Source: Rhodothermus bifroesti (GTDB lineage Bacteria; Bacteroidota; Rhodothermia; Rhodothermales; Rhodothermaceae). From it: a stretch of 64,000 nucleotides of DNA. Positions 1 to 64,000 of the stretch are shown here, piece after piece; within the stretch, counting starts at the first letter, position 1, and every line of letters starts with the position of its first letter. The translations under genes and the position numbers were made by a program. Where the stretch lies: positions 248,001-312,000 of the forward strand of contig NZ_JAGKTL010000002.1 in NCBI RefSeq assembly GCF_017908595.1. Reading direction: 5' to 3'. A model generated the notes under the pieces. That model saw only the letters and a program-made list of their open reading frames with translations. It had not been told where the DNA came from and ran no database searches.

Positions 1-47
1 ACGGGGAGGGGGCAAGGGCGGGAGTGTTTCAATTGAAACCACCATCG

Positions 48-1052
48 TTAGTCACTTTCCAAGGGTTCTTTAGAGGGCGTGGAAGAAGGCGCGGTCGTGT
101 CGATAATCTGTCTTGGGGGCAACGTTTTTTCTTCGCGTACGTAAATGGTGCGCCGTGGAAAGGGAATTTCAATGCCCAGCTCATCGAATGCCCTTTTGAG
201 CCGTAGCCGCAGGTCTCGCTCAGCTTGGAACTGTTCGCCTGGGCGTACCTGTACGGCGACGCGAACCGTAACTGCCGAGTCCGCAAAGTTGAGGATGGCT
301 TGCACTTCTGGCTTTTCTTCAAGCAAAATCTCTCGGTGCGCTTGGGCCCACTCGCTGGCTACACGCTCGATAACCGGCAACACGGTGTCGAGATCCTGCT
401 CATAGGCTAAGCCAACTTCAACAATAGCCCGCACAAAGCCGATGCTGCGGTTGCCGAAAATGCGCAATTCACCCGCTGGGATCATGAGCAGTTCGCCGTC
501 AAACTTACGTATCCGGATCAGTCGGACGCCGATGTGCTCCACGGTGCCTATGTCATTGCCGATGCGTACTAGGTCGCCCACATGAATCGTGTCGTCAAAG
601 AGCAGAAAGACGCCACTGATGACGTCGCGCACTAGCGTTTGAGCGCCAAAGCCGATAGCCAAGCCAGCTACGCCAGCTGTGGCTAGTAAGGCACTAACGT
701 TAATGCCCAGCTCGCTTAAGATCATGATGAGTCCAACGGTCCATAGCGCGTAGCGTGCTGAAGAGCTCAGCAAGTTGGCCAGGGTAGAAGCACGCTGGCG
801 TCGTGGATGGGTTGCTGGCAAATCGGCCACGCGCTGCATCCATCGCTGGGCGACGCGATCGATGAGGCGCAAGCCAATAAGCACCAGTGCGGCAATAAAC
901 AGGATGTGCAGCAGCAGGCTAAGCAACTTCATCCAGAGGGCTGGATTTTTGAGTTCAGCCCAGAAGGTGCTAAGCGTTGCTACAACCTGCAGCGAATCCT
1001 GCCGTAGCATTTCTTGTACCGTGGAGGTATCAGACTGCCGTAGCCATATCAT
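48..1052 (-). CDS. MscS-family small-conductance mechanosensitive channel
   Basis: Inner-membrane channel that would release solutes on hypo-osmotic shock. The 334-residue protein has membrane segments at about residues 38-63, 100-117 and 119-150. The third has the glycine/alanine-rich pore-helix pattern of MscS (GVAGLAIGFGAQTLVRD, about 128-144). A soluble domain follows with the family's beta-domain pattern (DTIHVGDLVRIGN, then GTVEHIGVRLIRIR). I chose the ATG at 1052. A TTG at 1085 would add 11 residues but lies inside the stem-loop that follows pgk, so it is unlikely. The gene is downstream of gap-pgk on the same strand and may be reached by read-through. The family assignment is secure; the gating stimulus is inferred from the family. 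Confidence 0.9.
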   Translation of the reverse strand: MIWLRQSDTSTVQEMLRQDSLQVVATLSTFWAELKNPALWMKLLSLLLHILFIAALVLIGLRLIDRVAQRWMQRVADLPATHPRRQRASTLANLLSSSARYALWTVGLIMILSELGINVSALLATAGVAGLAIGFGAQTLVRDVISGVFLLFDDTIHVGDLVRIGNDIGTVEHIGVRLIRIRKFDGELLMIPAGELRIFGNRSIGFVRAIVEVGLAYEQDLDTVLPVIERVASEWAQAHREILLEEKPEVQAILNFADSAVTVRVAVQVRPGEQFQAERDLRLRLKRAFDELGIEIPFPRRTIYVREEKTLPPRQIIDTTAPSSTPSKEPLESD

Positions 1053-1078
1053 GGGACTGGAAGGGCTTCCAAAACAAC

Positions 1079-1102
1079 TCCCCAACGATACAGTTGGGGA
1101 GC
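1079..1102 (-). terminator. Stem-loop after pgk
   Basis: A perfect 9-bp stem (CTCCCCAAC / GTTGGGGAG) with a 6-base loop lies just past the pgk stop. On the minus strand it is followed by TTGTTTT, a moderate U-rich tail. It is probably a weak intrinsic terminator or mRNA-stabilising hairpin between pgk and the MscS gene. Confidence 0.55.
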
Positions 1103-1111
1103 GAAGTACAG

Positions 1112-2320
1112 TTAGGATTTATCGGTGAGTGCAATTAAGCCAGGTAGTGCTTTACCTTCCAAGAACTCAAGCATGGCGCCTCCACCGGTCGATACGTGGC
1201 TTACCCGATCGGCATAGCCGGCTTGGGTAATGGCTGCAACGGAGTCGCCACCGCCAACAACGGTTAGGGCGCCTTGCTCGGTGGCTTCGGCCAAGGCTTC
1301 AGCTATGGCAAAGGTTCCTTTAGCAAAGTTAGGCATTTCAAAAACGCCCATAGGGCCGTTCCAGACCACTGTGCGGGCATTTCGTATTTCCTCACGATAA
1401 CGGGCAACCGTTTGGGGTCCAATATCTAGGCCCATAAGGCCTTCGGGAATGTCCCCCGCCACAACTTGTGCTGGAGCCTCGTTGGAGAATTCTGGAGCAA
1501 CGACGTGGTCGATCGGCAGCAGAATTTTACCTGCAGCCTGCTCGTAGAGGGCGCGGGCTTCCTCGAGACGGTCATCCTCCACGCGAGAGGCCCCTACTTG
1601 GTGGCCCAGGGCCTTAAGGAACGTATAGCTCATGGCGCCGCCGATAAGGAGTCGATCGACGCGGGGCAGCAGGTTTTGGATGACCCCGATTTTGTCAGAG
1701 ACCTTGGCACCACCCAAAATAGCCACGAACGGATGCTCCGGGTTATCCAGCAGTCGGCTCAGGTATGCGACCTCGCGTTGCATAAGGTAGCCCATTGCGG
1801 CTGACTTAACATAGTGGGCTACCCCTTCCGTAGAAGCATGGGCGCGGTGGGCTGAACCAAAGGCATCGTTGATGTACACGTCGGCCAACTCGGCCAATTG
1901 GCGGGCCAGTTCTGGATCGTTTTTGGTCTCGCCCGGATGAAAGCGGGTGTTTTCCAGTAGGAGCACACCCCCTTCAGGCATACTGTGAATGGCTTGGCGT
2001 ACGGCTTCGCCCACGATATTGCTCACAAAGCGTACGCGTGTGCCTAGGAGTTCTTCCAAACGCCGAGCGACAGGTGCCAGGCTGTACTTGGGGTCTGGCT
2101 GTCCCTTGGGTCGGCCTAAATGGCTCATGAGAATCACTTTGCCGCCTTTCTGAATAATAGCCCGCAGCGTGGGGAGCGCCTCCCGGATGCGGGTATCGTC
2201 GGCAACGACGAGATTGCCGCTGGCGTCTTCTTTGAGCGGAACGTTAAAGTCGACCCGGACCAGCACACGCTTGCCTTTGAGGTTCAGGTCATCCAGGGTG
2301 AGCTTTTGGAGCGTCGACAT
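1112..2320 (-). CDS. pgk: Phosphoglycerate kinase
   Basis: Glycolytic and gluconeogenic enzyme that moves phosphate between 1,3-bisphosphoglycerate and ADP in the cytosol. The 402-residue length is normal for a bacterial enzyme. Visible signatures are RVDFNVP (residues 22-28), SHLGRPKG (about 65-72), the substrate-helix region [12 protein letters not shown], the hinge NGPMGVFE (about 338-345) and GGGDSVAAI near the C-terminus, which binds nucleotide phosphate. It lies 95 bases downstream of gap on the same strand with a hairpin between them, so the two are probably co-transcribed with partial attenuation. Nothing is missing from the active site. Confidence 0.98.
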
Positions 2321-2350
2321 GGTCAGGGAGCGGTTGAATTAAACGGTACA

Positions 2351-2389
2351 TGAAAAAGGGAGAACGAAAGGAGCTCCTTTCGCTCTCCC
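2351..2389 (-). terminator. Intrinsic terminator/attenuator between gap and pgk
   Basis: A long stem (GGGAGAACGAAAGGAG pairing with CTCCTTTCGCTCTCCC, one mismatch) at 2358-2389 is followed on the minus strand by a run of Ts (2351-2357 region). It sits after the gap stop and before the pgk start, so it could end part of the gap transcripts or mark a processing site. Confidence 0.75.
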
Positions 2390-2415
2390 CAAAGGCAGTT
2401 CGGCAACTGCGCCCA

Positions 2416-3528
<1,113 letters not shown>

Positions 3529-3659
3529 TTAAAGAAAATCTGAGCAAAAAGCCCGTGAGCAATTAGGGAAACGTTCTGAAAGACTGGCGTTGAAGCACCG
3601 GTCTTGGCACAGTTATCTTTACTAACCTGTGATTTTTGCAACATCAACCTGTTTACTGC

Positions 3660-4367
3660 ATGGCCGTTATTTCGCGTACAGCTTCTGCTGAAAAAAAGGC
3701 CGCGCGTGGAGACGCTGTCGTTACGCTCTATGCGCGCTGGCTGGACTTTTACCATCGACAGCGTAGGTATTTCTATCTGGCACTAGCGGGGCTAGTGGTG
3801 CTTTTGGCTGGACTGATCGGCTATACGTACTATCAGCGGCACCAAGAGCAGCAAGCGCAGCAGCTTTTGAGCCAGGTGCTTCCGCTCTATGAGCAAGGAA
3901 AGTATCGCGAAGCGCTTGACGGCACGCAAGACACGCAGGGGTTGCTGGCGATTGCGCGTGCTTACGGCGGTACCGATGCTGGGAATCTCGCCCGTTTTTA
4001 TGCAGCTGACGCGCTCTACCAGTTGGGAGACTATGAGCAGGCGCGCGCACTCTGGGCCGCCTTCAAGACCGATGACCCCATGCTGGCGGCATCGGCACTG
4101 GCAGGGCAGGCAGCGGTTGCGGAAAATCAGGGGGATCGTGCACGTGCAGCCGAGCTCTACCGCCGAGCCGCTGAACGTTACGCAAACCCTGTAGTTGCAC
4201 CCCAATACCTGTTGCAGGCTGGCCGCAACTATGAGGCTGCCGGCAACTATACCGAAGCGCAGAAGATGTATGAAACGTTGCGCACGCGTTATCCAGAGTC
4301 GGCCCAGGCTGCCGAAGCGGAGATCGCTCTAGCCCGGGTCGCTGCGCGTGCCACGCAAGCCCGCTAA
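3660..4367 (+). CDS. YfgM-like membrane-anchored TPR protein
   Basis: A 235-residue protein with a cytosolic N-terminus, one membrane helix (about residues 36-55) and a long tetratricopeptide-like domain outside. The TPR-type repeats (for example the helix pair around LYRRAAERYANPVVAPQYLL, then AGNYTEAQKMYETLRTRYPES) match the YfgM / tol-pal-associated TPR arrangement. I chose the ATG at 3660 because the N-terminus upstream of it looks non-coding. The gene lies 8 bases before a sigma-54 response regulator and is probably co-transcribed with it. In other bacteria YfgM assists envelope protein folding at SecYEG; that role here is inference from architecture alone. Confidence 0.7.
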   Translation: MAVISRTASAEKKAARGDAVVTLYARWLDFYHRQRRYFYLALAGLVVLLAGLIGYTYYQRHQEQQAQQLLSQVLPLYEQGKYREALDGTQDTQGLLAIARAYGGTDAGNLARFYAADALYQLGDYEQARALWAAFKTDDPMLAASALAGQAAVAENQGDRARAAELYRRAAERYANPVVAPQYLLQAGRNYEAAGNYTEAQKMYETLRTRYPESAQAAEAEIALARVAARATQAR

Positions 4368-4375
4368 AGCCTGCA

Positions 4376-5758
4376 ATGGCCACAATTCTGGTGGTCGACG
4401 ACGAGCGCAGCATCCGGCGTACGCTGCGCGAAATTTTGGAATACGAAGGCTACGCGGTCGAGGAGGCCGTCGATGGCGAAGAGGCATTGCAAAAGGTGCG
4501 TGAGGGGCGTTACGACCTGGTGCTGCTCGACATTAAGATGCCGCGCCGCGATGGCATGGAGGTGCTGCGCACGTTGTCTGAGCAGTTGCCGGAGCTTCCC
4601 GTTGTGATGATCTCTGGCCACGGCACCATTGAAACTGCCGTCGAAGCGACGCGGCTGGGCGCGTTTGACTTTATCGAAAAGCCGCCTGATCTGAACCGGC
4701 TGTTGTTGACGGTGCGCAATGCGCTGGAGCGCGGCCAGCTTCAGACCGAAAACCAGCGCATCCGGCAGGTATTAACCGAGCGTTGGGAAGGTGAGCTGAC
4801 ACCTATCCTGGGGGAAAGCCCGGCAATTAAACAGGTGATCGAGACGATTCATCGGGTAGCCCCTACCGAAGCCCGCGTATTGATCACAGGTGAACCAGGC
4901 ACTGGCAAAGAACTGGTGGCGCGTTGGATTCACCATCTTTCGGCCCGCCGCGATGGCCCTATGGTAGAAGTCAACTGCGCTGCGATTCCTAGCGAACTCA
5001 TCGAAAGTGAGCTGTTTGGACATGAGAAAGGATCCTTTACCGGGGCTACGCGCTTGCGCATTGGCAAGTTTGAGCAAGCTCATGGGGGCACGCTATTTCT
5101 GGACGAAATTGGGGATATGAGCCTGGCTGCCCAGGCCAAAGTGCTGCGGGCATTGCAAGAAAATCGCATCCAGCGCGTAGGTGGCGAGCGCACCATACCG
5201 GTCGATGTACGCGTTGTTGCTGCTACTAATAAGGACCTCTGGAAACTCGTCGAAGAGCAAAAATTCCGCGAAGATCTTTACCATCGGCTAAGTGTTATTC
5301 TGATTCATGTGCCCCCGCTGCGCGAGCGCCGTGGCGATATTCCTATTATTGCGCGTTTTGCACTGGAGCGGCTGGCCCGGAGAAATGGCATGCCACCGAA
5401 GGCCTTCGAGCCTGCTGCGCTGGAGCAACTGCAACGTTACGAGTGGCGTGGCAATGTGCGGGAACTCTACAACGTCGTCGAACGCCTGCTTATTTTGAGC
5501 GAAGGACCTACAATTACCGCACGCGACGTCATGCGCTACGTGCATCCGGGTAGCGGTACCAGCACAGGATCCCTTCATGAACTGCTTGAGCGCTACCCAA
5601 CCTTTACGGCCTTTCGAGACGCGGCTGAAAAGCTTTTTCTCGAGCACAAGCTGCGTGAGTTTGGATGGAATGTGAGCAAAACCGCTGAGGCAATTGGGAT
5701 CCAGCGCTCTCACCTGTACAATAAGCTTACCAAATACGGCATTCAGCGCGAAGCCTAA
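4376..5758 (+). CDS. Sigma-54-dependent response regulator (NtrC/NtrX class)
   Basis: A 460-residue bacterial enhancer-binding protein. It has a receiver domain with the acidic pocket (Asp8, Asp9), phospho-acceptor Asp52 and Lys102. The AAA+ domain has Walker A GEPGTGKE (172-179), the sigma-54 contact loop GSFTGA (219-224, the family's GAFTGA with Ser for Ala) and Walker [10 protein letters not shown] (239-247). The C-terminus is a Fis-type helix-turn-helix (about 425-458). All catalytic parts are present, so it should open sigma-54 promoters when phosphorylated. No histidine kinase of the matching type is adjacent. It is a candidate activator of the sigma-54 promoter at 36964, but nothing in the sequence links the two directly. 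Confidence 0.95.
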
Positions 5759-5762
5759 CTTC

Positions 5763-6461
5763 ATGCCGCTCCTTGAAGTCATTGACCTATGGAAAAGCTA
5801 TCCGACCGGCAGAGGTGGGCGCTTAGAAGTGCTGCAAGGCGTTGAGCTCAACGTTTCGGCCGGCGAAGTGGTGGCTATTGTCGGTGAAAGTGGTACAGGC
5901 AAAAGTACGCTGTTGCATCTGCTAGGAGCTCTCGACCGTCCCGACCGGGGCGAGGTGCGTTACAACGGCGAAAATATCTTCGACAAAGATGACGAAGCCT
6001 TAGCCACCTTTCGCAACCGGACGATCGGGTTTGTCTTTCAGTTTCACCATTTGCTGCCCGAGTTTACAGCGTTGGAGAACGTAGCCATGCCAGCGCTGAT
6101 TCAAGGCTACCGACTACGTGAAGTGCGGCAGCGGGCACTGGAACTGCTGGCGCTGTTGGGCCTGGCCGATCGCGCCGATGATCGACCTTCGATGCTCTCC
6201 GGTGGAGAGCAGCAGCGCGTGGCTGTAGCCCGCGCCCTCATGAACCAACCAGCGGTAGTGCTGGCCGACGAGCCTACCGGAAATCTGGACGTCCGCACAG
6301 CCGATACCTTGCACCGGGAAATCCTCCGCTTAAGCCGCGAAGTAGGCCAAACGTTTATCATCGCTACGCACAATTTGTCGCTAGCGGCCTTAGCCGACCG
6401 CGTGCTGCGCTTAGAACAAGGCCGCCTGGTCCCCGAACCCGTCTCTCCTGCTGAACGATAA
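5763..6461 (+). CDS. lolD: ABC transporter ATP-binding protein, LolD/MacB type
   Basis: A 232-residue nucleotide-binding subunit with Walker [10 protein letters not shown] (41-49), Q-loop [12 protein letters not shown] (about 92-103), signature [15 protein letters not shown] (about 144-158), Walker [10 protein letters not shown] and the H-loop ATHN. The [19 protein letters not shown] stretch is characteristic of the LolD lipoprotein-release branch. The start at 5763 is 4 bases past the upstream regulator's stop, so the genes are probably co-transcribed. The LolC/E permease partner is not nearby. The MacB/FtsE branch is a possible alternative, but LolD fits best. Confidence 0.85.
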
Positions 6462-6513
6462 CCGTTCCCACGCGTAAAACAAACGCAGCTTATCTTGCAA
6501 AAGCGACAGTGCC

Positions 6514-7506
6514 ATGGTTGAACCGGCAGTACTTCATCCAGAAATAGGTTACGTCGATGTTCCCATTGACCCTGCCTTAGATTTGGTTGCTGAAATTAAC
6601 CGACTGCGCCAGGAAAAAAACGCTATCATCTTGGCGCATTATTACCAGGATCCCGTTATTCAAGACCTGGCCGACTATATTGGGGATTCGCTAGGCCTGT
6701 CGCGTAAAGCTGCCGAAACGAATGCCGACCTGATTGTTTTTGCTGGGGTGCATTTCATGGCCGAAACGGCTAAGATCCTTAACCCGGACAAAAAAGTAGT
6801 TATTCCGGACCTGAATGCCGGCTGCTCCTTGGCCGATAGCTGCCCCGCCGATGCCTTTGCCGCTTTTAAGGCGCAATATCCCGATCATCTGGTGATTTCC
6901 TACATTAACTGCTCAGCAGCCGTAAAAGCGTTAAGCGACATTATTTGCACCTCTTCGAATGCCGAACACATTATCCGGCAAATTCCTCCTGAGCAGCCTA
7001 TCCTGTTTGCCCCAGATCGCAATTTAGGGCGTTACCTGATGCGCAAAACCGGGCGAAACATGGTGCTTTGGGACGGGGTGTGCATCGTGCATGAGACCTT
7101 CAGTGAAAAGAAAATTCTGCAGCTCAAAGCACGCTATCCAGAAGCATTGGTTTTAGCACATCCAGAGTGCGAAGAAGCGGTGCTGCAGCATGCCGATTTT
7201 ATTGGCTCAACCGCAGCGATTCGAAAGTTTGCACGCGAAAGCCCGCACGCTGTCTTTATTGTGGCCACTGAGGAGGGCATCTTGCACCAAATGCGCAAGG
7301 ATTGCCCAGAAAAGACGTTTATTCCAGCACCACCCGATGGCGGCTGCAATTGCAGCCAGTGCCCGCATATGCGGCTGCATACGCTCGAAAAGCTCTACTT
7401 GGCGTTGCGCTACGAGCAACCGGAAATCACACTGGACGAAACGCTCCGCCTACAAGCCCTGCGGCCCATTCAGCGTATGTTGGAAATGAGCCAAGGGGTT
7501 GCCTAA
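6514..7506 (+). CDS. nadA: Quinolinate synthase
   Basis: Makes quinolinate from iminoaspartate and dihydroxyacetone phosphate in NAD biosynthesis, using a [4Fe-4S] cluster. At 330 residues it is the usual length. Likely cluster ligands are Cys104 (NAGCSLAD), Cys190 (WDGVCIVHE) and a cysteine in the C-terminal CNCSQCPHM (278-283). Other family motifs present are AHYYQDP (41-47) and PDRNLG (168-172). nadB and nadC are not in this window. It stands 52 bases after lolD and converges on the outer-membrane gene at 7514. Confidence 0.97.
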
Positions 7507-7513
7507 AGCAAAC

Positions 7514-8845
7514 TCATAGCGCCCATCGCAGACCAAGCATGGACGCAAAGCGACGTTGGGGAAGATAACAAGCAATGCCCCCAGGAGCATCAAGCAAACG
7601 TTCAAAGGTATAACGGGCTTGCACAAGTAACCAGAGGGGGCGCGCTAGGAGATAATGGGTTTCGAAAAATAGCCAGCTTTGCGCACCCATGGGCTGAAAA
7701 AGCGCTAGCCAATCGCTCAGTCCGCTACGACTGATGCCGGTTTGTACCTGGAGCTCTCGCGTGCGCAAAAACAGCCGAAAGTGAAACGTACTGAGCCGCT
7801 GTGAACCGTAGTGCTTTCGGAAAAAGTACCAGAGCTCAAAGCGCTGCGGAAAAAGCAAATGCACTTCTGTAAAGAAACCGTTGCCGCCTCTGGCTTCAGG
7901 CAGACTAATGCCGGCATAGCGAAGGGTATGGGGATAAGCTGCGGGGTCGAGAATGCGTGCGCGCAGGTTTTGCACAGGGTAAAAAACGCCCATATAGCCC
8001 GGCAAAAATGCTTTGCCGTCATAATCGAGCCCCATCCGAAGCTGAAAGGCCATGAGGTCGATCAAGTTAGGGCTCTGGAGCGAAGCTCCCAGGCGTAGGC
8101 CGGTGCCGTAGTGTCGATAGTGTGCTAGGCTAACAAAGGGAACCAGTGCAGGCGTTTCGGTAGGCAGAAGGTTAAGCGAAAGGTCTGCGTTTACGGCTTC
8201 CAGCAGGGCAGATTGACGAAAGGCGGGGTCGCGCACGTAGCTTAGCCCCAGCGTCAGAAAACGGAAGCGACTGGTTTGAGCCCAAAAGAAAGGACGAAGG
8301 GCTAGTCGAGCCCCAGCGACAGCCTGGCGGCGCACATCGGTAGAAAAAGCTTCCATGTCCAACGCAGCTGTTGACCAGGCCAGTTCTAGCCCTAGGGTAC
8401 GTTCGTCCCAGGCTGCAGCCGTATGTAAAAAATCCACCACATGGCCGGTGCCCAGCCGGGTACGATTGAGTGGGCCAAGGCGCAAATAAAAACGCTGATT
8501 GCGCGACGGCTGATAGCGTAAAAAATCAATTAGGCGTAGCACGTCGTAGAGTTCGTCGAAGTCGGCTGTATAGGTGCCGTAGAGGCCTGTCTGGAAGACA
8601 GCGTTCAGGCGCGTGGTCCACGACTGGGTAACAAGCAACAAACGGCTGCGTACAGCGAATCGCCATTGAGGTCCGATGAGTGAAAGACCTCCCCAGCTGT
8701 CTAAGGAGTGACTGTGCCGCCACCAGACGTACGCTGTCTGTTCGGCAGGGTCATTCGCTGCGCTCCAAGGGTGCACCAACGGCAGTCCCTGTGCACGCAA
8801 GAGGCCAAAAGGAATAAAAAGTAAACTGCAAAGCACTAGACGCAT
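7514..8845 (-). CDS. Uncharacterised outer-membrane protein
   Basis: I cannot name the family. The 443-residue protein begins with a typical signal peptide (MRLVLCSLLFIPFGLLRAQG; cleavage after about residue 18). The rest is rich in alternating aromatic and polar strands, for example RFAVRSRLLLVTQSWTTRLN and LWYFFRKHYG, the pattern of a beta-barrel. It ends in a strand-like LGLRWAL rather than the usual terminal Phe. I chose the ATG at 8845 because it gives the signal peptide directly. Divergent from the Lon-N-domain gene, with about 140 bases between them that should hold both promoters. The localisation is inferred from composition. Confidence 0.6.
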   Translation of the reverse strand: MRLVLCSLLFIPFGLLRAQGLPLVHPWSAANDPAEQTAYVWWRHSHSLDSWGGLSLIGPQWRFAVRSRLLLVTQSWTTRLNAVFQTGLYGTYTADFDELYDVLRLIDFLRYQPSRNQRFYLRLGPLNRTRLGTGHVVDFLHTAAAWDERTLGLELAWSTAALDMEAFSTDVRRQAVAGARLALRPFFWAQTSRFRFLTLGLSYVRDPAFRQSALLEAVNADLSLNLLPTETPALVPFVSLAHYRHYGTGLRLGASLQSPNLIDLMAFQLRMGLDYDGKAFLPGYMGVFYPVQNLRARILDPAAYPHTLRYAGISLPEARGGNGFFTEVHLLFPQRFELWYFFRKHYGSQRLSTFHFRLFLRTRELQVQTGISRSGLSDWLALFQPMGAQSWLFFETHYLLARPLWLLVQARYTFERLLDAPGGIACYLPQRRFASMLGLRWAL

Positions 8846-8988
8846 GGTGCAGTCTCTAGAAAGATCGGCCCATGTGACCCCAAGAAAATACGGCTTTCGC
8901 GTCTCCGGTAAAGGCCTTTGGAAACCCACACCGGCTTGTGTTCATTAGGCTTTCTCTGGTTAGGCAAAGCTGGTCAGGTTGCATAGGG

Positions 8989-9612
8989 ATGGAACGATTA
9001 CCCTTGTTTCCACTTGGCGTAGTGCTTTATCCAGGCGAGCGCCTGCCGCTCCATATTTTTGAGCCCCGTTATCGGGATTTGATCCGCGATTGTTTAGCGC
9101 AGGATGTCCCGTTTGGGATTGTGCTGGCCGAGGAAGGACGCCTGGCGCGCGTTGGCTCGACTGCGCGCATTACGCGGATCCTAGCCCGCTATGCGGACGG
9201 GCGCATGGACATTCTGGTGACGGGTGAGGAGCGGTTTCGCATCGTGCAGCTCTATTCGGACCGGCCTTATTTGACTGCCGACGTGGAACGCATCGTGGAG
9301 CCTTTTGAGGCACCGCAGCACGCGCTGCGCGAGCGGCTCATTACGCAGCATATGCGCCTGTTGGAGCTTGTGGGGCAGACAGTGCGGCCTGCACTTTACC
9401 AGGATGTGCGCTATCTGTCGTATGTCGTGGCTTCCAATGCCGGACTAACCCTGGAGCAGCAACAGGAAGTGCTAGAACTGCTGACCGAAAATGAGCGCCT
9501 GGCCTATCTTGTAGCACATCTGGAACGCTTGCTTCCACAGGTAGAACAGATGGAATCGGTGCGCCGGCGCATTCAATCGAATGGACATTTTCCACCTTCT
9601 TCAGATACGTAA
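8989..9612 (+). CDS. Lon N-terminal (LON substrate-binding) domain protein
   Basis: A 207-residue stand-alone LON domain without the AAA+ or protease domains of Lon. The start matches the family closely (LPLFPLGVVLYPGERLPLHIFEPRY, of which LPLFPL and HIFEPRY are the key parts). It is followed by the IVLAEEG and GTARI-like strand (GSTARITRI). The C-terminal half is helical (LLELVGQTVRP through VEQMESVRRRI). Such proteins are widespread and poorly understood; peptide binding or a scaffold role is inferred. The ATG at 8989 gives the conserved N-terminus. The next gene starts on the base after its stop. Confidence 0.85.
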   Translation: MERLPLFPLGVVLYPGERLPLHIFEPRYRDLIRDCLAQDVPFGIVLAEEGRLARVGSTARITRILARYADGRMDILVTGEERFRIVQLYSDRPYLTADVERIVEPFEAPQHALRERLITQHMRLLELVGQTVRPALYQDVRYLSYVVASNAGLTLEQQQEVLELLTENERLAYLVAHLERLLPQVEQMESVRRRIQSNGHFPPSSDT

Positions 9613-10476
9613 ATGACTATGCCTAAAATTGGTCCGTATACCCTACATGCAATAGAAACAGGACGATTTCGACTCGATGGGGGCGCGATGTTTGGGATTG
9701 TGCCCAAACCCCTTTGGGAGCGTTATGCCCCGGCCGATGCACGCAATCGCATTGTACTCAACATGCGCTGCTTGCTCTTAGAGAGCAGCAATCGGCTGGT
9801 GCTTATCGATAACGGTCTAGGAGATGCGTTTGATGCCAAATTTCAAGACCTTTATGCTGTCGATTACGAATATGCCGAACTGCACCGGTCACTACAGGCT
9901 TTAGGCTTTTCGGCAGCAGACGTAACCGATGTGGTGCTGACGCATTTACACTTCGATCACTGCGGGGGGAGTACGCGGCAAGGCCGGGATCGGCAGGAGA
10001 TTGCATTTCCGAATGCCACATTTTATGTTCAGGAGCGGCATTGGTCTTGGGCTAGGCGTCCCCATTTGCGTGAACGGGCATCGTTTTTGCAGGAAAAACT
10101 ATCTGTACTAGAGGCCTCGGGTCAGCTTCAGCTCTTAAAGGGTCCGGGTGAAGTGCTTCCAGGAGTTTTTGTGGAAGTGGTAAACGGACATACCGAAGCC
10201 CAGCAGCTCGTTCGGATTACAGGTCCGGAGGGCACACTGGTGTTTGTGGCTGACCTTATTCCGACGGCAGTGCATGTGCGGCCGCTCTGGAACATGGGAT
10301 ATGACATTCGTCCTCTAGTAACGATTGAAGAAAAGCTGGCTTTTCTGGAGCAGGCTGCAGCGCAGGGATGGCAATTGTTTTTTGAGCACGATCCTGAAAT
10401 TGCCGTGGTGAGCCTGCAGCATTCGGAGCAAGGCATTGTGGCTGTGCATCCACGTTCGCTGGAGGAGGTCTTTTGA
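9613..10476 (+). CDS. MBL-fold metallo-hydrolase
   Basis: A 287-residue metallo-beta-lactamase-fold enzyme with the zinc motif THLHFDHCGG (His111, His113, Asp115, His116). A later histidine (NGHTEAQQ) and a C-terminal EHDPEIA segment complete the usual metal set. It resembles the broad lactonase/hydrolase group (AiiA-like), in which substrate cannot be assigned by sequence. The start codon immediately follows the upstream stop, and its own end overlaps or abuts the next gene, so the three genes are translationally linked. A second ATG two codons in (9619) is an equally possible start. Confidence 0.85.
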   Translation: MTMPKIGPYTLHAIETGRFRLDGGAMFGIVPKPLWERYAPADARNRIVLNMRCLLLESSNRLVLIDNGLGDAFDAKFQDLYAVDYEYAELHRSLQALGFSAADVTDVVLTHLHFDHCGGSTRQGRDRQEIAFPNATFYVQERHWSWARRPHLRERASFLQEKLSVLEASGQLQLLKGPGEVLPGVFVEVVNGHTEAQQLVRITGPEGTLVFVADLIPTAVHVRPLWNMGYDIRPLVTIEEKLAFLEQAAAQGWQLFFEHDPEIAVVSLQHSEQGIVAVHPRSLEEVF

Positions 10477-10478
10477 CG

Positions 10479-11078
10479 ATGGAAGCATCGCAAGTGCGCG
10501 TGCTCTTGGTAGCCGACGATACAGGGGGTGAAATGCGTCGAGGACTTGAAGCTTATGGTCTTCAGGTCGAAGTTTGTTCTGTTGCCTTATTGGAAACGCG
10601 CTTGCGGGAAACGACTTGGCATGGTGTGGTTTTGGGAGACCTATCGGAAGGCCTACTGAGCTTTTGTCTTCGACAGCTTCAGGGCCATCAGCCTCCGCTA
10701 CCCGTGTTGTTGTGGCAGCAGGCGGAGCTTCCCAGGCTGGTGGCCTCGCTGGCGGCTGAGGGTCGGTTGCGCGTAGCCTTGCCTGGCCAAACAGAAACGC
10801 TTCGCGCTTGGGCCCAGGCATTAACCATGCGTGCGCACCTAACGCCTGAGGAACGGTTGCAGTGGTTGCGACAGGAGCTTTCCCGGCTCAATCACGACCT
10901 AAAGAATCCACTGGCGATTATTGCCGGTAATGCCCAGTTTATGCAGGAGCTGCTGCGCTTGTCCAGCGATCCGGCGGATTGGACAGGACCGGTAGCCGAC
11001 ATTTTAGAGGCTTGCGAACGGATTAACGCGTTGTTGCAACGCTTAGGAGCGCTGCGCGATGCGTTGCCAGAGTCCTAA
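10479..11078 (+). CDS. Receiver-like plus HisKA dimerisation protein, no ATPase domain
   Basis: A 200-residue protein with two parts. Residues 1-110 look like a degenerate receiver fold (VRVLLVADD at the start, then GVVLGDL where the phospho-acceptor would lie). Residues about 115-195 form a HisKA dimerisation domain with an intact H-box (RLNHDLKNPLAIIAGNAQ). The catalytic ATP-binding domain is absent. Downstream sequence runs straight into a riboswitch, so there is no sign of a frameshifted remainder. It might act as a phosphotransfer or dimerisation partner, as Spo0B-type proteins do; this is inference. ATG 10479 lies 3 bases past the metallo-hydrolase gene's end. Confidence 0.6.
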   Translation: MEASQVRVLLVADDTGGEMRRGLEAYGLQVEVCSVALLETRLRETTWHGVVLGDLSEGLLSFCLRQLQGHQPPLPVLLWQQAELPRLVASLAAEGRLRVALPGQTETLRAWAQALTMRAHLTPEERLQWLRQELSRLNHDLKNPLAIIAGNAQFMQELLRLSSDPADWTGPVADILEACERINALLQRLGALRDALPES

Positions 11079-11164
11079 GGCATTTTTTCACGGACGGCAA
11101 TGTAAGGTGCAGGGGAACCGGGGTAGCAAGATCCCGTAGAAGGCGCCAACGGATTGTTCTTACC

Positions 11165-11291
11165 AGCTCATCCAGAAGGGTGGAGGGAACAGGCCCTGTG
11201 AAACCCTGGCAACCGCCCTACTGATCGTCGAGAGACGACAGCGGGAAAGGTGCCAATTCCTGCCTCGCGCGACCGCGAGGGGAGATGAGCT
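11165..11291 (+). promoter_or_regulatory. SAM-I (S-box) riboswitch
   Basis: The conserved SAM-I core is readable: P1 arm AGCTCATC (11165-11172) pairs with GATGAGCT (11284-11291). Between them are GGGTGGAGGGAACAGGCCC, TGAAACCCTGGCAACC and GGTGCCAATTCCTGCC. These match the S-box consensus (GGUGGAGGGA, GGCCC, GAA-CCC-GGCAACC, GGUGC-AA-UCC). It lies about 150 bases before metY, the expected context, and is followed by a strong intrinsic terminator. High SAM should therefore shut off metY-metX-aspartate kinase-asd. Confidence 0.95.
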
Positions 11292-11327
11292 GTTCCAGCC
11301 GGCTAAGCCGCGCAGTGAACAGTGTAG

Positions 11328-12776
<1,449 letters not shown>

Positions 12777-12784
12777 GCTTACCC

Positions 12785-13861
12785 ATGACACAAACCTTCA
12801 TGCTCCCAGAATTTACCCTGGAAAGTGGGGTTGTGCTTCGCCAGGTACCGGTGGCCTACCGGACGTGGGGCCATCTGAACCGGGAAGGAACAAACGCCTT
12901 GGTCGTCTGTCATGCCCTGACCGGTAGCGCAGATGTGGATCAGTGGTGGGGAGATTTGCTAGGACCCGGCAAGGCTTTCGACACCAATCGGTTTTTTGTG
13001 GTCTGTGCAAATGTGCTGGGCTCACCCTACGGGACGGCCTCGCCGCTTACGATCAATCCGGCTACAGGCCGTCCTTATGGGCCTGAATTCCCCCAAGTAA
13101 CTATCCGCGACACGGTTCGCCTGCATCGATGTCTGCTAGAGCACTTAGGCGTGCAGCAGGTGGCCGTTGTGGTGGGGGGATCGATGGGAGGGATGCAAGT
13201 GTTGGAATGGGCCTTTTTTGGAGACTACGTGCGGTCTATTGTACCTATTGCTGTAGGCGGTCGCCATTCGGCCTGGTGTATTGCCTGGAGTGAGGCGCAA
13301 CGCCAGGCCATCTATGCCGACCCGCGCTGGCAAGGGGGATACTACGATCCTAATGCTCCACCAGTGCAGGGGCTGGCAACGGCCCGTATGATGGCAATGA
13401 TCTCCTACCGCTCTTACCAGTCCTTCGAGGCACGTTTTGGGCGGCGCCGCATGGTACGCGACACCGAAGAACTCTTTGCCATCGAAAGTTACCTGCGTTA
13501 CCAAGGCGAAAAGCTGGTGCGGCGCTTTGACGCAAACTGTTACGTGCGGCTAACCCAGAAGATGGATTCGCACGACGTGTCGCGAGGCAGAGGCCCATAT
13601 CCCGAAGTGTTGGCCGAAATTCGCCAGCCAGCCCTGGTCGTGGGTATTGACTCGGACGTGCTCTACCCCCTGGTCGAACAGGAAGAGCTGGTCAACCATT
13701 TGCCCAATGCTTCCCTCTACGTGTTGCACTCGCCCCATGGGCATGATGCCTTTTTGATCGAAACAAAAATCCTCAACGAAGTCTTGCACGAATGGATCTC
13801 CACGATCATTCCCGAGCAGGCCTGGAGCATGCCGCAGGCGCGGAGCGAAACAGCGGTCTGA
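12785..13861 (+). CDS. metX: Homoserine O-acetyltransferase
   Basis: Alpha/beta-hydrolase that acetylates homoserine using acetyl-CoA and feeds the adjacent metY. In the 358-residue product the nucleophile elbow is GGSMGG (131-136; Ser133). The acid is Asp in VVGIDSDVLYP and the base is His in SPHGHDAFL. The HALTGSAD oxyanion-region motif (43-50) is present. The start at 12785 gives the family's usual N-terminus. Some members of this family are serine O-succinyltransferases; the pairing with metY supports the acetyl enzyme. It abuts the next gene with a stop/start junction. Confidence 0.93.
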   Translation: MTQTFMLPEFTLESGVVLRQVPVAYRTWGHLNREGTNALVVCHALTGSADVDQWWGDLLGPGKAFDTNRFFVVCANVLGSPYGTASPLTINPATGRPYGPEFPQVTIRDTVRLHRCLLEHLGVQQVAVVVGGSMGGMQVLEWAFFGDYVRSIVPIAVGGRHSAWCIAWSEAQRQAIYADPRWQGGYYDPNAPPVQGLATARMMAMISYRSYQSFEARFGRRRMVRDTEELFAIESYLRYQGEKLVRRFDANCYVRLTQKMDSHDVSRGRGPYPEVLAEIRQPALVVGIDSDVLYPLVEQEELVNHLPNASLYVLHSPHGHDAFLIETKILNEVLHEWISTIIPEQAWSMPQARSETAV

Positions 13862-13863
13862 AA

Positions 13864-14775
13864 GTGCTCAAGTTCGGGGGAACTTCGGTGGGCAGCCCGG
13901 AAATGATCGCCCGCGTAGCGGAGCTCATTGCTCAGGCAGCTGCGACCCATCGCGTTGTTGTGGTCGTTTCGGCGCGAGCCGGCGTAACCAACACGCTGGT
14001 AGCCGCCTATGAGGCCCTTGAGGCAGGCACGCTGGACATCGAGGCACTTTTGGCTTTGCTACGGCAAGAGCATCGCGCGTTGGCTGCTGTGTTGAAGGAC
14101 GATCCAGCGCTGCGACAAGGGTACATGTCGGTGCTTGAGGCGGAGCTCAAGCGTTTGCATGAAGCCCTTCAGGCGGCCCAGGCCCAATCGGATGCGGCCT
14201 GGCGGGATGAGGTGCTAGCTGCCGGCGAACGCTTGATGGCACCCCTGCTGGCTGCCACCCTGAAGGCGCGTGGGCTGTCGGCATTTGCGCAAGATGCCAC
14301 CGCACTGCTGGTGACCGATCGCATGCATGGCGCGGCTAGTGTCGACCTAGAAGCTTCACGCGTGCGCGTCATGTCCTGGTTTGCTCGGCTTAGTCCGCAC
14401 AGCGTGCCAGTGGTGACTGGTTTTATCGGCGCAACGCCTGAAGGCCGTACCACGACCCTAGGGCGTGGTGGCAGCGACTACTCGGCGGCCGTGCTGGCAG
14501 CTTTGCTGAAGGCGAGCGTGCTGGAACGCTGGACCGATGTAGACGGCTTGTATACGGAAGATCCACGCAAAAATCCGCAAGCCGAACACTACGATACCCT
14601 GGTGTTGGAAGAAGCCTGGGCTTGGAATCAAGCTGGGCGCTTGGGCATGCACCGCAAAGCCCTCGATCCACTGGTGGCTGCAGGCATTCCGGTACATATT
14701 CGTTCAACGCTTGCCCCAGAGCGACCAGGTACCTGGCTGATTCCAGCACAACCCCCACAGGCACTTGCCGTATAA
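13864..14775 (+). CDS. Aspartate kinase, catalytic domain only (no ACT domains)
   Basis: Phosphorylates aspartate, the first step to methionine, threonine and lysine. The roughly 303-residue protein begins VLKFGGTSVGS and contains the AK motifs VVTGFIGATPEGRTTTLGRGGSDYSA and WTDVDGLYTEDPR. It stops right after the kinase fold (RSTLAPERPGTWL), so both regulatory ACT domains usual in LysC are missing. I favour a GTG start at 13864, two bases past the metX stop; an upstream ATG at 13792 would overlap metX by 70 bases. Inference: without ACT feedback, control falls to the SAM riboswitch upstream. A second, ACT-bearing kinase is fused in thrA at 18901. Confidence 0.88.
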   Translation: MLKFGGTSVGSPEMIARVAELIAQAAATHRVVVVVSARAGVTNTLVAAYEALEAGTLDIEALLALLRQEHRALAAVLKDDPALRQGYMSVLEAELKRLHEALQAAQAQSDAAWRDEVLAAGERLMAPLLAATLKARGLSAFAQDATALLVTDRMHGAASVDLEASRVRVMSWFARLSPHSVPVVTGFIGATPEGRTTTLGRGGSDYSAAVLAALLKASVLERWTDVDGLYTEDPRKNPQAEHYDTLVLEEAWAWNQAGRLGMHRKALDPLVAAGIPVHIRSTLAPERPGTWLIPAQPPQALAV

Positions 14776-14816
14776 CGCGTTGTCCTAAATAACATAGCAA
14801 GCTTACCCCAATTGCC

Positions 14817-15899
14817 ATGACTGCACCGAAGTTTCGTGTAGGCATTCTAGGCGCCACAGGTGCCGTAGGCCAAAAATTTGTTGAACTCTTGGCCGATCAT
14901 CCTTGGTTTGAGATCACCGTGCTAGCTGCATCGGACCGTTCGTCCGGCAAACCTTACCGCGAAGCAGCTCACTGGATCGGCAGTCGACCGATTCCCCCAC
15001 AGGTAGCCGAGCAGGAAGTCGTACCTATTTCGACCGAGCTGGATTGTGACTTTGTGTTTTCTGGTCTTAGTGCCGATGTGGCAGGAGAGATTGAGCTTAT
15101 GCTCGCCGAGGCCGGCTATCCCGTGATTTCTAATGCCCGCAACTATCGCATGCGGGAGGATGTGCCGCTGCTTATCCCAGAGATTAACCCTACGCACACG
15201 GCGCTTATCGAGCGCCAGCCCTGGAAAGCCAACGGCGGGTTTATTGTCACGAACCCTAACTGTTCTACCGTAGGGTTGGTGTGTGCGCTTTATCCACTCA
15301 TTCAAGCCTTTGGTGTTGAACAGGTGCACGTAACTACGCTTCAGGCCCTCTCGGGCGCAGGGTATCCAGGCGTGCCTTCGCTCGATGCTACGGCCAACGT
15401 GATTCCGTTTATCAGCGGTGAAGAAGAAAAAATGGCTACCGAGCCGCGTAAGATTCTGGGACGGTTGGTAGACGGCCGCGTAGAGCCAGCGGCTTTGCGC
15501 ATCAGTGCACAGTGCAATCGTGTACCGGTGCTTGAAGGGCATCTGGAGTGCATTTCAGTCAAACTTAGCCAGCCAGCTTCAGCCGAAACCGTGCGTGACG
15601 TGCTTGCTGCGTTCCGGAGCCCTATTGCTGATCTAGGATTACCTACAGCTCCGGAGCGATTGCTGCAGGTTTTTGATGAGCCGCATTTCCCGCAGCCGCG
15701 GCGGCATGCTGAGCTTGGGCGAGGAATGACGGTTTCTGTTGGACGTATTCGCCCGTGCGAAGTATTCGACGTGAAGTTCGTGGCCCTGGTGCACAACACG
15801 ATCCGTGGCGCTGCTGGTGGTGCTGTGCTCAATGCCGAACTCTTGGTGCGTCAAGGCTACCTGAAACCTCGCCGGGCGCCCGTCGTAGCCGAGGCCTGA
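14817..15899 (+). CDS. asd: Aspartate-semialdehyde dehydrogenase, archaeal/fungal type
   Basis: Reduces aspartyl phosphate to the semialdehyde, continuing the product of the upstream kinase. The 360-residue enzyme has the nucleotide-binding GATGAVGQKF (12-21), the catalytic cysteine Cys149 in NPNCSTVGLV, and GAGYPGVPSLDATANVIPF followed by EEEKM, which places it in the archaeal/fungal branch rather than the E. coli-type branch. It follows the kinase by 41 bases and is the fourth gene of the SAM-riboswitch operon. Homoserine dehydrogenase is not in this operon but is fused in thrA, 3 kb on. Confidence 0.95.
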   Translation: MTAPKFRVGILGATGAVGQKFVELLADHPWFEITVLAASDRSSGKPYREAAHWIGSRPIPPQVAEQEVVPISTELDCDFVFSGLSADVAGEIELMLAEAGYPVISNARNYRMREDVPLLIPEINPTHTALIERQPWKANGGFIVTNPNCSTVGLVCALYPLIQAFGVEQVHVTTLQALSGAGYPGVPSLDATANVIPFISGEEEKMATEPRKILGRLVDGRVEPAALRISAQCNRVPVLEGHLECISVKLSQPASAETVRDVLAAFRSPIADLGLPTAPERLLQVFDEPHFPQPRRHAELGRGMTVSVGRIRPCEVFDVKFVALVHNTIRGAAGGAVLNAELLVRQGYLKPRRAPVVAEA

Positions 15900-15921
15900 G
15901 CAAGGCCATCGGAGAGGCTTT

Positions 15922-16425
15922 ATGCAAGAGATCATCGTGCGGCCAGCAAGCTGGCGCGATGCAGCGGCCGTGGAAGGACTTTGGTGCCGGTTGCTGGAAG
16001 AGCAGGCAGCCCTGGAGCCACGCTTTGCGCCGGCCGACGACGCTCGGCGGCGTTGGCGCAACGATTTTATGCTGTGGGTACGAGATCGCATCTACTGCAT
16101 CTATGTGGCCGACCGAGAGGGGGAGCTCGTAGGCTTCATCTCCGCACACCAGTGGAGTCCGCCGCCTATTTATCGGCAAGAACTAGAAGTGTACATCGAC
16201 GAGCTTTATGTGCTGCCGAACTATCGCCGGCTCGGTATTGGAAGCCGCTTGGTTGCCGCAGTGCGGGCATGGGCAGCGCAGCTTGGGGCACAACGCCTGC
16301 GGCTGGGCGTCCTGGCAGCTAACCAAGAAGGACTCCGTTTCTGGACACAACAGCATGCCCAGCCTTTTGCCGTGACGCTTACGATCCCTTTGCGGGATTT
16401 TCAAGCGCAAAAGGCGGAAACCTAA
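15922..16425 (+). CDS. GNAT-family N-acetyltransferase
   Basis: A 167-residue acetyl-CoA-dependent acyltransferase. The core strand VYIDELYVLPNYRRLGIGSRLV carries the acetyl-CoA loop (R-R-L-G-I-G-S, about residues 103-109). The C-terminal LRLGVLAANQEGLRFW is the usual V-shaped beta-4/5 region. Substrate cannot be told. It starts 22 bases after asd and is probably the last gene of that transcript. A link to methionine metabolism is possible from position only. Confidence 0.85.
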   Translation: MQEIIVRPASWRDAAAVEGLWCRLLEEQAALEPRFAPADDARRRWRNDFMLWVRDRIYCIYVADREGELVGFISAHQWSPPPIYRQELEVYIDELYVLPNYRRLGIGSRLVAAVRAWAAQLGAQRLRLGVLAANQEGLRFWTQQHAQPFAVTLTIPLRDFQAQKAET

Positions 16426-16461
16426 AGCCTCACTTTTGCGATAAAAGCCATTGCTTGCAGG

Positions 16462-16491
16462 TTGACAAGTTGGCAATTGCTGTAGTATTCT
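16462..16491 (+). promoter_or_regulatory. Likely tRNA-Gly promoter
   Basis: TTGACA (16462-16467) is a perfect -35 hexamer. Possible -10 elements are TATTCT (16486-16491, 18-base spacer) or TAGTAT (16483-16488, 15-base spacer). The tRNA begins 18 bases past the first of these. Confidence 0.5.
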
Positions 16492-16508
16492 AGCTGCTAC
16501 AGCAATAA

Positions 16509-16581
16509 GCGGAAGTAGCTCAGCTGGTAGAGCGTCTGCTTGCCATGCAGAAGGTCGCGGGTTCGAGTCCCGTCTTCCGCT
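16509..16581 (+). tRNA. tRNA-Gly (anticodon GCC)
   Basis: Full cloverleaf: acceptor GCGGAAG / CTTCCGC, D-arm GCTCAGCTGGTAGAGC, anticodon stem TCTGC / GCAGA around the loop TTGCCAT (anticodon GCC), T-arm GCGGGTTCGAGTCCCGT. Discriminator is T at 16581. CCA is not encoded. It has its own promoter-like sequence and a terminator. Confidence 0.97.
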
Positions 16582-16586
16582 CTTTT

Positions 16587-16614
16587 CCGGCTGCTCAAGG
16601 CAGCCGGTTTTTTT
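16587..16614 (+). terminator. Terminator of tRNA-Gly
   Basis: Perfect 8-bp stem CCGGCTGC / GCAGCCGG with a TCAAG loop (16587-16607), then seven Ts (16608-16614). The T-tract overlaps the stop codon of the convergent DUF192 gene. Confidence 0.92.
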
Positions 16615-17125
16615 ATGGATTGCGGGCAGCTACTGGTGTTGTGGGGTAGCGCCTCCAGCGTAGGCGGTCGCCTTCTACAAGGCCGTAGGTATCTGCAAAA
16701 CCGGCCGGCACTTCTACTACAAACTGAGCAGGATAGCGCGAAGAAATGTTTTCGGTTGAGTAAGGACGGGTGTACTTCGCTATTGAGACGATCTGCGAGT
16801 CGGCATTAACAAAAATAATGTCCAGTGACAGCGGTGTATTGGCCATCCAGAAGCCCAGCATTTCCTCGCGCTCAAAAATAAACAGCATACCACTCCGTTC
16901 TGGAAGGGCATAGCGCTCCATGAGGCCACGCTGACGCGTCGAGTCGGTATCGGCGATTTCGATCTTAATGGTGACCAGCGTATCCTGATTGCGCACAAAA
17001 GCTAACGTCCCATCTTCCCGAAAGGGAATCATGCGACCTGTAAGCGAAGGTGGCGCAGGTTGGGTTTTGCGTCCACAGCCTGCCAGCAAGAGGGCAAAAG
17101 CGCCCATAAGCACGACGCGAAGCAT
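16613..17125 (-). CDS. DUF192 lipoprotein
   Basis: A 170-residue protein with a lipoprotein signal peptide (MLRVVLMGAFALLLAGC, lipidated Cys17) and a DUF192 domain. The domain markers are RQRGLMER (about 63-70), MLFIF, and the central GFWMANTPLSLDIIFVNAD. DUF192 is a small beta-rich domain common in secreted proteins; its role is unknown. It is downstream of gltA on the minus strand with a 43-base gap and overlaps the terminator of the opposite tRNA-Gly by 2 bases. Confidence 0.88.
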   Translation of the reverse strand: MLRVVLMGAFALLLAGCGRKTQPAPPSLTGRMIPFREDGTLAFVRNQDTLVTIKIEIADTDSTRQRGLMERYALPERSGMLFIFEREEMLGFWMANTPLSLDIIFVNADSQIVSIAKYTRPYSTENISSRYPAQFVVEVPAGFADTYGLVEGDRLRWRRYPTTPVAARNP

Positions 17126-17168
17126 ACCCCAAGGGGTTTTTTGAGCCTAAGATACTACGACTCGGTAT

Positions 17169-18443
17169 TTACCGAGCTTGCAAGGGGACGTAGGGCCGCT
17201 GTGGGTGACCTTGGTAAATCTGCCGCGGCCGGTAAATGCGCGTGTCGGGGTCTTCACGCATTTCTTTCCATTGGGCTATCCAGCCTGGGAGGCGGCCCAT
17301 GGCAAACAGCACCGTGTACATGTTGGTGGGAATCCCCATCGCCCGGTAGAGGATGCCACTGTAGAAGTCTACGTTCGGATACAGCTTGCGCTCAATGAAG
17401 TACTCGTCCTCAAGGGCAGCAAGCTCGAGTTTTTGAGCAATTTCCAAAAGCGGATCGTTTATGCCCATTTCAGTAAAAACTTGATCCACGAGCTTTTTAA
17501 TTAGGCGAGCCCGTGGGTCAAAGTTTTTATAGACGCGATGCCCAAAGCCCATCAGGCGGAAGGGATCGTTAGGGTCTTTGGCGCGCGCAAGATACTTTTG
17601 ATAGTTGCCCCCATCTTGGTGGATCATTTCGAGCATCTGGATAACTGCCTGGTTGGCTCCTCCATGCAGGGGGCCAGACAAAGCGCTGATGCCGGCCGCA
17701 ATCGAAGCAAACAAATCAGCACCACTACTGCCTACCATGCGCACCGTTGAGGTGCTGCAGTTTTGTTCGTGGTCGGCATGCAGGATAAGCAAAACGTCGA
17801 GAACCTTTTCGAAAAGAGGCGGCACTTCGTAGGACTCCGAGGGCACGGCAAACATCATGTGTAGAAAGTCGGCCGTGTAGCTCAGGTCGTTGCGGGGGTA
17901 CACGTAGGGCTGGCCGATGGACTTTTTGTAGGAAAAGGCAGCGATGGTTTTTAACTTGGCCAGCAGCCGGATCATGTTTAGCTCTGTAATTTCCGGATCG
18001 GTTGAGTCCGGATAATATGTTGACAGCGAGGCCACCATGGCCGACAAAACGCTCATCGGATGTGCGCTGGGAGGATAGCCCTCAAAAAACTTTTTCATGT
18101 CTTCGTGGAGCAGGCTGTGACGGGTAAGTCGGTACTGAAACTGCTCCAATTGCTCCCGGGTGGGCAGTTCACCGTAGATCAAGAGGTAACTGACTTCCAC
18201 AAAGGAGGAGTGTTCGACCAAGTCTTCAATGCTGTAGCCACGGTAGCGGAGCACGCCTGCCTCACCATCAATGAACGTGATGGTGCTCTGGCACGAACCC
18301 GTATTTGCCAGGCCTGGATCGTAGGTGATGTAACCAGTTTGGCGCCGTAAGGTACGGATGTCGATAGCGCGCTCCCCTTCGGTGCCTACGATAACCGGCA
18401 ACTCAACGGTAGTATCTTCAAGAAGCAGTTTGGCGGTCGGCAT
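17169..18443 (-). CDS. gltA: Citrate synthase
   Basis: Condenses oxaloacetate and acetyl-CoA at the entry to the TCA cycle. The 424-residue protein is of the type II (long, E. coli-like) kind. Active-site motifs present are HADHEQNCSTSTVR, SGPLHGGANQAV, the MGFGHRVYKNFDPRA segment with the catalytic histidine, and NVDFYSGILY with the catalytic aspartate. The start at 18443 (MPTAKLLLEDTT) fits the family. The tRNA-Ala gene and its terminator sit upstream on the same strand, so gltA needs its own promoter in 18444-18592. Confidence 0.97.
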   Translation of the reverse strand: MPTAKLLLEDTTVELPVIVGTEGERAIDIRTLRRQTGYITYDPGLANTGSCQSTITFIDGEAGVLRYRGYSIEDLVEHSSFVEVSYLLIYGELPTREQLEQFQYRLTRHSLLHEDMKKFFEGYPPSAHPMSVLSAMVASLSTYYPDSTDPEITELNMIRLLAKLKTIAAFSYKKSIGQPYVYPRNDLSYTADFLHMMFAVPSESYEVPPLFEKVLDVLLILHADHEQNCSTSTVRMVGSSGADLFASIAAGISALSGPLHGGANQAVIQMLEMIHQDGGNYQKYLARAKDPNDPFRLMGFGHRVYKNFDPRARLIKKLVDQVFTEMGINDPLLEIAQKLELAALEDEYFIERKLYPNVDFYSGILYRAMGIPTNMYTVLFAMGRLPGWIAQWKEMREDPDTRIYRPRQIYQGHPQRPYVPLQAR

Positions 18444-18592
18444 AGGTGGTTTAAGGCTTCCAATAAACCGTTTAAGGATTTAAGGACAAAAAAGGGTTTC
18501 GACCTTAAGGAAGTTACGCCGTAAGTGGCCAAGCTACCAGTCTCGTTCGTTAGAAGCGTACGAAAAATGCGTAAGGACTTGCGTTGCGCCAT

Positions 18593-18624
18593 AAAAAAAG
18601 GCGCTAGCCTAGACCAGCGCCTTT
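18593..18624 (-). terminator. Terminator of tRNA-Ala
   Basis: Minus-strand stem AAAGGCGCT / AGCGCCTTT (18597-18624) followed by a run of seven Ts (18593-18599). It separates the tRNA transcript from gltA. Confidence 0.9.
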
Positions 18625-18625
18625 G

Positions 18626-18698
18626 TGGAGCCAGCCGGATTCGAACCGGCGACCTCTACAATGCCATTGTAGCGCTCTACCAACTGAGCTATGGCCCC
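18626..18698 (-). tRNA. tRNA-Ala (anticodon GGC)
   Basis: Minus-strand cloverleaf: acceptor GGGGCCA / TGGCTCC (one G-U pair), D-arm GCTCAGTTGGTAGAGC, anticodon stem CTACA / TGTAG around ATGGCAT (anticodon GGC), T-arm GCCGGTTCGAATCCGGC. Discriminator is A; CCA is not encoded. Confidence 0.97.
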
Positions 18699-18900
18699 GA
18701 ACCGTTTCGTGGAACGCAATCTTACAAAAAAAGCTCCACGTGCGTCAACGGCTCTAGCAAAAACCATCGTGGTTTTCACTAGGCCTTGAATTGAAGCGCT
18801 TTCAGCGATTTAATACGCCTTTTAAACGGCAAAGCGCTGCTTTTGTTGTAAATTCCAGGCTTACGATTTTGCACCATAACCTATAGGCAGCGCACCTAAG

Positions 18901-21372
18901 ATGGCTTTGGCACGTCCGGTTCGGGTGCACAAGTTTGGGGGCACCTCGGTTGCGAATGCAGAACGTATTCGCAGGGTTGTTTCCCTCCTGCAGGCTGAGC
19001 CTAGTACAGTACGCCTTGTGGTCGTGGTTTCGGCATTGGGTGGGGTAACCGACCAGCTTCTCTCATGTATTGAGGCGGCTGTGGCACGCACGGGCGCTCA
19101 TCGCACCATGGTAGAAGGGTTACGCCAACGTCACCAAGAAGTGCTAGAAGCCTTGGTGTCTGCGGCCGAACGGCCTGCCTTAGAAGCGCAACTTCAAGCC
19201 CATTGGCAAGCACTTACCGAACTGCTCGATGGGTTGTATCTTTTGCGTGAATGCACTCCCCGAACGCGGGATGCGATTATCAGCTTTGGTGAGCGGCTTT
19301 CTACACCGCTTGTGGCTGCTGCTTTTCGGTCAGCGGGCATGCCGGCGGTTGCGCTTGAAGCAACAGAACTCATCCGCACCGATGATACGTTTGGAGAAGC
19401 GAACGTTGATTTTGAAGCGACCAATCGGCTTATTCGGGAGCGGTTGGCTGCTCTTCCCGAAGACCATATCGCTGTAGTAACCGGCTTCATTGGCGCTACC
19501 TCAGAAGGGGTCACCACTACACTGGGTCGATCGGGCAGTGATTATACGGCCACTATTCTGGGGGGCGCTTTAGGAGCAGAGCTTGTGGTGATTTGGACCG
19601 ACGTAGATGGAGTGCTTTCGGCTGATCCACGTCTGGTACCCGAAGCTTTCGTGCTGCCCCATCTTAGCTATCGCGAGGCTGCCGAGATGGCTTATTTTGG
19701 TGCCAAGGTGCTCCATCCCCGTACGATGCGACCGCTGCAGGCATTGCAGATCCCTTTACGCATCAAAAACACGTTCAATCCTGAATCCCCGGGTACATTG
19801 ATTACGGCTGAGGCCCCACCACCCCCAGGGCACGTGCGTGCAATTACAGCCATAAAGGACGTAGCGGTGTTGATGCTGGAAGGCACAGGCATGATTGGGG
19901 CACCTGGGATTGCGGCACGGACATTTGCAGCCCTTACCGAACACAAGATCAACGTGTTTTTGATCTCGCAAGCCTCTAGTGAGCAAAGCCTCTGCTTGGG
20001 CGTGCGGGCTGCCGATGCAGGAATTGCTTTAGAAACGCTGCGACGCACGTTTACTTATGAGCTTGAAACAGGTCGCATTAGCCGGATCTACGAGGTGCCA
20101 GCTTGCTCGATTGTTTCGGCAGTAGGGGACCGCATGCGCCATCAGCCTGGACTGGCCGGACGTATGTTTTCGGCACTTGGCCAAGCCAATGTGAATGTGT
20201 TGGCTATCGCTCAGGGAGCAGCTGAAACAAACATTTCGGCTGTTGTGGCGCAGCACGACGCGCAGCGAGCGGTGCAAGCCCTACACGAAACGTTTATCCT
20301 GCGCACGATGCGGGCCCACCTGTTTTTAATTGGGGCTGGCGTGATTGGCAGTGCCCTGCTAGACATGCTGGCCCGGCAGGTGGACTACCTACGCACGCAG
20401 GAAGGGCTTGAGCTAAAGCTAGCTGGACTGGCCACGCTTGAACGCATGCTTTGGCAGCCTGCAGGCGTGCCCTGGAGTCAGGCCCGAGAGCGACTGCGCA
20501 CTGAGGGCGAACCCATGAACCTTGACCGACTGATTCATCTTCTGACCAGCGAACGTCCACGCCGACTTGTGGTGATCGACGCTACGGCCTCGGAAGAAAT
20601 TGCCCGGCGTTATCCTGAACTCCTCTCGGCCGGGGTGGCTATTGTAACGCCCAACAAGCGCGCCAATACGCTTGGGTACGACTTCTATCAGCAGTTACGC
20701 GAAATCGTCCGTGAGCGGCGCATCCCCTACCGCTATGAAACCACGGTTGGTGCTGGCCTACCTGTGATTTCTACACTGCAGGATCTGCTTCTGGCCGGCG
20801 ACCAGGTGCATCGGATTGAAGGAGTCTTTTCGGGCACGTTGGCCTATCTTTTCAATCAAATGGCCCAAGGAGTATCGTTTTCTCAAGCCCTTCAGGAAGC
20901 TCGGCAGGCAGGATATACAGAGCCTGATCCGCGGGACGACCTCTCGGGTGAAGATGTGGCCCGCAAGCTGCTTATTTTGGCGCGCGAGCTGGGCATGAAA
21001 GTAGAGCGAAGCGATGTGGAGGTGGCCCCACTGGTGCCCGATGCTTTGCGCGAGGTGTCGCTGGAAGCCTTCTGGCAGCATCTGGGTGCCTACGACACCT
21101 ATTGGAAAGATCAGGTCGAAGCCGCGCGTCGCGAAGGGCGCCGACTGCACTATATCGGACGCATCGAAAACGGCCGGCTTTGCGTAGGGGTGCAGGCCGT
21201 TGGGCCTGAATCTCCATTTTACAACTTGCAGGGTACCGATAACCTGATTGCTTACACAACCGCGTACTATTGTCGCACACCACTCGTGGTCCGCGGCCCT
21301 GGCGCTGGACCGCAGGTCACCGCAGCCGGTATTGTGTCGGACCTGCGGCGCGCTTTAGAACAGATGCGTTAA
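18901..21372 (+). CDS. thrA: Bifunctional aspartate kinase / homoserine dehydrogenase
   Basis: An 823-residue fusion that starts and ends the path from aspartate to homoserine. Residues 1-300 are the kinase (VHKFGGTSVAN at the start; FGERLSTPLV; GFIGATSEGVTTTLGRSGSDYTA; WTDVDGVLSADPR). About 310-460 hold two ACT-type regulatory domains. From about 470 comes homoserine dehydrogenase with the dinucleotide loop LIGAGVIGSAL, TPNKRAN and GAGLPVISTLQDLL with GTLAYLFN. The C-terminus keeps the GPGAG motif. The ACT domains predict feedback control by threonine, in contrast to the ACT-less kinase at 13864. It meets mreD tail to tail with a 4-base overlap. Confidence 0.96.
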   Translation: MALARPVRVHKFGGTSVANAERIRRVVSLLQAEPSTVRLVVVVSALGGVTDQLLSCIEAAVARTGAHRTMVEGLRQRHQEVLEALVSAAERPALEAQLQAHWQALTELLDGLYLLRECTPRTRDAIISFGERLSTPLVAAAFRSAGMPAVALEATELIRTDDTFGEANVDFEATNRLIRERLAALPEDHIAVVTGFIGATSEGVTTTLGRSGSDYTATILGGALGAELVVIWTDVDGVLSADPRLVPEAFVLPHLSYREAAEMAYFGAKVLHPRTMRPLQALQIPLRIKNTFNPESPGTLITAEAPPPPGHVRAITAIKDVAVLMLEGTGMIGAPGIAARTFAALTEHKINVFLISQASSEQSLCLGVRAADAGIALETLRRTFTYELETGRISRIYEVPACSIVSAVGDRMRHQPGLAGRMFSALGQANVNVLAIAQGAAETNISAVVAQHDAQRAVQALHETFILRTMRAHLFLIGAGVIGSALLDMLARQVDYLRTQEGLELKLAGLATLERMLWQPAGVPWSQARERLRTEGEPMNLDRLIHLLTSERPRRLVVIDATASEEIARRYPELLSAGVAIVTPNKRANTLGYDFYQQLREIVRERRIPYRYETTVGAGLPVISTLQDLLLAGDQVHRIEGVFSGTLAYLFNQMAQGVSFSQALQEARQAGYTEPDPRDDLSGEDVARKLLILARELGMKVERSDVEVAPLVPDALREVSLEAFWQHLGAYDTYWKDQVEAARREGRRLHYIGRIENGRLCVGVQAVGPESPFYNLQGTDNLIAYTTAYYCRTPLVVRGPGAGPQVTAAGIVSDLRRALEQMR

Positions 21373-21869
21373 GGGGTGCGCCAGAGGATCACTAGCATGC
21401 TAAGGAAGGCCGTGTAGACAGCACTGCCCAGCCAAAGGGCTGTGATCATAAACGACGTGCGCGTTTCAGCTGCCAGGGCCAGAAGGGCAACCAATAGGCC
21501 GTTGTGTACTAAGGCCAGTACGAACCCTCCAAGAAACGCTTGACTGAGGGTAGGACGCAGGTTTTCGCGTTCTTCGATTGCAAAAACGCCAACCAAAAAG
21601 CCTATAAAGCTTTTGACGAATGTGTGCAGACCCCAGCTGTCGAGCAGCGCATCGAGCAGTAAACCACTGAAAAAACCTCCGGCTAATCCCGCACGCCTTC
21701 CATAGTACAAGCCTAGATAGGCTACAAAAAGCAATACCCCATCCGGATAGGCTCCCCAGAGCCGCATGCGGTTAAGCAGCAGCCATTGCAGAAGGACAAC
21801 CCCTATGCCGATAAAGCTCAGCCGCAGTAGGCGTGTCAGCAGCGTCGTGGGAGGCGAAAGCGTGACCAT
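21369..21869 (-). CDS. mreD: MreD-like rod-shape-determining membrane protein
   Basis: A 166-residue polytopic inner-membrane protein with five or six hydrophobic helices. The GVLLFVAYLGLYYGRRAGLAGGFFSGLLLDALL stretch matches the MreD pattern (key parts YYGRRAGLAGGFFSGLLLD). MreD works in the elongasome with MreB, MreC, RodA and PBP2. mreBC are not adjacent here; the gene follows dacB, another wall gene, by 6 bases. The assignment rests on overall pattern and length. Confidence 0.72.
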   Translation of the reverse strand: MVTLSPPTTLLTRLLRLSFIGIGVVLLQWLLLNRMRLWGAYPDGVLLFVAYLGLYYGRRAGLAGGFFSGLLLDALLDSWGLHTFVKSFIGFLVGVFAIEERENLRPTLSQAFLGGFVLALVHNGLLVALLALAAETRTSFMITALWLGSAVYTAFLSMLVILWRTP

Positions 21870-21875
21870 AGTATC

Positions 21876-23309
21876 TTAAGGACTGGCATGCAACGCACGC
21901 ACCATCTGATCAATAGCATGCACCACACGAGGCGCAGGCAGCGTGTAGTTATTGGCCATTAGGGCAAAGGCCACCATACGCCCATCGGCGGTTGTTGTGT
22001 AGCCACACAGCGTGCGCACATGCATCAGCGAACCTGTTTTGGCGCGCACAGGCACGTTATGCAGCCGACCTTCTAGGGTGGATCGTCGCTCACCGCCCTG
22101 GGGCAGGGAGGTCAAAAACGCTTCCCGGGCCGGGTGATGGTGCATTGCACGAAGCAACTCTCCTAAGACCACAGGAGGGACGAGGTTCTTTCGAGAAAGG
22201 CCGGACCCATCTCGAATGCTGAGGCCCTGCGTATCGATGCCCTGACGCCGCAAAAATGCCTGGATGCGGCGCGCAGCACCTTCGGCAGTACCATCAGGAC
22301 TTAAGGTGCGGAAGAGCTGTTCGGCATAAAAGTTATGACTGCGGCGGTTGATCAATTGTACGATTTCCTCTAGGGGTGCTGAAGTATGCACTAGGAGCGG
22401 TTGAGCGCGATCGTACCGAGGGGGTGACGGCAGATCATCGACGTCTACCAGATCGGCTTCTACCCTAATGCCTTCAGCCACCAGATACCGCCGAAAGGCT
22501 TCCAAGGTATAGCGGGTCGGGTTGGCCACCGGTAACTCTAACGTTCCTTGATATCCTACCGGAACCGTTCCATAGAGCCGAAGCGATTCAGAGCCAAAGG
22601 CACGTTCCATGCGTAGTGCTTCGCCATAGCGCCGGGCGGCCGTTACAGCTCGGTTTTCGAGGTGAAGGTAAGCCATAGGCTCCTGCCGCACGCGTGGCGG
22701 AGCCCCGGGTTGCGTGGCTGCGACACGCACGACGACATAGTTGTCGTGATACGAAAGCCCACTTACAGCAAAGCCTAGCCCATGCGTAAACTGCGAGGTA
22801 AGATAATCGACATCCCAGCCATCGGCATACGGCCGATTGTCAAACACATTGTCGTCGCCGATAATGCGGCCCTGAATACGGGTGATGCCCTGTTTGGCCA
22901 ATGCCTGGGCCCATTGGCGTAAGGGATCGGGCCCGTCCCAAGACGGGCTACCAAAGGTGGGATCGCCTGAGCCGCGCAAGATAAGGTCGCCGCGCAGCAC
23001 TCCGCTTTCAATGCTTCCGTTAAGGTAGAGCACCGTCTGATAGCGAAACTCCGGTCCCAGTAGGTCGAGCGCTGCAGCGGTTGTCAGCAGTTTTTGCACT
23101 GAGGCGGGCAGCAAGCCTTGATGGGCATGCTGTGCGGCCAGTACGCGACCACTGGCTACCTCTTGTACGTAAATGCCCCAAAACGTTTGATCGGCCGTAA
23201 ACTGCGCGCGTACAGCGTCTAAGCGTTCCTCTACAGAAAGCGGCGCGCGCAGTCCCAGCATCACGATGACAAGGCACAACGCTACGCCCAAAGCAAAAAC
23301 AGACCGCAT
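21876..23309 (-). CDS. dacB: D-alanyl-D-alanine carboxypeptidase/endopeptidase (PBP4 type)
   Basis: Periplasmic penicillin-binding protein of 477 residues that trims or cleaves peptidoglycan cross-links. It has an N-terminal signal/anchor (about 1-20), the SxxK motif SVQK (Ser70, Lys73), SxN as SHN in INRRSHNFYAEQL, and KTG in VRAKTGSLMHV. The large insert between SxxK and SxN is typical of the PBP4 (S13) family. Co-oriented with and 6 bases before mreD, which suggests a cell-shape operon. Confidence 0.93.
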   Translation of the reverse strand: MRSVFALGVALCLVIVMLGLRAPLSVEERLDAVRAQFTADQTFWGIYVQEVASGRVLAAQHAHQGLLPASVQKLLTTAAALDLLGPEFRYQTVLYLNGSIESGVLRGDLILRGSGDPTFGSPSWDGPDPLRQWAQALAKQGITRIQGRIIGDDNVFDNRPYADGWDVDYLTSQFTHGLGFAVSGLSYHDNYVVVRVAATQPGAPPRVRQEPMAYLHLENRAVTAARRYGEALRMERAFGSESLRLYGTVPVGYQGTLELPVANPTRYTLEAFRRYLVAEGIRVEADLVDVDDLPSPPRYDRAQPLLVHTSAPLEEIVQLINRRSHNFYAEQLFRTLSPDGTAEGAARRIQAFLRRQGIDTQGLSIRDGSGLSRKNLVPPVVLGELLRAMHHHPAREAFLTSLPQGGERRSTLEGRLHNVPVRAKTGSLMHVRTLCGYTTTADGRMVAFALMANNYTLPAPRVVHAIDQMVRALHASP

Positions 23310-23406
23310 GGCGAAACAACAGCTCCTGCCAGATCCAAAGACAACGCCTGATGGAACCTGAAAGTAGTCTCTTAGGTTCGCCCTTTGTTTTAAAGCTTGG
23401 TGGCCT

Positions 23407-23670
23407 ATGGCACGTTCTCGGCGTCACATGCAAGTTGCGAGCCGACCGACGCCAGCCCCATCGGGGCGCCCGATGGTTTTTGCGCGGCGTAACTATGTCC
23501 TACTGCTTGTAGGCATTGCGCTGGTTGTCATCGGGTTTGCCATTATGGCGATCGAACACGAGCTGGACGGCTTTTGGTCGCGTACAGTAGCGCCTATAGT
23601 CATCGTAGGAGGCTATTTGGAAGTGGTTTATGCTATTCTCTGGCGGCCACGGGCAGCTGCAGATCAATAA
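23407..23670 (+). CDS. DUF3098 small membrane protein
   Basis: An 87-residue protein with a basic N-terminal tail and two membrane helices (about 30-48 and 60-78). The core VFARRNYVLLLVGIALVVIGFAIM, then TVAPIVIVGGYLEVVYAI, follows the DUF3098 pattern, a family seen mainly in Bacteroidota. Function unknown. It overlaps the end of the convergent NamZ-like gene by 7 bases. Short, but the two-helix family match makes it a real gene. Confidence 0.75.
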   Translation: MARSRRHMQVASRPTPAPSGRPMVFARRNYVLLLVGIALVVIGFAIMAIEHELDGFWSRTVAPIVIVGGYLEVVYAILWRPRAAADQ

Positions 23671-24953
23671 AGCAAGTAGGGCCGGCGTTGCTCCTGAAAA
23701 GCGGTAACGGCTTGGTGCCAGTCAGCAATGATCGTTTCTGGCGAAGCGCCTTGTTGAAGTAGGGTGTAGAGGCGTTCTGTACCTGCTAGGCGCGCCAGCC
23801 ACTGAGGACGCTCGATAAAGCGCGCCTGCTGAGCAGGTGGGGTTTGGTGGTAAAAGGCATGCAGCAGATGGATGCCGGTTTCTACGGGCTGGAATGACCG
23901 GCGATCGGTGATCACCAGGCGTACGCCGTAGAGCCTTTGTCCTTGGTAGCGCGGCTGGGGAGCTCCGGGACGCGGCTGCGGCGTAAAAGTTGCCGGCAAA
24001 AAGCGCACGCCAGGCAGGCTGCGGGCATTCAGCGTATCGGCCAGTGCCTGCGGGTCGACCCACGGCGTTCCAATCTGCAAAAAAGGGAGCGCTGTACCGC
24101 GGCCCTCGCTTCCCGCAACCGCCTCAAAAAAGCACGTGCCAGCATAGGCCAGCGCAGCGTCAAAGGTGGGCAAGTTAGGACTTGGAGGAATCCAGGGCCT
24201 TCCTGTATCTGGCCACTGCATAGATCGCCGCCAACCTTCCAGCGGCACCACGGTCAGTTTGAGGTTTTCAAGTCCGGGCAGCAAGCGTTCGCCTTGAATG
24301 AGCCGGGCCAGCTCGCCGATCGTTAAGCCGTAAATAATCGGGATGGGATACAGGCCCACAAATGAGGCCTGCTCAGGCTCAAGCACAAAACCAGAGACGT
24401 TTTCGCCCCCTAGGGGATTAGGGCGATCCAGCACGACAAACGAAATGCCTGCTTCAGCAGCAGCCTGCATGGCTAAGCCTAGCGTAGAGATATAGGTATA
24501 AAACCGCACCCCCACGTCCTGTACGTCGAATACTAGCACCTCGATGTTGGCCAGCATTTCAGGCGTGGGCTTGTGCACAGCCCCATAAAGACTATAGACC
24601 GGTAGGCCCGTGCGCACGTCTCTTCCATCTTGAATCTCTTCGCCAGCAGCAGCTGTACCGCGCAAGCCATGTTCTGGCGCAAAAAGAGCGACCAGTTCAA
24701 CGCCTGGCGCAGTCACCAAGAGGTCGATGAGATGGGTGGTGTCGATGCGCGCGGTATGGTTGGCAATAAGGCCAACGCGTTTGCCTTGCAACACGTCAAA
24801 CTGCCGTGCTGCCAGCACCTCGGCACCGGTGCGCACGCGCACTTGCGAGGCGGAAGGCCCGCATCCCGTAAGGCAGCTTATTAAAAACAGAACCTTAGCT
24901 GCGATCCACCAGCACGATCGACGGGAAAAAGTAGTTGATTTCCATACGGGCAT
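23664..24953 (-). CDS. DUF1343 / NamZ-type exo-beta-N-acetylmuramidase lipoprotein
   Basis: A 429-residue lipoprotein of the DUF1343 family, whose characterised member NamZ removes terminal N-acetylmuramate from peptidoglycan fragments. The signal ends in a lipobox (ISCLTGC). Family motifs are [49 protein letters not shown] and LDRPNPLGG, with a C-terminal half containing GRGTALPF. The ATG at 24953 overlaps the end of ndk by 59 bases, which is long; the region between 24895 and 24953 lacks a better in-frame ATG. Likely role: recycling of MurNAc at the cell surface. Confidence 0.9.
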
Positions 24954-25317
24954 TTTCGACGGAATCAGAGCCGTGCACGATGTTTTGGCCTTTGGAGGTT
25001 GCAAACTCCCGGCGAATTGTACCTGCTGCTGCTTCGGCTGGATCGGTAGCTCCAATAAGCGCGCGGAAGTCGGCTACAGCATTGTCTTTTTCCAACACCA
25101 TTGGAACGCACGGACCACTAGACATGAATGTGGTGAGCTCTTCAAAAAACGGCCTCCCTCGATGTACAGCATAAAAACCTTCGGCTTCTTTTTTGGTCAG
25201 ATGCACCATTTTCATGGCCCGGATGCGAAATCCGGCTGCTTCGATTCGACGAATGACTTCACCAATGAGCCCACGACGGACGCAGTCGGGCTTGAGAATA
25301 GCTAACGTCTGTTCCAT
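24895..25317 (-). CDS. ndk: Nucleoside diphosphate kinase
   Basis: Equalises nucleoside triphosphate pools by ping-pong phosphate transfer through a histidine. The 140-residue product has the phospho-histidine His115 in [12 protein letters not shown], the N-terminal [13 protein letters not shown] and [16 protein letters not shown] chose the ATG at 25317 (MEQTLAIL) over a start three codons upstream because it matches the family N-terminus. Its last 59 bases overlap the start proposed for the NamZ-like gene, so the two are probably co-expressed. Confidence 0.97.
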
Positions 25318-25497
25318 ACGAACCAACGATTGTTTCTTTCAATCTGAATCGCGCCCAAAGATACATGCTTGTGATGCTTTTGCGGATGAAAAATTGGCCC
25401 ATATCGTTTATCGTAAGGTGCCGCAGACACCGCATTTTGTAAAAGCGTATCTTTAGATTGTAAATTGCCCCAAATGGGATCTGCAAAAAGGTCATTT

Positions 25498-26331
25498 ATG
25501 TTGCGACCGGGTCGGCCTCGGCATGAGCAGCTCAGCGATTGGCTGCGCGAGCAGATCGAAAAGGGGCGCTATAAGCCTGACGATCGCCTGCCCTCGGAGC
25601 ATGAGCTAAGCGAACGCTTCGGCGTAAGCCGCATCACAGTACGCCGCGCGCTTCAGACCTTGGAGCACGAAGGCCTCATCTATCGTCGCCAAGGGTTAGG
25701 CTCGTTCGTGCAGAATCCCAAAATTCACCAAGGGTTGGTGCGTCTGACTGACTTTGCCGAAGACATGGCGCGGGCAGGACTGCAAGCACGCTCAGAAATT
25801 CTGCATTTTGCTCCTGAACCGGCTTCGGCCGAAATTGCCGCCCAGCTGGAAATCCCTGTAGGACAGCTTGTTGTGCGCCTGGACCGGAGGCGGCTGGGCA
25901 ACGAAGAGCCCATCGCCTTTGACCGCACGTGGATGTCACCTTTTTATGCCCAGTTTCTTGAAGGGCGTAAGCTGGAGCAGGAGACGATTTACGGAATTTT
26001 GGAGTCGCTGGATATTCCTGTGGTGCGTGGTCGCTATCGGATCGAGGCAGTAAATGCGGATGCGGAAGTGGCCCGCTATCTTGAGGTCATGCCTGCCACG
26101 GCTCTGCTGCGTATCGACCGGGTTTCGTACACTGTAGGGGGGAAGGTGGTCTATTATCAGCAGCGGTTTTACCGCAGCGACCGGGTAGCCTACGAACTGG
26201 TGCTTGAGCGCGACAGCCGGCGTCGCATTCCAACAACCGAAGGAATGCCGCTACGGGAGTTTGAGCCGGTGTTTCGCAAAGGACAAACTGCACGCGCCGA
26301 CCCATCGGCTGCCTCCAATAGCCGGCATTGA
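25498..26331 (+). CDS. GntR-family transcription regulator, UTRA (HutC/FarR) subfamily
   Basis: A 277-residue repressor-type regulator. An N-terminal winged helix-turn-helix ([42 protein letters not shown]; key parts LPSEHEL and [10 protein letters not shown]) is followed by a UTRA ligand-binding domain that begins at [23 protein letters not shown] proteins usually sense sugars or small metabolites; the ligand cannot be predicted. ATG 25498 is preceded by AAAAAGG with a 6-base spacer, which decides it over the upstream ATG at 25474. It faces away from ndk and is 53 bases before moaA. Confidence 0.9.
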
Positions 26332-26384
26332 ACTTAATAATAAGGCGTGCGGTATGCACGCCACATGGGTTGACAAAGACGGTC

Positions 26385-27473
26385 ATGTTGGTGCCACTGC
26401 CTGTACTTTCTGGCGCACCTGAGCGCACCGTTGATCCGGCCCAAGTGCCGGAGGACTTTGGCTTGACGTATGATCCAGCGCGGGCAGCAACCGAGGTGCT
26501 TACCGATGGTTTCGGACGGCGCCACACCTATCTGCGCATCTCGCTCATTGAGCATTGCAACCTGCGCTGCCGCTATTGCATGCCAGAGGAAGGACTGACG
26601 TGGACGCCACCCGAGCACCTGCTTACAGACGAAGAAATCATTCGCCTAGCCCGGTTGTTTGTGGCACAGGGAGTGACCAAAATTCGGCTGACAGGTGGGG
26701 AGCCTCTGCTGCGTAAGGGTATTGAGCACATTGTGGCCAAACTAGCCCGCTTGCCTGGCCTAAAAACCATTGCCATGACCACTAACGGGCTGCTTCTTGC
26801 AAAAAAGCTCGATCGCCTCAAAGCGGCTGGTCTCACGCAACTGAATATCAGCCTGGATACCCTACGGCCTGATCGCTTTGAGATCCTAACGCGCCGCAAG
26901 GGATTGGCCCAGGTGCTTGAGGCGATTGATTTGGCGCTTGCCCATGGCTACCGTCCTCTCAAGGTGAATTGTGTGGTCCTGCGCGGGTTTAACGACGACG
27001 AGTTGCTCGATTTTGCAGCCTGGACGAAAGACCGGCCTGTTGAGGTGCGGTTTATTGAGTTTATGCCTTTTGATGGCAACGGTTGGAGCGCTGGACAACT
27101 GGTTTCGGCGGCTGAAATGCGCGCCCGAATCGAAGCCCACTATTCGCTTAAGCCTTTGCGGGTTGATCCGAATGGCACAGCGCGGCTGTTTCAGATCCCC
27201 GGCCATCAAGGATGGCTAGGGTTCATCGCGTCGATGACTGAGCCGTTTTGCGAAGGCTGTAATCGGCTCCGCATCACGGCCGATGGCAGTTTAAAGGTCT
27301 GTCTCTTTGGGCAGGCTGAGGTGAGCTTGCGGGATGCCTTGCGCCAAGGTGCAACCGATGCGGAACTCTTAGCCTTAATTAGTGCAGCTATCGGGCGTAA
27401 GCATGCCCGTCATGCCGGAATGCACCACCTCGCACAGAGGAAAAATCGACCAATGATCACCATTGGCGGTTGA
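26385..27473 (+). CDS. moaA: GTP 3',8-cyclase (molybdenum cofactor biosynthesis)
   Basis: Radical-SAM enzyme for the first step of molybdopterin synthesis. The 362-residue protein has the SAM cluster CNLRCRYC (Cys58, Cys62, Cys65), [10 protein letters not shown], and the C-terminal second-cluster motif [21 protein letters not shown] (key cysteines C, C and C). It ends in the conserved Gly-Gly needed for activity. The chosen ATG at 26385 gives about 40 residues before the core, somewhat longer than usual. Other moa/moe genes are not in this window. A terminator overlaps its last codons. Confidence 0.95.
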
Positions 27474-27486
27474 TTTTTTTGTTTTT
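27450..27486 (+). terminator. Terminator at the end of moaA
   Basis: Stem CCAATG / CATTGG (27450-27466), extendable by AATC/GATT on the outside, followed by TTGATTTTTTTGTTTTTC. It overlaps the last moaA codons. Confidence 0.7.
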
Positions 27487-27505
27487 CTCTGAACACTTAA
27501 ATTTT

Positions 27506-27568
27506 CTGATGTTTGGTCGATCCCCCTAAAAGCTAGGAACAGTTTCTGCAACCAAGCATCAGGGGGAT
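27506..27568 (+). promoter_or_regulatory. Possible H-type pseudoknot leader (unknown cis element)
   Basis: Stem 1: CTGATGTTTGG (27506-27516) pairs with CCAAGCATCAG (27552-27562), 11 bp with one T-G pair. Stem 2: ATCCCC (27520-27525) pairs with GGGGAT (27563-27568), 6 bp, extendable to 8 at the expense of stem 1. Stem 2's left arm lies in the loop of stem 1 and its right arm directly follows stem 1, the order of an H-type pseudoknot with a 3-base first loop and a 26-base loop. The right arm of stem 2 covers the G-rich stretch and the first two bases of the ATG of the next gene. It begins 20 bases after the moaA terminator. I do not recognise it as a known riboswitch class. Confidence 0.5.
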
Positions 27569-27905
27569 GGCACGTTCAGATACGTCTGCGCCGAAGCATG
27601 CCCATTTGGAGCGGCATGGGTCAACGCAGGAGGTAAAGCGTTACTGGTATCACATCCAGTTTAGCGAAGAGGATGTGCGAAGAGGTCGCGTAGAGGTGTT
27701 TGTACATCGCTTCGAGCGCTTTTACCAGACGCTTGGACGGCCGGAGGGCATGGTGCTTTGTCGCGTACCTGGATCGCACGATTACTACTTCTCTTGTGGG
27801 CCTTTTGAGTACGCCGGGCGCATTTACCGCGAATTTCCAGCCGAACGTCTGGAGCATGCCCCAGAGGGACAGCTGGAAACCGTGTTTATGGCAGGCCATA
27901 AGTAA
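27567..27905 (+). CDS. Small protein of unknown function (112 aa)
   Basis: I do not recognise this gene. It encodes 112 soluble-looking residues with no signal or membrane helix. There is a disordered N-terminus (about 1-22) and a compact region with many aromatics, including YWYHIQFSEEDVRRGRV and GSHDYYFSCGPFEYAGRIY. Two cysteines occur (about 69 and 81). Composition and codon use look like the neighbours, so it is probably real. The ATG at 27567 sits directly against an AGGGGG stretch, too close for normal ribosome binding, and both are inside the proposed pseudoknot. It is flanked downstream by a strong palindrome. Confidence 0.65.
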   Translation: MARSDTSAPKHAHLERHGSTQEVKRYWYHIQFSEEDVRRGRVEVFVHRFERFYQTLGRPEGMVLCRVPGSHDYYFSCGPFEYAGRIYREFPAERLEHAPEGQLETVFMAGHK

Positions 27906-27913
27906 CCCTTCTT

Positions 27914-27942
27914 GGTTTGGCGCAAATGCTTTGCGCCAAACC
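27914..27942. repeat. Perfect 13-bp inverted repeat
   Basis: GGTTTGGCGCAAA and TTTGCGCCAAACC are separated by TGC. There is no T-run directly after on either strand (a T7 run lies 27 bases on, at about 27969). It may be a terminator without a tail, an mRNA-stabilising hairpin or a protein-binding site. Confidence 0.7.
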
Positions 27943-28005
27943 GTCGTGTAATTGCGTACGTTGGGTGCTGTTTTTTTAGGTTCGAGTCCATAACAGCACC
28001 TGACC

Positions 28006-29682
28006 ATGCACCGAAGGCTATTTTGGCTGAGCTTTTGGCTTTGGGCAGCGTCGGCAACAGCGCAGTCGTTTTATGTAGAGCGCTCTGACCCAGCATCTGG
28101 CACGGCTGCGGTAGCACGGGAAGCTGTAGTGCGGTTCGTTTTTAACGATGCTGTTTCGCAGCAGACCGACTTTAATACAGCGTTTCTGTTTATTCCGCAG
28201 CGGGCTGTGCGCGTGCGCCGCGTGGACCTTATTCCAGAGACGCCAAGTCGTACCAATTGCCCCTCGGTAGGTACAGGACAGGTTTGCCCCAATCAAGTCC
28301 TGTACACGATTACGCACGAGCCTGAGGTGGACTATACATGGCTTGTTTTTGCGGTGCGCAATGCCCGCGGCCGTGCTATGACGAGGCCCTATGTGCTGCG
28401 CTATACCACGGCCACCGCGATGGGCACGTTACACCTTTCTGGTATGGTGGAAGTGGTGGGCGCTAAGCGTATGGGGTTGTCTGAGGCGGAGGCGCGCACG
28501 CTTCGCTTGCTTTTGGATCAAGCAATCGCGACGGGTCTGGGCCGTCCGGTGTTTGAACGCGAAGCCCTTGTCCCACAGGCGGAAAGTGACTTCACGGTTG
28601 TGTTTTTATTACGCCACTTCTCGCAGACCATTGCGGCTTGGGATGTAGCGGCAGCTACCGTACTTGTTGGACACACAGGAGCTTATAAGGTTGATTACCT
28701 GCGGCCGGGTACCTACTGGCCTGTAGCAGTGCGCTATCGCAGTTTGGCCCAGCTTGAAATCGAGGCCTTAGGTTACTACGACGCCGATGGCGATGGCATG
28801 CCCGACCCCATAACCCTGCAAGATGCAGTTTCTGACGTTAGGCTGCATGTGTATCCCTTTAGGCTGGCTACAGCCCGTGAGCAACTTCCGCTGGCGCGCG
28901 AGGCAGCCGCAGCTGTAGCCAGCGATGCGTATCTCATCGGCTTAATGGCTACCAACAGCCCTCAGCGATCTGGGAAGGCGTATAGCTGGATTTACACGTT
29001 CTTTTCACCTGCTCAGGCAAAGCGCCTGCAAGTTCGGGTTGATCCCTTAGGGATCGTTGTGTCTGAGTATCGTGAAGAAGCGCTTGCGTACCTGCCACCG
29101 GTGCCTGAACCGTTTATTGATAGTGATAGGGCACTGGACCACCTTCTTGCGAGGGGGATGCAGGTGCTGGCTGACTCCATTCAAAAGGACCCTACCTTCG
29201 GATTGATCTTTGATCCCAACACGCCGACACGCAACCTGGTTGTGCATCTTGTGGGCGGTGGTTATTACACTAATCGCGTGCCTTCGTCGGATTCCAGTTA
29301 CTGGCAGGTTCGGCTGACCGTTTTTACCGCGACCCAGACGCGCACCTACGAAGGACTAATTAACATGACGACAGGAAAGGTACGGGTGCTTACCAATGCG
29401 GAAGGTACTGCATTGGTTGGTGAAGCGCCGCAGCTATGGGTTTATCCCAATCCTTTGGGGTCGCATGCTACCTTTCGGGTGTATTTGCCTCAGGCGGGCT
29501 TTGTGCGGCTTAAGGTGTACGATGTGCTGGGGCGTGAGGTAGCATGCCTCTACGAAGAGGCCTGGCTTTTGCCGGGTGTTTATGAAAGCGTGTGGCATGC
29601 ACCTGGCTTAGCCAACGGTCTGTACTTGGCCGTACTTCAATATGGCCCTATCCGGAAGACATACCGGATGATTAAAAGATAA
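28006..29682 (+). CDS. Secreted protein with T9SS-type C-terminal sorting domain
   Basis: A 558-residue exported protein. It starts with a signal peptide (MHRRLFWLSFWLWAASATAQ). Next is an Ig-like domain (FYVERSDPASGTAAVAREAVVRFVF; key start RSDPASG) and a calcium-binding-like YYDADGDGMPDP (about 258-269). The C-terminal region begins LWVYPNPLGSHATFRVYL and continues LKVYDVLGREVACL and LANGLYLAVLQ, the pattern of type A T9SS sorting domains (YPNP, GR-V, G-Y). The passenger domain between has no function I recognise. Expected to be secreted across the outer membrane and surface-attached. Confidence 0.78.
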   Translation: MHRRLFWLSFWLWAASATAQSFYVERSDPASGTAAVAREAVVRFVFNDAVSQQTDFNTAFLFIPQRAVRVRRVDLIPETPSRTNCPSVGTGQVCPNQVLYTITHEPEVDYTWLVFAVRNARGRAMTRPYVLRYTTATAMGTLHLSGMVEVVGAKRMGLSEAEARTLRLLLDQAIATGLGRPVFEREALVPQAESDFTVVFLLRHFSQTIAAWDVAAATVLVGHTGAYKVDYLRPGTYWPVAVRYRSLAQLEIEALGYYDADGDGMPDPITLQDAVSDVRLHVYPFRLATAREQLPLAREAAAAVASDAYLIGLMATNSPQRSGKAYSWIYTFFSPAQAKRLQVRVDPLGIVVSEYREEALAYLPPVPEPFIDSDRALDHLLARGMQVLADSIQKDPTFGLIFDPNTPTRNLVVHLVGGGYYTNRVPSSDSSYWQVRLTVFTATQTRTYEGLINMTTGKVRVLTNAEGTALVGEAPQLWVYPNPLGSHATFRVYLPQAGFVRLKVYDVLGREVACLYEEAWLLPGVYESVWHAPGLANGLYLAVLQYGPIRKTYRMIKR

Positions 29683-29691
29683 ACCTGTGCT

Positions 29692-30492
29692 TTACAACGC
29701 ATGCAGCGCAGGCGAGCCAATAAGCAAGCCGCCGTCGAGCGTCAGTGCTGCTCCCGTCATATAGTCGGAGGCACTGGAGGCCAAAAAAAGCGCTGCGCCA
29801 ACCAGTTCTTCAGGCTCGGCCATGCGGTGCTGAGGGATTTGACGGATGATGGCCTCATGGATCGCTGGCGTCTCCCAAAGCACGCGGCTAAACTGGGTAC
29901 GTATAAAGCCGGGCACAATAGCATTGACTTGGATGTTGTCCGCGGCCAGTTCGGCAGCCAGCACTTCAGTAAGCATCAGCACAGCTGCTTTGGTAACGCA
30001 GTAAACGCCCATGCCAGGCAGAGGACGCTGGCCGGCAATCGAAGCCATGTTAATGATTTTGCCTTTGCCGCGTTGTTTCATGTAGGGATAGCAGGCCCGG
30101 GTTGTGTAAACGTAACCCTTGACGTTCACCTCAAACGTTTTGTCCCAGTGCGCGGGTTCGGCCTCTAGGAGCGGCCCAAAGTGAGGATTGGTGGCGGCAT
30201 TGTTCACCAAGATATCGATACCGCCAAACTGCTCGACGGCCTTTTGGACGAGCATCGTCACTGCTTCTGGATGGCCGACATGGGCCGCTATGGGTAAAGC
30301 TTGGCCGCCTTGGGCGCGAATCGCCTGGGCTACTGCTTCCAAGCCTTCTGGCTTGCGAGCGGCCAGCACTACGTGAGCGCCTGCAGCTGCGTAAGCTTCG
30401 GCAATAGCACGTCCAATGCCACGCGAGGCGCCAGTGACAAGAGCGACTTTACCTGTTAAATCGGCCGAAAACGGGCGTTGCGGTGTGTGCAT
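29692..30492 (-). CDS. Short-chain dehydrogenase/reductase (SDR)
   Basis: A 266-residue NAD(P)-dependent oxidoreductase of the classical SDR type. Visible are the cofactor loop [10 protein letters not shown] (about 18-27), NNAATNP (NNAG-like), the catalytic Ser in MASIAGQ, and YxxxK as YCVTK. The C-terminus DGGLLIG is typical. Similar to 3-oxoacyl-ACP reductase and gluconate-5-dehydrogenase-like enzymes; the substrate cannot be fixed. I chose the ATG at 30492, which gives the family N-terminus; an upstream extension would run through sequence with no coding look. Confidence 0.88.
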
Positions 30493-30551
30493 GCAGGGTT
30501 GTGATGGTCGTTGTGGCAGCGGTAGGTGGTAGGCTAAGCAATACCAGGTAG

Positions 30552-30586
30552 AAAAAAAAGGCCGACCGGGCACGGTTCCGGTCGGC
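30552..30586 (-). terminator. Terminator of rplU-rpmA
   Basis: Minus-strand stem GCCGACCGG / CCGGTCGGC (30561-30586) followed by eight Ts (30552-30559). It lies 24 bases past the rpmA stop. Confidence 0.93.
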
Positions 30587-30609
30587 GTAGGACCTATGGG
30601 CGACTACGG

Positions 30610-30870
30610 TTAAGCTTCGACAGGGTCGATGTGGACGAAGCAACGGTCGTTGCGGCCGCGTGAGAAGCGCACGATGCCGCTTGTTTTGGCAAACAGCGTG
30701 TCGTCACCCCCTCGACCCACGTTCAAACCCGGATGAAACTTGGTTCCGCGTTGACGAACCAAAATGCTGCCTGCCGTGACAAACTGCCCCCCAAAGGCTT
30801 TTACACCAAGCATCTTTGGGTTGGAGTCACGGCCGTTCCGGGTCGACCCCATGCCTTTTTTATGCGCCAT
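30610..30870 (-). CDS. rpmA: Ribosomal protein L27 (bL27)
   Basis: An 86-residue protein of the large ribosomal subunit near the peptidyl-transferase centre. The signature [19 protein letters not shown] (key parts AHKKG, GRDSN) is followed by [11 protein letters not shown] and [15 protein letters not shown]. It begins at the mature AHKKG end, so no N-terminal cleavage extension of the Firmicutes type is present. Co-transcribed with rplU, 29 bases upstream. Confidence 0.98.
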
Positions 30871-30899
30871 GGCAATGTCTCCGGTTTAAAGGGTTTTCG

Positions 30900-31259
30900 T
30901 TAGGCTGCTGCAGTCATAGCGGCGCTAAGAGGTTGTGCCGCTTTGGGAAGCTCGAGCGCCTCGACCAGGACTTTGGTGTAAAGCTGGCGGTGACCGCGCT
31001 TAACACGATAGCGTTTGCGCCGCTTTTTCTTAAAGACCAAAACTTTGTCAGCTTTTACGTGTTGCAGCACGCGCGTTTGTAAACGGGCGCCCTCAACGAC
31101 CGGGCGGCCCAGATACACCTGCTCGCCATCTACCAGGAGCAAGACGCGATCAAACGTTAACGTTTGCTCCGGCTGCGCCTGCTCGTGATAAGGGATGTAG
31201 AGGTACTGGCCTTTTTCGACGCGGTATTGCTTGCCTGCAATGTCAACAATAGCGTACAT
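30900..31259 (-). CDS. rplU: Ribosomal protein L21 (bL21)
   Basis: Large-subunit protein that binds 23S rRNA. The start MYAIVDIAGKQYRVEKGQ is conserved, as are FDRVLLLVDGEQV and the basic FKKKRRKRYRVKRGHRQLYT. At 119 residues it is longer than the usual ~103. The extra residues are an alanine-rich C-terminal tail after the core, as seen in several Bacteroidota. It is first in the rplU-rpmA operon, the near-universal arrangement. Confidence 0.97.
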   Translation of the reverse strand: MYAIVDIAGKQYRVEKGQYLYIPYHEQAQPEQTLTFDRVLLLVDGEQVYLGRPVVEGARLQTRVLQHVKADKVLVFKKKRRKRYRVKRGHRQLYTKVLVEALELPKAAQPLSAAMTAAA

Positions 31260-31389
31260 GGATTCCTCTGCTTTGGGGCGTCGGGCTGGCTACCGACGCG
31301 AGAGTTCATGGATAGTTCGGAAAAAAGAACGTAGCTTTTAAAGTTACGACGCTTTAACGTTCTTTGCCAGCTAAAGTTGTAAAACTCGT

Positions 31390-32049
31390 ATGGAGATTGT
31401 TTTGCCGGAGAGCGGCTTGCGTCTTGTGCCGCGCAAAATTATCTGCGTAGGCAAAAACTACGCGCGTCATGCTGCTGAGCTGCAGAGCACGGTTCCGGAA
31501 GAGCCGCTGCTTTTTTTAAAGCCTTCGACAGCGCTGGTAGGTCCTGAAGGTACGGTTTGGTTACCGCCGCAGTCACGTGAAGTGCATCATGAAGTGGAGC
31601 TTGTGGTGGTGATTGGGCGTGAAGGGAAATCTATTCCAGAAGCTAAAGCACTGGATTATGTAGCGGGCTATGCGTTGGGGTTAGACATGACTGCGCGTGA
31701 TTTGCAGCAACAGGCGCGGCAGCGGGGCTATCCGTGGGCGGTGTCGAAGGGTTTTGATACCTTTGCGCCGTTAGGGCCTATTGTGCCAGCTTCGGAGGTA
31801 CCCGATCCACAGCGGGTCCAATTGCGGCTATGCGTCAATGGTCGTTTGCGGCAGGAGGGGTCCACAGCCGACATGGTGTTTTCGGTGCAGCAGTTGATAG
31901 CTTATTGCTCGGAAATCTTTACCTTGCAGCCAGGCGATTTGCTTTTTACAGGTACACCCGAAGGTGTTGCTCCAGTAGAAGATGGTGATGTACTGGAAGC
32001 GAGCAGTGACCTGTTGCCGGCGTTTCGGGTGTATGTTCGCCGGAGGTAG
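31390..32049 (+). CDS. Fumarylacetoacetate hydrolase (FAH) family protein
   Basis: A 219-residue enzyme of the FAH/2-oxohepta-3-ene-1,7-dioate isomerase superfamily. The conserved start KIICVGKNYARHAAEL, the metal ligands in EVHHEVELVVVIG (two Glu), and GYALGLDMTARDLQ are present, as are PWAVSKGFDTFAPLGP and LFTGTPEGVAPV. Short forms like this include oxaloacetate decarboxylase and acylpyruvase (FAHD1-like). The sequence does not tell which. It has its own promoter space after rplU, which is divergent, and converges on mtgA with a 1-base gap. Confidence 0.88.
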   Translation: MEIVLPESGLRLVPRKIICVGKNYARHAAELQSTVPEEPLLFLKPSTALVGPEGTVWLPPQSREVHHEVELVVVIGREGKSIPEAKALDYVAGYALGLDMTARDLQQQARQRGYPWAVSKGFDTFAPLGPIVPASEVPDPQRVQLRLCVNGRLRQEGSTADMVFSVQQLIAYCSEIFTLQPGDLLFTGTPEGVAPVEDGDVLEASSDLLPAFRVYVRRR

Positions 32050-32050
32050 C

Positions 32051-32722
32051 CTACCAGCCCATGATGGCCATGCGCTCTAAGATGATCTGCGTGTACCATC
32101 CCATGCGTTGGGGGCGTCGGCGTCGTGGATCGGGTAAGCAAGCAGCCAGTGCAGCTGCCTCGTAGCGGCTAAGTCGTGCAGCTGGCTTGCCGTAGTGGTA
32201 CTGTGCGGCTGCCTCGGCCCCGTAGATGCCAGGTCCCCACTCGACCACATTGAGGTAGAGTGTCAGAATGCGCTCTTTGGGCAAGATGATCTCGGCCAGT
32301 AGCGTGAGTGGGGCTTCCATGGCTTTGCGTACATAGGACCGATGCGTGGTCATGAACAGGTTCTTGACGAGCTGCTGCGTGATTGTCGAGCCGCCGCGAC
32401 GAATGCGTTGCTGCTGGCGATTGGTTTCCCAAGCCTCACGGAGCGCCTCCCAGTCGAAGCCAGCATGCTGATAAAAGCGCGTGTCTTCTGCTGCCACAAC
32501 GGCGCGGGCCAAATGAAGGGCAATGCGCTGTCGCGGCAGCGGCCGGTAGTCGCGACGACAGGAGGTGCCCTTCAGCCAAGCTTCAATGCAGCGCTGCACC
32601 TGCACGCCTGTGATTGGGGGAAACACAAATCGGTAGGCTACCAGGGCCAACGTGCAGCCTGCGTAGTAAAAGCCAATGGCCAGGAGCACCCCCTGCAGTA
32701 AGCGTTTGAGCAGGCGGCGCAT
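32051..32722 (-). CDS. mtgA: Monofunctional biosynthetic peptidoglycan transglycosylase
   Basis: Glycosyltransferase family 51 enzyme that polymerises lipid II. The 223-residue protein has a single N-terminal membrane anchor (about 8-30). Its GT51 motifs include EDTRFYQHAGFDW (with the catalytic Glu), RRGGSTITQQLVKNLFM, and RILTLYLNVVEWGPGIYG. There is no transpeptidase domain. It follows greA on the same strand with an 11-base gap. Confidence 0.95.
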   Translation of the reverse strand: MRRLLKRLLQGVLLAIGFYYAGCTLALVAYRFVFPPITGVQVQRCIEAWLKGTSCRRDYRPLPRQRIALHLARAVVAAEDTRFYQHAGFDWEALREAWETNRQQQRIRRGGSTITQQLVKNLFMTTHRSYVRKAMEAPLTLLAEIILPKERILTLYLNVVEWGPGIYGAEAAAQYHYGKPAARLSRYEAAALAACLPDPRRRRPQRMGWYTQIILERMAIMGW

Positions 32723-32733
32723 TGCGCCCGGCT

Positions 32734-33213
32734 TTAGCGGGTGATTTCTAGAATCTGAAGCTGAATTTTCCCAGCGGGAACTTTAACCTCAACAATATCC
32801 CCTACGGATCGGCCCAATAGGCCCTTGCCGATGGGACTGTTGACCGAAATTTTTCCGGCAGCCAGATCTACCTCTTGCGGTGAAACCAGTGTAAAGAGCT
32901 GCTCATCACCGGTTTTTAGATTTTTGACGCGTACAGTCGAAAAGATGTACGCCTTAGTGGTGTCGATTTTGTTTTCGTCGACGATCCGTGCGTTGGCAAT
33001 GGTTTGTTCGATTTGGGCAATACGGGCTTCCAGGTGGCTCTGTGCTTCTTTGGCAGCGTCGTATTCGGCGTTTTCCGATAGGTCACCGTGGCCGCGGGCC
33101 TCGGCAATGGCCTTGGCAATGCGTGCGCGTTCGGTGGTGCGTAGGTAGTGCAGCTCCTCTTTTAGCTTTTGCAGTGCTTCTTTGGTTAAGTAAACCGGCT
33201 TGGGATCCTGCAT
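32734..33213 (-). CDS. greA: Transcription elongation factor GreA
   Basis: Rescues backtracked RNA polymerase by stimulating transcript cleavage. The 159-residue protein has the N-terminal coiled coil with the tip acidic residues in GDLSENAEYDAAKEAQ, and the C-terminal FKBP-like domain ending VGDIVEVKVPAGKIQLQIL. Normal length, nothing missing. It is probably the first gene of greA-mtgA. Confidence 0.97.
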   Translation of the reverse strand: MQDPKPVYLTKEALQKLKEELHYLRTTERARIAKAIAEARGHGDLSENAEYDAAKEAQSHLEARIAQIEQTIANARIVDENKIDTTKAYIFSTVRVKNLKTGDEQLFTLVSPQEVDLAAGKISVNSPIGKGLLGRSVGDIVEVKVPAGKIQLQILEITR

Positions 33214-33253
33214 GGGTGCTCCAGTCGGGTTGAAGCGATCTTAGGAATTCACA

Positions 33254-33292
33254 GAAAAAAAGAGAACGCCACGGCCTTAAGTGGCTGCGGCG
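33254..33292 (-). terminator. Terminator after the NlpC/P60 gene
   Basis: Minus-strand stem CGCCGCAGCC / GGCCGTGGCG (one mismatch, one G-T pair; 33267-33292) followed by a T7 run at 33255-33261. Confidence 0.78.
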
Positions 33293-33363
33293 ATCTGTTA
33301 TCGAAGGGTACTATCCTACTTCAGTTTGAAACATAAACGTATACCTGCTTGAAGAGATCCCAA

Positions 33364-33882
33364 CTACCAGCCAATTGATGGGGTGTGCATGGGGGTTGCC
33401 GTTTCAGGCTGTTGGGATCGTAGGCGCCGTGCCATCCAGTAATGGCGTTGCCAGTAGGGTTCCGCCAGGCGCGAGCGCGTAACGCCTGTGGAAGAAGCCG
33501 CATGGATAAAGAGTCCTTCGCCCAAGTAAATGCCAACGTGGCGGTTTTTAGGGTCGATGCGGAAAAACACCAGGTCTCCTGCTTGGAGTTCATGGAGGGA
33601 AACAGGCTGTCCTAGGCGGGCTTGGGCATCGGTGGTGCGTGGCAAGGTGAGGCCGAAGACCTCTTGATAAATGCGTACTACTAAGCCTGAGCAGTCGATG
33701 CCTTGGTGGTCTATACCCCCCCAGCGATGTGGGGTGCCTTCCCAACGCGCTGCAGCTTCCCAAAGCCGCTGCTGCAGCGCAGTCTCCTGTGAGGAAGGCT
33801 CCAGGAGTGCTCCGCTGGTGCGACACCCTATCGTTGTAAGTAAAGCAAGACATAAGCCTAGGAAGCGGAACCCAGCCTGCAT
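33364..33882 (-). CDS. NlpC/P60 cell-wall peptidase lipoprotein
   Basis: A 172-residue putative gamma-D-glutamyl-diamino acid endopeptidase. A lipoprotein-like signal ends at TIGC (Cys20). The NlpC/P60 triad is Cys64 (GIDCSGLVVR), His115 (NRHVGIYLG) and His127 (FIHAAS). The AGDLVFF turn is typical. I chose the ATG at 33882 because it places the signal peptide correctly; longer starts run antisense to the YtxH gene. Expected to hydrolyse peptidoglycan stem peptides in the periplasm. Confidence 0.92.
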   Translation of the reverse strand: MQAGFRFLGLCLALLTTIGCRTSGALLEPSSQETALQQRLWEAAARWEGTPHRWGGIDHQGIDCSGLVVRIYQEVFGLTLPRTTDAQARLGQPVSLHELQAGDLVFFRIDPKNRHVGIYLGEGLFIHAASSTGVTRSRLAEPYWQRHYWMARRLRSQQPETATPMHTPSIGW

Positions 33883-33931
33883 TTTAGGTATACTTGGAAC
33901 AAAGCCTGTGAAGCTTAACAAAGTAAAAGCT

Positions 33932-34219
33932 ATGCGCATGGTTTGGCGTTTGACAACAGCAGCTGTGGTGGCGTTTGCAGGTGGGCTAGCGCTTGGTTTA
34001 CTTATGGCACCCCGACCTGGCCGCGAGCTGCGACAAGAACTGGCAAGCAAAGCGCGTGCCCGCCTTCAGGGTCTGGAGCAGCAGCTTCGCCAGTTGGAAA
34101 GCCATTTGCGTCAGGTTGAGGCGCGCCTTCGGGCGCTGCTGCCCGAAGATACGGAAACCGCGTTGCAGCTTAAAGACCAAGACGTGGCCCAGGAACTACC
34201 CCGCATGCCGCATCGCTAA
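33932..34219 (+). CDS. YtxH-domain small membrane protein
   Basis: A 95-residue protein with one N-terminal membrane helix (about 6-28). The YtxH turn GLLMAPRPGRELRQEL follows, then a long predicted coiled coil (about 38-72; ARLQGLEQQLRQLESHLRQV pattern). YtxH proteins are linked to general stress in Bacillus; the function here is not known. It is divergent from the NlpC/P60 lipoprotein gene and 70 bases before the bacilliredoxin gene. Confidence 0.75.
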   Translation: MRMVWRLTTAAVVAFAGGLALGLLMAPRPGRELRQELASKARARLQGLEQQLRQLESHLRQVEARLRALLPEDTETALQLKDQDVAQELPRMPHR

Positions 34220-34289
34220 GTGGATCTATCGCGCAGGCTGTTCGTTCGATCCCTTGCTTCGCAGTGAACGTAACCAAGAGGTTGGTGCT

Positions 34290-34805
34290 ATGCCCTATCC
34301 TGAAGAGTTTGTGCGCCCCATGCGCGAGGAGCTAACGCGTCTGGGGGTGGAAGAGTTACGCGATGCCGCGGCTGTAGATGCTGCATTTGAAGCCTCCCGT
34401 GCAGGTACGCTGCTTCTGGTAATTAACTCGGTGTGCGGTTGCGCTGCGGCCAACGCGCGTCCAGCTGTGGCCCTGGCCCTGCAAGCTCCGGTTCGTCAGC
34501 CTGATCGCTACGTTACGGTATTTGCAGGGCAAGACTTAGAGGCTACGGCCCAAGCCCGTTCGTATTTACCAGGTATTCCTCCTTCTTCTCCGTTTATTGC
34601 GCTCTTCAAGTACGGCGAGCCGGTTTACGTACTCGAGCGCCGACATATTGAAGGGCGTAGTGCTAGCGCTATTGCTGCCGATCTGGTCCAGGCGTTTGAA
34701 AAATACTGCGGTACCGAAACGATGCCTGAAGAAGGGCCAGAGATGCCTGAAGTTCCGACTTATGGGGTTTCTTCGTTGCCACCTACCTTCCGATCTATTC
34801 TGTAA
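34290..34805 (+). CDS. BrxA/BrxB-family bacilliredoxin (DUF1094)
   Basis: A 171-residue thioredoxin-fold protein with the characteristic CGC motif (Cys49-Gly-Cys51 in NSVCGCAAAN). The MPYPEEFVRPMREELTRLG start and ATAQARSYLPGIPPSSP match the family. In Bacillus these proteins remove bacillithiol from mixed disulfides. Whether this organism makes bacillithiol is not shown here. The C-terminal 25 residues (EEGPEMPEVPTYG onward) extend past the usual end. It precedes a strong terminator. Confidence 0.92.
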   Translation: MPYPEEFVRPMREELTRLGVEELRDAAAVDAAFEASRAGTLLLVINSVCGCAAANARPAVALALQAPVRQPDRYVTVFAGQDLEATAQARSYLPGIPPSSPFIALFKYGEPVYVLERRHIEGRSASAIAADLVQAFEKYCGTETMPEEGPEMPEVPTYGVSSLPPTFRSIL

Positions 34806-34832
34806 CGGATGACCCTGATCCTTCAGGTGTAG

Positions 34833-34860
34833 GGGCAGCCTAAGGCTGCCCTTTTTTTTT
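34833..34860 (+). terminator. Terminator after the bacilliredoxin gene
   Basis: Stem GGGCAGCC / GGCTGCCC with a TAA loop (34833-34851) followed by nine Ts (34852-34860). Confidence 0.94.
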
Positions 34861-34998
34861 GGTCTAGACGATAGGGGCGATGTACCCCGGCTTTGCCCTT
34901 GGACGCAGATAGACAGGCATGGGTGTGCGAATTTATTTCGGTTAAGTTACAGCAGCTGGGGCAATGGTGTCTTTCTCTAAAAAAGATCAGGGTGAGGG

Positions 34999-36957
34999 AT
35001 GGACTTCCTATTGCACGAACCGGTGTGGCATCGCTTATTTGGCAGAAAGGCGCAAACGATGGTGGCGACTTTGGCAGAAGACGCTATGCGTGCACGGTCG
35101 CAAGAAGCTCAGCGACGCTTTCGCGTTGAGCATGCTATTGTAGAAGCGGCGCAGCTGCTGATTTCTTCTGGAAAGGTTGACCTGCACGTCGTGCTGGGGT
35201 TATTGGGGGAAGCTACGGGCGCAGAAACGATTTACTTTACTGAACTTGAGTCCGAAGCAAGCGCTGTAGTATGGCAGCGACAGGGTAAGCCCTCGTCGCA
35301 TTGGTTGCGAGAGCTTGAGGCGCGGCTTCGGCAGTTTTTTACTAGGAAAACGCCAGCGAGGCCATTCGAAGAGCCGTGGCCTTTAGATGAAAAATTGATC
35401 GTTGTGCCGGTTTTATCTGCTCAGGGTCGGTTGCATGGCTATTTGGTTTTGGCCTTTGCAGAAACGCCGCCGCAGCATGAAGAAGAGATGCGGCTGTTGC
35501 GCGTACTTGGGGGGTTGTTGGCCACGTACTTGGACCGGCAGGCGGCTGAAGCCGCCTTGCGTGATAGTGAAGAGCGCTGGCGGCGTTTGGTGGAGGAGCA
35601 TCCTGAGCCCATCGTGCTTACCGTACGCGGAAAAATTGTATACCTCAACGTTGCTGCGCGTCGGCTTTTGGGACTGGGGGAGGGGGAAGATATTTCTGGT
35701 CGAGAGCTCCTCGATTTTATTTCGGCTGATCAATACGAATTACTCCAGCGGCATTTGCAGCAACTCGAAAGTGGCACGTTGAGGTCACCCCTGGAGTGCG
35801 AAATTATTCGCATGGATGGTGAAGCGCGGCTTGTTGAGCTTATGGGCATGCCGGTGCCATGGGCTGGACAGCAAGCTGTGCAGATGATCTTGCGCGACCT
35901 GACCGAACGGCGCCAGGCAGAAGAGCGGTATCGTGCGTTTTTCTCAACGATTACGGAAGGAATTTGGCGTATTGAGCTGCGCCAACCTGTTGCAGTGACT
36001 ACCTTGCCTGAGTTGCAGCTGGCCCATATATATGAGCAAGGATACCTGGCAGAATGTAACGAAGTGATGGCCCGGTGGCTGGGTGCAGAGCGGCCGGAAG
36101 CACTTATCGGAAAGCCTTTAAAAGACTTACGGAACTACTTTCGTCCGCACTACCTGCGCAAATTCATTCAAATGCAGTATCGGCTTCATGGGGAGGAGTA
36201 TGCCGTGAAGGGACGCCAAGGCAAACGGTACTTTGTGGTGAATGCTGTGGGGACGGTTGTGCGTGACCGACTGGTACGCATCTGGGGCAGTTGTGTTGAA
36301 GTGACCGAGGCCACGACTTTGGAACGCCGCATGGTCCAAGCGCTGGAAGAGCAGCAACAGGCCATTGGGCGCGAGCTCCATGATGGGGTGGGACAGCTGC
36401 TGACCAGCGTGCGCATGCTTAGCGAGAATCTGGCACAGCGCCTACGCACCGAATCGCATGAGCTGGCCGAGCTGGCGAGCAGGGTGGTCCATTTTGCACA
36501 GGAGGCTGCGCAAGATATTCGCAGGATTTATCGTGGACTGACGCCAGCGCAGCTGTACGATGAAGCCCTTACGGTAGCCCTTGAAGAACTGGCGTACACG
36601 ACCAATACTTTGGGACAGATTCGGTGCCGATTTGAGAGCGATGAAGCCGTGCATGTCAGCGATCCGGAAATCAAACTGCACTTGTACCGGATTGCCCAGG
36701 AAGCTGTGCATAACGCCCTTAAACATAGCCAGGCCTCTGAGATTGTGATCTCGCTGCGCCAGTGGGAAGATGCTATTGAACTCTGCGTTTCTGACAACGG
36801 CTGCGGCATTACCTTAGAGAGAACCCGACCTGATTCTTTGGGCATGAAGACCATGTACTATCGCGCCCATGCTATTGGAGGTACCCTGCATGTTCAATCC
36901 CAGCCCGGACAAGGCACCACCATCTGCTGCCGAATACCCCTGGACAACCCGTTATAA
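34999..36957 (+). CDS. GAF/PAS sensor histidine kinase, HisKA_3 (NarL-partner) type
   Basis: A 652-residue soluble kinase. The N-terminal ~190 residues resemble a GAF domain (HAIVEAAQLLISSG through LLRVLGGLLATYLDR). Two PAS domains follow (ERWRRLVEEHPEPIVLTVRGKIVYLN and RYRAFFSTITEGIWRIEL). The HisKA_3 H-box IGRELHDGVGQLL has phospho-acceptor His461. The ATPase domain shows the N-box RIAQEAVHNALKHS and the G1 box DNGCGI. No membrane helix is seen, so the signal is probably cytoplasmic. This type normally pairs with NarL/LuxR regulators, none of which lies in the window. It is just upstream of the sigma-54 promoter of the polysaccharide locus. Confidence 0.93.
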   Translation: MDFLLHEPVWHRLFGRKAQTMVATLAEDAMRARSQEAQRRFRVEHAIVEAAQLLISSGKVDLHVVLGLLGEATGAETIYFTELESEASAVVWQRQGKPSSHWLRELEARLRQFFTRKTPARPFEEPWPLDEKLIVVPVLSAQGRLHGYLVLAFAETPPQHEEEMRLLRVLGGLLATYLDRQAAEAALRDSEERWRRLVEEHPEPIVLTVRGKIVYLNVAARRLLGLGEGEDISGRELLDFISADQYELLQRHLQQLESGTLRSPLECEIIRMDGEARLVELMGMPVPWAGQQAVQMILRDLTERRQAEERYRAFFSTITEGIWRIELRQPVAVTTLPELQLAHIYEQGYLAECNEVMARWLGAERPEALIGKPLKDLRNYFRPHYLRKFIQMQYRLHGEEYAVKGRQGKRYFVVNAVGTVVRDRLVRIWGSCVEVTEATTLERRMVQALEEQQQAIGRELHDGVGQLLTSVRMLSENLAQRLRTESHELAELASRVVHFAQEAAQDIRRIYRGLTPAQLYDEALTVALEELAYTTNTLGQIRCRFESDEAVHVSDPEIKLHLYRIAQEAVHNALKHSQASEIVISLRQWEDAIELCVSDNGCGITLERTRPDSLGMKTMYYRAHAIGGTLHVQSQPGQGTTICCRIPLDNPL

Positions 36958-36963
36958 AAAGAC

Positions 36964-36979
36964 TGGCACAAAGATTGCA
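36964..36979 (+). promoter_or_regulatory. Sigma-54 (-24/-12) promoter of the polysaccharide locus
   Basis: TGGCAC (36964-36969), A, AAGA, TTGCA (36975-36979) matches the sigma-54 consensus TGGCACRNNNNTTGCW at every fixed position. It lies 7 bases past the kinase stop and about 88 bases before the tyrosine-kinase start at 37067. A good ribosome-binding site, AAGGAG (37052-37057), precedes that ATG. Confidence 0.85.
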
Positions 36980-37066
36980 TAATCAAAAAGTTCAGGGAAG
37001 CGGCTCAGATTTTGTTGTATATTGCAGTCTAGAGGCGCACCGCAGCTAAATAAGGAGATCAGGGAT

Positions 37067-39310
37067 ATGATTCGCAGCGATACCCTTCTACGAGCGAAGC
37101 TTATCGTAGCAGGTGTGGTCACGATATATACTTACTCTTTGCCGCCCGTTTACGAGTCAAGCGCCATCGTGTTTATCGATACGCGCAGTAGCAGCAATAC
37201 CCCAACCACGTTAACAGCCTTTACCTTAGGCGAACAGCGGGCGCTTTCGAACGAGCTGGGCATTTTGCGCAACTCAGCTGAGCTGGCTACGCGCGTGGCA
37301 ACCGCCCTCCTAGAGACGGCTAACGCCGCAGGCACGCGTGACCGCTTTCCGATTTTAGCTCCCGACCGTGACGGCCACGAACCGTCAATTCGGGAGATCG
37401 CACTGCGGCTGCAGATGCAGGTGCGCTTTCAGCCGCTTTCGGATCAAGATATGATTGTCATTACGGCCGAAAGTACAACGCCCGAAGAGGCTGCAGTAAT
37501 TGCCAACCGGTATGCCGAAGAATACGAAAAGTACAGCCGTGAGCGCAGCCGTGAAAGCTTAGCTGCTGCACGTGCGTTTGTGGAAAACCAGGTCGAGCAG
37601 CGGCGACAGGAACTAGAAGGGCTAGAGCGACAGTGGGAAACGTTTGCTCGCTCCCGTCAGGTTGTGCGTCTAGGGCCTCAAGGCGAGCGCCTGGTGGCGG
37701 AAGTGGCACAACTCGAGGCGCAGCGCGATGCCGCCCGCTTTCAGCTCGAACAAGAGCGTTCGGCCTTGCAATTCATCGAGCGTGAGCTGCAAAAGCTCGA
37801 ACCTGGTCTCGTAAACGAGCTGGTGAAAAGCCGCCAGGTTTCGACGCTAGAGGCGCAGATCGATGCGCTCTCACGCAAAATTGCCGAGCTTCGGGTGCAG
37901 GCCGAGCAGTACTATGTGTTTAATCCTAAGCTGCGTGGCAACGAAGAAAAATTGGGCGATCAGCAGCTTGTCGAAATTGTGCGCCAGATCGATCACTTCG
38001 AAAAGCAGCGCCAAGAGCTGCAAGCCCAGCTTGTTAAAGAAATGATGGGGCGTGACAATCAAGGGGCACCCGGTGAACCCTTGAGTTACGTAGAGCAGCT
38101 GCGCACGCGCCGCATCGAAAAACAACTGGCTATTCAAGAGTTGGAGCGCCAGATTGAAGCCTTCAACCAAGAATTGGCTAAATACGACGACCGCCTAGCC
38201 GGCATCCCAAGGCAGCAAATCGAACTGGAACAGCTCGAGCGGCGGCGCGCCATGGCAGAGCAGTGGTACACCACATTTGTGCAAGAGCTCCAGCGCATCA
38301 TGATTGCCGAGCAGTCAGAGCTAGGGTACGTGAAGATCGTCAGCAGTGCATTTATGCCGACCTTCCCAGTCAAGCCCAACCGGGTACAAAACATCGTGCT
38401 GGGGCTGCTGCTGGGATTGGGCTTAGGACTGGGACTGGCTTTCTTACGCCAAGCGTTGCACACGCAGCTTGATGACCCGGAACAGGTGCGCGAGCACGGC
38501 TACACGCTGCTGGGCGTCATTCCGGCTATGGAGCCTTACATCCGCAAGCACTTTCGTGGGCGCAAGCTAGTAGAGGTCGATGGCAAAACGCGCAGCACCA
38601 CACTGGTGTCGCTCTTAGATCCTTGGTCACCGATTGCTGAAAACTTTCGGCTGATTCGGACCAACTTGCAGTTTAGCCGTACCGCAGGCCGTGCCTCGAC
38701 CTGGCTGGTCACCAGCCCTGAAATGGGTGATGGTAAGACTGTAGTTGCGGTCAACCTGGCCGTTGTTACTGCCCACAGCGGCCAGCGTACACTCCTGATA
38801 GATGCCGACCTGCGACGCCCCAGGGCACACCACTTATTAGGAGCCCCCGACCGACCCGGGCTTGCCGAACTGTTGCTGGGTAAGCTACGTCTGGAACCCG
38901 AAGCCTGGGCGACCGACATCCCTAATCTGTACTTCCTGCCGGCAGGCGTGCTTGACCAACCCCCAGCCGAGCTCCTAGGCTCTGAACGCATGCACCGTTT
39001 GCTGGAACAACTCGGCAAATCCTACGACGTGATTGTGGTCGACTCGCCACCTGTACTAGCCGTGACTGACCCTGTGCTGCTGGCTCAGCAATGCGATGCT
39101 ACGCTGATGGTGGTCGCTGCTGGACGCACCGACCTGAAAGCCTTGGACATTGCTCGGCAGACCCTAGAAGCCGTTAACGTTACCCTCGCTGGCGTGATCT
39201 TTAACCGGTATCGGGCTGACAAACGCAAGAGCTACGGCTATGGTTACGGCTATGGCAGCCGATATCATAAGGGCTACGGCTACTATAGCCGAGAAGCAGC
39301 GGCTAGCTGA
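37067..39310 (+). CDS. Polysaccharide co-polymerase / BY-type tyrosine autokinase (Wzc-like)
   Basis: A 747-residue inner-membrane protein that controls chain length and export. It has a short N-terminal helix region (about 8-28), a periplasmic Wzz-type coiled-coil domain (to about 440), a second membrane helix (NIVLGLLLGLGLGLGLAFL) and a cytosolic P-loop kinase. The kinase shows Walker A as SPEMGDGKTVVAVNLA (about 550), Walker A' LLIDADLRRPR, and Walker B VIVVDSPPV. The C-terminus holds a tyrosine cluster (about ten Tyr in the last 25 residues), the usual autophosphorylation tail. The N-terminus before the first helix is shorter than usual. First gene behind the sigma-54 promoter; ATG 37067 is supported by AAGGAG. 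Confidence 0.93.
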   Translation: MIRSDTLLRAKLIVAGVVTIYTYSLPPVYESSAIVFIDTRSSSNTPTTLTAFTLGEQRALSNELGILRNSAELATRVATALLETANAAGTRDRFPILAPDRDGHEPSIREIALRLQMQVRFQPLSDQDMIVITAESTTPEEAAVIANRYAEEYEKYSRERSRESLAAARAFVENQVEQRRQELEGLERQWETFARSRQVVRLGPQGERLVAEVAQLEAQRDAARFQLEQERSALQFIERELQKLEPGLVNELVKSRQVSTLEAQIDALSRKIAELRVQAEQYYVFNPKLRGNEEKLGDQQLVEIVRQIDHFEKQRQELQAQLVKEMMGRDNQGAPGEPLSYVEQLRTRRIEKQLAIQELERQIEAFNQELAKYDDRLAGIPRQQIELEQLERRRAMAEQWYTTFVQELQRIMIAEQSELGYVKIVSSAFMPTFPVKPNRVQNIVLGLLLGLGLGLGLAFLRQALHTQLDDPEQVREHGYTLLGVIPAMEPYIRKHFRGRKLVEVDGKTRSTTLVSLLDPWSPIAENFRLIRTNLQFSRTAGRASTWLVTSPEMGDGKTVVAVNLAVVTAHSGQRTLLIDADLRRPRAHHLLGAPDRPGLAELLLGKLRLEPEAWATDIPNLYFLPAGVLDQPPAELLGSERMHRLLEQLGKSYDVIVVDSPPVLAVTDPVLLAQQCDATLMVVAAGRTDLKALDIARQTLEAVNVTLAGVIFNRYRADKRKSYGYGYGYGSRYHKGYGYYSREAAAS

Positions 39311-39354
39311 CCGGTGGTTAGTTCGATGTACTAAACTTCGTATGCTCAAAACAT

Positions 39355-39846
39355 ATGTTGCGTAAACTCGGATGGTGGTGTTTGTGGGGATGGGGACTCG
39401 TATGGGTTGCACAGGGGCAACCCATTGGTGGTAGCCAGACGTTAGAAATCGAGTTTTTCCGACCAGGGCGACCCACAATGGTCGTGTACATCTGGGGTGC
39501 TGTTGGGCAACCCGGTATCTGGCGGGTAGAGCGAGAAGTCGATTTAATCTCGCTGCTTTCCGCAGCACGGGTCCCGGGCGTAGGTTCTAGTCCCCAAGGG
39601 GTCAGTCAACGCTACCTGGTGCGTATTTTCCGGGATATTGGCGGCAATCGCCAAGAAATCTATCAGGAGCGGCTGGAGCATCTGGTAGGGGGCGGATCGC
39701 GACCCTACCCTCCACTACAGGAAGGAGACATCCTGGTCGTTGAAGTCCGCCAGCGCGCCCGATTTGGATGGGGTACGGCTTTCGAAATTACACGTACAGT
39801 GCTCCAGGTGCTCACGCTGTATCTGCTCATTCGGCGAGAGTTTTGA
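39355..39846 (+). CDS. SLBB-like exported protein without a Poly_export domain
   Basis: A 163-residue protein with a signal peptide (MLRKLGWWCLWGWGLVWVAQG) and one SLBB-like domain. That domain reads VYIWGAVGQPGIWRVEREVDLISLLSAA, a soluble ligand-binding pattern typical of Wza-type exporters. A C-terminal hydrophobic helix follows (VLQVLTLYLLI). A full Wza would also have the N-terminal polysaccharide-export domain and two or more SLBB repeats. This looks like a reduced or separate part of an outer-membrane exporter. It sits between the tyrosine kinase and the ABC transporter genes. Confidence 0.6.
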   Translation: MLRKLGWWCLWGWGLVWVAQGQPIGGSQTLEIEFFRPGRPTMVVYIWGAVGQPGIWRVEREVDLISLLSAARVPGVGSSPQGVSQRYLVRIFRDIGGNRQEIYQERLEHLVGGGSRPYPPLQEGDILVVEVRQRARFGWGTAFEITRTVLQVLTLYLLIRREF

Positions 39847-39850
39847 GGGG

Positions 39851-41686
39851 ATGAAAACGCTGCTGAAAACCGCACTGCGTCGCCAAATTAGGCGCACAGA
39901 CGAAGAAATGCGCCTCATTCTGCGCCAGCTCTGGATGCATAAACGCTTGTTTGCGCTTACGGTAGGACTGACGGGCTTGAGCGCAGCGTTTGAAGGCGTG
40001 GGGCTTGGATTGCTGGTCCCCTTTCTGGATAGCCTAACCAATCCGGACGCGAAAGCCTTTGCCACGGGTTGGACATGGGTCGATCAGCACCTGCTGCGGG
40101 TCGATGCGCCGGTTGTAACCCGGCTTTACTGGTTCTCTACGTTAATCCTAAGCGCTATTCTCCTACGCGGCTTTCTGGGTTATTTAGCCAATCAGTGTAG
40201 CATTCGACTTCAAGAATCGATTCTGCATCGCCTGCGCTGTGAAGTGGTAGCCCAGCTCCAGGCAGTATCCCTAAGCTTTTATGCCAATCGCCGCGCAGGG
40301 GACTTGCTGAACGTGCTGACTTCAGAAATCCAGCGACTTCGCTTTCTTTTTGGCACTTCGAGCACGATACTGATCCAGACGTTTTTGCTGGTAGTGTATG
40401 CCAGCGCAATTTTTGCCTTGTCCTGGCCACTGGCGCTGGTTGCAATTGCCTTAGTGTTGGTCCTGTTTGGCATTGTACGGCTACTACTTACACATCTAAG
40501 ACGGCGAAGCAGCGCGATCACGGAGGCTAACCGGCGCATCACTTCAAGGGTCCAAGAGCTCATTACGGGGATCCGTACCGTACTGGCACACGGCGCGGAG
40601 CCATTTGAATATGACCGCTTCAGGCAAGTCAGCCAGCAGTCAGCCGAGATCATGATCCGCGCCAGCCGTAGAGAATCCCTCATTGGTCCACTTCTGCAAG
40701 CCGTAGCTTCGGCAGCATTAATTGGGCTAATCATTGTGGCGGTGCAGTTTTTTGTGCTCCCAGGACGCATGGGCATAGCGGTACTCATCACCTTTTTGTT
40801 TGCCTTCTTTCGCATGCTGCCACTAGTGCAGCAGATAAACAGCTTGAGGGCCACCTGGGCTAAGCAAAGTGGCGCGTTGCGGTCTATTGCCCAAGTGCTG
40901 CGGCGAGAGGATAAACCCTATCTCGCAGACGGCACCATCCCCTTTGAAGGGCTAAAAGAAGCTATTTCTCTCCGAAATGTTAGCTTTGGCTACGAACCTG
41001 GGCAGCGTGTGCTGCACAACATTAGCCTAGAGATTCGCAAAGGCCAAACCGTTGCCCTGGTTGGAGCTTCAGGAGCCGGCAAAAGTACCCTGGCCGACCT
41101 GATTGTTCGGCTTTATGATCCAGACGAGGGGCAAGTCCTCTACGATGGCCTTGACGTGCGCCACTACCGGCTCGACACGCTGCGGCGTCGGGTTGCTATC
41201 GTGGACCAAGACCCCTTCCTGTTTCACGATACGATCCGGGCCAATATTGCCTACGGTTTAGAAAATGTGCCCGAGGAACGTATCCGATGGGCAGCGGCAC
41301 AGGCCAATGCCTTGGAGTTTATCGAGCAGCTTCCGCAAGGCTTTGACACCGTTGTGGGCGATCGCGGAGCACGCCTTTCAGGTGGCCAGCGTCAGCGCAT
41401 CACGATTGCCCGAGCCCTTTTGCGTGATCCCGACATCCTCGTGCTCGACGAAGCTACAAGCGCGCTTGATAGCGTCTCCGAACGCCAGGTGCAGGAGGCC
41501 CTCGAGCGCCTAATGGCTGGGCGCACGGTGATCCTCATTGCTCATCGCCTTTCCACCATTGAGAACGCGGACTGGATCGTTGTACTCGATTCCGGCCGTA
41601 TTGTGGAGCAAGGAACGCTCGAAACGCTGCTTGTACAGCGGGGCTACTTTTGGAAATATTACCATTTGCAATATCAAATTGCTTAA
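39851..41686 (+). CDS. ABC transporter, fused permease and ATPase (MsbA/PglK-like)
   Basis: A 611-residue half-transporter that probably flips a lipid-linked glycan. Six membrane helices occupy roughly residues 28-345. The ATPase has Walker A VGASGAGKST (about 404-413), a Q-loop in VDQDPFLFHDTIRANI, the signature LSGGQRQRITIARALL (about 510) and Walker B DILVLDEATS. Start at ATG 39851, after GAGGGG. It belongs to the type IV exporter group with MsbA, PglK and WlaB. In this locus, which lacks Wzx, it is the obvious candidate flippase. The exact substrate is inferred from context. Confidence 0.93.
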   Translation: MKTLLKTALRRQIRRTDEEMRLILRQLWMHKRLFALTVGLTGLSAAFEGVGLGLLVPFLDSLTNPDAKAFATGWTWVDQHLLRVDAPVVTRLYWFSTLILSAILLRGFLGYLANQCSIRLQESILHRLRCEVVAQLQAVSLSFYANRRAGDLLNVLTSEIQRLRFLFGTSSTILIQTFLLVVYASAIFALSWPLALVAIALVLVLFGIVRLLLTHLRRRSSAITEANRRITSRVQELITGIRTVLAHGAEPFEYDRFRQVSQQSAEIMIRASRRESLIGPLLQAVASAALIGLIIVAVQFFVLPGRMGIAVLITFLFAFFRMLPLVQQINSLRATWAKQSGALRSIAQVLRREDKPYLADGTIPFEGLKEAISLRNVSFGYEPGQRVLHNISLEIRKGQTVALVGASGAGKSTLADLIVRLYDPDEGQVLYDGLDVRHYRLDTLRRRVAIVDQDPFLFHDTIRANIAYGLENVPEERIRWAAAQANALEFIEQLPQGFDTVVGDRGARLSGGQRQRITIARALLRDPDILVLDEATSALDSVSERQVQEALERLMAGRTVILIAHRLSTIENADWIVVLDSGRIVEQGTLETLLVQRGYFWKYYHLQYQIA

Positions 41687-41714
41687 AAAGCAAGGTCAAG
41701 CTTAAAAAGATCTT

Positions 41715-42557
41715 ATGCCTAAGGGATCGATATCCTATCGCGCTTTGCGACGCTTGTTGGGTACGATAGGCCTATCCAAAGCCTGGAGATATCTGTCCAG
41801 TTATTATCTGTGGAATGCCTTCCCATTAAGTGGAAAAAGTCAGCGGTTATTTCAGGTTGTAGGCGTTCCTCGATCCGGGACCACTTTATTGAGCTCCCTC
41901 TTGGATGCCCATTCTGAAATAATTTGCCTAAGTGAGCCCTTTCATCAATGGAAATACGATGGATTTGTTTATACAGAAGAAATTTATGATATCACTGGTT
42001 ATACTGTATGGAAGAAACATCCCGCATTACTGCTCCGGAACCTTGTTCAGAAAAGTGAAAAAAGATGGGTTGGATTTAAAGAAATTTACTATAGTAAGTC
42101 TCACGGACATTGGAGTAATCATCACTTTTTTAAAAGGAATCATCTGCAAGGTGTATTAACAATAGCCATAATAAGAGATCCGCGAGAGGTTTGGAAATCA
42201 TTGATTCTCAGGCATCCTGAAAAGCAGGGAAAGGTTACCGCAAGGTTTATAGAGTCTTGGAACGACTTGGTGCAATGGATTTTTCAAAGTAATGTTTTTT
42301 ATGTAAAATATGAAGATTTGATTGATGATCCAGCTAATACATTAACCAAGATTTGTAATTATCTAGATCTTAAATTTGAAGATACCATGCTTTGTGCTAA
42401 AAGTAGAAAGGGCCGTGGAGATCTCAATGCATTGAAGGGAGGAGGTATTCATACAAATAAATCCAAAACTGAATATCAAAACTTTCTTTCTAAAAACGAA
42501 ATTTTAAGTATAGAAAGTGGGTGTGGCCACTTTATGCAATTTTTAAGTTATGTGTAA
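41715..42557 (+). CDS. Sulfotransferase family protein, AT-rich gene
   Basis: A 280-residue PAPS-dependent sulfotransferase. The 5'-phosphosulfate-binding loop is VGVPRSGTTLLSSLLDAH (about 49-66). The 3'-phosphate-binding strand is AIIRDPREVWKSLILRHP (about 152-170). It resembles the Sulfotransfer_3 group. The base composition is far more AT-rich than anything else in the window (for example 42301-42360), with AAA/AAT/ATA-rich codons, so it was probably acquired recently. The acceptor is presumably the polysaccharide made by neighbouring genes. Confidence 0.85.
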   Translation: MPKGSISYRALRRLLGTIGLSKAWRYLSSYYLWNAFPLSGKSQRLFQVVGVPRSGTTLLSSLLDAHSEIICLSEPFHQWKYDGFVYTEEIYDITGYTVWKKHPALLLRNLVQKSEKRWVGFKEIYYSKSHGHWSNHHFFKRNHLQGVLTIAIIRDPREVWKSLILRHPEKQGKVTARFIESWNDLVQWIFQSNVFYVKYEDLIDDPANTLTKICNYLDLKFEDTMLCAKSRKGRGDLNALKGGGIHTNKSKTEYQNFLSKNEILSIESGCGHFMQFLSYV

Positions 42558-42560
42558 GCA

Positions 42561-43406
42561 ATGATGCGGTCTATTTTTTTCGTTCGTCATAAGTGTGCTT
42601 CGATGTGGCTTTGTTCTATTGTAGAGCGAGCCTGCGTGCTCATGGGGTTGCCTTATGTTTATTTTTTTAAGAGTACCCGATGGGGAAATGATTTTGCTGC
42701 TTTTTATCACAAGACACGCTATCCGGTTCTGTGCTGTGCTGATCCGGAATATACCGAGGTGCTTAGCATAACCGATTTTCGAGGGGTTCATGTGGTGCGG
42801 GATCCGCGTGATATCTTGGTATCTGCCTATTTCTCGCACCGCAACAGTCACTGGTTTAAACCGGGTTCTGAAGCTTATTTGCACCAGCAGCGTCTGCGAC
42901 AGCTTTCAAAAGAAGAAGGGTTGATGGCGGAGCTGGAATGGAGTGAGCGATACTTGCGACCGCTCGCAAACTGGAAATACCATAGTCTGCCCCAAGTATT
43001 AGAGCTGAAGTTTGAAACGTTAACGGCGCGGCCTTATGAGTCGATGCTGCAGATATTTTCTTTTTTGGGATTGTTAGATTCAAAAGACTGGCCTTGGTGG
43101 CAGCAGCTTATCGATACGCCGCGTTTTGTGTGGAATCGGCTTACGAGGCGTTGGGGAGGGTGGGGTCGCTGGCCGCGTCGCACCCTCCCAGCCGAAAAGC
43201 TGCTGGGCCTGATTTACGCCCAGGAGCTCGTGCGTTTAGCCCGCCGGCCGCAAGGCACCGAAGATCCGAAGAGCCATTACCGAAAAGGCCAGCCTGGGGA
43301 CTGGCGCAATCATTTTACGCCAGCACTGGTTGAGGCCTTCAAGGCACGCTATCCGGGCTTAGTATCGCATCTGGAGTATGAAGCCGACGAAGACTGGAAG
43401 CTCTAA
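42561..43406 (+). CDS. Sulfotransferase, SULT-like with GDWRN motif (copy A)
   Basis: A 281-residue sulfotransferase. The PAPS loop is the variant VRHKCASMWLCSIV (about 8-21). The 3'-phosphate-binding segment is VVRDPRDILVSAYFSHRNSH (about 77-96). The C-terminal motif RKGQPGDWRNHF (241-252) matches the RKGxxGDWKN cofactor signature of cytosolic SULT enzymes. The 5' half is AT-rich and the 3' half GC-rich. It is a paralogue of the gene at 44329, sharing the HKCAS, RDPRDI, FSHRNSH and GDWRNHF blocks and a 50-base stretch of identical DNA. It begins 4 bases after the previous stop. Confidence 0.88.
   Translation: MMRSIFFVRHKCASMWLCSIVERACVLMGLPYVYFFKSTRWGNDFAAFYHKTRYPVLCCADPEYTEVLSITDFRGVHVVRDPRDILVSAYFSHRNSHWFKPGSEAYLHQQRLRQLSKEEGLMAELEWSERYLRPLANWKYHSLPQVLELKFETLTARPYESMLQIFSFLGLLDSKDWPWWQQLIDTPRFVWNRLTRRWGGWGRWPRRTLPAEKLLGLIYAQELVRLARRPQGTEDPKSHYRKGQPGDWRNHFTPALVEAFKARYPGLVSHLEYEADEDWKL
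43263..43312 (+). repeat. 50-bp exact DNA repeat, copy 1 of 2
   Basis: Identical at all 50 bases to 45085-45134, in the same frame of the paralogous sulfotransferase genes. It spans the codons for DPKSHYRKGQPGDWRN. The flanking DNA differs clearly between the two genes. Confidence 0.95.
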
Positions 43407-43413
43407 GAGTGCT

Positions 43414-44325
43414 ATGGAGCGGGTCCCTGACTTTTTTATCGTAGGAGCGGCTAAGGCAGGTACCACTTCCTTATATGCTTATCTAAAGGCGCATCCACAA
43501 ATTTTTCTGCCTGAAACAAAAGAGCCGCGCTATTATGCGTATGAGGGTGAGCGGCCTGAAGACTTTGAAGGACCAGGAGCGGCCCGACTGATTCAAAGCA
43601 TCATTAAAGACAAAGCAACCTATCGTAAGCTTTTTGAAAATGCTGCTTCCGATCAGATTATAGGGGAAGCCTCTCCAGCTTATCTCTATAGCCCTATAGC
43701 GGCCGAGCGTATAGCTCAAGACAATCCAAATGCCAAGATCATTGCCATCCTTAGAAATCCTATTGAGCGCGCCTATTCGCATTTTTTAGATAACGTAGGC
43801 AATGGGTGGGAGCCGTGTACCGATTTTGAACAGGTGATTCAGGCCCAACGCCGTGGGGAGCGTGCCCGTTGGTGGCGAAAGTGGGACTATCTTGGGCATG
43901 GCTTTTATGCCCAGCAGCTTATGCGTTATATGACGCACTTTCCTCCCGAGAACATGAAAATCATCCGCTACGAGCATTTTCGGGATGATCCGGAGCGCGT
44001 AGTTCGGGATTTGCTGGGCTTTCTTAAGGTAGATTCTGAGGTCGAGCTTCCTGTAGATCAGCGTTATAATGTTTCGTGGGTACCCCGCTGGCGCTGGCTG
44101 CAGCAGGTGTTTGGTCAACCTCGGGGGCTTAAAAAGGTAGTTCGGTCTGTGGTGCCTTCTGAAGTCCGGCGGTGGTTGCGCCATCGCTTGGAAGTCATAA
44201 ACCGACATCGTCCTCCGATGTCGCCTGCAGCACGCAGGCTGCTTTTGGAGATTTATCTCCCCGAGATTGAGGCCTTAGAGCGGCTACTAGGGTGGGATTT
44301 AAGCGATTGGAAGCGACCGGAATAA
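43414..44325 (+). CDS. Sulfotransferase (heparan N-/O-sulfotransferase-like)
   Basis: A 303-residue protein of the Sulfotransfer_1 family, closer to NDST/heparan-type enzymes than to its neighbours. The PAPS loop is VGAAKAGTTSLYAYLKAHPQ (about 11-30). The 3'-phosphate segment is IIAILRNPIERAYSHFLD (about 110-127). ETKEPRYYAYEGERP follows the loop, as in bacterial homologues. ATG 43414 lies 7 bases past the stop of the preceding gene. The acceptor is inferred to be the locus's polysaccharide. Confidence 0.9.
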   Translation: MERVPDFFIVGAAKAGTTSLYAYLKAHPQIFLPETKEPRYYAYEGERPEDFEGPGAARLIQSIIKDKATYRKLFENAASDQIIGEASPAYLYSPIAAERIAQDNPNAKIIAILRNPIERAYSHFLDNVGNGWEPCTDFEQVIQAQRRGERARWWRKWDYLGHGFYAQQLMRYMTHFPPENMKIIRYEHFRDDPERVVRDLLGFLKVDSEVELPVDQRYNVSWVPRWRWLQQVFGQPRGLKKVVRSVVPSEVRRWLRHRLEVINRHRPPMSPAARRLLLEIYLPEIEALERLLGWDLSDWKRPE

Positions 44326-44328
44326 AAG

Positions 44329-45282
44329 ATGCTCTACGTTTATTTTGGCCATCATAAGTGTGCTTCGACGTGGATTCATGAAATCCTCGCACAGGTGTGT
44401 CGTGAGGCTGGGTTGCGCACCCGGCTGCTGGTAGATCCCCTAACGCCCTATGCGCATGGCCCGTTGACGGACTACCGTCGGCAGGATATTTCCCGAGAAG
44501 CGTTGGGGGAGTACCTGAGCAAGGCTAAAGTAGATTTTGCCTTTTGTATTACGGCCGATCGGAGGCATGTCGACGGTTTGGGAGAAGTCCCGTTTCGCGG
44601 ATTCCATGTGATTCGAGATCCTAGGGATATTATCGTCTCGGCCTATTTTTCACACCGCAACAGTCACCCAACGGAAGGGCTGCCCCATTTAGCCGAACAC
44701 CGGCAGCGGCTGCAAGCGGTCTCCAAGGAAGAAGGGTTGCTGCTAGAGATGGACTTTTCGGCCCAGGAAATTCGAGACTTAGCAGAGTGGCCCTATGGGC
44801 AGGAGAACATTCTGGAACTGAGAATGGAAGATCTGATTGCCCGCCCCTACGACGGATTCTTGCAGATCTTCGAGTTTCTAGGACTCATGGACTGGGAGGG
44901 CGACTATCTGGCCCGCCGGCGGATTAGCCGGTTTGTGCAGCGCATGTTGAACCGGCTGAGTTTCCGGCATCCTATGCTTGGTTGGCTTCGGCGGCCGATG
45001 CAGGTCACTGGGGAGGTATTGCTGGGACGGGTTTACGACCATCGATTCGAGAAAAAGGCCGGTCGTCGGCCTAAAGGGCAAGAGGATCCGAAGAGCCATT
45101 ACCGAAAAGGCCAGCCTGGGGACTGGCGCAATCACTTTACTGAAGTGCATGTGGCTGCCTTTAAGGAAAAGTTTGGCGACCTGGTGGTGCGCCTAGGATA
45201 TGAGTCCGATCATAACTGGGGGCTAGAGCCAAAAGACCCAATACTTGGGTTTGAAGGGGAGGCAGGCAGGTCGCGTGCCTAG
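44329..45282 (+). CDS. Sulfotransferase, SULT-like with GDWRN motif (copy B)
   Basis: A 317-residue paralogue of the 42561 gene. The PAPS loop is YFGHHKCASTWIHEIL (about 4-19). The 3'-phosphate segment is VIRDPRDIIVSAYFSHRNSH, and RKGQPGDWRNHF occurs at 259-270. Unlike copy A it is GC-rich throughout, like the rest of the locus. The C-terminus extends past the fold by about 20 residues (PKDPILGFEGEAG). It starts 3 bases after the previous stop. The strong conservation of the cofactor loops suggests both copies are active. Confidence 0.9.
   Translation: MLYVYFGHHKCASTWIHEILAQVCREAGLRTRLLVDPLTPYAHGPLTDYRRQDISREALGEYLSKAKVDFAFCITADRRHVDGLGEVPFRGFHVIRDPRDIIVSAYFSHRNSHPTEGLPHLAEHRQRLQAVSKEEGLLLEMDFSAQEIRDLAEWPYGQENILELRMEDLIARPYDGFLQIFEFLGLMDWEGDYLARRRISRFVQRMLNRLSFRHPMLGWLRRPMQVTGEVLLGRVYDHRFEKKAGRRPKGQEDPKSHYRKGQPGDWRNHFTEVHVAAFKEKFGDLVVRLGYESDHNWGLEPKDPILGFEGEAGRSRA
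45085..45134 (+). repeat. 50-bp exact DNA repeat, copy 2 of 2
   Basis: Second copy of the sequence at 43263-43312. It encodes the PAPS-binding GDWRN region of the paralogous sulfotransferase. Confidence 0.95.
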
Positions 45283-45365
45283 GACAAGTGGTTAGCGTAG
45301 TCAAACAGCTAAGGGGGATGCTCAGGCCTCTGTCTTAGATAGCACTTGTGGGGTTTTGAAAGACC

Positions 45366-46604
45366 ATGCGTATTCTTTTTGTTGCGCAGCGGTATCACCC
45401 TTGTGTCGGCGGGGTAGAAACGCAAACGCGACTGGTGGTGCGCGAGCTGGCCCGGCGAGGTCATGACTTGAAAGTGGTGGCCACTACGTTGCGAGAAGCT
45501 CGGCTGCCGGTGCGGTTGCGGGTGCTCGGCGACAGCTTGCTCCTGCCCGATGGAGCCTCTTACAATGATGAAGGCACACCTGTCCATGTGCTTGCGCCGA
45601 GCCTTTGGGACCGGTTGCGCATGCTACCGATAGCTGTGCGGGCGATGCCGTTTTTGGCGCGCCAATACCACATTTTACGTCGCTTAGGCTATCCATTTTT
45701 TCGGAGCGTTTTTGCTCCGAAGCTGCGTCCCTTTATTGCCTGGGCCGATGTGGTGCACTCGGTGGCAGGCAACTACTTGGGTTGGACGGCGCAGGAGGTG
45801 GCTCGGGCGCTAGGGCGTCCGTTTATCGTGACGCCTTACGTCCATCCGGGGCAATACGGCGATGGTCCCGATGATGCCCGACATTGGCAATTGGCCGATG
45901 CCGTGTTGGCCCTGCTGGAAACCGATCGTAAGGTGCTCATCGAGCGCTTACGCGTGCCGGCTGAAAAGGTGCATCTCTACGGAGTAGTACCTCTGTTGCC
46001 CGAACAAGCCGATGGTGCCGGTTTCCGGGCGCGGCATGGACTAGGCAAAGCGCCGCTTGTGTTGTTTGTGGGCCGCATGAACGACTACAAGGGGGCGCCT
46101 GCGCTGGTGCAGGCAGCATCGCTGGTATGGGAGACCAGGCCAGACGTGCACTTTGTCTTTATTGGGCCTGCCTCAGAAGACGAACGGCGTATTTTTACAG
46201 GCGCTGATGCCCGGCTGCACTATCTAGGCCGCGTGAGCGATCAAGAAAAGGCCGATGCCTACGCTGCCTGTGATGTGTTTTGCATGCCTTCACGGCATGA
46301 AATCTTACCCGCGGTGTACCTCGAAGCCTGGAGCTACGGCAAGCCAGTGGTTGGAGGGCCAGCCCCGGGTTTGTGGGAGTTGATTGAAGGCAACCAAGCG
46401 GGGATCGTGGTAGCACAGCAGCCAGAGGCCATCGCAAAAGGATTATTGCAATTGTTGCAAGCCCCGGATTGGGCTCGGCACTTGGGGGAAAACGGTCGCC
46501 GATTGGTACAGCAGCGGTATACCCGTGAGGCACTGGTGGACACGCTAGAGCAGATTTATAGCGAATTGCTTGTCCGGTTTGCAAGCCCGCAGATCACGCG
46601 CTAA
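45366..46604 (+). CDS. Glycosyltransferase, GT4 family
   Basis: A 412-residue GT-B-fold retaining glycosyltransferase. The N-terminal domain starts MRILFVAQRYHPCVGGVETQ (key GGVE loop). The C-terminal domain has the donor-binding strand VLFVGRMNDYKGAPALVQA and the E-x7-E motif in EILPAVYLEAWSYGKPVVG. Donor and acceptor cannot be told. It follows the sulfotransferase group by 83 bases. No membrane segments are evident, so it probably acts at the inner face of the membrane on a lipid-linked glycan. Confidence 0.9.
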   Translation: MRILFVAQRYHPCVGGVETQTRLVVRELARRGHDLKVVATTLREARLPVRLRVLGDSLLLPDGASYNDEGTPVHVLAPSLWDRLRMLPIAVRAMPFLARQYHILRRLGYPFFRSVFAPKLRPFIAWADVVHSVAGNYLGWTAQEVARALGRPFIVTPYVHPGQYGDGPDDARHWQLADAVLALLETDRKVLIERLRVPAEKVHLYGVVPLLPEQADGAGFRARHGLGKAPLVLFVGRMNDYKGAPALVQAASLVWETRPDVHFVFIGPASEDERRIFTGADARLHYLGRVSDQEKADAYAACDVFCMPSRHEILPAVYLEAWSYGKPVVGGPAPGLWELIEGNQAGIVVAQQPEAIAKGLLQLLQAPDWARHLGENGRRLVQQRYTREALVDTLEQIYSELLVRFASPQITR

Positions 46605-46862
46605 ACCAACAGACGAGGAACGCCACCGCCTATTCCAGCAAGCGTGGGTCGTTTTTGCGGGGGCTATTGGAGATAGCTCGGCGGGCTGACCTAGCCTGGG
46701 TTGGCAGGTATCCCAAAACACAAGGCAGCATTGCGCAAAAAGATACCTGATAAATGCGCCAAAACACCCCATGCGTTGCTGAAAAAGAGCGTGCGCCACA
46801 ACCATGGGAGATGGCTAAACTTTTTCTTGAGCACTGTTAGTTTAGACTGACTGCGGGGTTTT
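46605..46862. other. 258-base gap with no recognised gene
   Basis: The largest gap inside the polysaccharide locus. I see no gene, RNA or terminator in it that I can defend. No match to the sigma-54 pattern with TTGC at the right spacing. A short minus-strand reading frame here overlaps the 3' end of the upstream glycosyltransferase gene and looks like a shadow. It could hold a promoter for the epimerase gene or the remains of a deleted gene. Confidence 0.5.
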
Positions 46863-47801
46863 ATGAAGAAGATACTGATCACGGGTGGGGCAGGCTTTAT
46901 TGGGCGCTGGGTGGTGGCGTACGGTTTGCGCAAAGGGTATCGTGTGGCCGTCTACGACAACCTGCAAGCAGGTTCACTGGACCACCTGATCGAATTTGCG
47001 AACCGGGTCGATTTCTACAAGGCCGATATTCTGGACGCACCTACGCTGGGTGCTGTAATGGCTGAGGTGCGTCCAGAGATCGTTTTTCATCTGGCTGCGC
47101 TCCACTTTATTCCCTACTGTAACGCGCATCCGCAAGAGACGCTGCGCGTCAATGTTGAAGGTACGTACAATGTGCTCGAAGCGGCTGCGCAAAATGGGGT
47201 GCGCACAGCTGTTGTGGCTTCTAGCGGAGCGATTTATCCCAGCGTGGCCGGCCTGATCCCTGAGACCCTCTCGCCGGCACCGGTTGATGTTTACGGACTC
47301 AGCAAGTTGCTTGCCGAGCAGGTAGCTGAGCAATTTGCGCGTACAACCCGCATGGCCTGTATAGCTGCGCGCTTGTTCAACACCTACGGGCCTTTTGAAA
47401 CCAATCCCCATCTGATTCCACACATCATCGCAGCGCTCCAACGAGGACCAGTGGTTGAACTGGGTAATATCCACACCAAGCGCGACTACATTTATGTCGA
47501 AGACGTAGCACGGCTGCTGATTGCGTTAGGGGAGCGGGTAACCGAAGGCTACGAGGTGGTCAATGTGGGTACTGGACAGGAATACTCGGCGGAAGAGATC
47601 GTTCAGACGCTTGCAGAGCTGATGGGGCAAGAGATCGAAGTCCGGATTGATCCTGCCCGAGTGCGTCCGGTAGATAAGCTCCATCAGCAAGCCGATACAA
47701 CGCGCTTACACAAGTTGACCGGGATGCTTCCCACCATAACGTTGCGGGAAGGATTGACGCGGCTGTTGCAGCACGAAGGCTTGCTAGCGCGGGTAGGGTA
47801 G
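46863..47801 (+). CDS. NAD-dependent sugar epimerase/dehydratase (GalE-like)
   Basis: A 312-residue extended SDR enzyme acting on a nucleotide sugar. The NAD loop is ITGGAGFIGRW (about 5-15). The catalytic Ser is in VVASSGAIYP, and YxxxK is YGLSK (about 140-144). RLFNTYGP and GNIHTKRDYIYVEDVA are typical of the UDP-glucose 4-epimerase / dTDP-glucose 4,6-dehydratase group. The exact substrate is unclear. It probably supplies a precursor sugar to the surrounding transferases. Confidence 0.9.
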   Translation: MKKILITGGAGFIGRWVVAYGLRKGYRVAVYDNLQAGSLDHLIEFANRVDFYKADILDAPTLGAVMAEVRPEIVFHLAALHFIPYCNAHPQETLRVNVEGTYNVLEAAAQNGVRTAVVASSGAIYPSVAGLIPETLSPAPVDVYGLSKLLAEQVAEQFARTTRMACIAARLFNTYGPFETNPHLIPHIIAALQRGPVVELGNIHTKRDYIYVEDVARLLIALGERVTEGYEVVNVGTGQEYSAEEIVQTLAELMGQEIEVRIDPARVRPVDKLHQQADTTRLHKLTGMLPTITLREGLTRLLQHEGLLARVG

Positions 47802-47848
47802 CCCTTACTAGGAGAGGGTAGCTTTGGGCGTGGAAAGTGCTGGATTTG

Positions 47849-48868
47849 ATGAAGCGGAAAATAAAAAAAGCGGCGACGCTGATTTGCCTGACGCCGGTGC
47901 GTAATGAAGCCTGGATCTTGGAGCGCTTTCTCCAGTGCGCTTCAACCTGGGCGGATTACATTGTGATCGCTGATCAGCAATCCACCGACAACTCCCGCGA
48001 GATCGCCCGGCGATTCGAGAAGGTGGTTTGGGTCGACAACCCATATCCTGCTTATGACGAAGGCGCGCGGCAGCAGCTATTGATTGAAACTGCGCGCCGC
48101 TTGCCAGCGAGCGGTCGGCGCATTCTTATTGCTTTGGATGCAGACGAGATGTTTTCGGCCAATTGGATGGAAAGCGAAGAGTGGCAACGTCTGCTCACTG
48201 CGCCGCCGGCTACCGTGCTTTACTTTCAATGGGTGAACATTGGTCCAGAGGTATCTTGTGCTTGGGTTGACCCGTCCTACAAACCCTTTGGCTTTGTCGA
48301 TGACGGTTCGCCACATGAAGGACGGCCAATTCATGGCCCACGGGTTCCAGTACCTGCGCATGCCTCAGCGTTGCATTTTAAGGAAATCAAGGTATTGCAT
48401 TACCAGTATGCCGATTGGGAGCGTATGCGCAGCAAGCAGCGCTGGTATCAAGTTTGGGAACGGCTAAACGATCCCAAAAAGCGTCCGGTGACCCTTTTCC
48501 GCCAGTATCATCACATGGAGGCAGCCATCCGGCAAGCTGGGCCAGTGCGGCCAGAGTGGCTGGCAGGCTACGAAGCCCTAGGCATCGACATGCGGTCAGT
48601 TCAGCGGCAAAACGCTTATTACTGGGATGATGAGGTCTTGCAGTGGCTGGTGCAATACGGTCCAGAGCGTTTTCGGAAACTAAACATCTGGGATCAGGAC
48701 TGGGCGGCTCTGGCTGCGCAGAGAGGGTTTTCCCTTAATGGCCAGCTTCGCGATCCCCGTACCCCTTTGGAGAAAGCAGTGCACGCTTGGCTAAAGGCAA
48801 CGCAGGGGAAGAGTCATAGGCTGCACATTCGAGCAGTGCAAAAACTTCTTCAACTGCTGGGATGGTAG
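47849..48868 (+). CDS. Glycosyltransferase, GT2-like
   Basis: A 339-residue protein with a GT-A-type fold start: LICLTPVRNEAWILERFLQC, then the nucleotide-binding DYIVIADQQSTDNSREIAR, then ALDADEMFS, in which DAD is the DxD metal motif (about 101-103). The C-terminal half (WERMRSKQRWYQVWERLN onward) is not a domain I recognise. ATG 47849 is preferred over a GTG 12 bases earlier. Its last 7 bases overlap the next sulfotransferase gene. Confidence 0.82.
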   Translation: MKRKIKKAATLICLTPVRNEAWILERFLQCASTWADYIVIADQQSTDNSREIARRFEKVVWVDNPYPAYDEGARQQLLIETARRLPASGRRILIALDADEMFSANWMESEEWQRLLTAPPATVLYFQWVNIGPEVSCAWVDPSYKPFGFVDDGSPHEGRPIHGPRVPVPAHASALHFKEIKVLHYQYADWERMRSKQRWYQVWERLNDPKKRPVTLFRQYHHMEAAIRQAGPVRPEWLAGYEALGIDMRSVQRQNAYYWDDEVLQWLVQYGPERFRKLNIWDQDWAALAAQRGFSLNGQLRDPRTPLEKAVHAWLKATQGKSHRLHIRAVQKLLQLLGW

Positions 48869-49644
48869 CCTTTGGGTCGACATATGGCCAGATGTCGCTG
48901 TCGGCGTTAGGCCGCAAAGATGTGTTATACTTTTTTGTCCATGTGCAAAAAACGGCCGGTACGTCCTTTCTGCAGCGTGCGGTTTATTCCAATTTTGCAC
49001 CCGAGGAAATTTGCTCGGGAGTGCGCATACGCACTTTTCGAAAAGCGCTTAAGCCTTCACACCGTTTTGCCCATGGCCATGTGGCTTATGGGCTGCATTG
49101 GCTAACGCGACGCCCAGTAGTCTACCTGACATTTTTGCGGCATCCGGTTGATCGGGCTATTTCGCATTACTATTTCATTCGGCAGTGTGACCCGCGTCTT
49201 TGCCGGCATGATCGCTATGAGGCAGCTACGTTAATGGATTTAGTGACCTTTTATCGGCAGCCGCAATTTCGTAACGAGATGACCATGATGCTTGCCGGCA
49301 TTTTCTGGCATAAGCTGCAAGCTTACCTAGCGCATCCTGCTTTTGGGCAGCGGGCACTTCGCCAGGCTTGCTTTAATCTGCGTCATCGTTTTGCCTGCTT
49401 TGGGCTGCAAGAGCGCTTTGAAGATTCCTTGCAGCTTTTTGCGCACACGCTAGGATGGCGCATGCTGCCCCAGGATGTGCGACTTAAGCAAACGCGGGCG
49501 CGGCCGAAGCTTGAAGAAGTGCCTTTTGCGCTTTATCAGGAGTTGGCCAGGCTAAACGACCTGGATATGGTGCTGTATCGTTATGCCTGTCGGTTTTTTG
49601 CCGAGCGTATGCGGCAACGGATTCCCCTAACCTTTACGTCATGA
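48862..49644 (+). CDS. Sulfotransferase, Sulfotransfer_2 (HS2ST-like) family
   Basis: A 260-residue sulfotransferase of a different subfamily from the earlier four. The PAPS loop [18 protein letters not shown] (about 24-41) has the HxxKTAGTS pattern of the heparan/chondroitin 2-O- and Golgi-type group. The 3'-phosphate segment is [16 protein letters not shown] (about 90-105). It overlaps the GT2-like gene by 7 bases and the following epimerase gene by 4, so the three are translationally coupled. The first ten residues may be replaced by the ATG at 48892. Confidence 0.87.
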
Positions 49645-50720
49645 AAGCTATGCGTAAGCTGCTTGTTACAGGTTCATCTGGCCTCATTGGTTCAGAGGTG
49701 GCCACGTATTTTGCACATCGAGGTTGGGAGGTGCATGGGGTAGACAACAACCTGAGGGCTTTCTTTTTTGGGCCGGAGGGAGACACGCGCTGGAACCAGC
49801 GACGGCTTGAGGCGACACTCCCGCGCTTTACCCATCACGAACTGGACATTCGAGATCGCCAGGGTGTGCTTGAGCTCCTCGAGACGCTGCGGCCCGACGC
49901 CATCGTGCACACGGCTGCCCAACCTTCGCACGACAAAGCTGCGCAGATTCCCTTTGAGGATTTTGATGTAAACGCTGTAGGTACACTTAACCTGCTGGAG
50001 GCCACGCGGCGCTACGCGCCTGAGGCGGTCTTTGTGCACCTATCGACCAACAAGGTCTACGGCGACGCGCCAAACGAACTGCCCCTTGTGGAGCTGGAAA
50101 AACGCTGGGACTATGCCGATCCAGCCTACTATAATGGCATTCCTGAGACTTTCCGGATTGACCAGTCGAAACATTCGATTTTTGGGGCATCAAAGGTGGC
50201 GGCCGACATTATGGTCCAGGAGTATGGGCGCTACTTTGGCCTAAAGACCTGCTGCTTGCGGGGCGGCTGCCTGACCGGTCCGAACCACTCGGGGGTAGAG
50301 CTCCATGGCTTTTTAAGCTTCCTGATCAAGTGTAACGTGACCGGTCGTAAGTACACGATCTATGGCTACAAGGGCAAGCAGGTGCGGGACAACATCCATT
50401 CCTACGACGTCGCTCGTTTTATCGAGTGTTTTATTGAAGCACCCCGGGTGGCAGAAGTATACAACTTGGGTGGAGGGCGAGGAAATAGCTGTTCGATTCT
50501 GGAGGCTTTTGAAATGATCGAGGCTATCTCAGGGCGAAAAATGATCTACGACTACGTCGACAAACCACGTGAGGGAGACCATATTTGCTATATTTCAGAC
50601 CTAACGAAGATGAAGACGCACTATCCCGAGTGGGATATTACCAAGACCCTCCCAGAAATTTTTGAGGAAATCTATCGCGGATGGATCGCGCGCGAAAAAA
50701 TGCACCGCAAGGTAGCCTGA
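49641..50720 (+). CDS. NAD-dependent epimerase, CDP-paratose/tyvelose 2-epimerase-like
   Basis: A 359-residue extended SDR enzyme. The cofactor loop is [13 protein letters not shown] (about 9-21). The active-site Thr/Ser strand [14 protein letters not shown] is a hallmark of CDP-paratose 2-epimerases, and SIFGASK supplies YxxxK-like residues (the expected Tyr is replaced by Phe here, which is unusual). [26 protein letters not shown] follows. Alternative: another nucleotide-sugar 2- or 4-epimerase. It overlaps the upstream gene by 4 bases and the downstream one by 40. Confidence 0.85.
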
Positions 50721-51865
50721 TTGTCTTTGTACAACCGTTTGGGTTACGGGATAGCAGTGGTGGGGGGCGCATTCTGCGGGCTTTACTTGAAAAGGCGCCG
50801 GTACCGTTTTTGAGCATTTGCACCAGTGTGCGGCCACCGGCGCCGCCACCTTTTGGGCAAGAGGTGCATGTGCCCCCGCGCCCTTTCTTTAGACGTCTTG
50901 AAGCCACCCGATTTGCGCGCTATTTGCATTGGGTGGCCGAGTGGCGTCGCGCGGTCTTCGAGCAAGCCTTAGAGCGCGTCATTTTAGAGGCCGGAGCAAC
51001 GGCAATTCATGCCATTCCCCATGGTGCAGATTTCTGGTATGCGTATCAGATCGCTGAGCGGCATGGCTTACCTTATGTGCTGAACGTGCATGATGACCTG
51101 CGTTATAACCTAGCGGGGCACCCCAAGCTCCATTTTTTGATGGAACGGCTCTCCTACGTTTGGCAGCGTGCTACAGCCCGTATTGTGATCTCAGAGGCCA
51201 TGGGCGAAGCCTATAGTCAATGGTTTGGGCGTCTGCCTTATGAGGTCATTACCGACGGGCTGCCCGACGCGCTACCTGAAGGTCCACGGCCGCACCCAGA
51301 AAATCGGGCTGTGGTTTACTTTATGGGTGCTTTGCATCTCTCTTATCATGCTAATTTTCGGGTGTTAGCTAAAGCCCTCGACCAGTTGCAGGCACGCCGG
51401 CCCGGTTGGCAGATTGCATTGGTTACGCGGGGTAGTCGTTTGCCTGCCTATCCGCGGCGCGTCCAAACCCAGGAGTTGCCTTATGCGCCGGAGGCTGAAG
51501 TGGCTCGCGATTTGGATCGTGTGGATTTGCTCTATCTACCGTTGCCCTTTGGCGAGCAGTATGCGCCGTTTACACGCTATAGCCTATCGACCAAACTGGT
51601 GACGTATTTGGGAAGCGGCTTGCCTATCCTGTATCATGGGCCGGCCGATGCGGCAGTGGCGCGGTTGCTTTCGCGTTACGAAGCGGCGGTTCAGGTGCAC
51701 AGCTTGGAGGCAGCACGCCTTGAGCAGGCTATTGAGCAAGCACTACAAGAACGTGCGCGCCTTGTCGAAGGCGCACTTCGCTTAGCCCGTGAGCGGTTCC
51801 TCCTTTCGGACCAACGGGAACGGTTTTGGCAGCTGTTACTCAGTGTTGAGCGCGTCTGGGCATAG
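50681..51865 (+). CDS. Glycosyltransferase, GT-B type (GT4-like)
   Basis: A 394-residue protein. The N-terminal domain carries [11 protein letters not shown] and [13 protein letters not shown]. The C-terminal domain has [19 protein letters not shown] and the C-terminal motif region around [17 protein letters not shown]. The E-x7-E motif is weak, so the assignment is to the fold rather than to a subfamily. Its start overlaps the preceding epimerase by 40 bases; an internal start cannot be excluded because the first ~20 residues are polar. Confidence 0.75.
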
Positions 51866-51869
51866 TCCT

Positions 51870-53021
51870 ATGCGTGTCGATTTGCTTTTTCCGGTACTTC
51901 CTCCTCGTTTAGATGGTATCGGCGATCATACAGCACGTTTGGCTGCTGCGCTGGCAGCTGAAGGTGTAACAGTTCGCGTGTTGACCGCACAGCCGGAGTG
52001 GATACCTATCCCTGGGGTAGAGGTGGTTCGGGCTTTTGCCTATCCGCCTCGACGGGGCATCAGGGAGCTCGTAAAGACCGTGGTGAGCGAACCTCCCGAT
52101 TGGCTTGTGGTGCAGTTTAACCAGTTTAGCTATGGGCGCTGGGGGCTTAATCCTTTTCTGCCGAGGGTGCTTCGGATATTGCAGCGGCAGTGCCCTGCGC
52201 TACGCTTAGCCGTGATGTTTCACGAAGACTTTGTGCCGCCTACAAACTGGAAGAATCGCATTTTTCGTGTTTGGCAGCTCCCTCAATTTTGGGCACTAGG
52301 AAGACTGGCCGACGTCGTTGCTTTTTCGATTCAACCCTGGGTAGAGGCTTATCGCTTTTGGTTTCCCAAGGCCTATGTGGTACACTGGCCGGTAGGGTCG
52401 AATATCTCTCATGTCGGCTTTAGCCGTGAGGAAGCCCGCAAAAGGTTAGGCATTGCTCCGGAAGTGTTTGTGGTTGGCCTGTTTGGCACGCTGCACGTTG
52501 CCCGACTGATTGACTACGTTGCAGCCGCGTTGCAGCAGCTCAAAACGCTACCCGTGCCTGTGGAGCTGCTCTACGTAGGTCCGCACGGGGCAATGCTTCA
52601 GGAGCGGATGCAAGGGGTATTGCTACGTGATGCCGGTGCTTTGCCAGAGGAGGACGTTTCCTGCCATTTGTCTGCAATGGACCTGTTACTGGCGCCGTTT
52701 ATCGATGGGGCTTCAACGCGGCGCAGTTCGCTGATTGCTGGATTGCAGCATGGGCTGACCGTAGTGAGCACCGATGGGCCCTTGACCGACCCTATGCTGC
52801 GCGCTGTGCATGGCAAGGCCCTTTGGCTGACACCGGTGGGTGATCGTGCCACCTTTGCTCGGGCAGTGCTCGAGCTAGCGCAGCAGCCGGCCTTACGCGA
52901 GGCATTGGGCAAAGAAGCCCGCGCGTTTTACGCTACGCATCTGGACTGGCCTCGTTTAGCCCGTCGCGTGCTCAAAACTCTGAGCGTAGCTGCACGGCTT
53001 GCTCATCAGGTGGCTTCATGA
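51870..53021 (+). CDS. Glycosyltransferase, GT4-like
   Basis: A 383-residue GT-B-type enzyme. The N-terminus MRVDLLFPVLPPRLDGIGDHTARLA (key GIGDHT acceptor loop) is typical of GT4. The C-terminal domain starts FVVGLFGTLHVARLIDYV and has the donor-site region MDLLLAPFIDGASTRRSSL. ATG 51870 is 5 bases past the upstream stop. The donor sugar is unknown. Its end overlaps the next gene by 4 bases. Confidence 0.8.
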   Translation: MRVDLLFPVLPPRLDGIGDHTARLAAALAAEGVTVRVLTAQPEWIPIPGVEVVRAFAYPPRRGIRELVKTVVSEPPDWLVVQFNQFSYGRWGLNPFLPRVLRILQRQCPALRLAVMFHEDFVPPTNWKNRIFRVWQLPQFWALGRLADVVAFSIQPWVEAYRFWFPKAYVVHWPVGSNISHVGFSREEARKRLGIAPEVFVVGLFGTLHVARLIDYVAAALQQLKTLPVPVELLYVGPHGAMLQERMQGVLLRDAGALPEEDVSCHLSAMDLLLAPFIDGASTRRSSLIAGLQHGLTVVSTDGPLTDPMLRAVHGKALWLTPVGDRATFARAVLELAQQPALREALGKEARAFYATHLDWPRLARRVLKTLSVAARLAHQVAS

Positions 53022-54157
53022 AGGTCGCGATTCTCATGCCGTTGGCTGAGCAGCGCGGGGGTGCTGAGCAGCTATTGCGGCTATTTCTTCGGCATGCCCC
53101 AGGAACTCCGGATAGGTGGCCCCTTGTGTTTTTTGAAGAGGGGTCCCTTGTAGAAGAAGCTCGGGCGCAGGGATATCCGGTACAGGTACTCTGGGCCGGA
53201 CGGTTGCGGCAGCCCGTTCGGTATTGGCAAACGGTCAGAGCGCTTGCCCGGATGTTTCGGCAGGAAGGAATTACCTTGGTGTTGAGTTGGATGAGCAAGG
53301 CCCATCTCTACGGAGGTATAGCCGCCCGACTGGCTGGGATTCCAGCGCTATGGTTTCAGCATGGCATACCGACGCTGGATTCTTGGATGGACCGGTGGAT
53401 TACACGGGTGCCGGCTGTTGGCGTGCTGGCCTGCTCGCAAGCAGCTGCTGAGGCGCAACAGCAGCTGCGTCCGGTGCGGCAAACAGCCGTCGTGTATCCT
53501 GCGGCTGATCTGACAGCGTTTGATCCTGATCGGCTGCCTGCACCAACCGAAGCGCGAAGGCAGCTCGGGCTACCTGAAAAGGGGCCCCTAATCGGTATGG
53601 TTGGGCGCCTGCAGCGTTGGAAAGGTATGCATACGCTTGTTCAGGCCATGCCACGTATCCTGGAAAAGCACCCCGAAGCCCGGGCCTTGATTGTCGGTGG
53701 GCGCCATGATTTGGAGCCGGATTACGAATCCTGGCTGCGCACCTTGATTGTCCAGCTTGGCTTGTCAGATCGGGTTTGGCTAGCAGGATTCCAGGCGAAC
53801 GTTCCCCTTTGGATGCAGGCAATGGATGTGGTAGTACACGCCTCAGACCGGGAGCCCTTTGGCTTGGTTGTGGTCGAAGCCATGGCGCTGGGCAAGCCTG
53901 TTGTGGCCGGGGCAGAAGGGGGACCCCGTGAGATCCTTACTGAAGGTATAGATGGTTTGCTGGCCCCTTATGGGGATGCTGAAGCATTGGCCCGTCAGGT
54001 GTTGCGCTACTTGGACGATCCAGTGTTTGCCCAAAAAGTGGGGGAAGCCGCCCGTCGTCGTGCGCGTGATTTTGGTCCAGAGGCTTTTGCACAGCGGCTC
54101 GCGCAAGTCCTCTATGCATTTATCCCGCGGATTGCGCCGAAAGCGCATACGGTATAG
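53018..54157 (+). CDS. Glycosyltransferase, GT4 family
   Basis: A 379-residue retaining glycosyltransferase. The acceptor loop is RGGAEQLLRLFL (about 10-21). The donor domain begins PLIGMVGRLQRWKGMHTLVQAM, with ALIVGGRHD and the E-x7-E motif in EPFGLVVVEAMALGKPVVAG. A strong GT4 match. It ends a run of overlapping genes; a 115-base gap follows that contains a second possible sigma-54 site. Confidence 0.93.
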   Translation: MKVAILMPLAEQRGGAEQLLRLFLRHAPGTPDRWPLVFFEEGSLVEEARAQGYPVQVLWAGRLRQPVRYWQTVRALARMFRQEGITLVLSWMSKAHLYGGIAARLAGIPALWFQHGIPTLDSWMDRWITRVPAVGVLACSQAAAEAQQQLRPVRQTAVVYPAADLTAFDPDRLPAPTEARRQLGLPEKGPLIGMVGRLQRWKGMHTLVQAMPRILEKHPEARALIVGGRHDLEPDYESWLRTLIVQLGLSDRVWLAGFQANVPLWMQAMDVVVHASDREPFGLVVVEAMALGKPVVAGAEGGPREILTEGIDGLLAPYGDAEALARQVLRYLDDPVFAQKVGEAARRRARDFGPEAFAQRLAQVLYAFIPRIAPKAHTV

Positions 54158-54186
54158 CAGATAAAGCGAGAACCCTCAAGGTGCTC

Positions 54187-54202
54187 TGGATGATGCATTG
54201 CA
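54187..54202 (+). promoter_or_regulatory. Weaker candidate sigma-54 site before the polymerase gene
   Basis: TGGATGATGCATTGCA has the required GG at -24 and GC at -12 with 10 bases between, and a full TTGCA. The -24 half is TGGATG rather than TGGCAC. It is 71 bases before the ATG at 54273, in a rare gap of this locus. Confidence 0.4.
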
Positions 54203-54272
54203 GCGCTAAGTGCTGCATCTTGTAAGCTGCCATAAGGCTGCTTAGCAGGGTATAACTACAGGTCCAAAACAG

Positions 54273-55721
54273 ATGGAATGGACACAGGCCATAGGGGGAT
54301 CGGTAGCGCGGACTCTTCCCTGGCGTAGGGCACTAGGCGTGGGTTTGATAGGCGTGTTGGGGGTAGGCGCTGTGCTGTACCTTTTGCTGACCGGACGGGG
54401 TCGACTGGCTATGACCCTGGTGTTTTTAGAATTGTTTGTGGCCATGGCCACTGTTAATGTCCGGGCAGCCATTTTGGCGGTATTTACTTATCTGATAATC
54501 TTAGGTGATTTGCGCCGGCTTTTAATTCCGGTGTTTGGCTGGTCGGGCACCGATCCGCTTTTGATGGTGGGGAGTGTATTTGCTTTGGTGGTGACGGCAG
54601 GTGCGTTGGTCAATCGGGAAATCCGCTTCGATACCAAGCTAGCGAAGTGGACCCTGGTGCTCATGGCCATCATGGTGCTGCAGATTTTCAATCCTAAGCA
54701 AGGCGGGTTGATGGTAGGCCTGGCGGGAGCCATGTTTCTCATCGTCCCAATCTGCTGGTTCTGGGTAGGGCGCACCTATGCCACGCTAGCCATGGTACGT
54801 ACGCTGCTTTACGGACTGGTGGTGCCCCTAGCCCTGGTGGCGGCAGCGTACGGGACGTACCAGGTATTTTTTGGTTATCTGCCGCATCAGCAGCATTGGC
54901 TGGAGATGAACTGGTATGCTGGGTTAGGCGACCCAAACAATCCCGCTCCGATTTCTCTGTTTGCTTCGAATACAGAATACGGCAAGTTTATCAGTATTGG
55001 TGCTGTGCTAGCATGGGCAGCCTTTTTGCGGGGAAATCGGGGCGCAGGTCTGCTGGTACCGCCGCTGCTGATCGCGATAGCCTTAACCGGCAGTCGAGGT
55101 CCCTTGTTTTTTTCCTTAGCAATGATGGTGGGGCTTTGGGCAGTGCTCGCCCGTACGACAGCGACTTGGGTACTACGGGGTGCACTGGCTGCTGTACTGG
55201 CCGCTTCGGGATTGGTGTGGAGCTTGACACAGGCCTCGCAGCTTGACCTGGATCCGCATGTGCAAGCCCGTTTGAATCGGCAGGCTCAAGAGTTTATCCA
55301 TGCCCGTCGGGGCGATGAGGAATACAGCTCAGCCGAAAAGCACTTTACCATGATGCTTGGTGGGTACCTTTATCCTTTGCGGGAGCCATTGGGCTTAGGC
55401 ATTGGCGCGGTGACCAAAGCCGCGGTTAAGTTTGGCGGTCGTAGCTATAATACGGAGACGCATCTGGGTAATAGTTTTGTAGCCTTGGGATTACCAGGAG
55501 GCATTGTCTATCATGTGGTTATAGTCTTATTGGTGCTTACCGCGTTCCGATACTGGATGCGTACCCGTAGCTTAATCGCACTGGCCTTGCTAGGCGTGCT
55601 TGGCGTAACTATGGCGAACCTACTGGCGGGGGAGGCTTATGCCGTAGGACCGCTTGTAGCTTTTTGTGCCGGTGCGGTAGATCGATTGGCTTTGTCAAAT
55701 CGGACTGAGAGGGATGCCTGA
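54273..55721 (+). CDS. O-antigen polymerase/ligase-like membrane protein
   Basis: A 482-residue protein with about eleven or twelve membrane helices and a large loop (about residues 315-385). The segment ALTGSRGPLFFSLAMM matches the Wzy_C/O-antigen ligase pattern, and the loop holds the expected polar, charged region before the last helices (SYNTETHLGNSFVALGLPGG). The protein would polymerise glycan repeats or attach the chain to lipid A or a protein; sequence alone does not separate the two. The next gene begins on the last base of its stop codon. Confidence 0.82.
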   Translation: MEWTQAIGGSVARTLPWRRALGVGLIGVLGVGAVLYLLLTGRGRLAMTLVFLELFVAMATVNVRAAILAVFTYLIILGDLRRLLIPVFGWSGTDPLLMVGSVFALVVTAGALVNREIRFDTKLAKWTLVLMAIMVLQIFNPKQGGLMVGLAGAMFLIVPICWFWVGRTYATLAMVRTLLYGLVVPLALVAAAYGTYQVFFGYLPHQQHWLEMNWYAGLGDPNNPAPISLFASNTEYGKFISIGAVLAWAAFLRGNRGAGLLVPPLLIAIALTGSRGPLFFSLAMMVGLWAVLARTTATWVLRGALAAVLAASGLVWSLTQASQLDLDPHVQARLNRQAQEFIHARRGDEEYSSAEKHFTMMLGGYLYPLREPLGLGIGAVTKAAVKFGGRSYNTETHLGNSFVALGLPGGIVYHVVIVLLVLTAFRYWMRTRSLIALALLGVLGVTMANLLAGEAYAVGPLVAFCAGAVDRLALSNRTERDA

Positions 55722-56827
55722 TGGGCTGTCGGCCGAATCGCTATTTTCGCTGTTTGGGTTACCGTGAGGTGCCTGAGCCGCTGGATCTTGATAAGCCGCC
55801 GAAGCGGCCTTCCTATCTGCATCGCGTGTTGCAGGTTGTTGAACAAGAGCTTAAAGATGAGGGACTGACGTTTTACGTGACCTGGAAGCTAGATGCGCTA
55901 CCTGAATACGGAAACCATGTGGTTCCCATTGTGATGGGGGATGAGTGGAGCCAGATCCCGGCCTATGTGGATCGTGTGTTGGTGACGTTTAAGTGTTATG
56001 GCATTTATCCCCAACTGGCCGCAAGGCCACTCCGAAAGCCTTCTTACTTAAATACGCTTCTGCTATTGCGACATCTGCGTGTGCTGGCCCACTGGTTGCC
56101 GGGTGCGTTACGATATGCTACTCGTTACCTGCAACTTCGCCTTCAGGGCAGATCCATGCCCCCGGTTTATGATTTACCCTTAGGGTATGGAAACCAGCTA
56201 GCGTTGCCCGTGCAGCCTATCGAAACGCGACCGATTGATATATTTTTTGCAGGTAGTGTGGAGCAGGGTTTCCCTAGGCGCTTTTGGACACCCCACCGCT
56301 GGCTGCCAAGCCCCAAACGGGTTTCTCGCCTGCGCATGCTTCGGGTCTTGGAAAGTTTGCAGCGTCGCTTTCCGGAGCTGCGTATATGGGTGCACACCAA
56401 CACCCGCTTTGTGCTCAATGCCCTGGAATACGGACTAACTACCCATGGGGAGGTACTGGATACCGAAGCCTACTCGCAAATGCTGATGAATAGCAAAATT
56501 TGCTTGGCTCCCCGAGGTACATCGGCTGATACCTTTCGGTTATTTGAGGGACTGCGGTATGGGTGCATCGTAATTACTGAGCGCCTGCCTAAGCGGTGGT
56601 TTTATCAAGATCTGCCGGTTGTTCAGGTAGACGACTGGTGGGAGCTTCGGGAACGCATACCTGACTTGCTGCGCGATGCGGGTTGTATGCAGCAGCTCTC
56701 TAAGGCTGCGCAGCACTGGTGGCAAACTGTGGCTTCAGAGGAAACGGTTGGGCGGTGGATGGTACAAAAAATTCGTGCGCAGCAGGCAATGCAAAAGGCC
56801 TTGGCTGTAAAGCTTGTAGAAGTATAA
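55721..56827 (+). CDS. Exostosin-like (GT47-type) glycosyltransferase
   Basis: A 368-residue protein. The C-terminal half contains SKICLAPRGTSADTFRLFEGLRYGCIVI, very like the exostosin/GT47 donor-site signature (PRG, RxFE, GC-PV). The rest has no recognised domain; IDIFFAGSVEQGFPRRF starts the second domain. Alternative: a GT4-related CgeB-type enzyme. It overlaps the polymerase gene by 1 base. Exostosins build heparan-type chains in eukaryotes, which fits a sulfated glycan, but that is suggestive only. Confidence 0.65.
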   Translation: MGCRPNRYFRCLGYREVPEPLDLDKPPKRPSYLHRVLQVVEQELKDEGLTFYVTWKLDALPEYGNHVVPIVMGDEWSQIPAYVDRVLVTFKCYGIYPQLAARPLRKPSYLNTLLLLRHLRVLAHWLPGALRYATRYLQLRLQGRSMPPVYDLPLGYGNQLALPVQPIETRPIDIFFAGSVEQGFPRRFWTPHRWLPSPKRVSRLRMLRVLESLQRRFPELRIWVHTNTRFVLNALEYGLTTHGEVLDTEAYSQMLMNSKICLAPRGTSADTFRLFEGLRYGCIVITERLPKRWFYQDLPVVQVDDWWELRERIPDLLRDAGCMQQLSKAAQHWWQTVASEETVGRWMVQKIRAQQAMQKALAVKLVEV

Positions 56828-56833
56828 CCAGCG

Positions 56834-57988
56834 ATGCATGTAGCTATTATTACGCACAACGTCTTCCCTGGCGATGGGCAGGGGCGCGTAAACTATGAGC
56901 TAGCGCGCTATTGCTTGATGCGAGGCGCTACGGTCACGCTTTTTTGCGACAAGCTGGACCTGACGCTGCGCGAGATGGGTGCTTCGTGGGTGCCCCTTCA
57001 TACAGGTTTATTGGGCGAGGCCGTCGACCTCTACAAGGTTTGGCGTTTCCGACAAAAGGTCGATCGGGTGATTGCCACCATGGATCACATGTTTGATGTG
57101 ATTTTGGGTTGTGGCGTAGTCATGCGTTTCCCGCACACGATCAATGCTGTGCATTTTGTGCACGGCACTTGGATGCGTTCCCCCTACCATCCAGCCCAGC
57201 AGCATCGGGACTGGCGGGCACGCTACCAGGGACTGTTCACCCGGCTGAATGCGGCCTGGGAGCTTGAGACCTTTGCGCAGGCCCAGTGCATTGTAGCCGT
57301 CTCAGATATGGTGCGCGACGAGTTGATGGCCATCGGTGTGCCTCCAGAGCGTATTGAGGTGATCGTGAACGGAGTGGACCTAGAGGAATTTCATCCCGGA
57401 CGGGCTGACCGTACTCGGCTAGGATTGCCCGAAGGCGTGCCCTTGGCCCTGTTTGTGGGCGACATTCGCTCGCCCATCAAAAACCTGGATGGCGTGCTGC
57501 ATGCGCTCCAGCAAGTGCCTGGGTTACATGTAGCCGTGGCTGGAAAGCTGCCCGGGAGTCCTTATCCTGCGCTGGCAGAGCAACTGGGCGTAGCCGATAG
57601 GGTTCACTTCCTTGGCTTTCGCCGGGATATCGCCTCGCTGATGCGGGCTGTGGATTTTTTTGTGCTGCCCTCTCGGCGTGATTCATGCCCCCTGGTGTTG
57701 CTTGAGGCAATGGCCAGCGGATTGCCGGTTGTGGTTTCTCGGCAGGTGGGAACGGCTAACCTTGTAGGCCAGGCAGGCTTTGTTATCGACAGCCCCGAAG
57801 ATCACGAAGCGCTGGCTCAGGCGATGGGGGCGCTTGCGCGCGACCCAGACCTACGGCAACAAATGGGGTTAGCTGCGCGAGCCGTAGCTGAGCAACATAG
57901 CTGGGACCAAATGGCCAACCAGTATGCGGCATTGTTTGAGCGCTTGACCGGGAAGACATTTCCTCTGCCTGCCCTCTATGCGGTGTGA
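56834..57988 (+). CDS. Glycosyltransferase, GT4 family
   Basis: A 384-residue GT4 enzyme. The N-terminus AIITHNVFPGDGQGRVNYELA (key GQGRVNYE loop) is typical of GT4. The donor domain starts LALFVGDIRSPIKNLDGVLHAL, with VHFLGFRRDIASLM and the E-x7-E motif in DSCPLVLLEAMASGLPVVV. It begins 7 bases after the preceding stop. Its end overlaps the GTG start of the next gene by 4 bases. Confidence 0.93.
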   Translation: MHVAIITHNVFPGDGQGRVNYELARYCLMRGATVTLFCDKLDLTLREMGASWVPLHTGLLGEAVDLYKVWRFRQKVDRVIATMDHMFDVILGCGVVMRFPHTINAVHFVHGTWMRSPYHPAQQHRDWRARYQGLFTRLNAAWELETFAQAQCIVAVSDMVRDELMAIGVPPERIEVIVNGVDLEEFHPGRADRTRLGLPEGVPLALFVGDIRSPIKNLDGVLHALQQVPGLHVAVAGKLPGSPYPALAEQLGVADRVHFLGFRRDIASLMRAVDFFVLPSRRDSCPLVLLEAMASGLPVVVSRQVGTANLVGQAGFVIDSPEDHEALAQAMGALARDPDLRQQMGLAARAVAEQHSWDQMANQYAALFERLTGKTFPLPALYAV

Positions 57989-59124
57989 CCATGGCGCGTC
58001 CAAAGATGCTCTGCATCAGCACGGCTGGACCAGTAGGCCAGGACTTTCAGCGCATCCAACGCCTAACGGAGGGGTTGCCTGTGGATTGCACTCTGTGGGG
58101 ACTAGAGCGCAACCGGTCGCGCCAGAAAAACCTTTGGGCGGTTTGGGAACGGCTGCGCCAAGAGCGCCCAGATCTCGTCTACCTAGAAGGAACCGGCATT
58201 GCGGCAGGACTGCCCCTCATCTGGGCTGCACGGGCTTGGGGCCAGCGCTATGTGGTCTCGTCTGGCGATCCCATAGGTGGCTTTTTTTATGTTACAGAGG
58301 GACCGCTCTATGGGGCAGCCTTTAGCATATATGAGCGCCTGCTGTATCGCTACTGTTCCGGATTTATTGGATGGACACCCTATCTGACTGGTGTGGCCCT
58401 CAAACTGGGAGCGCCGCGCGCTATTACAATCGAGGGCGGCGTTGACTTAGAGACGTTTAGGCCCTACCCGGAATCCCATCGTCAGTTCCTACGTCAACGC
58501 TATGGTATTCCTGCGGACCATCTCGTGTGTGGCGTAGTCGGTAGCTTAAAATGGGTGGCGCGTCAGCGCTATTGTTACGGATTAGAGCTGGTAGAAATGC
58601 TCCGCTACCTTCGTCGGGTAGATGTTACGGTACTGATTGTTGGTGATGGTGATGGATTGCCCTATCTGAAAGCACGCCTACCAGAAGCACTGCAGCGCCG
58701 CGTGGTGTTCACCGGACGCGTTGCAGCAGCAGAGGTGGTGGATTTGCTCAACGTCATGGATATCGGCTTTATTACACAGACGCTCGATGCCTTAGGACGC
58801 TACCGGCTTACCACCAAGTTGCCCGAGTATTTGGCGACGGGATTACCCGTGGCGATGAGTCCTATTCCAGGCTTTTATGACTACGTCTATCCGGCTGGAT
58901 GGGCATTGCCTGAAGGACACCCGGCCGATCGGGCATTTCACCAGAAAGTAGCCGCTTGGCTTGATACTTTAAGCTGGGAAGAAGTGCAGGCGCGGGCTGC
59001 GTTGGCACGTGCACAGGCACAACGTTTCAGCTACGATGTGTTGCGCCCACGCTTTGCAGCCTTTATCCAAGCTTTGCTAGGGCTTGAAAAGACGGTGTTT
59101 GCAGAATCTAAAGTGAATGGCTGA
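57985..59124 (+). CDS. Glycosyltransferase, GT-B type
   Basis: A 379-residue protein (MTMARPKMLCIST start). The GTG at 57985 overlaps the upstream stop as GTGA; an ATG two codons on is equally good. The C-terminal domain includes VCGVVGSLKWVARQRYCYGLEL and the donor region IGFITQTLDALGRYRLTTKLPEYLATGLPVAMSP. The latter lacks a clear E-x7-E motif, so a GT4 subfamily is only likely. Donor unknown. It ends at a TGATG overlap with the next gene. Confidence 0.8.
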   Translation: MTMARPKMLCISTAGPVGQDFQRIQRLTEGLPVDCTLWGLERNRSRQKNLWAVWERLRQERPDLVYLEGTGIAAGLPLIWAARAWGQRYVVSSGDPIGGFFYVTEGPLYGAAFSIYERLLYRYCSGFIGWTPYLTGVALKLGAPRAITIEGGVDLETFRPYPESHRQFLRQRYGIPADHLVCGVVGSLKWVARQRYCYGLELVEMLRYLRRVDVTVLIVGDGDGLPYLKARLPEALQRRVVFTGRVAAAEVVDLLNVMDIGFITQTLDALGRYRLTTKLPEYLATGLPVAMSPIPGFYDYVYPAGWALPEGHPADRAFHQKVAAWLDTLSWEEVQARAALARAQAQRFSYDVLRPRFAAFIQALLGLEKTVFAESKVNG

Positions 59125-60392
59125 TGCGGATTGCCTGTTATGGTCTGGTCGAAGAGCACGCCGGCAGCGTAGCTTCTGCAGATTTTTTGATTCTAGAGGA
59201 ATTGCTGCGGCGTGGGCATCAGGTAGACCTGTTTGCTAAAGCAGACTTTGTGCGGCAACCCGAAGGGTTAACCCGCTGGCCTCAGTTTCGTTACGAAGGG
59301 ATTTTGCTGGATAACCTCCAAGAGTTTCGCCAGAGGTGGGCTTGGGCTCTTAAATGGCTTCCTAGGCAAGTGGTGGAAGATTGGATATACCGGAAACATC
59401 TAACAGCCATTGCCCATCGGCTAAGGACGCAGCATCAACGTCATCCTTACGACGTGCTGCTGTTTTTAGGAGTTGGTGCGCAGTTTGCCATCGATGGTTT
59501 GCCTGTAGTTGCTTGGCTTCAGGGTCCGCCCCAAACCGAATGGCAGGCCCTGCATCGCTTGCGTCGCCAGCTTGTGGCGCTGTGCGGCTGGTCGCTTTAC
59601 CTAAAACTCTGGGCTTTTTATCAGTATAAACAGCGTGCAGCTCGGCGTGAGCTGTCGCGCTGCCAAGCGGTCATCTGCGGCAGTGAGTGGAGCCGAAACC
59701 ACTTGGTTGCTTTCGGTGTGCCGGCTGAACGCGCGTTTGCGCTACCGTATCCGTTTGACCTTCAGCTTTTCCGTCCCAATCCCGAAGTACCGCCCCGTCG
59801 TCCTGGTCGGAGGACTTTGCTCTGGTTAGGGCGCATCGATCCGCGCAAGCGGTTGGACCTTATGCTGGAAGCTTTTGCGCTTTTGCTGCGCGAGCGGCGT
59901 GACGTGCACCTGGAGATCATTGGAAGGTTTACGTATGCCCCCCAGTACCAGCGCCTTATCGAGCAATTTCCTTATCCCGAGCACTTGACGTATTGTGGCC
60001 ACATCGCTCGGACTGCGGTTCCAGCGCTTTTGCAAGCAGTGGACGTTGTGGTTCAGCCCAGCGAAGATGAAAACTTCGGCTCAGCGGTCGCTGAAGCGCT
60101 TTGCTGTGGTAAGCCTGTTGTCGTGGGACCAACGAATGGCACAGGCGAATACTGCGGTTCAGCTGCTTTTCGGTTTGCGGAGTATACCCCCGAGGCCTTA
60201 CGGGATGCCCTGCGGGCAGCGTTGCAAGCTGTGGAGGCTGACCCAGTAGGTTGGGCAACACGTGCGCGTCAGACTGCAGAAGCACGGTTCGACGTGCGAC
60301 GCGTCGTAGATGACCTGGAGGAGATCTTGGCGCGGCAGGTCCGAGAACGCAGCCAGCGCCCCCGAGCAGTTGCTACAGGCTCACGCTTATGA
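59124..60392 (+). CDS. Glycosyltransferase, GT4 family
   Basis: A 422-residue enzyme. The donor domain has TLLWLGRIDPRKRLDLMLEAF, HLEIIGRF and the E-x7-E motif ENFGSAVAEALCCGKPVVVG (about 312-331). The N-terminal half has VAWLQGPPQTEWQ and a GSEWSRNHLV loop typical of the acceptor domain. It is translationally coupled to both neighbours (1-base and 4-base overlaps). Donor sugar unknown. Confidence 0.92.
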   Translation: MRIACYGLVEEHAGSVASADFLILEELLRRGHQVDLFAKADFVRQPEGLTRWPQFRYEGILLDNLQEFRQRWAWALKWLPRQVVEDWIYRKHLTAIAHRLRTQHQRHPYDVLLFLGVGAQFAIDGLPVVAWLQGPPQTEWQALHRLRRQLVALCGWSLYLKLWAFYQYKQRAARRELSRCQAVICGSEWSRNHLVAFGVPAERAFALPYPFDLQLFRPNPEVPPRRPGRRTLLWLGRIDPRKRLDLMLEAFALLLRERRDVHLEIIGRFTYAPQYQRLIEQFPYPEHLTYCGHIARTAVPALLQAVDVVVQPSEDENFGSAVAEALCCGKPVVVGPTNGTGEYCGSAAFRFAEYTPEALRDALRAALQAVEADPVGWATRARQTAEARFDVRRVVDDLEEILARQVRERSQRPRAVATGSRL

Positions 60393-61300
60393 ACCGATTA
60401 CCTGATTTTTTGATTATCGGTGCGCAAAAAAGCGCCACAACTTGGCTGGCTCATGTGCTGCGGCAGCACCCGCGTATTTTTATGCCTGAGCATGAGCCGC
60501 ATTTTTTTAATTATCCTCAGCCTATTAAACGTTACCTTCAAGCCTTTAGCCAAGCCCACCCTGATCAGCTTATCGGCGAGAAGACGCCCGATTATTTGCA
60601 TTTGAGCCGTCGCCAAATTGCCGAAGTGCGCAAACTGCTTCCGCATGCACGACTGATTGTTATACTGCGTAACCCTATAGCCCGGGCCTGGAGTCAGGCC
60701 CGGATGGAACTTTCTGTGGTGAATAAGCGCCAGCTTAGCCAACGGGATCTATTAGGACTAGCGCTGCACGTCTACTTTGCGCGTAATCGGTTGCGAACCA
60801 AGTATGCTCAAGCGCTGCGCCGTTGGCTTAAGTTTTTTCCTAAAGAGCAGCTGCTCGTACTCTTTTACGAAGACCTTCGTAAAGATCCTGTTGACATCTT
60901 GCAGCGCGTCTTTGCTTTTCTCAACATATCCCCCTTGCCGCGACCACAACTTGAGTCGTTGGTAGCGCAACGGGTCTGGGCTTCTCCTGAACATACACTT
61001 CCCAAAACCCTGCGCTATGCGCTGACCAAGCAATATATTTCTCAAACACTGCTCCTAGAACGTATGGGGTGGAGGGTGCCATCGGAGTGGCCTCGGCCAG
61101 AGGAGCTGCAAACGTTGCGGACAGGAAAACCTTGGCTTCCCCTAGCTGCAAGTATGCTCACTGGATGCATGACCTTACTTACTTTACCTGAGCGGTCGCT
61201 GGTTTATATAGGGCGCTGTTTTCCTAGCCTGCGGCTTTACCGGTTCTATGACCACTTGCAACACTGGAGGTTTTTGCGTCTCGGCTTTTCACGTAAATAG
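60389..61300 (+). CDS. Sulfotransferase (Sulfotransfer_1, NDST-like)
   Basis: A 303-residue sulfotransferase, the sixth in the locus. The PAPS loop is IIGAQKSATTWLAHVLRQHP (about 9-28). The 3'-phosphate segment is LIVILRNPIARAWSQARMEL (about 88-107). It resembles the gene at 43414 rather than the GDWRN pair. It overlaps the upstream transferase by 4 bases and precedes the last transferase by 3, so sulfation is written into the same translational chain as glycan assembly. Confidence 0.9.
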   Translation: MNRLPDFLIIGAQKSATTWLAHVLRQHPRIFMPEHEPHFFNYPQPIKRYLQAFSQAHPDQLIGEKTPDYLHLSRRQIAEVRKLLPHARLIVILRNPIARAWSQARMELSVVNKRQLSQRDLLGLALHVYFARNRLRTKYAQALRRWLKFFPKEQLLVLFYEDLRKDPVDILQRVFAFLNISPLPRPQLESLVAQRVWASPEHTLPKTLRYALTKQYISQTLLLERMGWRVPSEWPRPEELQTLRTGKPWLPLAASMLTGCMTLLTLPERSLVYIGRCFPSLRLYRFYDHLQHWRFLRLGFSRK

Positions 61301-61303
61301 CGC

Positions 61304-62431
61304 ATGCACACCTTGCAGTTAGGATCAGGCTGGTTTCAGGAAACCCCAGGTGGGCTGGAGCGCGTCTACGAGGCGCTGTTCCGGTATTTGCCGCATTGTG
61401 GTGTGTCTTGCTACGGCATTGTCTTAGCGCGTACAGTACCCTCTAGCCATCATCGCCTAGTAGTAGCCGGAGCGCCCATAGATCCACTTTGGCAGCGTTG
61501 GAGAGGAATGCGTCGGGTCGTTCGGGAGCTTCGGCAACAAACCTCGTTTGACCTGGTTGCGGCACATTTTGCGCTTTACGCATTTCCAGTGCTGGATCTG
61601 ATACGCGACCTGCCACTGGTCGTTCATTTTCACGGACCCTGGGCTTGGGAGGGGCGTGAGGAAGCACGCCCAGGCATGCAAATGAGGATTAAAGCTTGGC
61701 TGGAGCGGCAAGTATACCGGCGTGCCGCGCGCTATGTTGTGCTTTCGGAAGCGTTCGGACACGAACTGGTGGAACGCTATCGGGTAGATCCGGCGTGCGT
61801 TCGGGTTGTGCCAGGTGGGGTGGAGGCTGAGCGCTTTGCTTTGGACGTTACACGCCAAGAGGCGCGAGAGCGGTTGGGTTGGCCGCTTAACCGGCCTATT
61901 GTGCTTAGCGTGCGGCGACTGGTGCGCCGGATGGGGCTGAAACAACTGATCGAAGCTATGGTGCTGGTGCGGCAACAGGTACCCGAGGCACTCTTACTGA
62001 TTGCTGGGCGTGGACCCTTGGCTGAAGGGTTACAAGCCCAAATTGAAGCACAGCAGCTACGTCAGCATGTACGCCTACTAGGATTCCTTTCTGAAGAGCT
62101 GCTGCCTTGGGCCTATCGTGCAGCTGATTTGACGATAGTGCCTACCGTAGCGTTGGAAGGTTTTGGGCTCATCACTTTGGAATCACTTGCAGCAGGTACC
62201 CCAGTACTTGTGACACCGGTAGGCGGTTTGCCCGAAGCGGTTCGGGGGCTATCGGCATCGTTGGTGTTGGAGGCAGCCACAAAAGAAGCCTTGGCAGCTG
62301 GGCTGATCGAGGCGCTAACTGGTCAACGGTCGCTTCCCGCCCCCGAGGCCTGCCAAGCCTACGTCCGCGCGCACTTCGACTGGCCGGTCATCGCTCGTAA
62401 AGTAAAAGCTGTCTATGCCGAAGTGCTCTAG
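61304..62431 (+). CDS. Glycosyltransferase, GT4 family
   Basis: A 375-residue retaining glycosyltransferase, the last of the run. The acceptor loop is TPGGLERVYEALFR (about 11-24). The donor domain starts IVLSVRRLVRRMGLKQLIEAM, with LLIAGRGPLAEGL and the E-x7-E motif in EGFGLITLESLAAGTPVLV. Strong GT4 match. A gap of about 200 bases then separates it from the outer-membrane gene. Confidence 0.93.
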   Translation: MHTLQLGSGWFQETPGGLERVYEALFRYLPHCGVSCYGIVLARTVPSSHHRLVVAGAPIDPLWQRWRGMRRVVRELRQQTSFDLVAAHFALYAFPVLDLIRDLPLVVHFHGPWAWEGREEARPGMQMRIKAWLERQVYRRAARYVVLSEAFGHELVERYRVDPACVRVVPGGVEAERFALDVTRQEARERLGWPLNRPIVLSVRRLVRRMGLKQLIEAMVLVRQQVPEALLLIAGRGPLAEGLQAQIEAQQLRQHVRLLGFLSEELLPWAYRAADLTIVPTVALEGFGLITLESLAAGTPVLVTPVGGLPEAVRGLSASLVLEAATKEALAAGLIEALTGQRSLPAPEACQAYVRAHFDWPVIARKVKAVYAEVL

Positions 62432-62638
62432 CCATGCCTAAGTGCATTCTACGGCCGTGCATTGTTAGCGCGTCTTCCCAAAGAATGCAACGTGAAAAAG
62501 CTTCAGCCTAAGGCGCTAGCTAAAGGCCATCCCAGGTGCTTATGGGTGCACAAAAAAATAGTGTGGTTGGTATTAATTTTGATTAGTTTTTGGACGAAAC
62601 TAGAGGCATCCTCCTGGTCAATGGCTCAAGCAAAGCTT

Positions 62639-63853
62639 ATGCGTATACTGTTACTGGTTGCGGCATGCTTAGTGGGTGGGGTGCGAGCAATTTATGCGCA
62701 ATTCACTGAAACGATTTCACGCCTTTATCGACCTGAAATCGCTGCGTTGGCAATGGGCGAGGCGGTAGCCGCTGTGCCGCTGCCGCAAACTGCTTTTTTT
62801 TATAATCCTGCGCATTTGATTCATGTCACTGGATTGAAGCCTTCCATTGTGCTGATCGGTGTGCAAGGAGCGTTGAGCACCAACGTGTTTGATCAGGTAG
62901 CGTTTGTGCAGGACGAATTGCGTCCGGCCATTGATGAAGGTTTAGAAAACCTCACGCCTGAAGAGCGTCGTCGACTTTACGAAGAAACTTTGGAGAAAGG
63001 GCGGACGCGCACGACAGCAGCACTTTCCTTGCAGCTGCCTACGGTGAGCGGGCGTATTGGTCCAGTTGCAGCAGGAGGGGGTGTTTTCCTCTCTTCGGCC
63101 GGTCGCTATCGTACGGTGGAGAGCAGCTCGGGTGTGGGCATTCCACGAGTTGAGGCAGATGGTCGCCTAGATGTACTGGCCGTCGGCACGGCTTCGGTGC
63201 AAGTCCAGCCTGGGTGGAGCCTAGGGCTTAGCCTGAAATACCTGCGTCGTTACCTCACCCATAAACACAAGTCGGTTGAGGCTTTTGCCCCTAGCGAAGC
63301 GCTGCTCTTGTTACGTGGGCAGGCGATAGGCGCTGATGTGGGTGTGCTTTACGAGCCGCCTTTGCCTGGGCCAGGACAGTTGCGTTTAGGATTGGTCTTG
63401 TACAATCTCGTCTACACGCCGCTGCGGTATCGCTATAGTCGCACCTTGTCAGGGAACGATGGCGCATCACAGTCGGCCTTGCTGGCTGAAGAAATCGTGC
63501 AGGCCAATCAGTACTTTGGCATGCGACCGGGCTATCGTATTGGGGTGGCGTATACCTGGCGTTGGCAAACGCCAGGCGGATGGTTGCAAGCCCCAACCGT
63601 CTCGTTGGACTACATCCACCAGCGAGATATGCGTGGGGGCGTGCTAACGCGGCTTTCGTTGGGGACACGGATTGCCGTAGGACCGGTGCTCAGCGTAGCT
63701 GCTGGCTTACACCAAGGGTACACCACTGCAGGCTTGGGCTTGCGTTTAGGCGGTTTCCGCTTAGCGTATGCTTTGTTTGGTTTTGAAGAAGGACGGTTGC
63801 CTGGCCAGCTTCCTAGCTGGCAACACACGGCTTCGTTGACGATTAGCCTTTGA
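62639..63853 (+). CDS. PorV/UPF0164-like outer-membrane beta-barrel protein
   Basis: A 404-residue protein with a clear signal peptide (MRILLLVAACLVGGVRAIYAQ), which decides the start at 62639; the frame is open upstream to 62462, but that part looks non-coding. The opening EIAALAMGEAVAAVPLPQTAFFYNPAHLI resembles the AMGxAxxA...YNPAGL pattern of PorV/PorQ-like barrels. Later strands alternate hydrophobic and polar residues. In T9SS bacteria PorV carries cargo to the attachment complex. The link is inferred from a short N-terminal pattern only. Confidence 0.55.
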   Translation: MRILLLVAACLVGGVRAIYAQFTETISRLYRPEIAALAMGEAVAAVPLPQTAFFYNPAHLIHVTGLKPSIVLIGVQGALSTNVFDQVAFVQDELRPAIDEGLENLTPEERRRLYEETLEKGRTRTTAALSLQLPTVSGRIGPVAAGGGVFLSSAGRYRTVESSSGVGIPRVEADGRLDVLAVGTASVQVQPGWSLGLSLKYLRRYLTHKHKSVEAFAPSEALLLLRGQAIGADVGVLYEPPLPGPGQLRLGLVLYNLVYTPLRYRYSRTLSGNDGASQSALLAEEIVQANQYFGMRPGYRIGVAYTWRWQTPGGWLQAPTVSLDYIHQRDMRGGVLTRLSLGTRIAVGPVLSVAAGLHQGYTTAGLGLRLGGFRLAYALFGFEEGRLPGQLPSWQHTASLTISL

Positions 63854-63859
63854 GGAATT

Positions 63860-64000
63860 ATGCGTACGCGAACAGCTTATCTATGGGCAGTGGTTGTGAT
63901 CACTAGCGCACTGCTCACCCGATGCAATGTATTTGAGGGCATGAGTGAGGCTGGCCAAAGCAATGATCCGGAAACGCTGCTTGAGGATGCGTTGCTTGCT
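63860..64000 (+). CDS. Putative lipoprotein, cut by the window edge
   Basis: The first 47 codons of a gene. They begin MRTRTAYLWAVVVITSALLTRC, a signal-like stretch ending in LTRC, then VFEGMSEAGQSNDPETLLEDALLA. The cysteine suggests lipidation, but arginine at the position before it is unusual for a lipobox. It starts 7 bases after the PorV-like gene and is probably in the same operon. Function unknown; the rest lies outside the window. Confidence 0.55.
   Translation, partial: MRTRTAYLWAVVVITSALLTRCNVFEGMSEAGQSNDPETLLEDALLA

Follow-up and report, generated by a model that had tools for sequence, protein, structure and literature searches.

How is the start of translation controlled in a small gene of Rhodothermus bifroesti whose leader can be drawn with two overlapping RNA stems? 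The gene, here called X, lies in a window of 64,000 nucleotides, which is the whole stretch of DNA that was analysed. A preliminary description of this DNA joined the two stems into an H-type pseudoknot, and compared it to translation-level riboswitches or autoregulatory mRNA sites. Seven Rhodothermus leaders were aligned, from the window's genome and six relatives. Stem 1, which is strong in the single genome, fails once the relatives are included; the less conspicuous stem 2 survives.

Layout of the leader

Both stems are present in the sequence, with coordinates and pairings as first described (Table 1). Stem 1 has 11 base pairs, including one G-U pair; made one pair longer, it reaches 12 nt at 92% complementarity. 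The arms of stem 2 are 8 nt long and 100% complementary. Stem 2 covers the G-run that abuts the ATG at 27567 and ends on the AT of that codon (27567-27568), so the statement that the second stem hides both is borne out. In the window's species the G-run directly adjoins the start codon, a spacing shorter than usual. The AG at 27561-27562 is common to both stems. Because of this, the full 11 bp of stem 1 leave only 6 bp to stem 2.

Table 1. Positions of the leader elements and neighbouring genes in the window.
Feature	Position	Strand	Remark
moaA, upstream neighbour	26328..27473	+	conserved order moaA-X
Terminator-like inverted repeat over the moaA 3' end (weak)	27441..27478	+	scan and inverted-repeat match
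Conserved upstream block TTAAATTTT, possible -10 region	27497..27505	+	TTAARTTCGGCGC in the other six; putative promoter role
Stem 1 left arm CTGATGTTTGG	27506..27516	+	pairing present in the window's genome only
Conserved 5' arm GGTCGATCCCCCT	27515..27527	+	GGYCGATCCCCC in 7/7 genomes
Stem 2 5' arm ATCCCCCT	27520-27527	+	partner of AGGGGGAT, 27561-27568
Apical loop	27528..27560	+	length 28-33 nt in the genus; sequence also variable
Stem 1 right arm CCAAGCATCAG	27552..27562	+	overlaps stem 2 by AG
Stem 2 3' arm AGGGGGAT: G-run ribosome-binding site and first two start-codon bases	27561..27568	+	pairing kept in 7/7 genomes
Gene X, 112 aa	27567..27905	+	conserved in Rhodothermus; sporadic distant relatives in other Bacteroidota
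Downstream neighbour with T9SS sorting tail	28006..29682	+	same order in 5/6 relatives

Conservation of stem 2

Stem 2 is kept in all seven Rhodothermus genomes, each time over the G-run before an X gene of 110-114 aa. The GGYCGATCCCCC block and the pre-start G-run occur in every leader, and the loop between them differs. Eleven of the 12 columns of the 5' arm are invariant, the remaining one being C or T. Only one or two of about 33 loop columns are invariant, depending on the alignment, and the arm-to-arm span ranges from 42 to 48. Judged from the alignment, the 5' arm is under strong constraint and the loop is not.

The register of the helix can be examined by sliding one strand. As aligned, 54 of 63 cells hold standard pairs; moving the partner by one or two positions lowers this to 32-45. 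Six pairs, five C-G and one U-A, are invariant. At the position that closes the loop, the window's genome and G005 have U-A, four genomes have C-G, and G001 has a broken C-A. An RNAalifold consensus includes stem 2, with one pair changed on both sides. Since most pairs, those of the C-run with the G-run, never vary, covariation support is limited to this one pair, among seven related genomes that form about five clusters. Comparison of the leaders thus indicates a conserved helix, with true covariation resting on one pair. A helix that pairs the ribosome-binding site and is kept in the homologues, here 7/7, is the mark of a leader hairpin that sequesters the Shine-Dalgarno (SD) sequence.

Predicted folding

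In nested folding, which does not allow pseudoknots, stem 2 is predicted at 94-100% between 37 and 80 C, whichever of six assumed transcript starts is used. A longer piece, of about 27501-27607, is an exception: at 65 C it folds best into stem 1, and the G-run pairs mostly elsewhere. The balance between the stems therefore depends on the length folded. RNAalifold also gives an alternative in six genomes, that of the window not among them, in which an upstream TTCGGC forms a small hairpin with GYCGA of the conserved arm.

Occlusion of the start was compared with 224 SD-bearing open reading frames sampled from 464 kb of the window's genome, using the most paired 6-nt stretch before each start. 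On this rough yardstick, for which the start codons of the sample were picked by a simple rule, each of the seven X leaders falls within the lowest 0.4-4.9% at 65 C. At 37 C the X leaders rank at 0-14%, and some other sampled genes are equally strongly paired.

Proposed translational control of X

The leader can best be understood, with a probability of roughly 0.6, as a Rhodothermus-specific hairpin over the ribosome-binding site that permits translation of X only when it is open. The 5' arm, GGYCGAUCCCCC, would pair with the G-rich ribosome-binding site and with bases up to or into the start codon. Ribosomes would start on X only when the hairpin is open, and the hairpin would thereby lower translation of X. 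How often it opens may be set by a trans-acting factor or by ribosome competition; such a factor would most likely be an RNA-binding protein, perhaps X itself, although a small RNA is also conceivable.

The X leader looks like an ordinary kind of off-switch for protein production. As in known SD-sequestering repressor hairpins, the helix covers the ribosome-binding site and the start directly before one gene. The X leader differs from these in being without a known regulator, ligand or member gene, and in having no family in Rfam 15. A search of positions 27440-27640 against that library gave no hit at gathering score and a single chance match, to SNORD113 (E 1.5), in keeping with the earlier remark that the class is not a recognised one. 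Part of the comparison with riboswitches and autoregulatory sites also stands, namely a conserved leader acting in cis that hides the ribosome-binding site of X. The riboswitch part is not supported: a metabolite riboswitch has a conserved aptamer core, and with almost no conserved loop positions no such core is visible here.

Should the proposed control be correct, one conserved site of translational control would be gained for a thermophilic genus, together with a handle on an unnamed protein family, that of X.

The upstream region and a possible DNA element

The hairpin is most likely a translational brake, and the main rival is an operator in the DNA. The 5' arm could be conserved as DNA: GGYCGATCCCCC, lying close to where transcription starts, would form an operator or promoter-proximal site for a transcription factor together with its inverted copy, and RNA pairing would be a by-product. 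The arm does lie a few bases after the conserved TTAARTTCGGCGC block, a candidate -10 region, and the two arms are near-perfect inverted repeats, the longest of them (9 bp) in G005. However, the spacing of the arms differs by 6 bases among the leaders, so that helical phasing is broken. The second arm doubles as the ribosome-binding site, and at the loop-closing pair both arms change jointly, neither of which favours a site read as DNA. A DNA element is for these reasons considered unlikely, although it deserves to be kept in mind.

Reading TTAARTT as a -10 region has a consequence for the RNA as well. Transcription would then start some 7 bases after it, near 27508-27512, so that the TTCGGC arm and part of the left arm of stem 1 would lie outside the RNA. 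A scan for sigma-70-like promoters found none before X; the two tRNA genes of the window carry TTGACA/TAnnnT-like promoters. As a possible regulon signal, CTTAARTTCGGCG has its exact match before X only. No published transcript-start or small-RNA map for Rhodothermus was found in the literature searched.

The unit had also been said to begin just after a terminator, which finds little backing. The terminator-like hairpin at 27450-27466 overlaps the end of moaA. The scan gives 2 such sites in the region as against 1.5 in shuffles, and the T-run of the hairpin is not kept in the relatives.

Temperature and mRNA stability

Two further readings keep the hairpin and change its purpose. Rhodothermus is a thermophilic host, which counts for an RNA thermometer: the helix would melt at some temperature in the growth range, and heat would switch X on. 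Simple thermometers typically combine a variable loop with a helix that covers the ribosome-binding site, and a hairpin at this place is shared with the ROSE and fourU thermometers. The X leader differs from those in lacking a weak, imperfect helix: it has seven to nine mostly G-C pairs and is predicted to stay closed up to 75-80 C. Six of the seven leaders have a predicted opening of no more than about 4% at temperatures up to 75 C, and in the window's genome stem 2 is still at least 94% formed at 80 C; nearest-neighbour energies at 75-80 C are extrapolations. On these predictions, control by melting is highly improbable.

Alternatively, the main role of a 5' hairpin may be to stabilise the mRNA against decay, reduced translation being incidental. 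The hairpin would indeed be close to the 5' end if the RNA starts where the -10-like block suggests. A stabilising hairpin, however, need not cover the ribosome-binding site, as the X hairpin does in 7/7 genomes, and this explanation is given equally little weight.

Stem 1 and the pseudoknot

To test stem 1, the 28 nt that precede the C-run were matched to the loop in each genome, and the score of the best pairing was set against those from 500 shuffled loops. In the window's genome, none of the 500 shuffles is as good, and the pairing has an energy of -19.0 kcal/mol against a mean of -9.9. In all six relatives the pairing is at chance level, with 177 to 461 of 500 shuffles as good. Among the seven genomes examined, stem 1 thus appears private to the window's species. 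The preliminary description had staked its proposal on homologous leaders keeping the pairings; they lack those of stem 1 and keep those of stem 2 in 7/7. An H-type pseudoknot needs two interlocking stems that are both kept in homologues, and with stem 1 absent in 6/6 relatives the pseudoknot is not conserved and is refuted for the genus.

Geometry raises a second difficulty. The loops of 3 and 26 nt had been taken as sterically sensible, with the adjacent right arms allowing the stems to stack. In an H-type pseudoknot, the strand joining the right arm of stem 1 to that of stem 2 must cross stem 1. With the right arms adjacent, that strand has 0 nt for the 11 bp of stem 1, far short of a connecting loop long enough to cross. 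Stacking of the stems at this junction would leave the 3-nt loop to span about 17 bp. From general H-type geometry, the pseudoknot as drawn is sterically implausible, the full stems being incompatible; stem 2 could form alongside a stem 1 shortened to about 5-6 bp.

A pseudoknot riboswitch or autoregulatory pseudoknot is therefore the least probable of the explanations, despite the strength of stem 1 against shuffles in one genome, as it has neither a conserved loop nor an Rfam match. The 11-bp stem is better seen as an extra that arose on top of the hairpin in the window's species and lies outside the conserved design. There it may compete with the stem 2 hairpin or modulate it.

The left arm of stem 1 has one more possible partner. 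Positions 27507-27521, which contain this arm and GGTCGAT, are 87% complementary over 15 nt to 27445-27459 in the tail of moaA, so that a read-through transcript could pair there.

Gene X and its neighbours

Each of the six other Rhodothermus genomes examined carries X, at 65-69% identity and with moaA upstream. The closest whole-genome relatives of the window's genome belong to one genus, and two named records that carry X are Rhodothermus sp. In other Bacteroidota (G312, G489, G492 and G485) there are scattered distant relatives, 94-99 aa long.

The protein has no family in Pfam or NCBIfam. Its matches in PHROG (E 0.19) and among PDB sequences (one, E 0.088) are at chance level, and plasmid records gave no match. 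A predicted model has a mean pLDDT of 76 and a poor N-terminus. Its fold is a ferredoxin-like arrangement (best Z 6.6), which is common among many unrelated proteins; comparison with viral proteins gave no match of note. The N-terminus is rich in arginine and lysine in most relatives, the sole feature tying X to RNA binding.

One can imagine translation of X being controlled through binding of X, or of another small protein, to the GGYCGAUCCCCC/G-run hairpin, in which case X may be a new RNA-binding family of Bacteroidota. This narrower proposal is quite unlikely. A comparable case is the rpsO pseudoknot of E. coli, where a small protein gene has a structured site overlapping its own start codon; the possible pseudoknot-like stem adds to the likeness in the window's genome only. 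The difference is that X is no ribosomal protein in the libraries searched, and that the pseudoknot of the X leader is not conserved.

Several observations concern the surroundings of X. A perfect 13-bp hairpin at 27914-27942 follows directly after its stop codon, without a T-run; the relatives keep TTTGCGCCA only. At 27964-28000, GGTGCTGTT ... GGTTCGAGTCC ... AACAGCACC resembles the acceptor and T arms of a deleted tRNA gene, a remnant not seen at the same place in the spacers of the relatives. In three genomes of one Bacteroidota genus, a hydrophobic open reading frame of 33-35 aa (MKNCGVAVLDRIMTFLSVLYSLILLSTLIILLS) lies just before a distant relative of X (L051 1359-1466, and the same place in L050 and L052).

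Distribution of the leader

A pattern that includes the G-run has a single site in each Rhodothermus genome, located before X, with one additional, looser chance match in G004. A covariance model searched over 114 genomes of the order recovers the seven leaders, with E values of 2.5e-12 to 5.6e-23. The same model gave a best E of 0.055 outside Rhodothermus and nothing below 0.05, which is not convincing. Literature searches found nothing on the X leader.

Two other candidates were rejected. Pattern matches in G012 and G018 were considered as further genes with this leader, but their surroundings are unrelated and they appear to fall within coding sequence; they are attributed to chance. An upstream reading frame in the loop, coupled to X, was set aside as its arrangement is inconsistent among genomes: its stop overlaps the start codon in G004, it is frameshifted in G001 and in frame with X in G005, and it is without an ATG start in G000, G002, G003 and G006.

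Two further elements lie elsewhere. A palindromic repeat, TCCCCCTnnnAGGGGGAGCTGnCnCGAAGnGnCTGAGGGGGTC, has many copies in the G005, G001 and G004 genomes. Its pattern gives 41 matches in G005, nearly all of this form, and two in G000, neither of which is. Within the window, a SAM-I riboswitch (Rfam RF00162, 91.5 bits) lies at 11165-11291, before an open reading frame at 11442.
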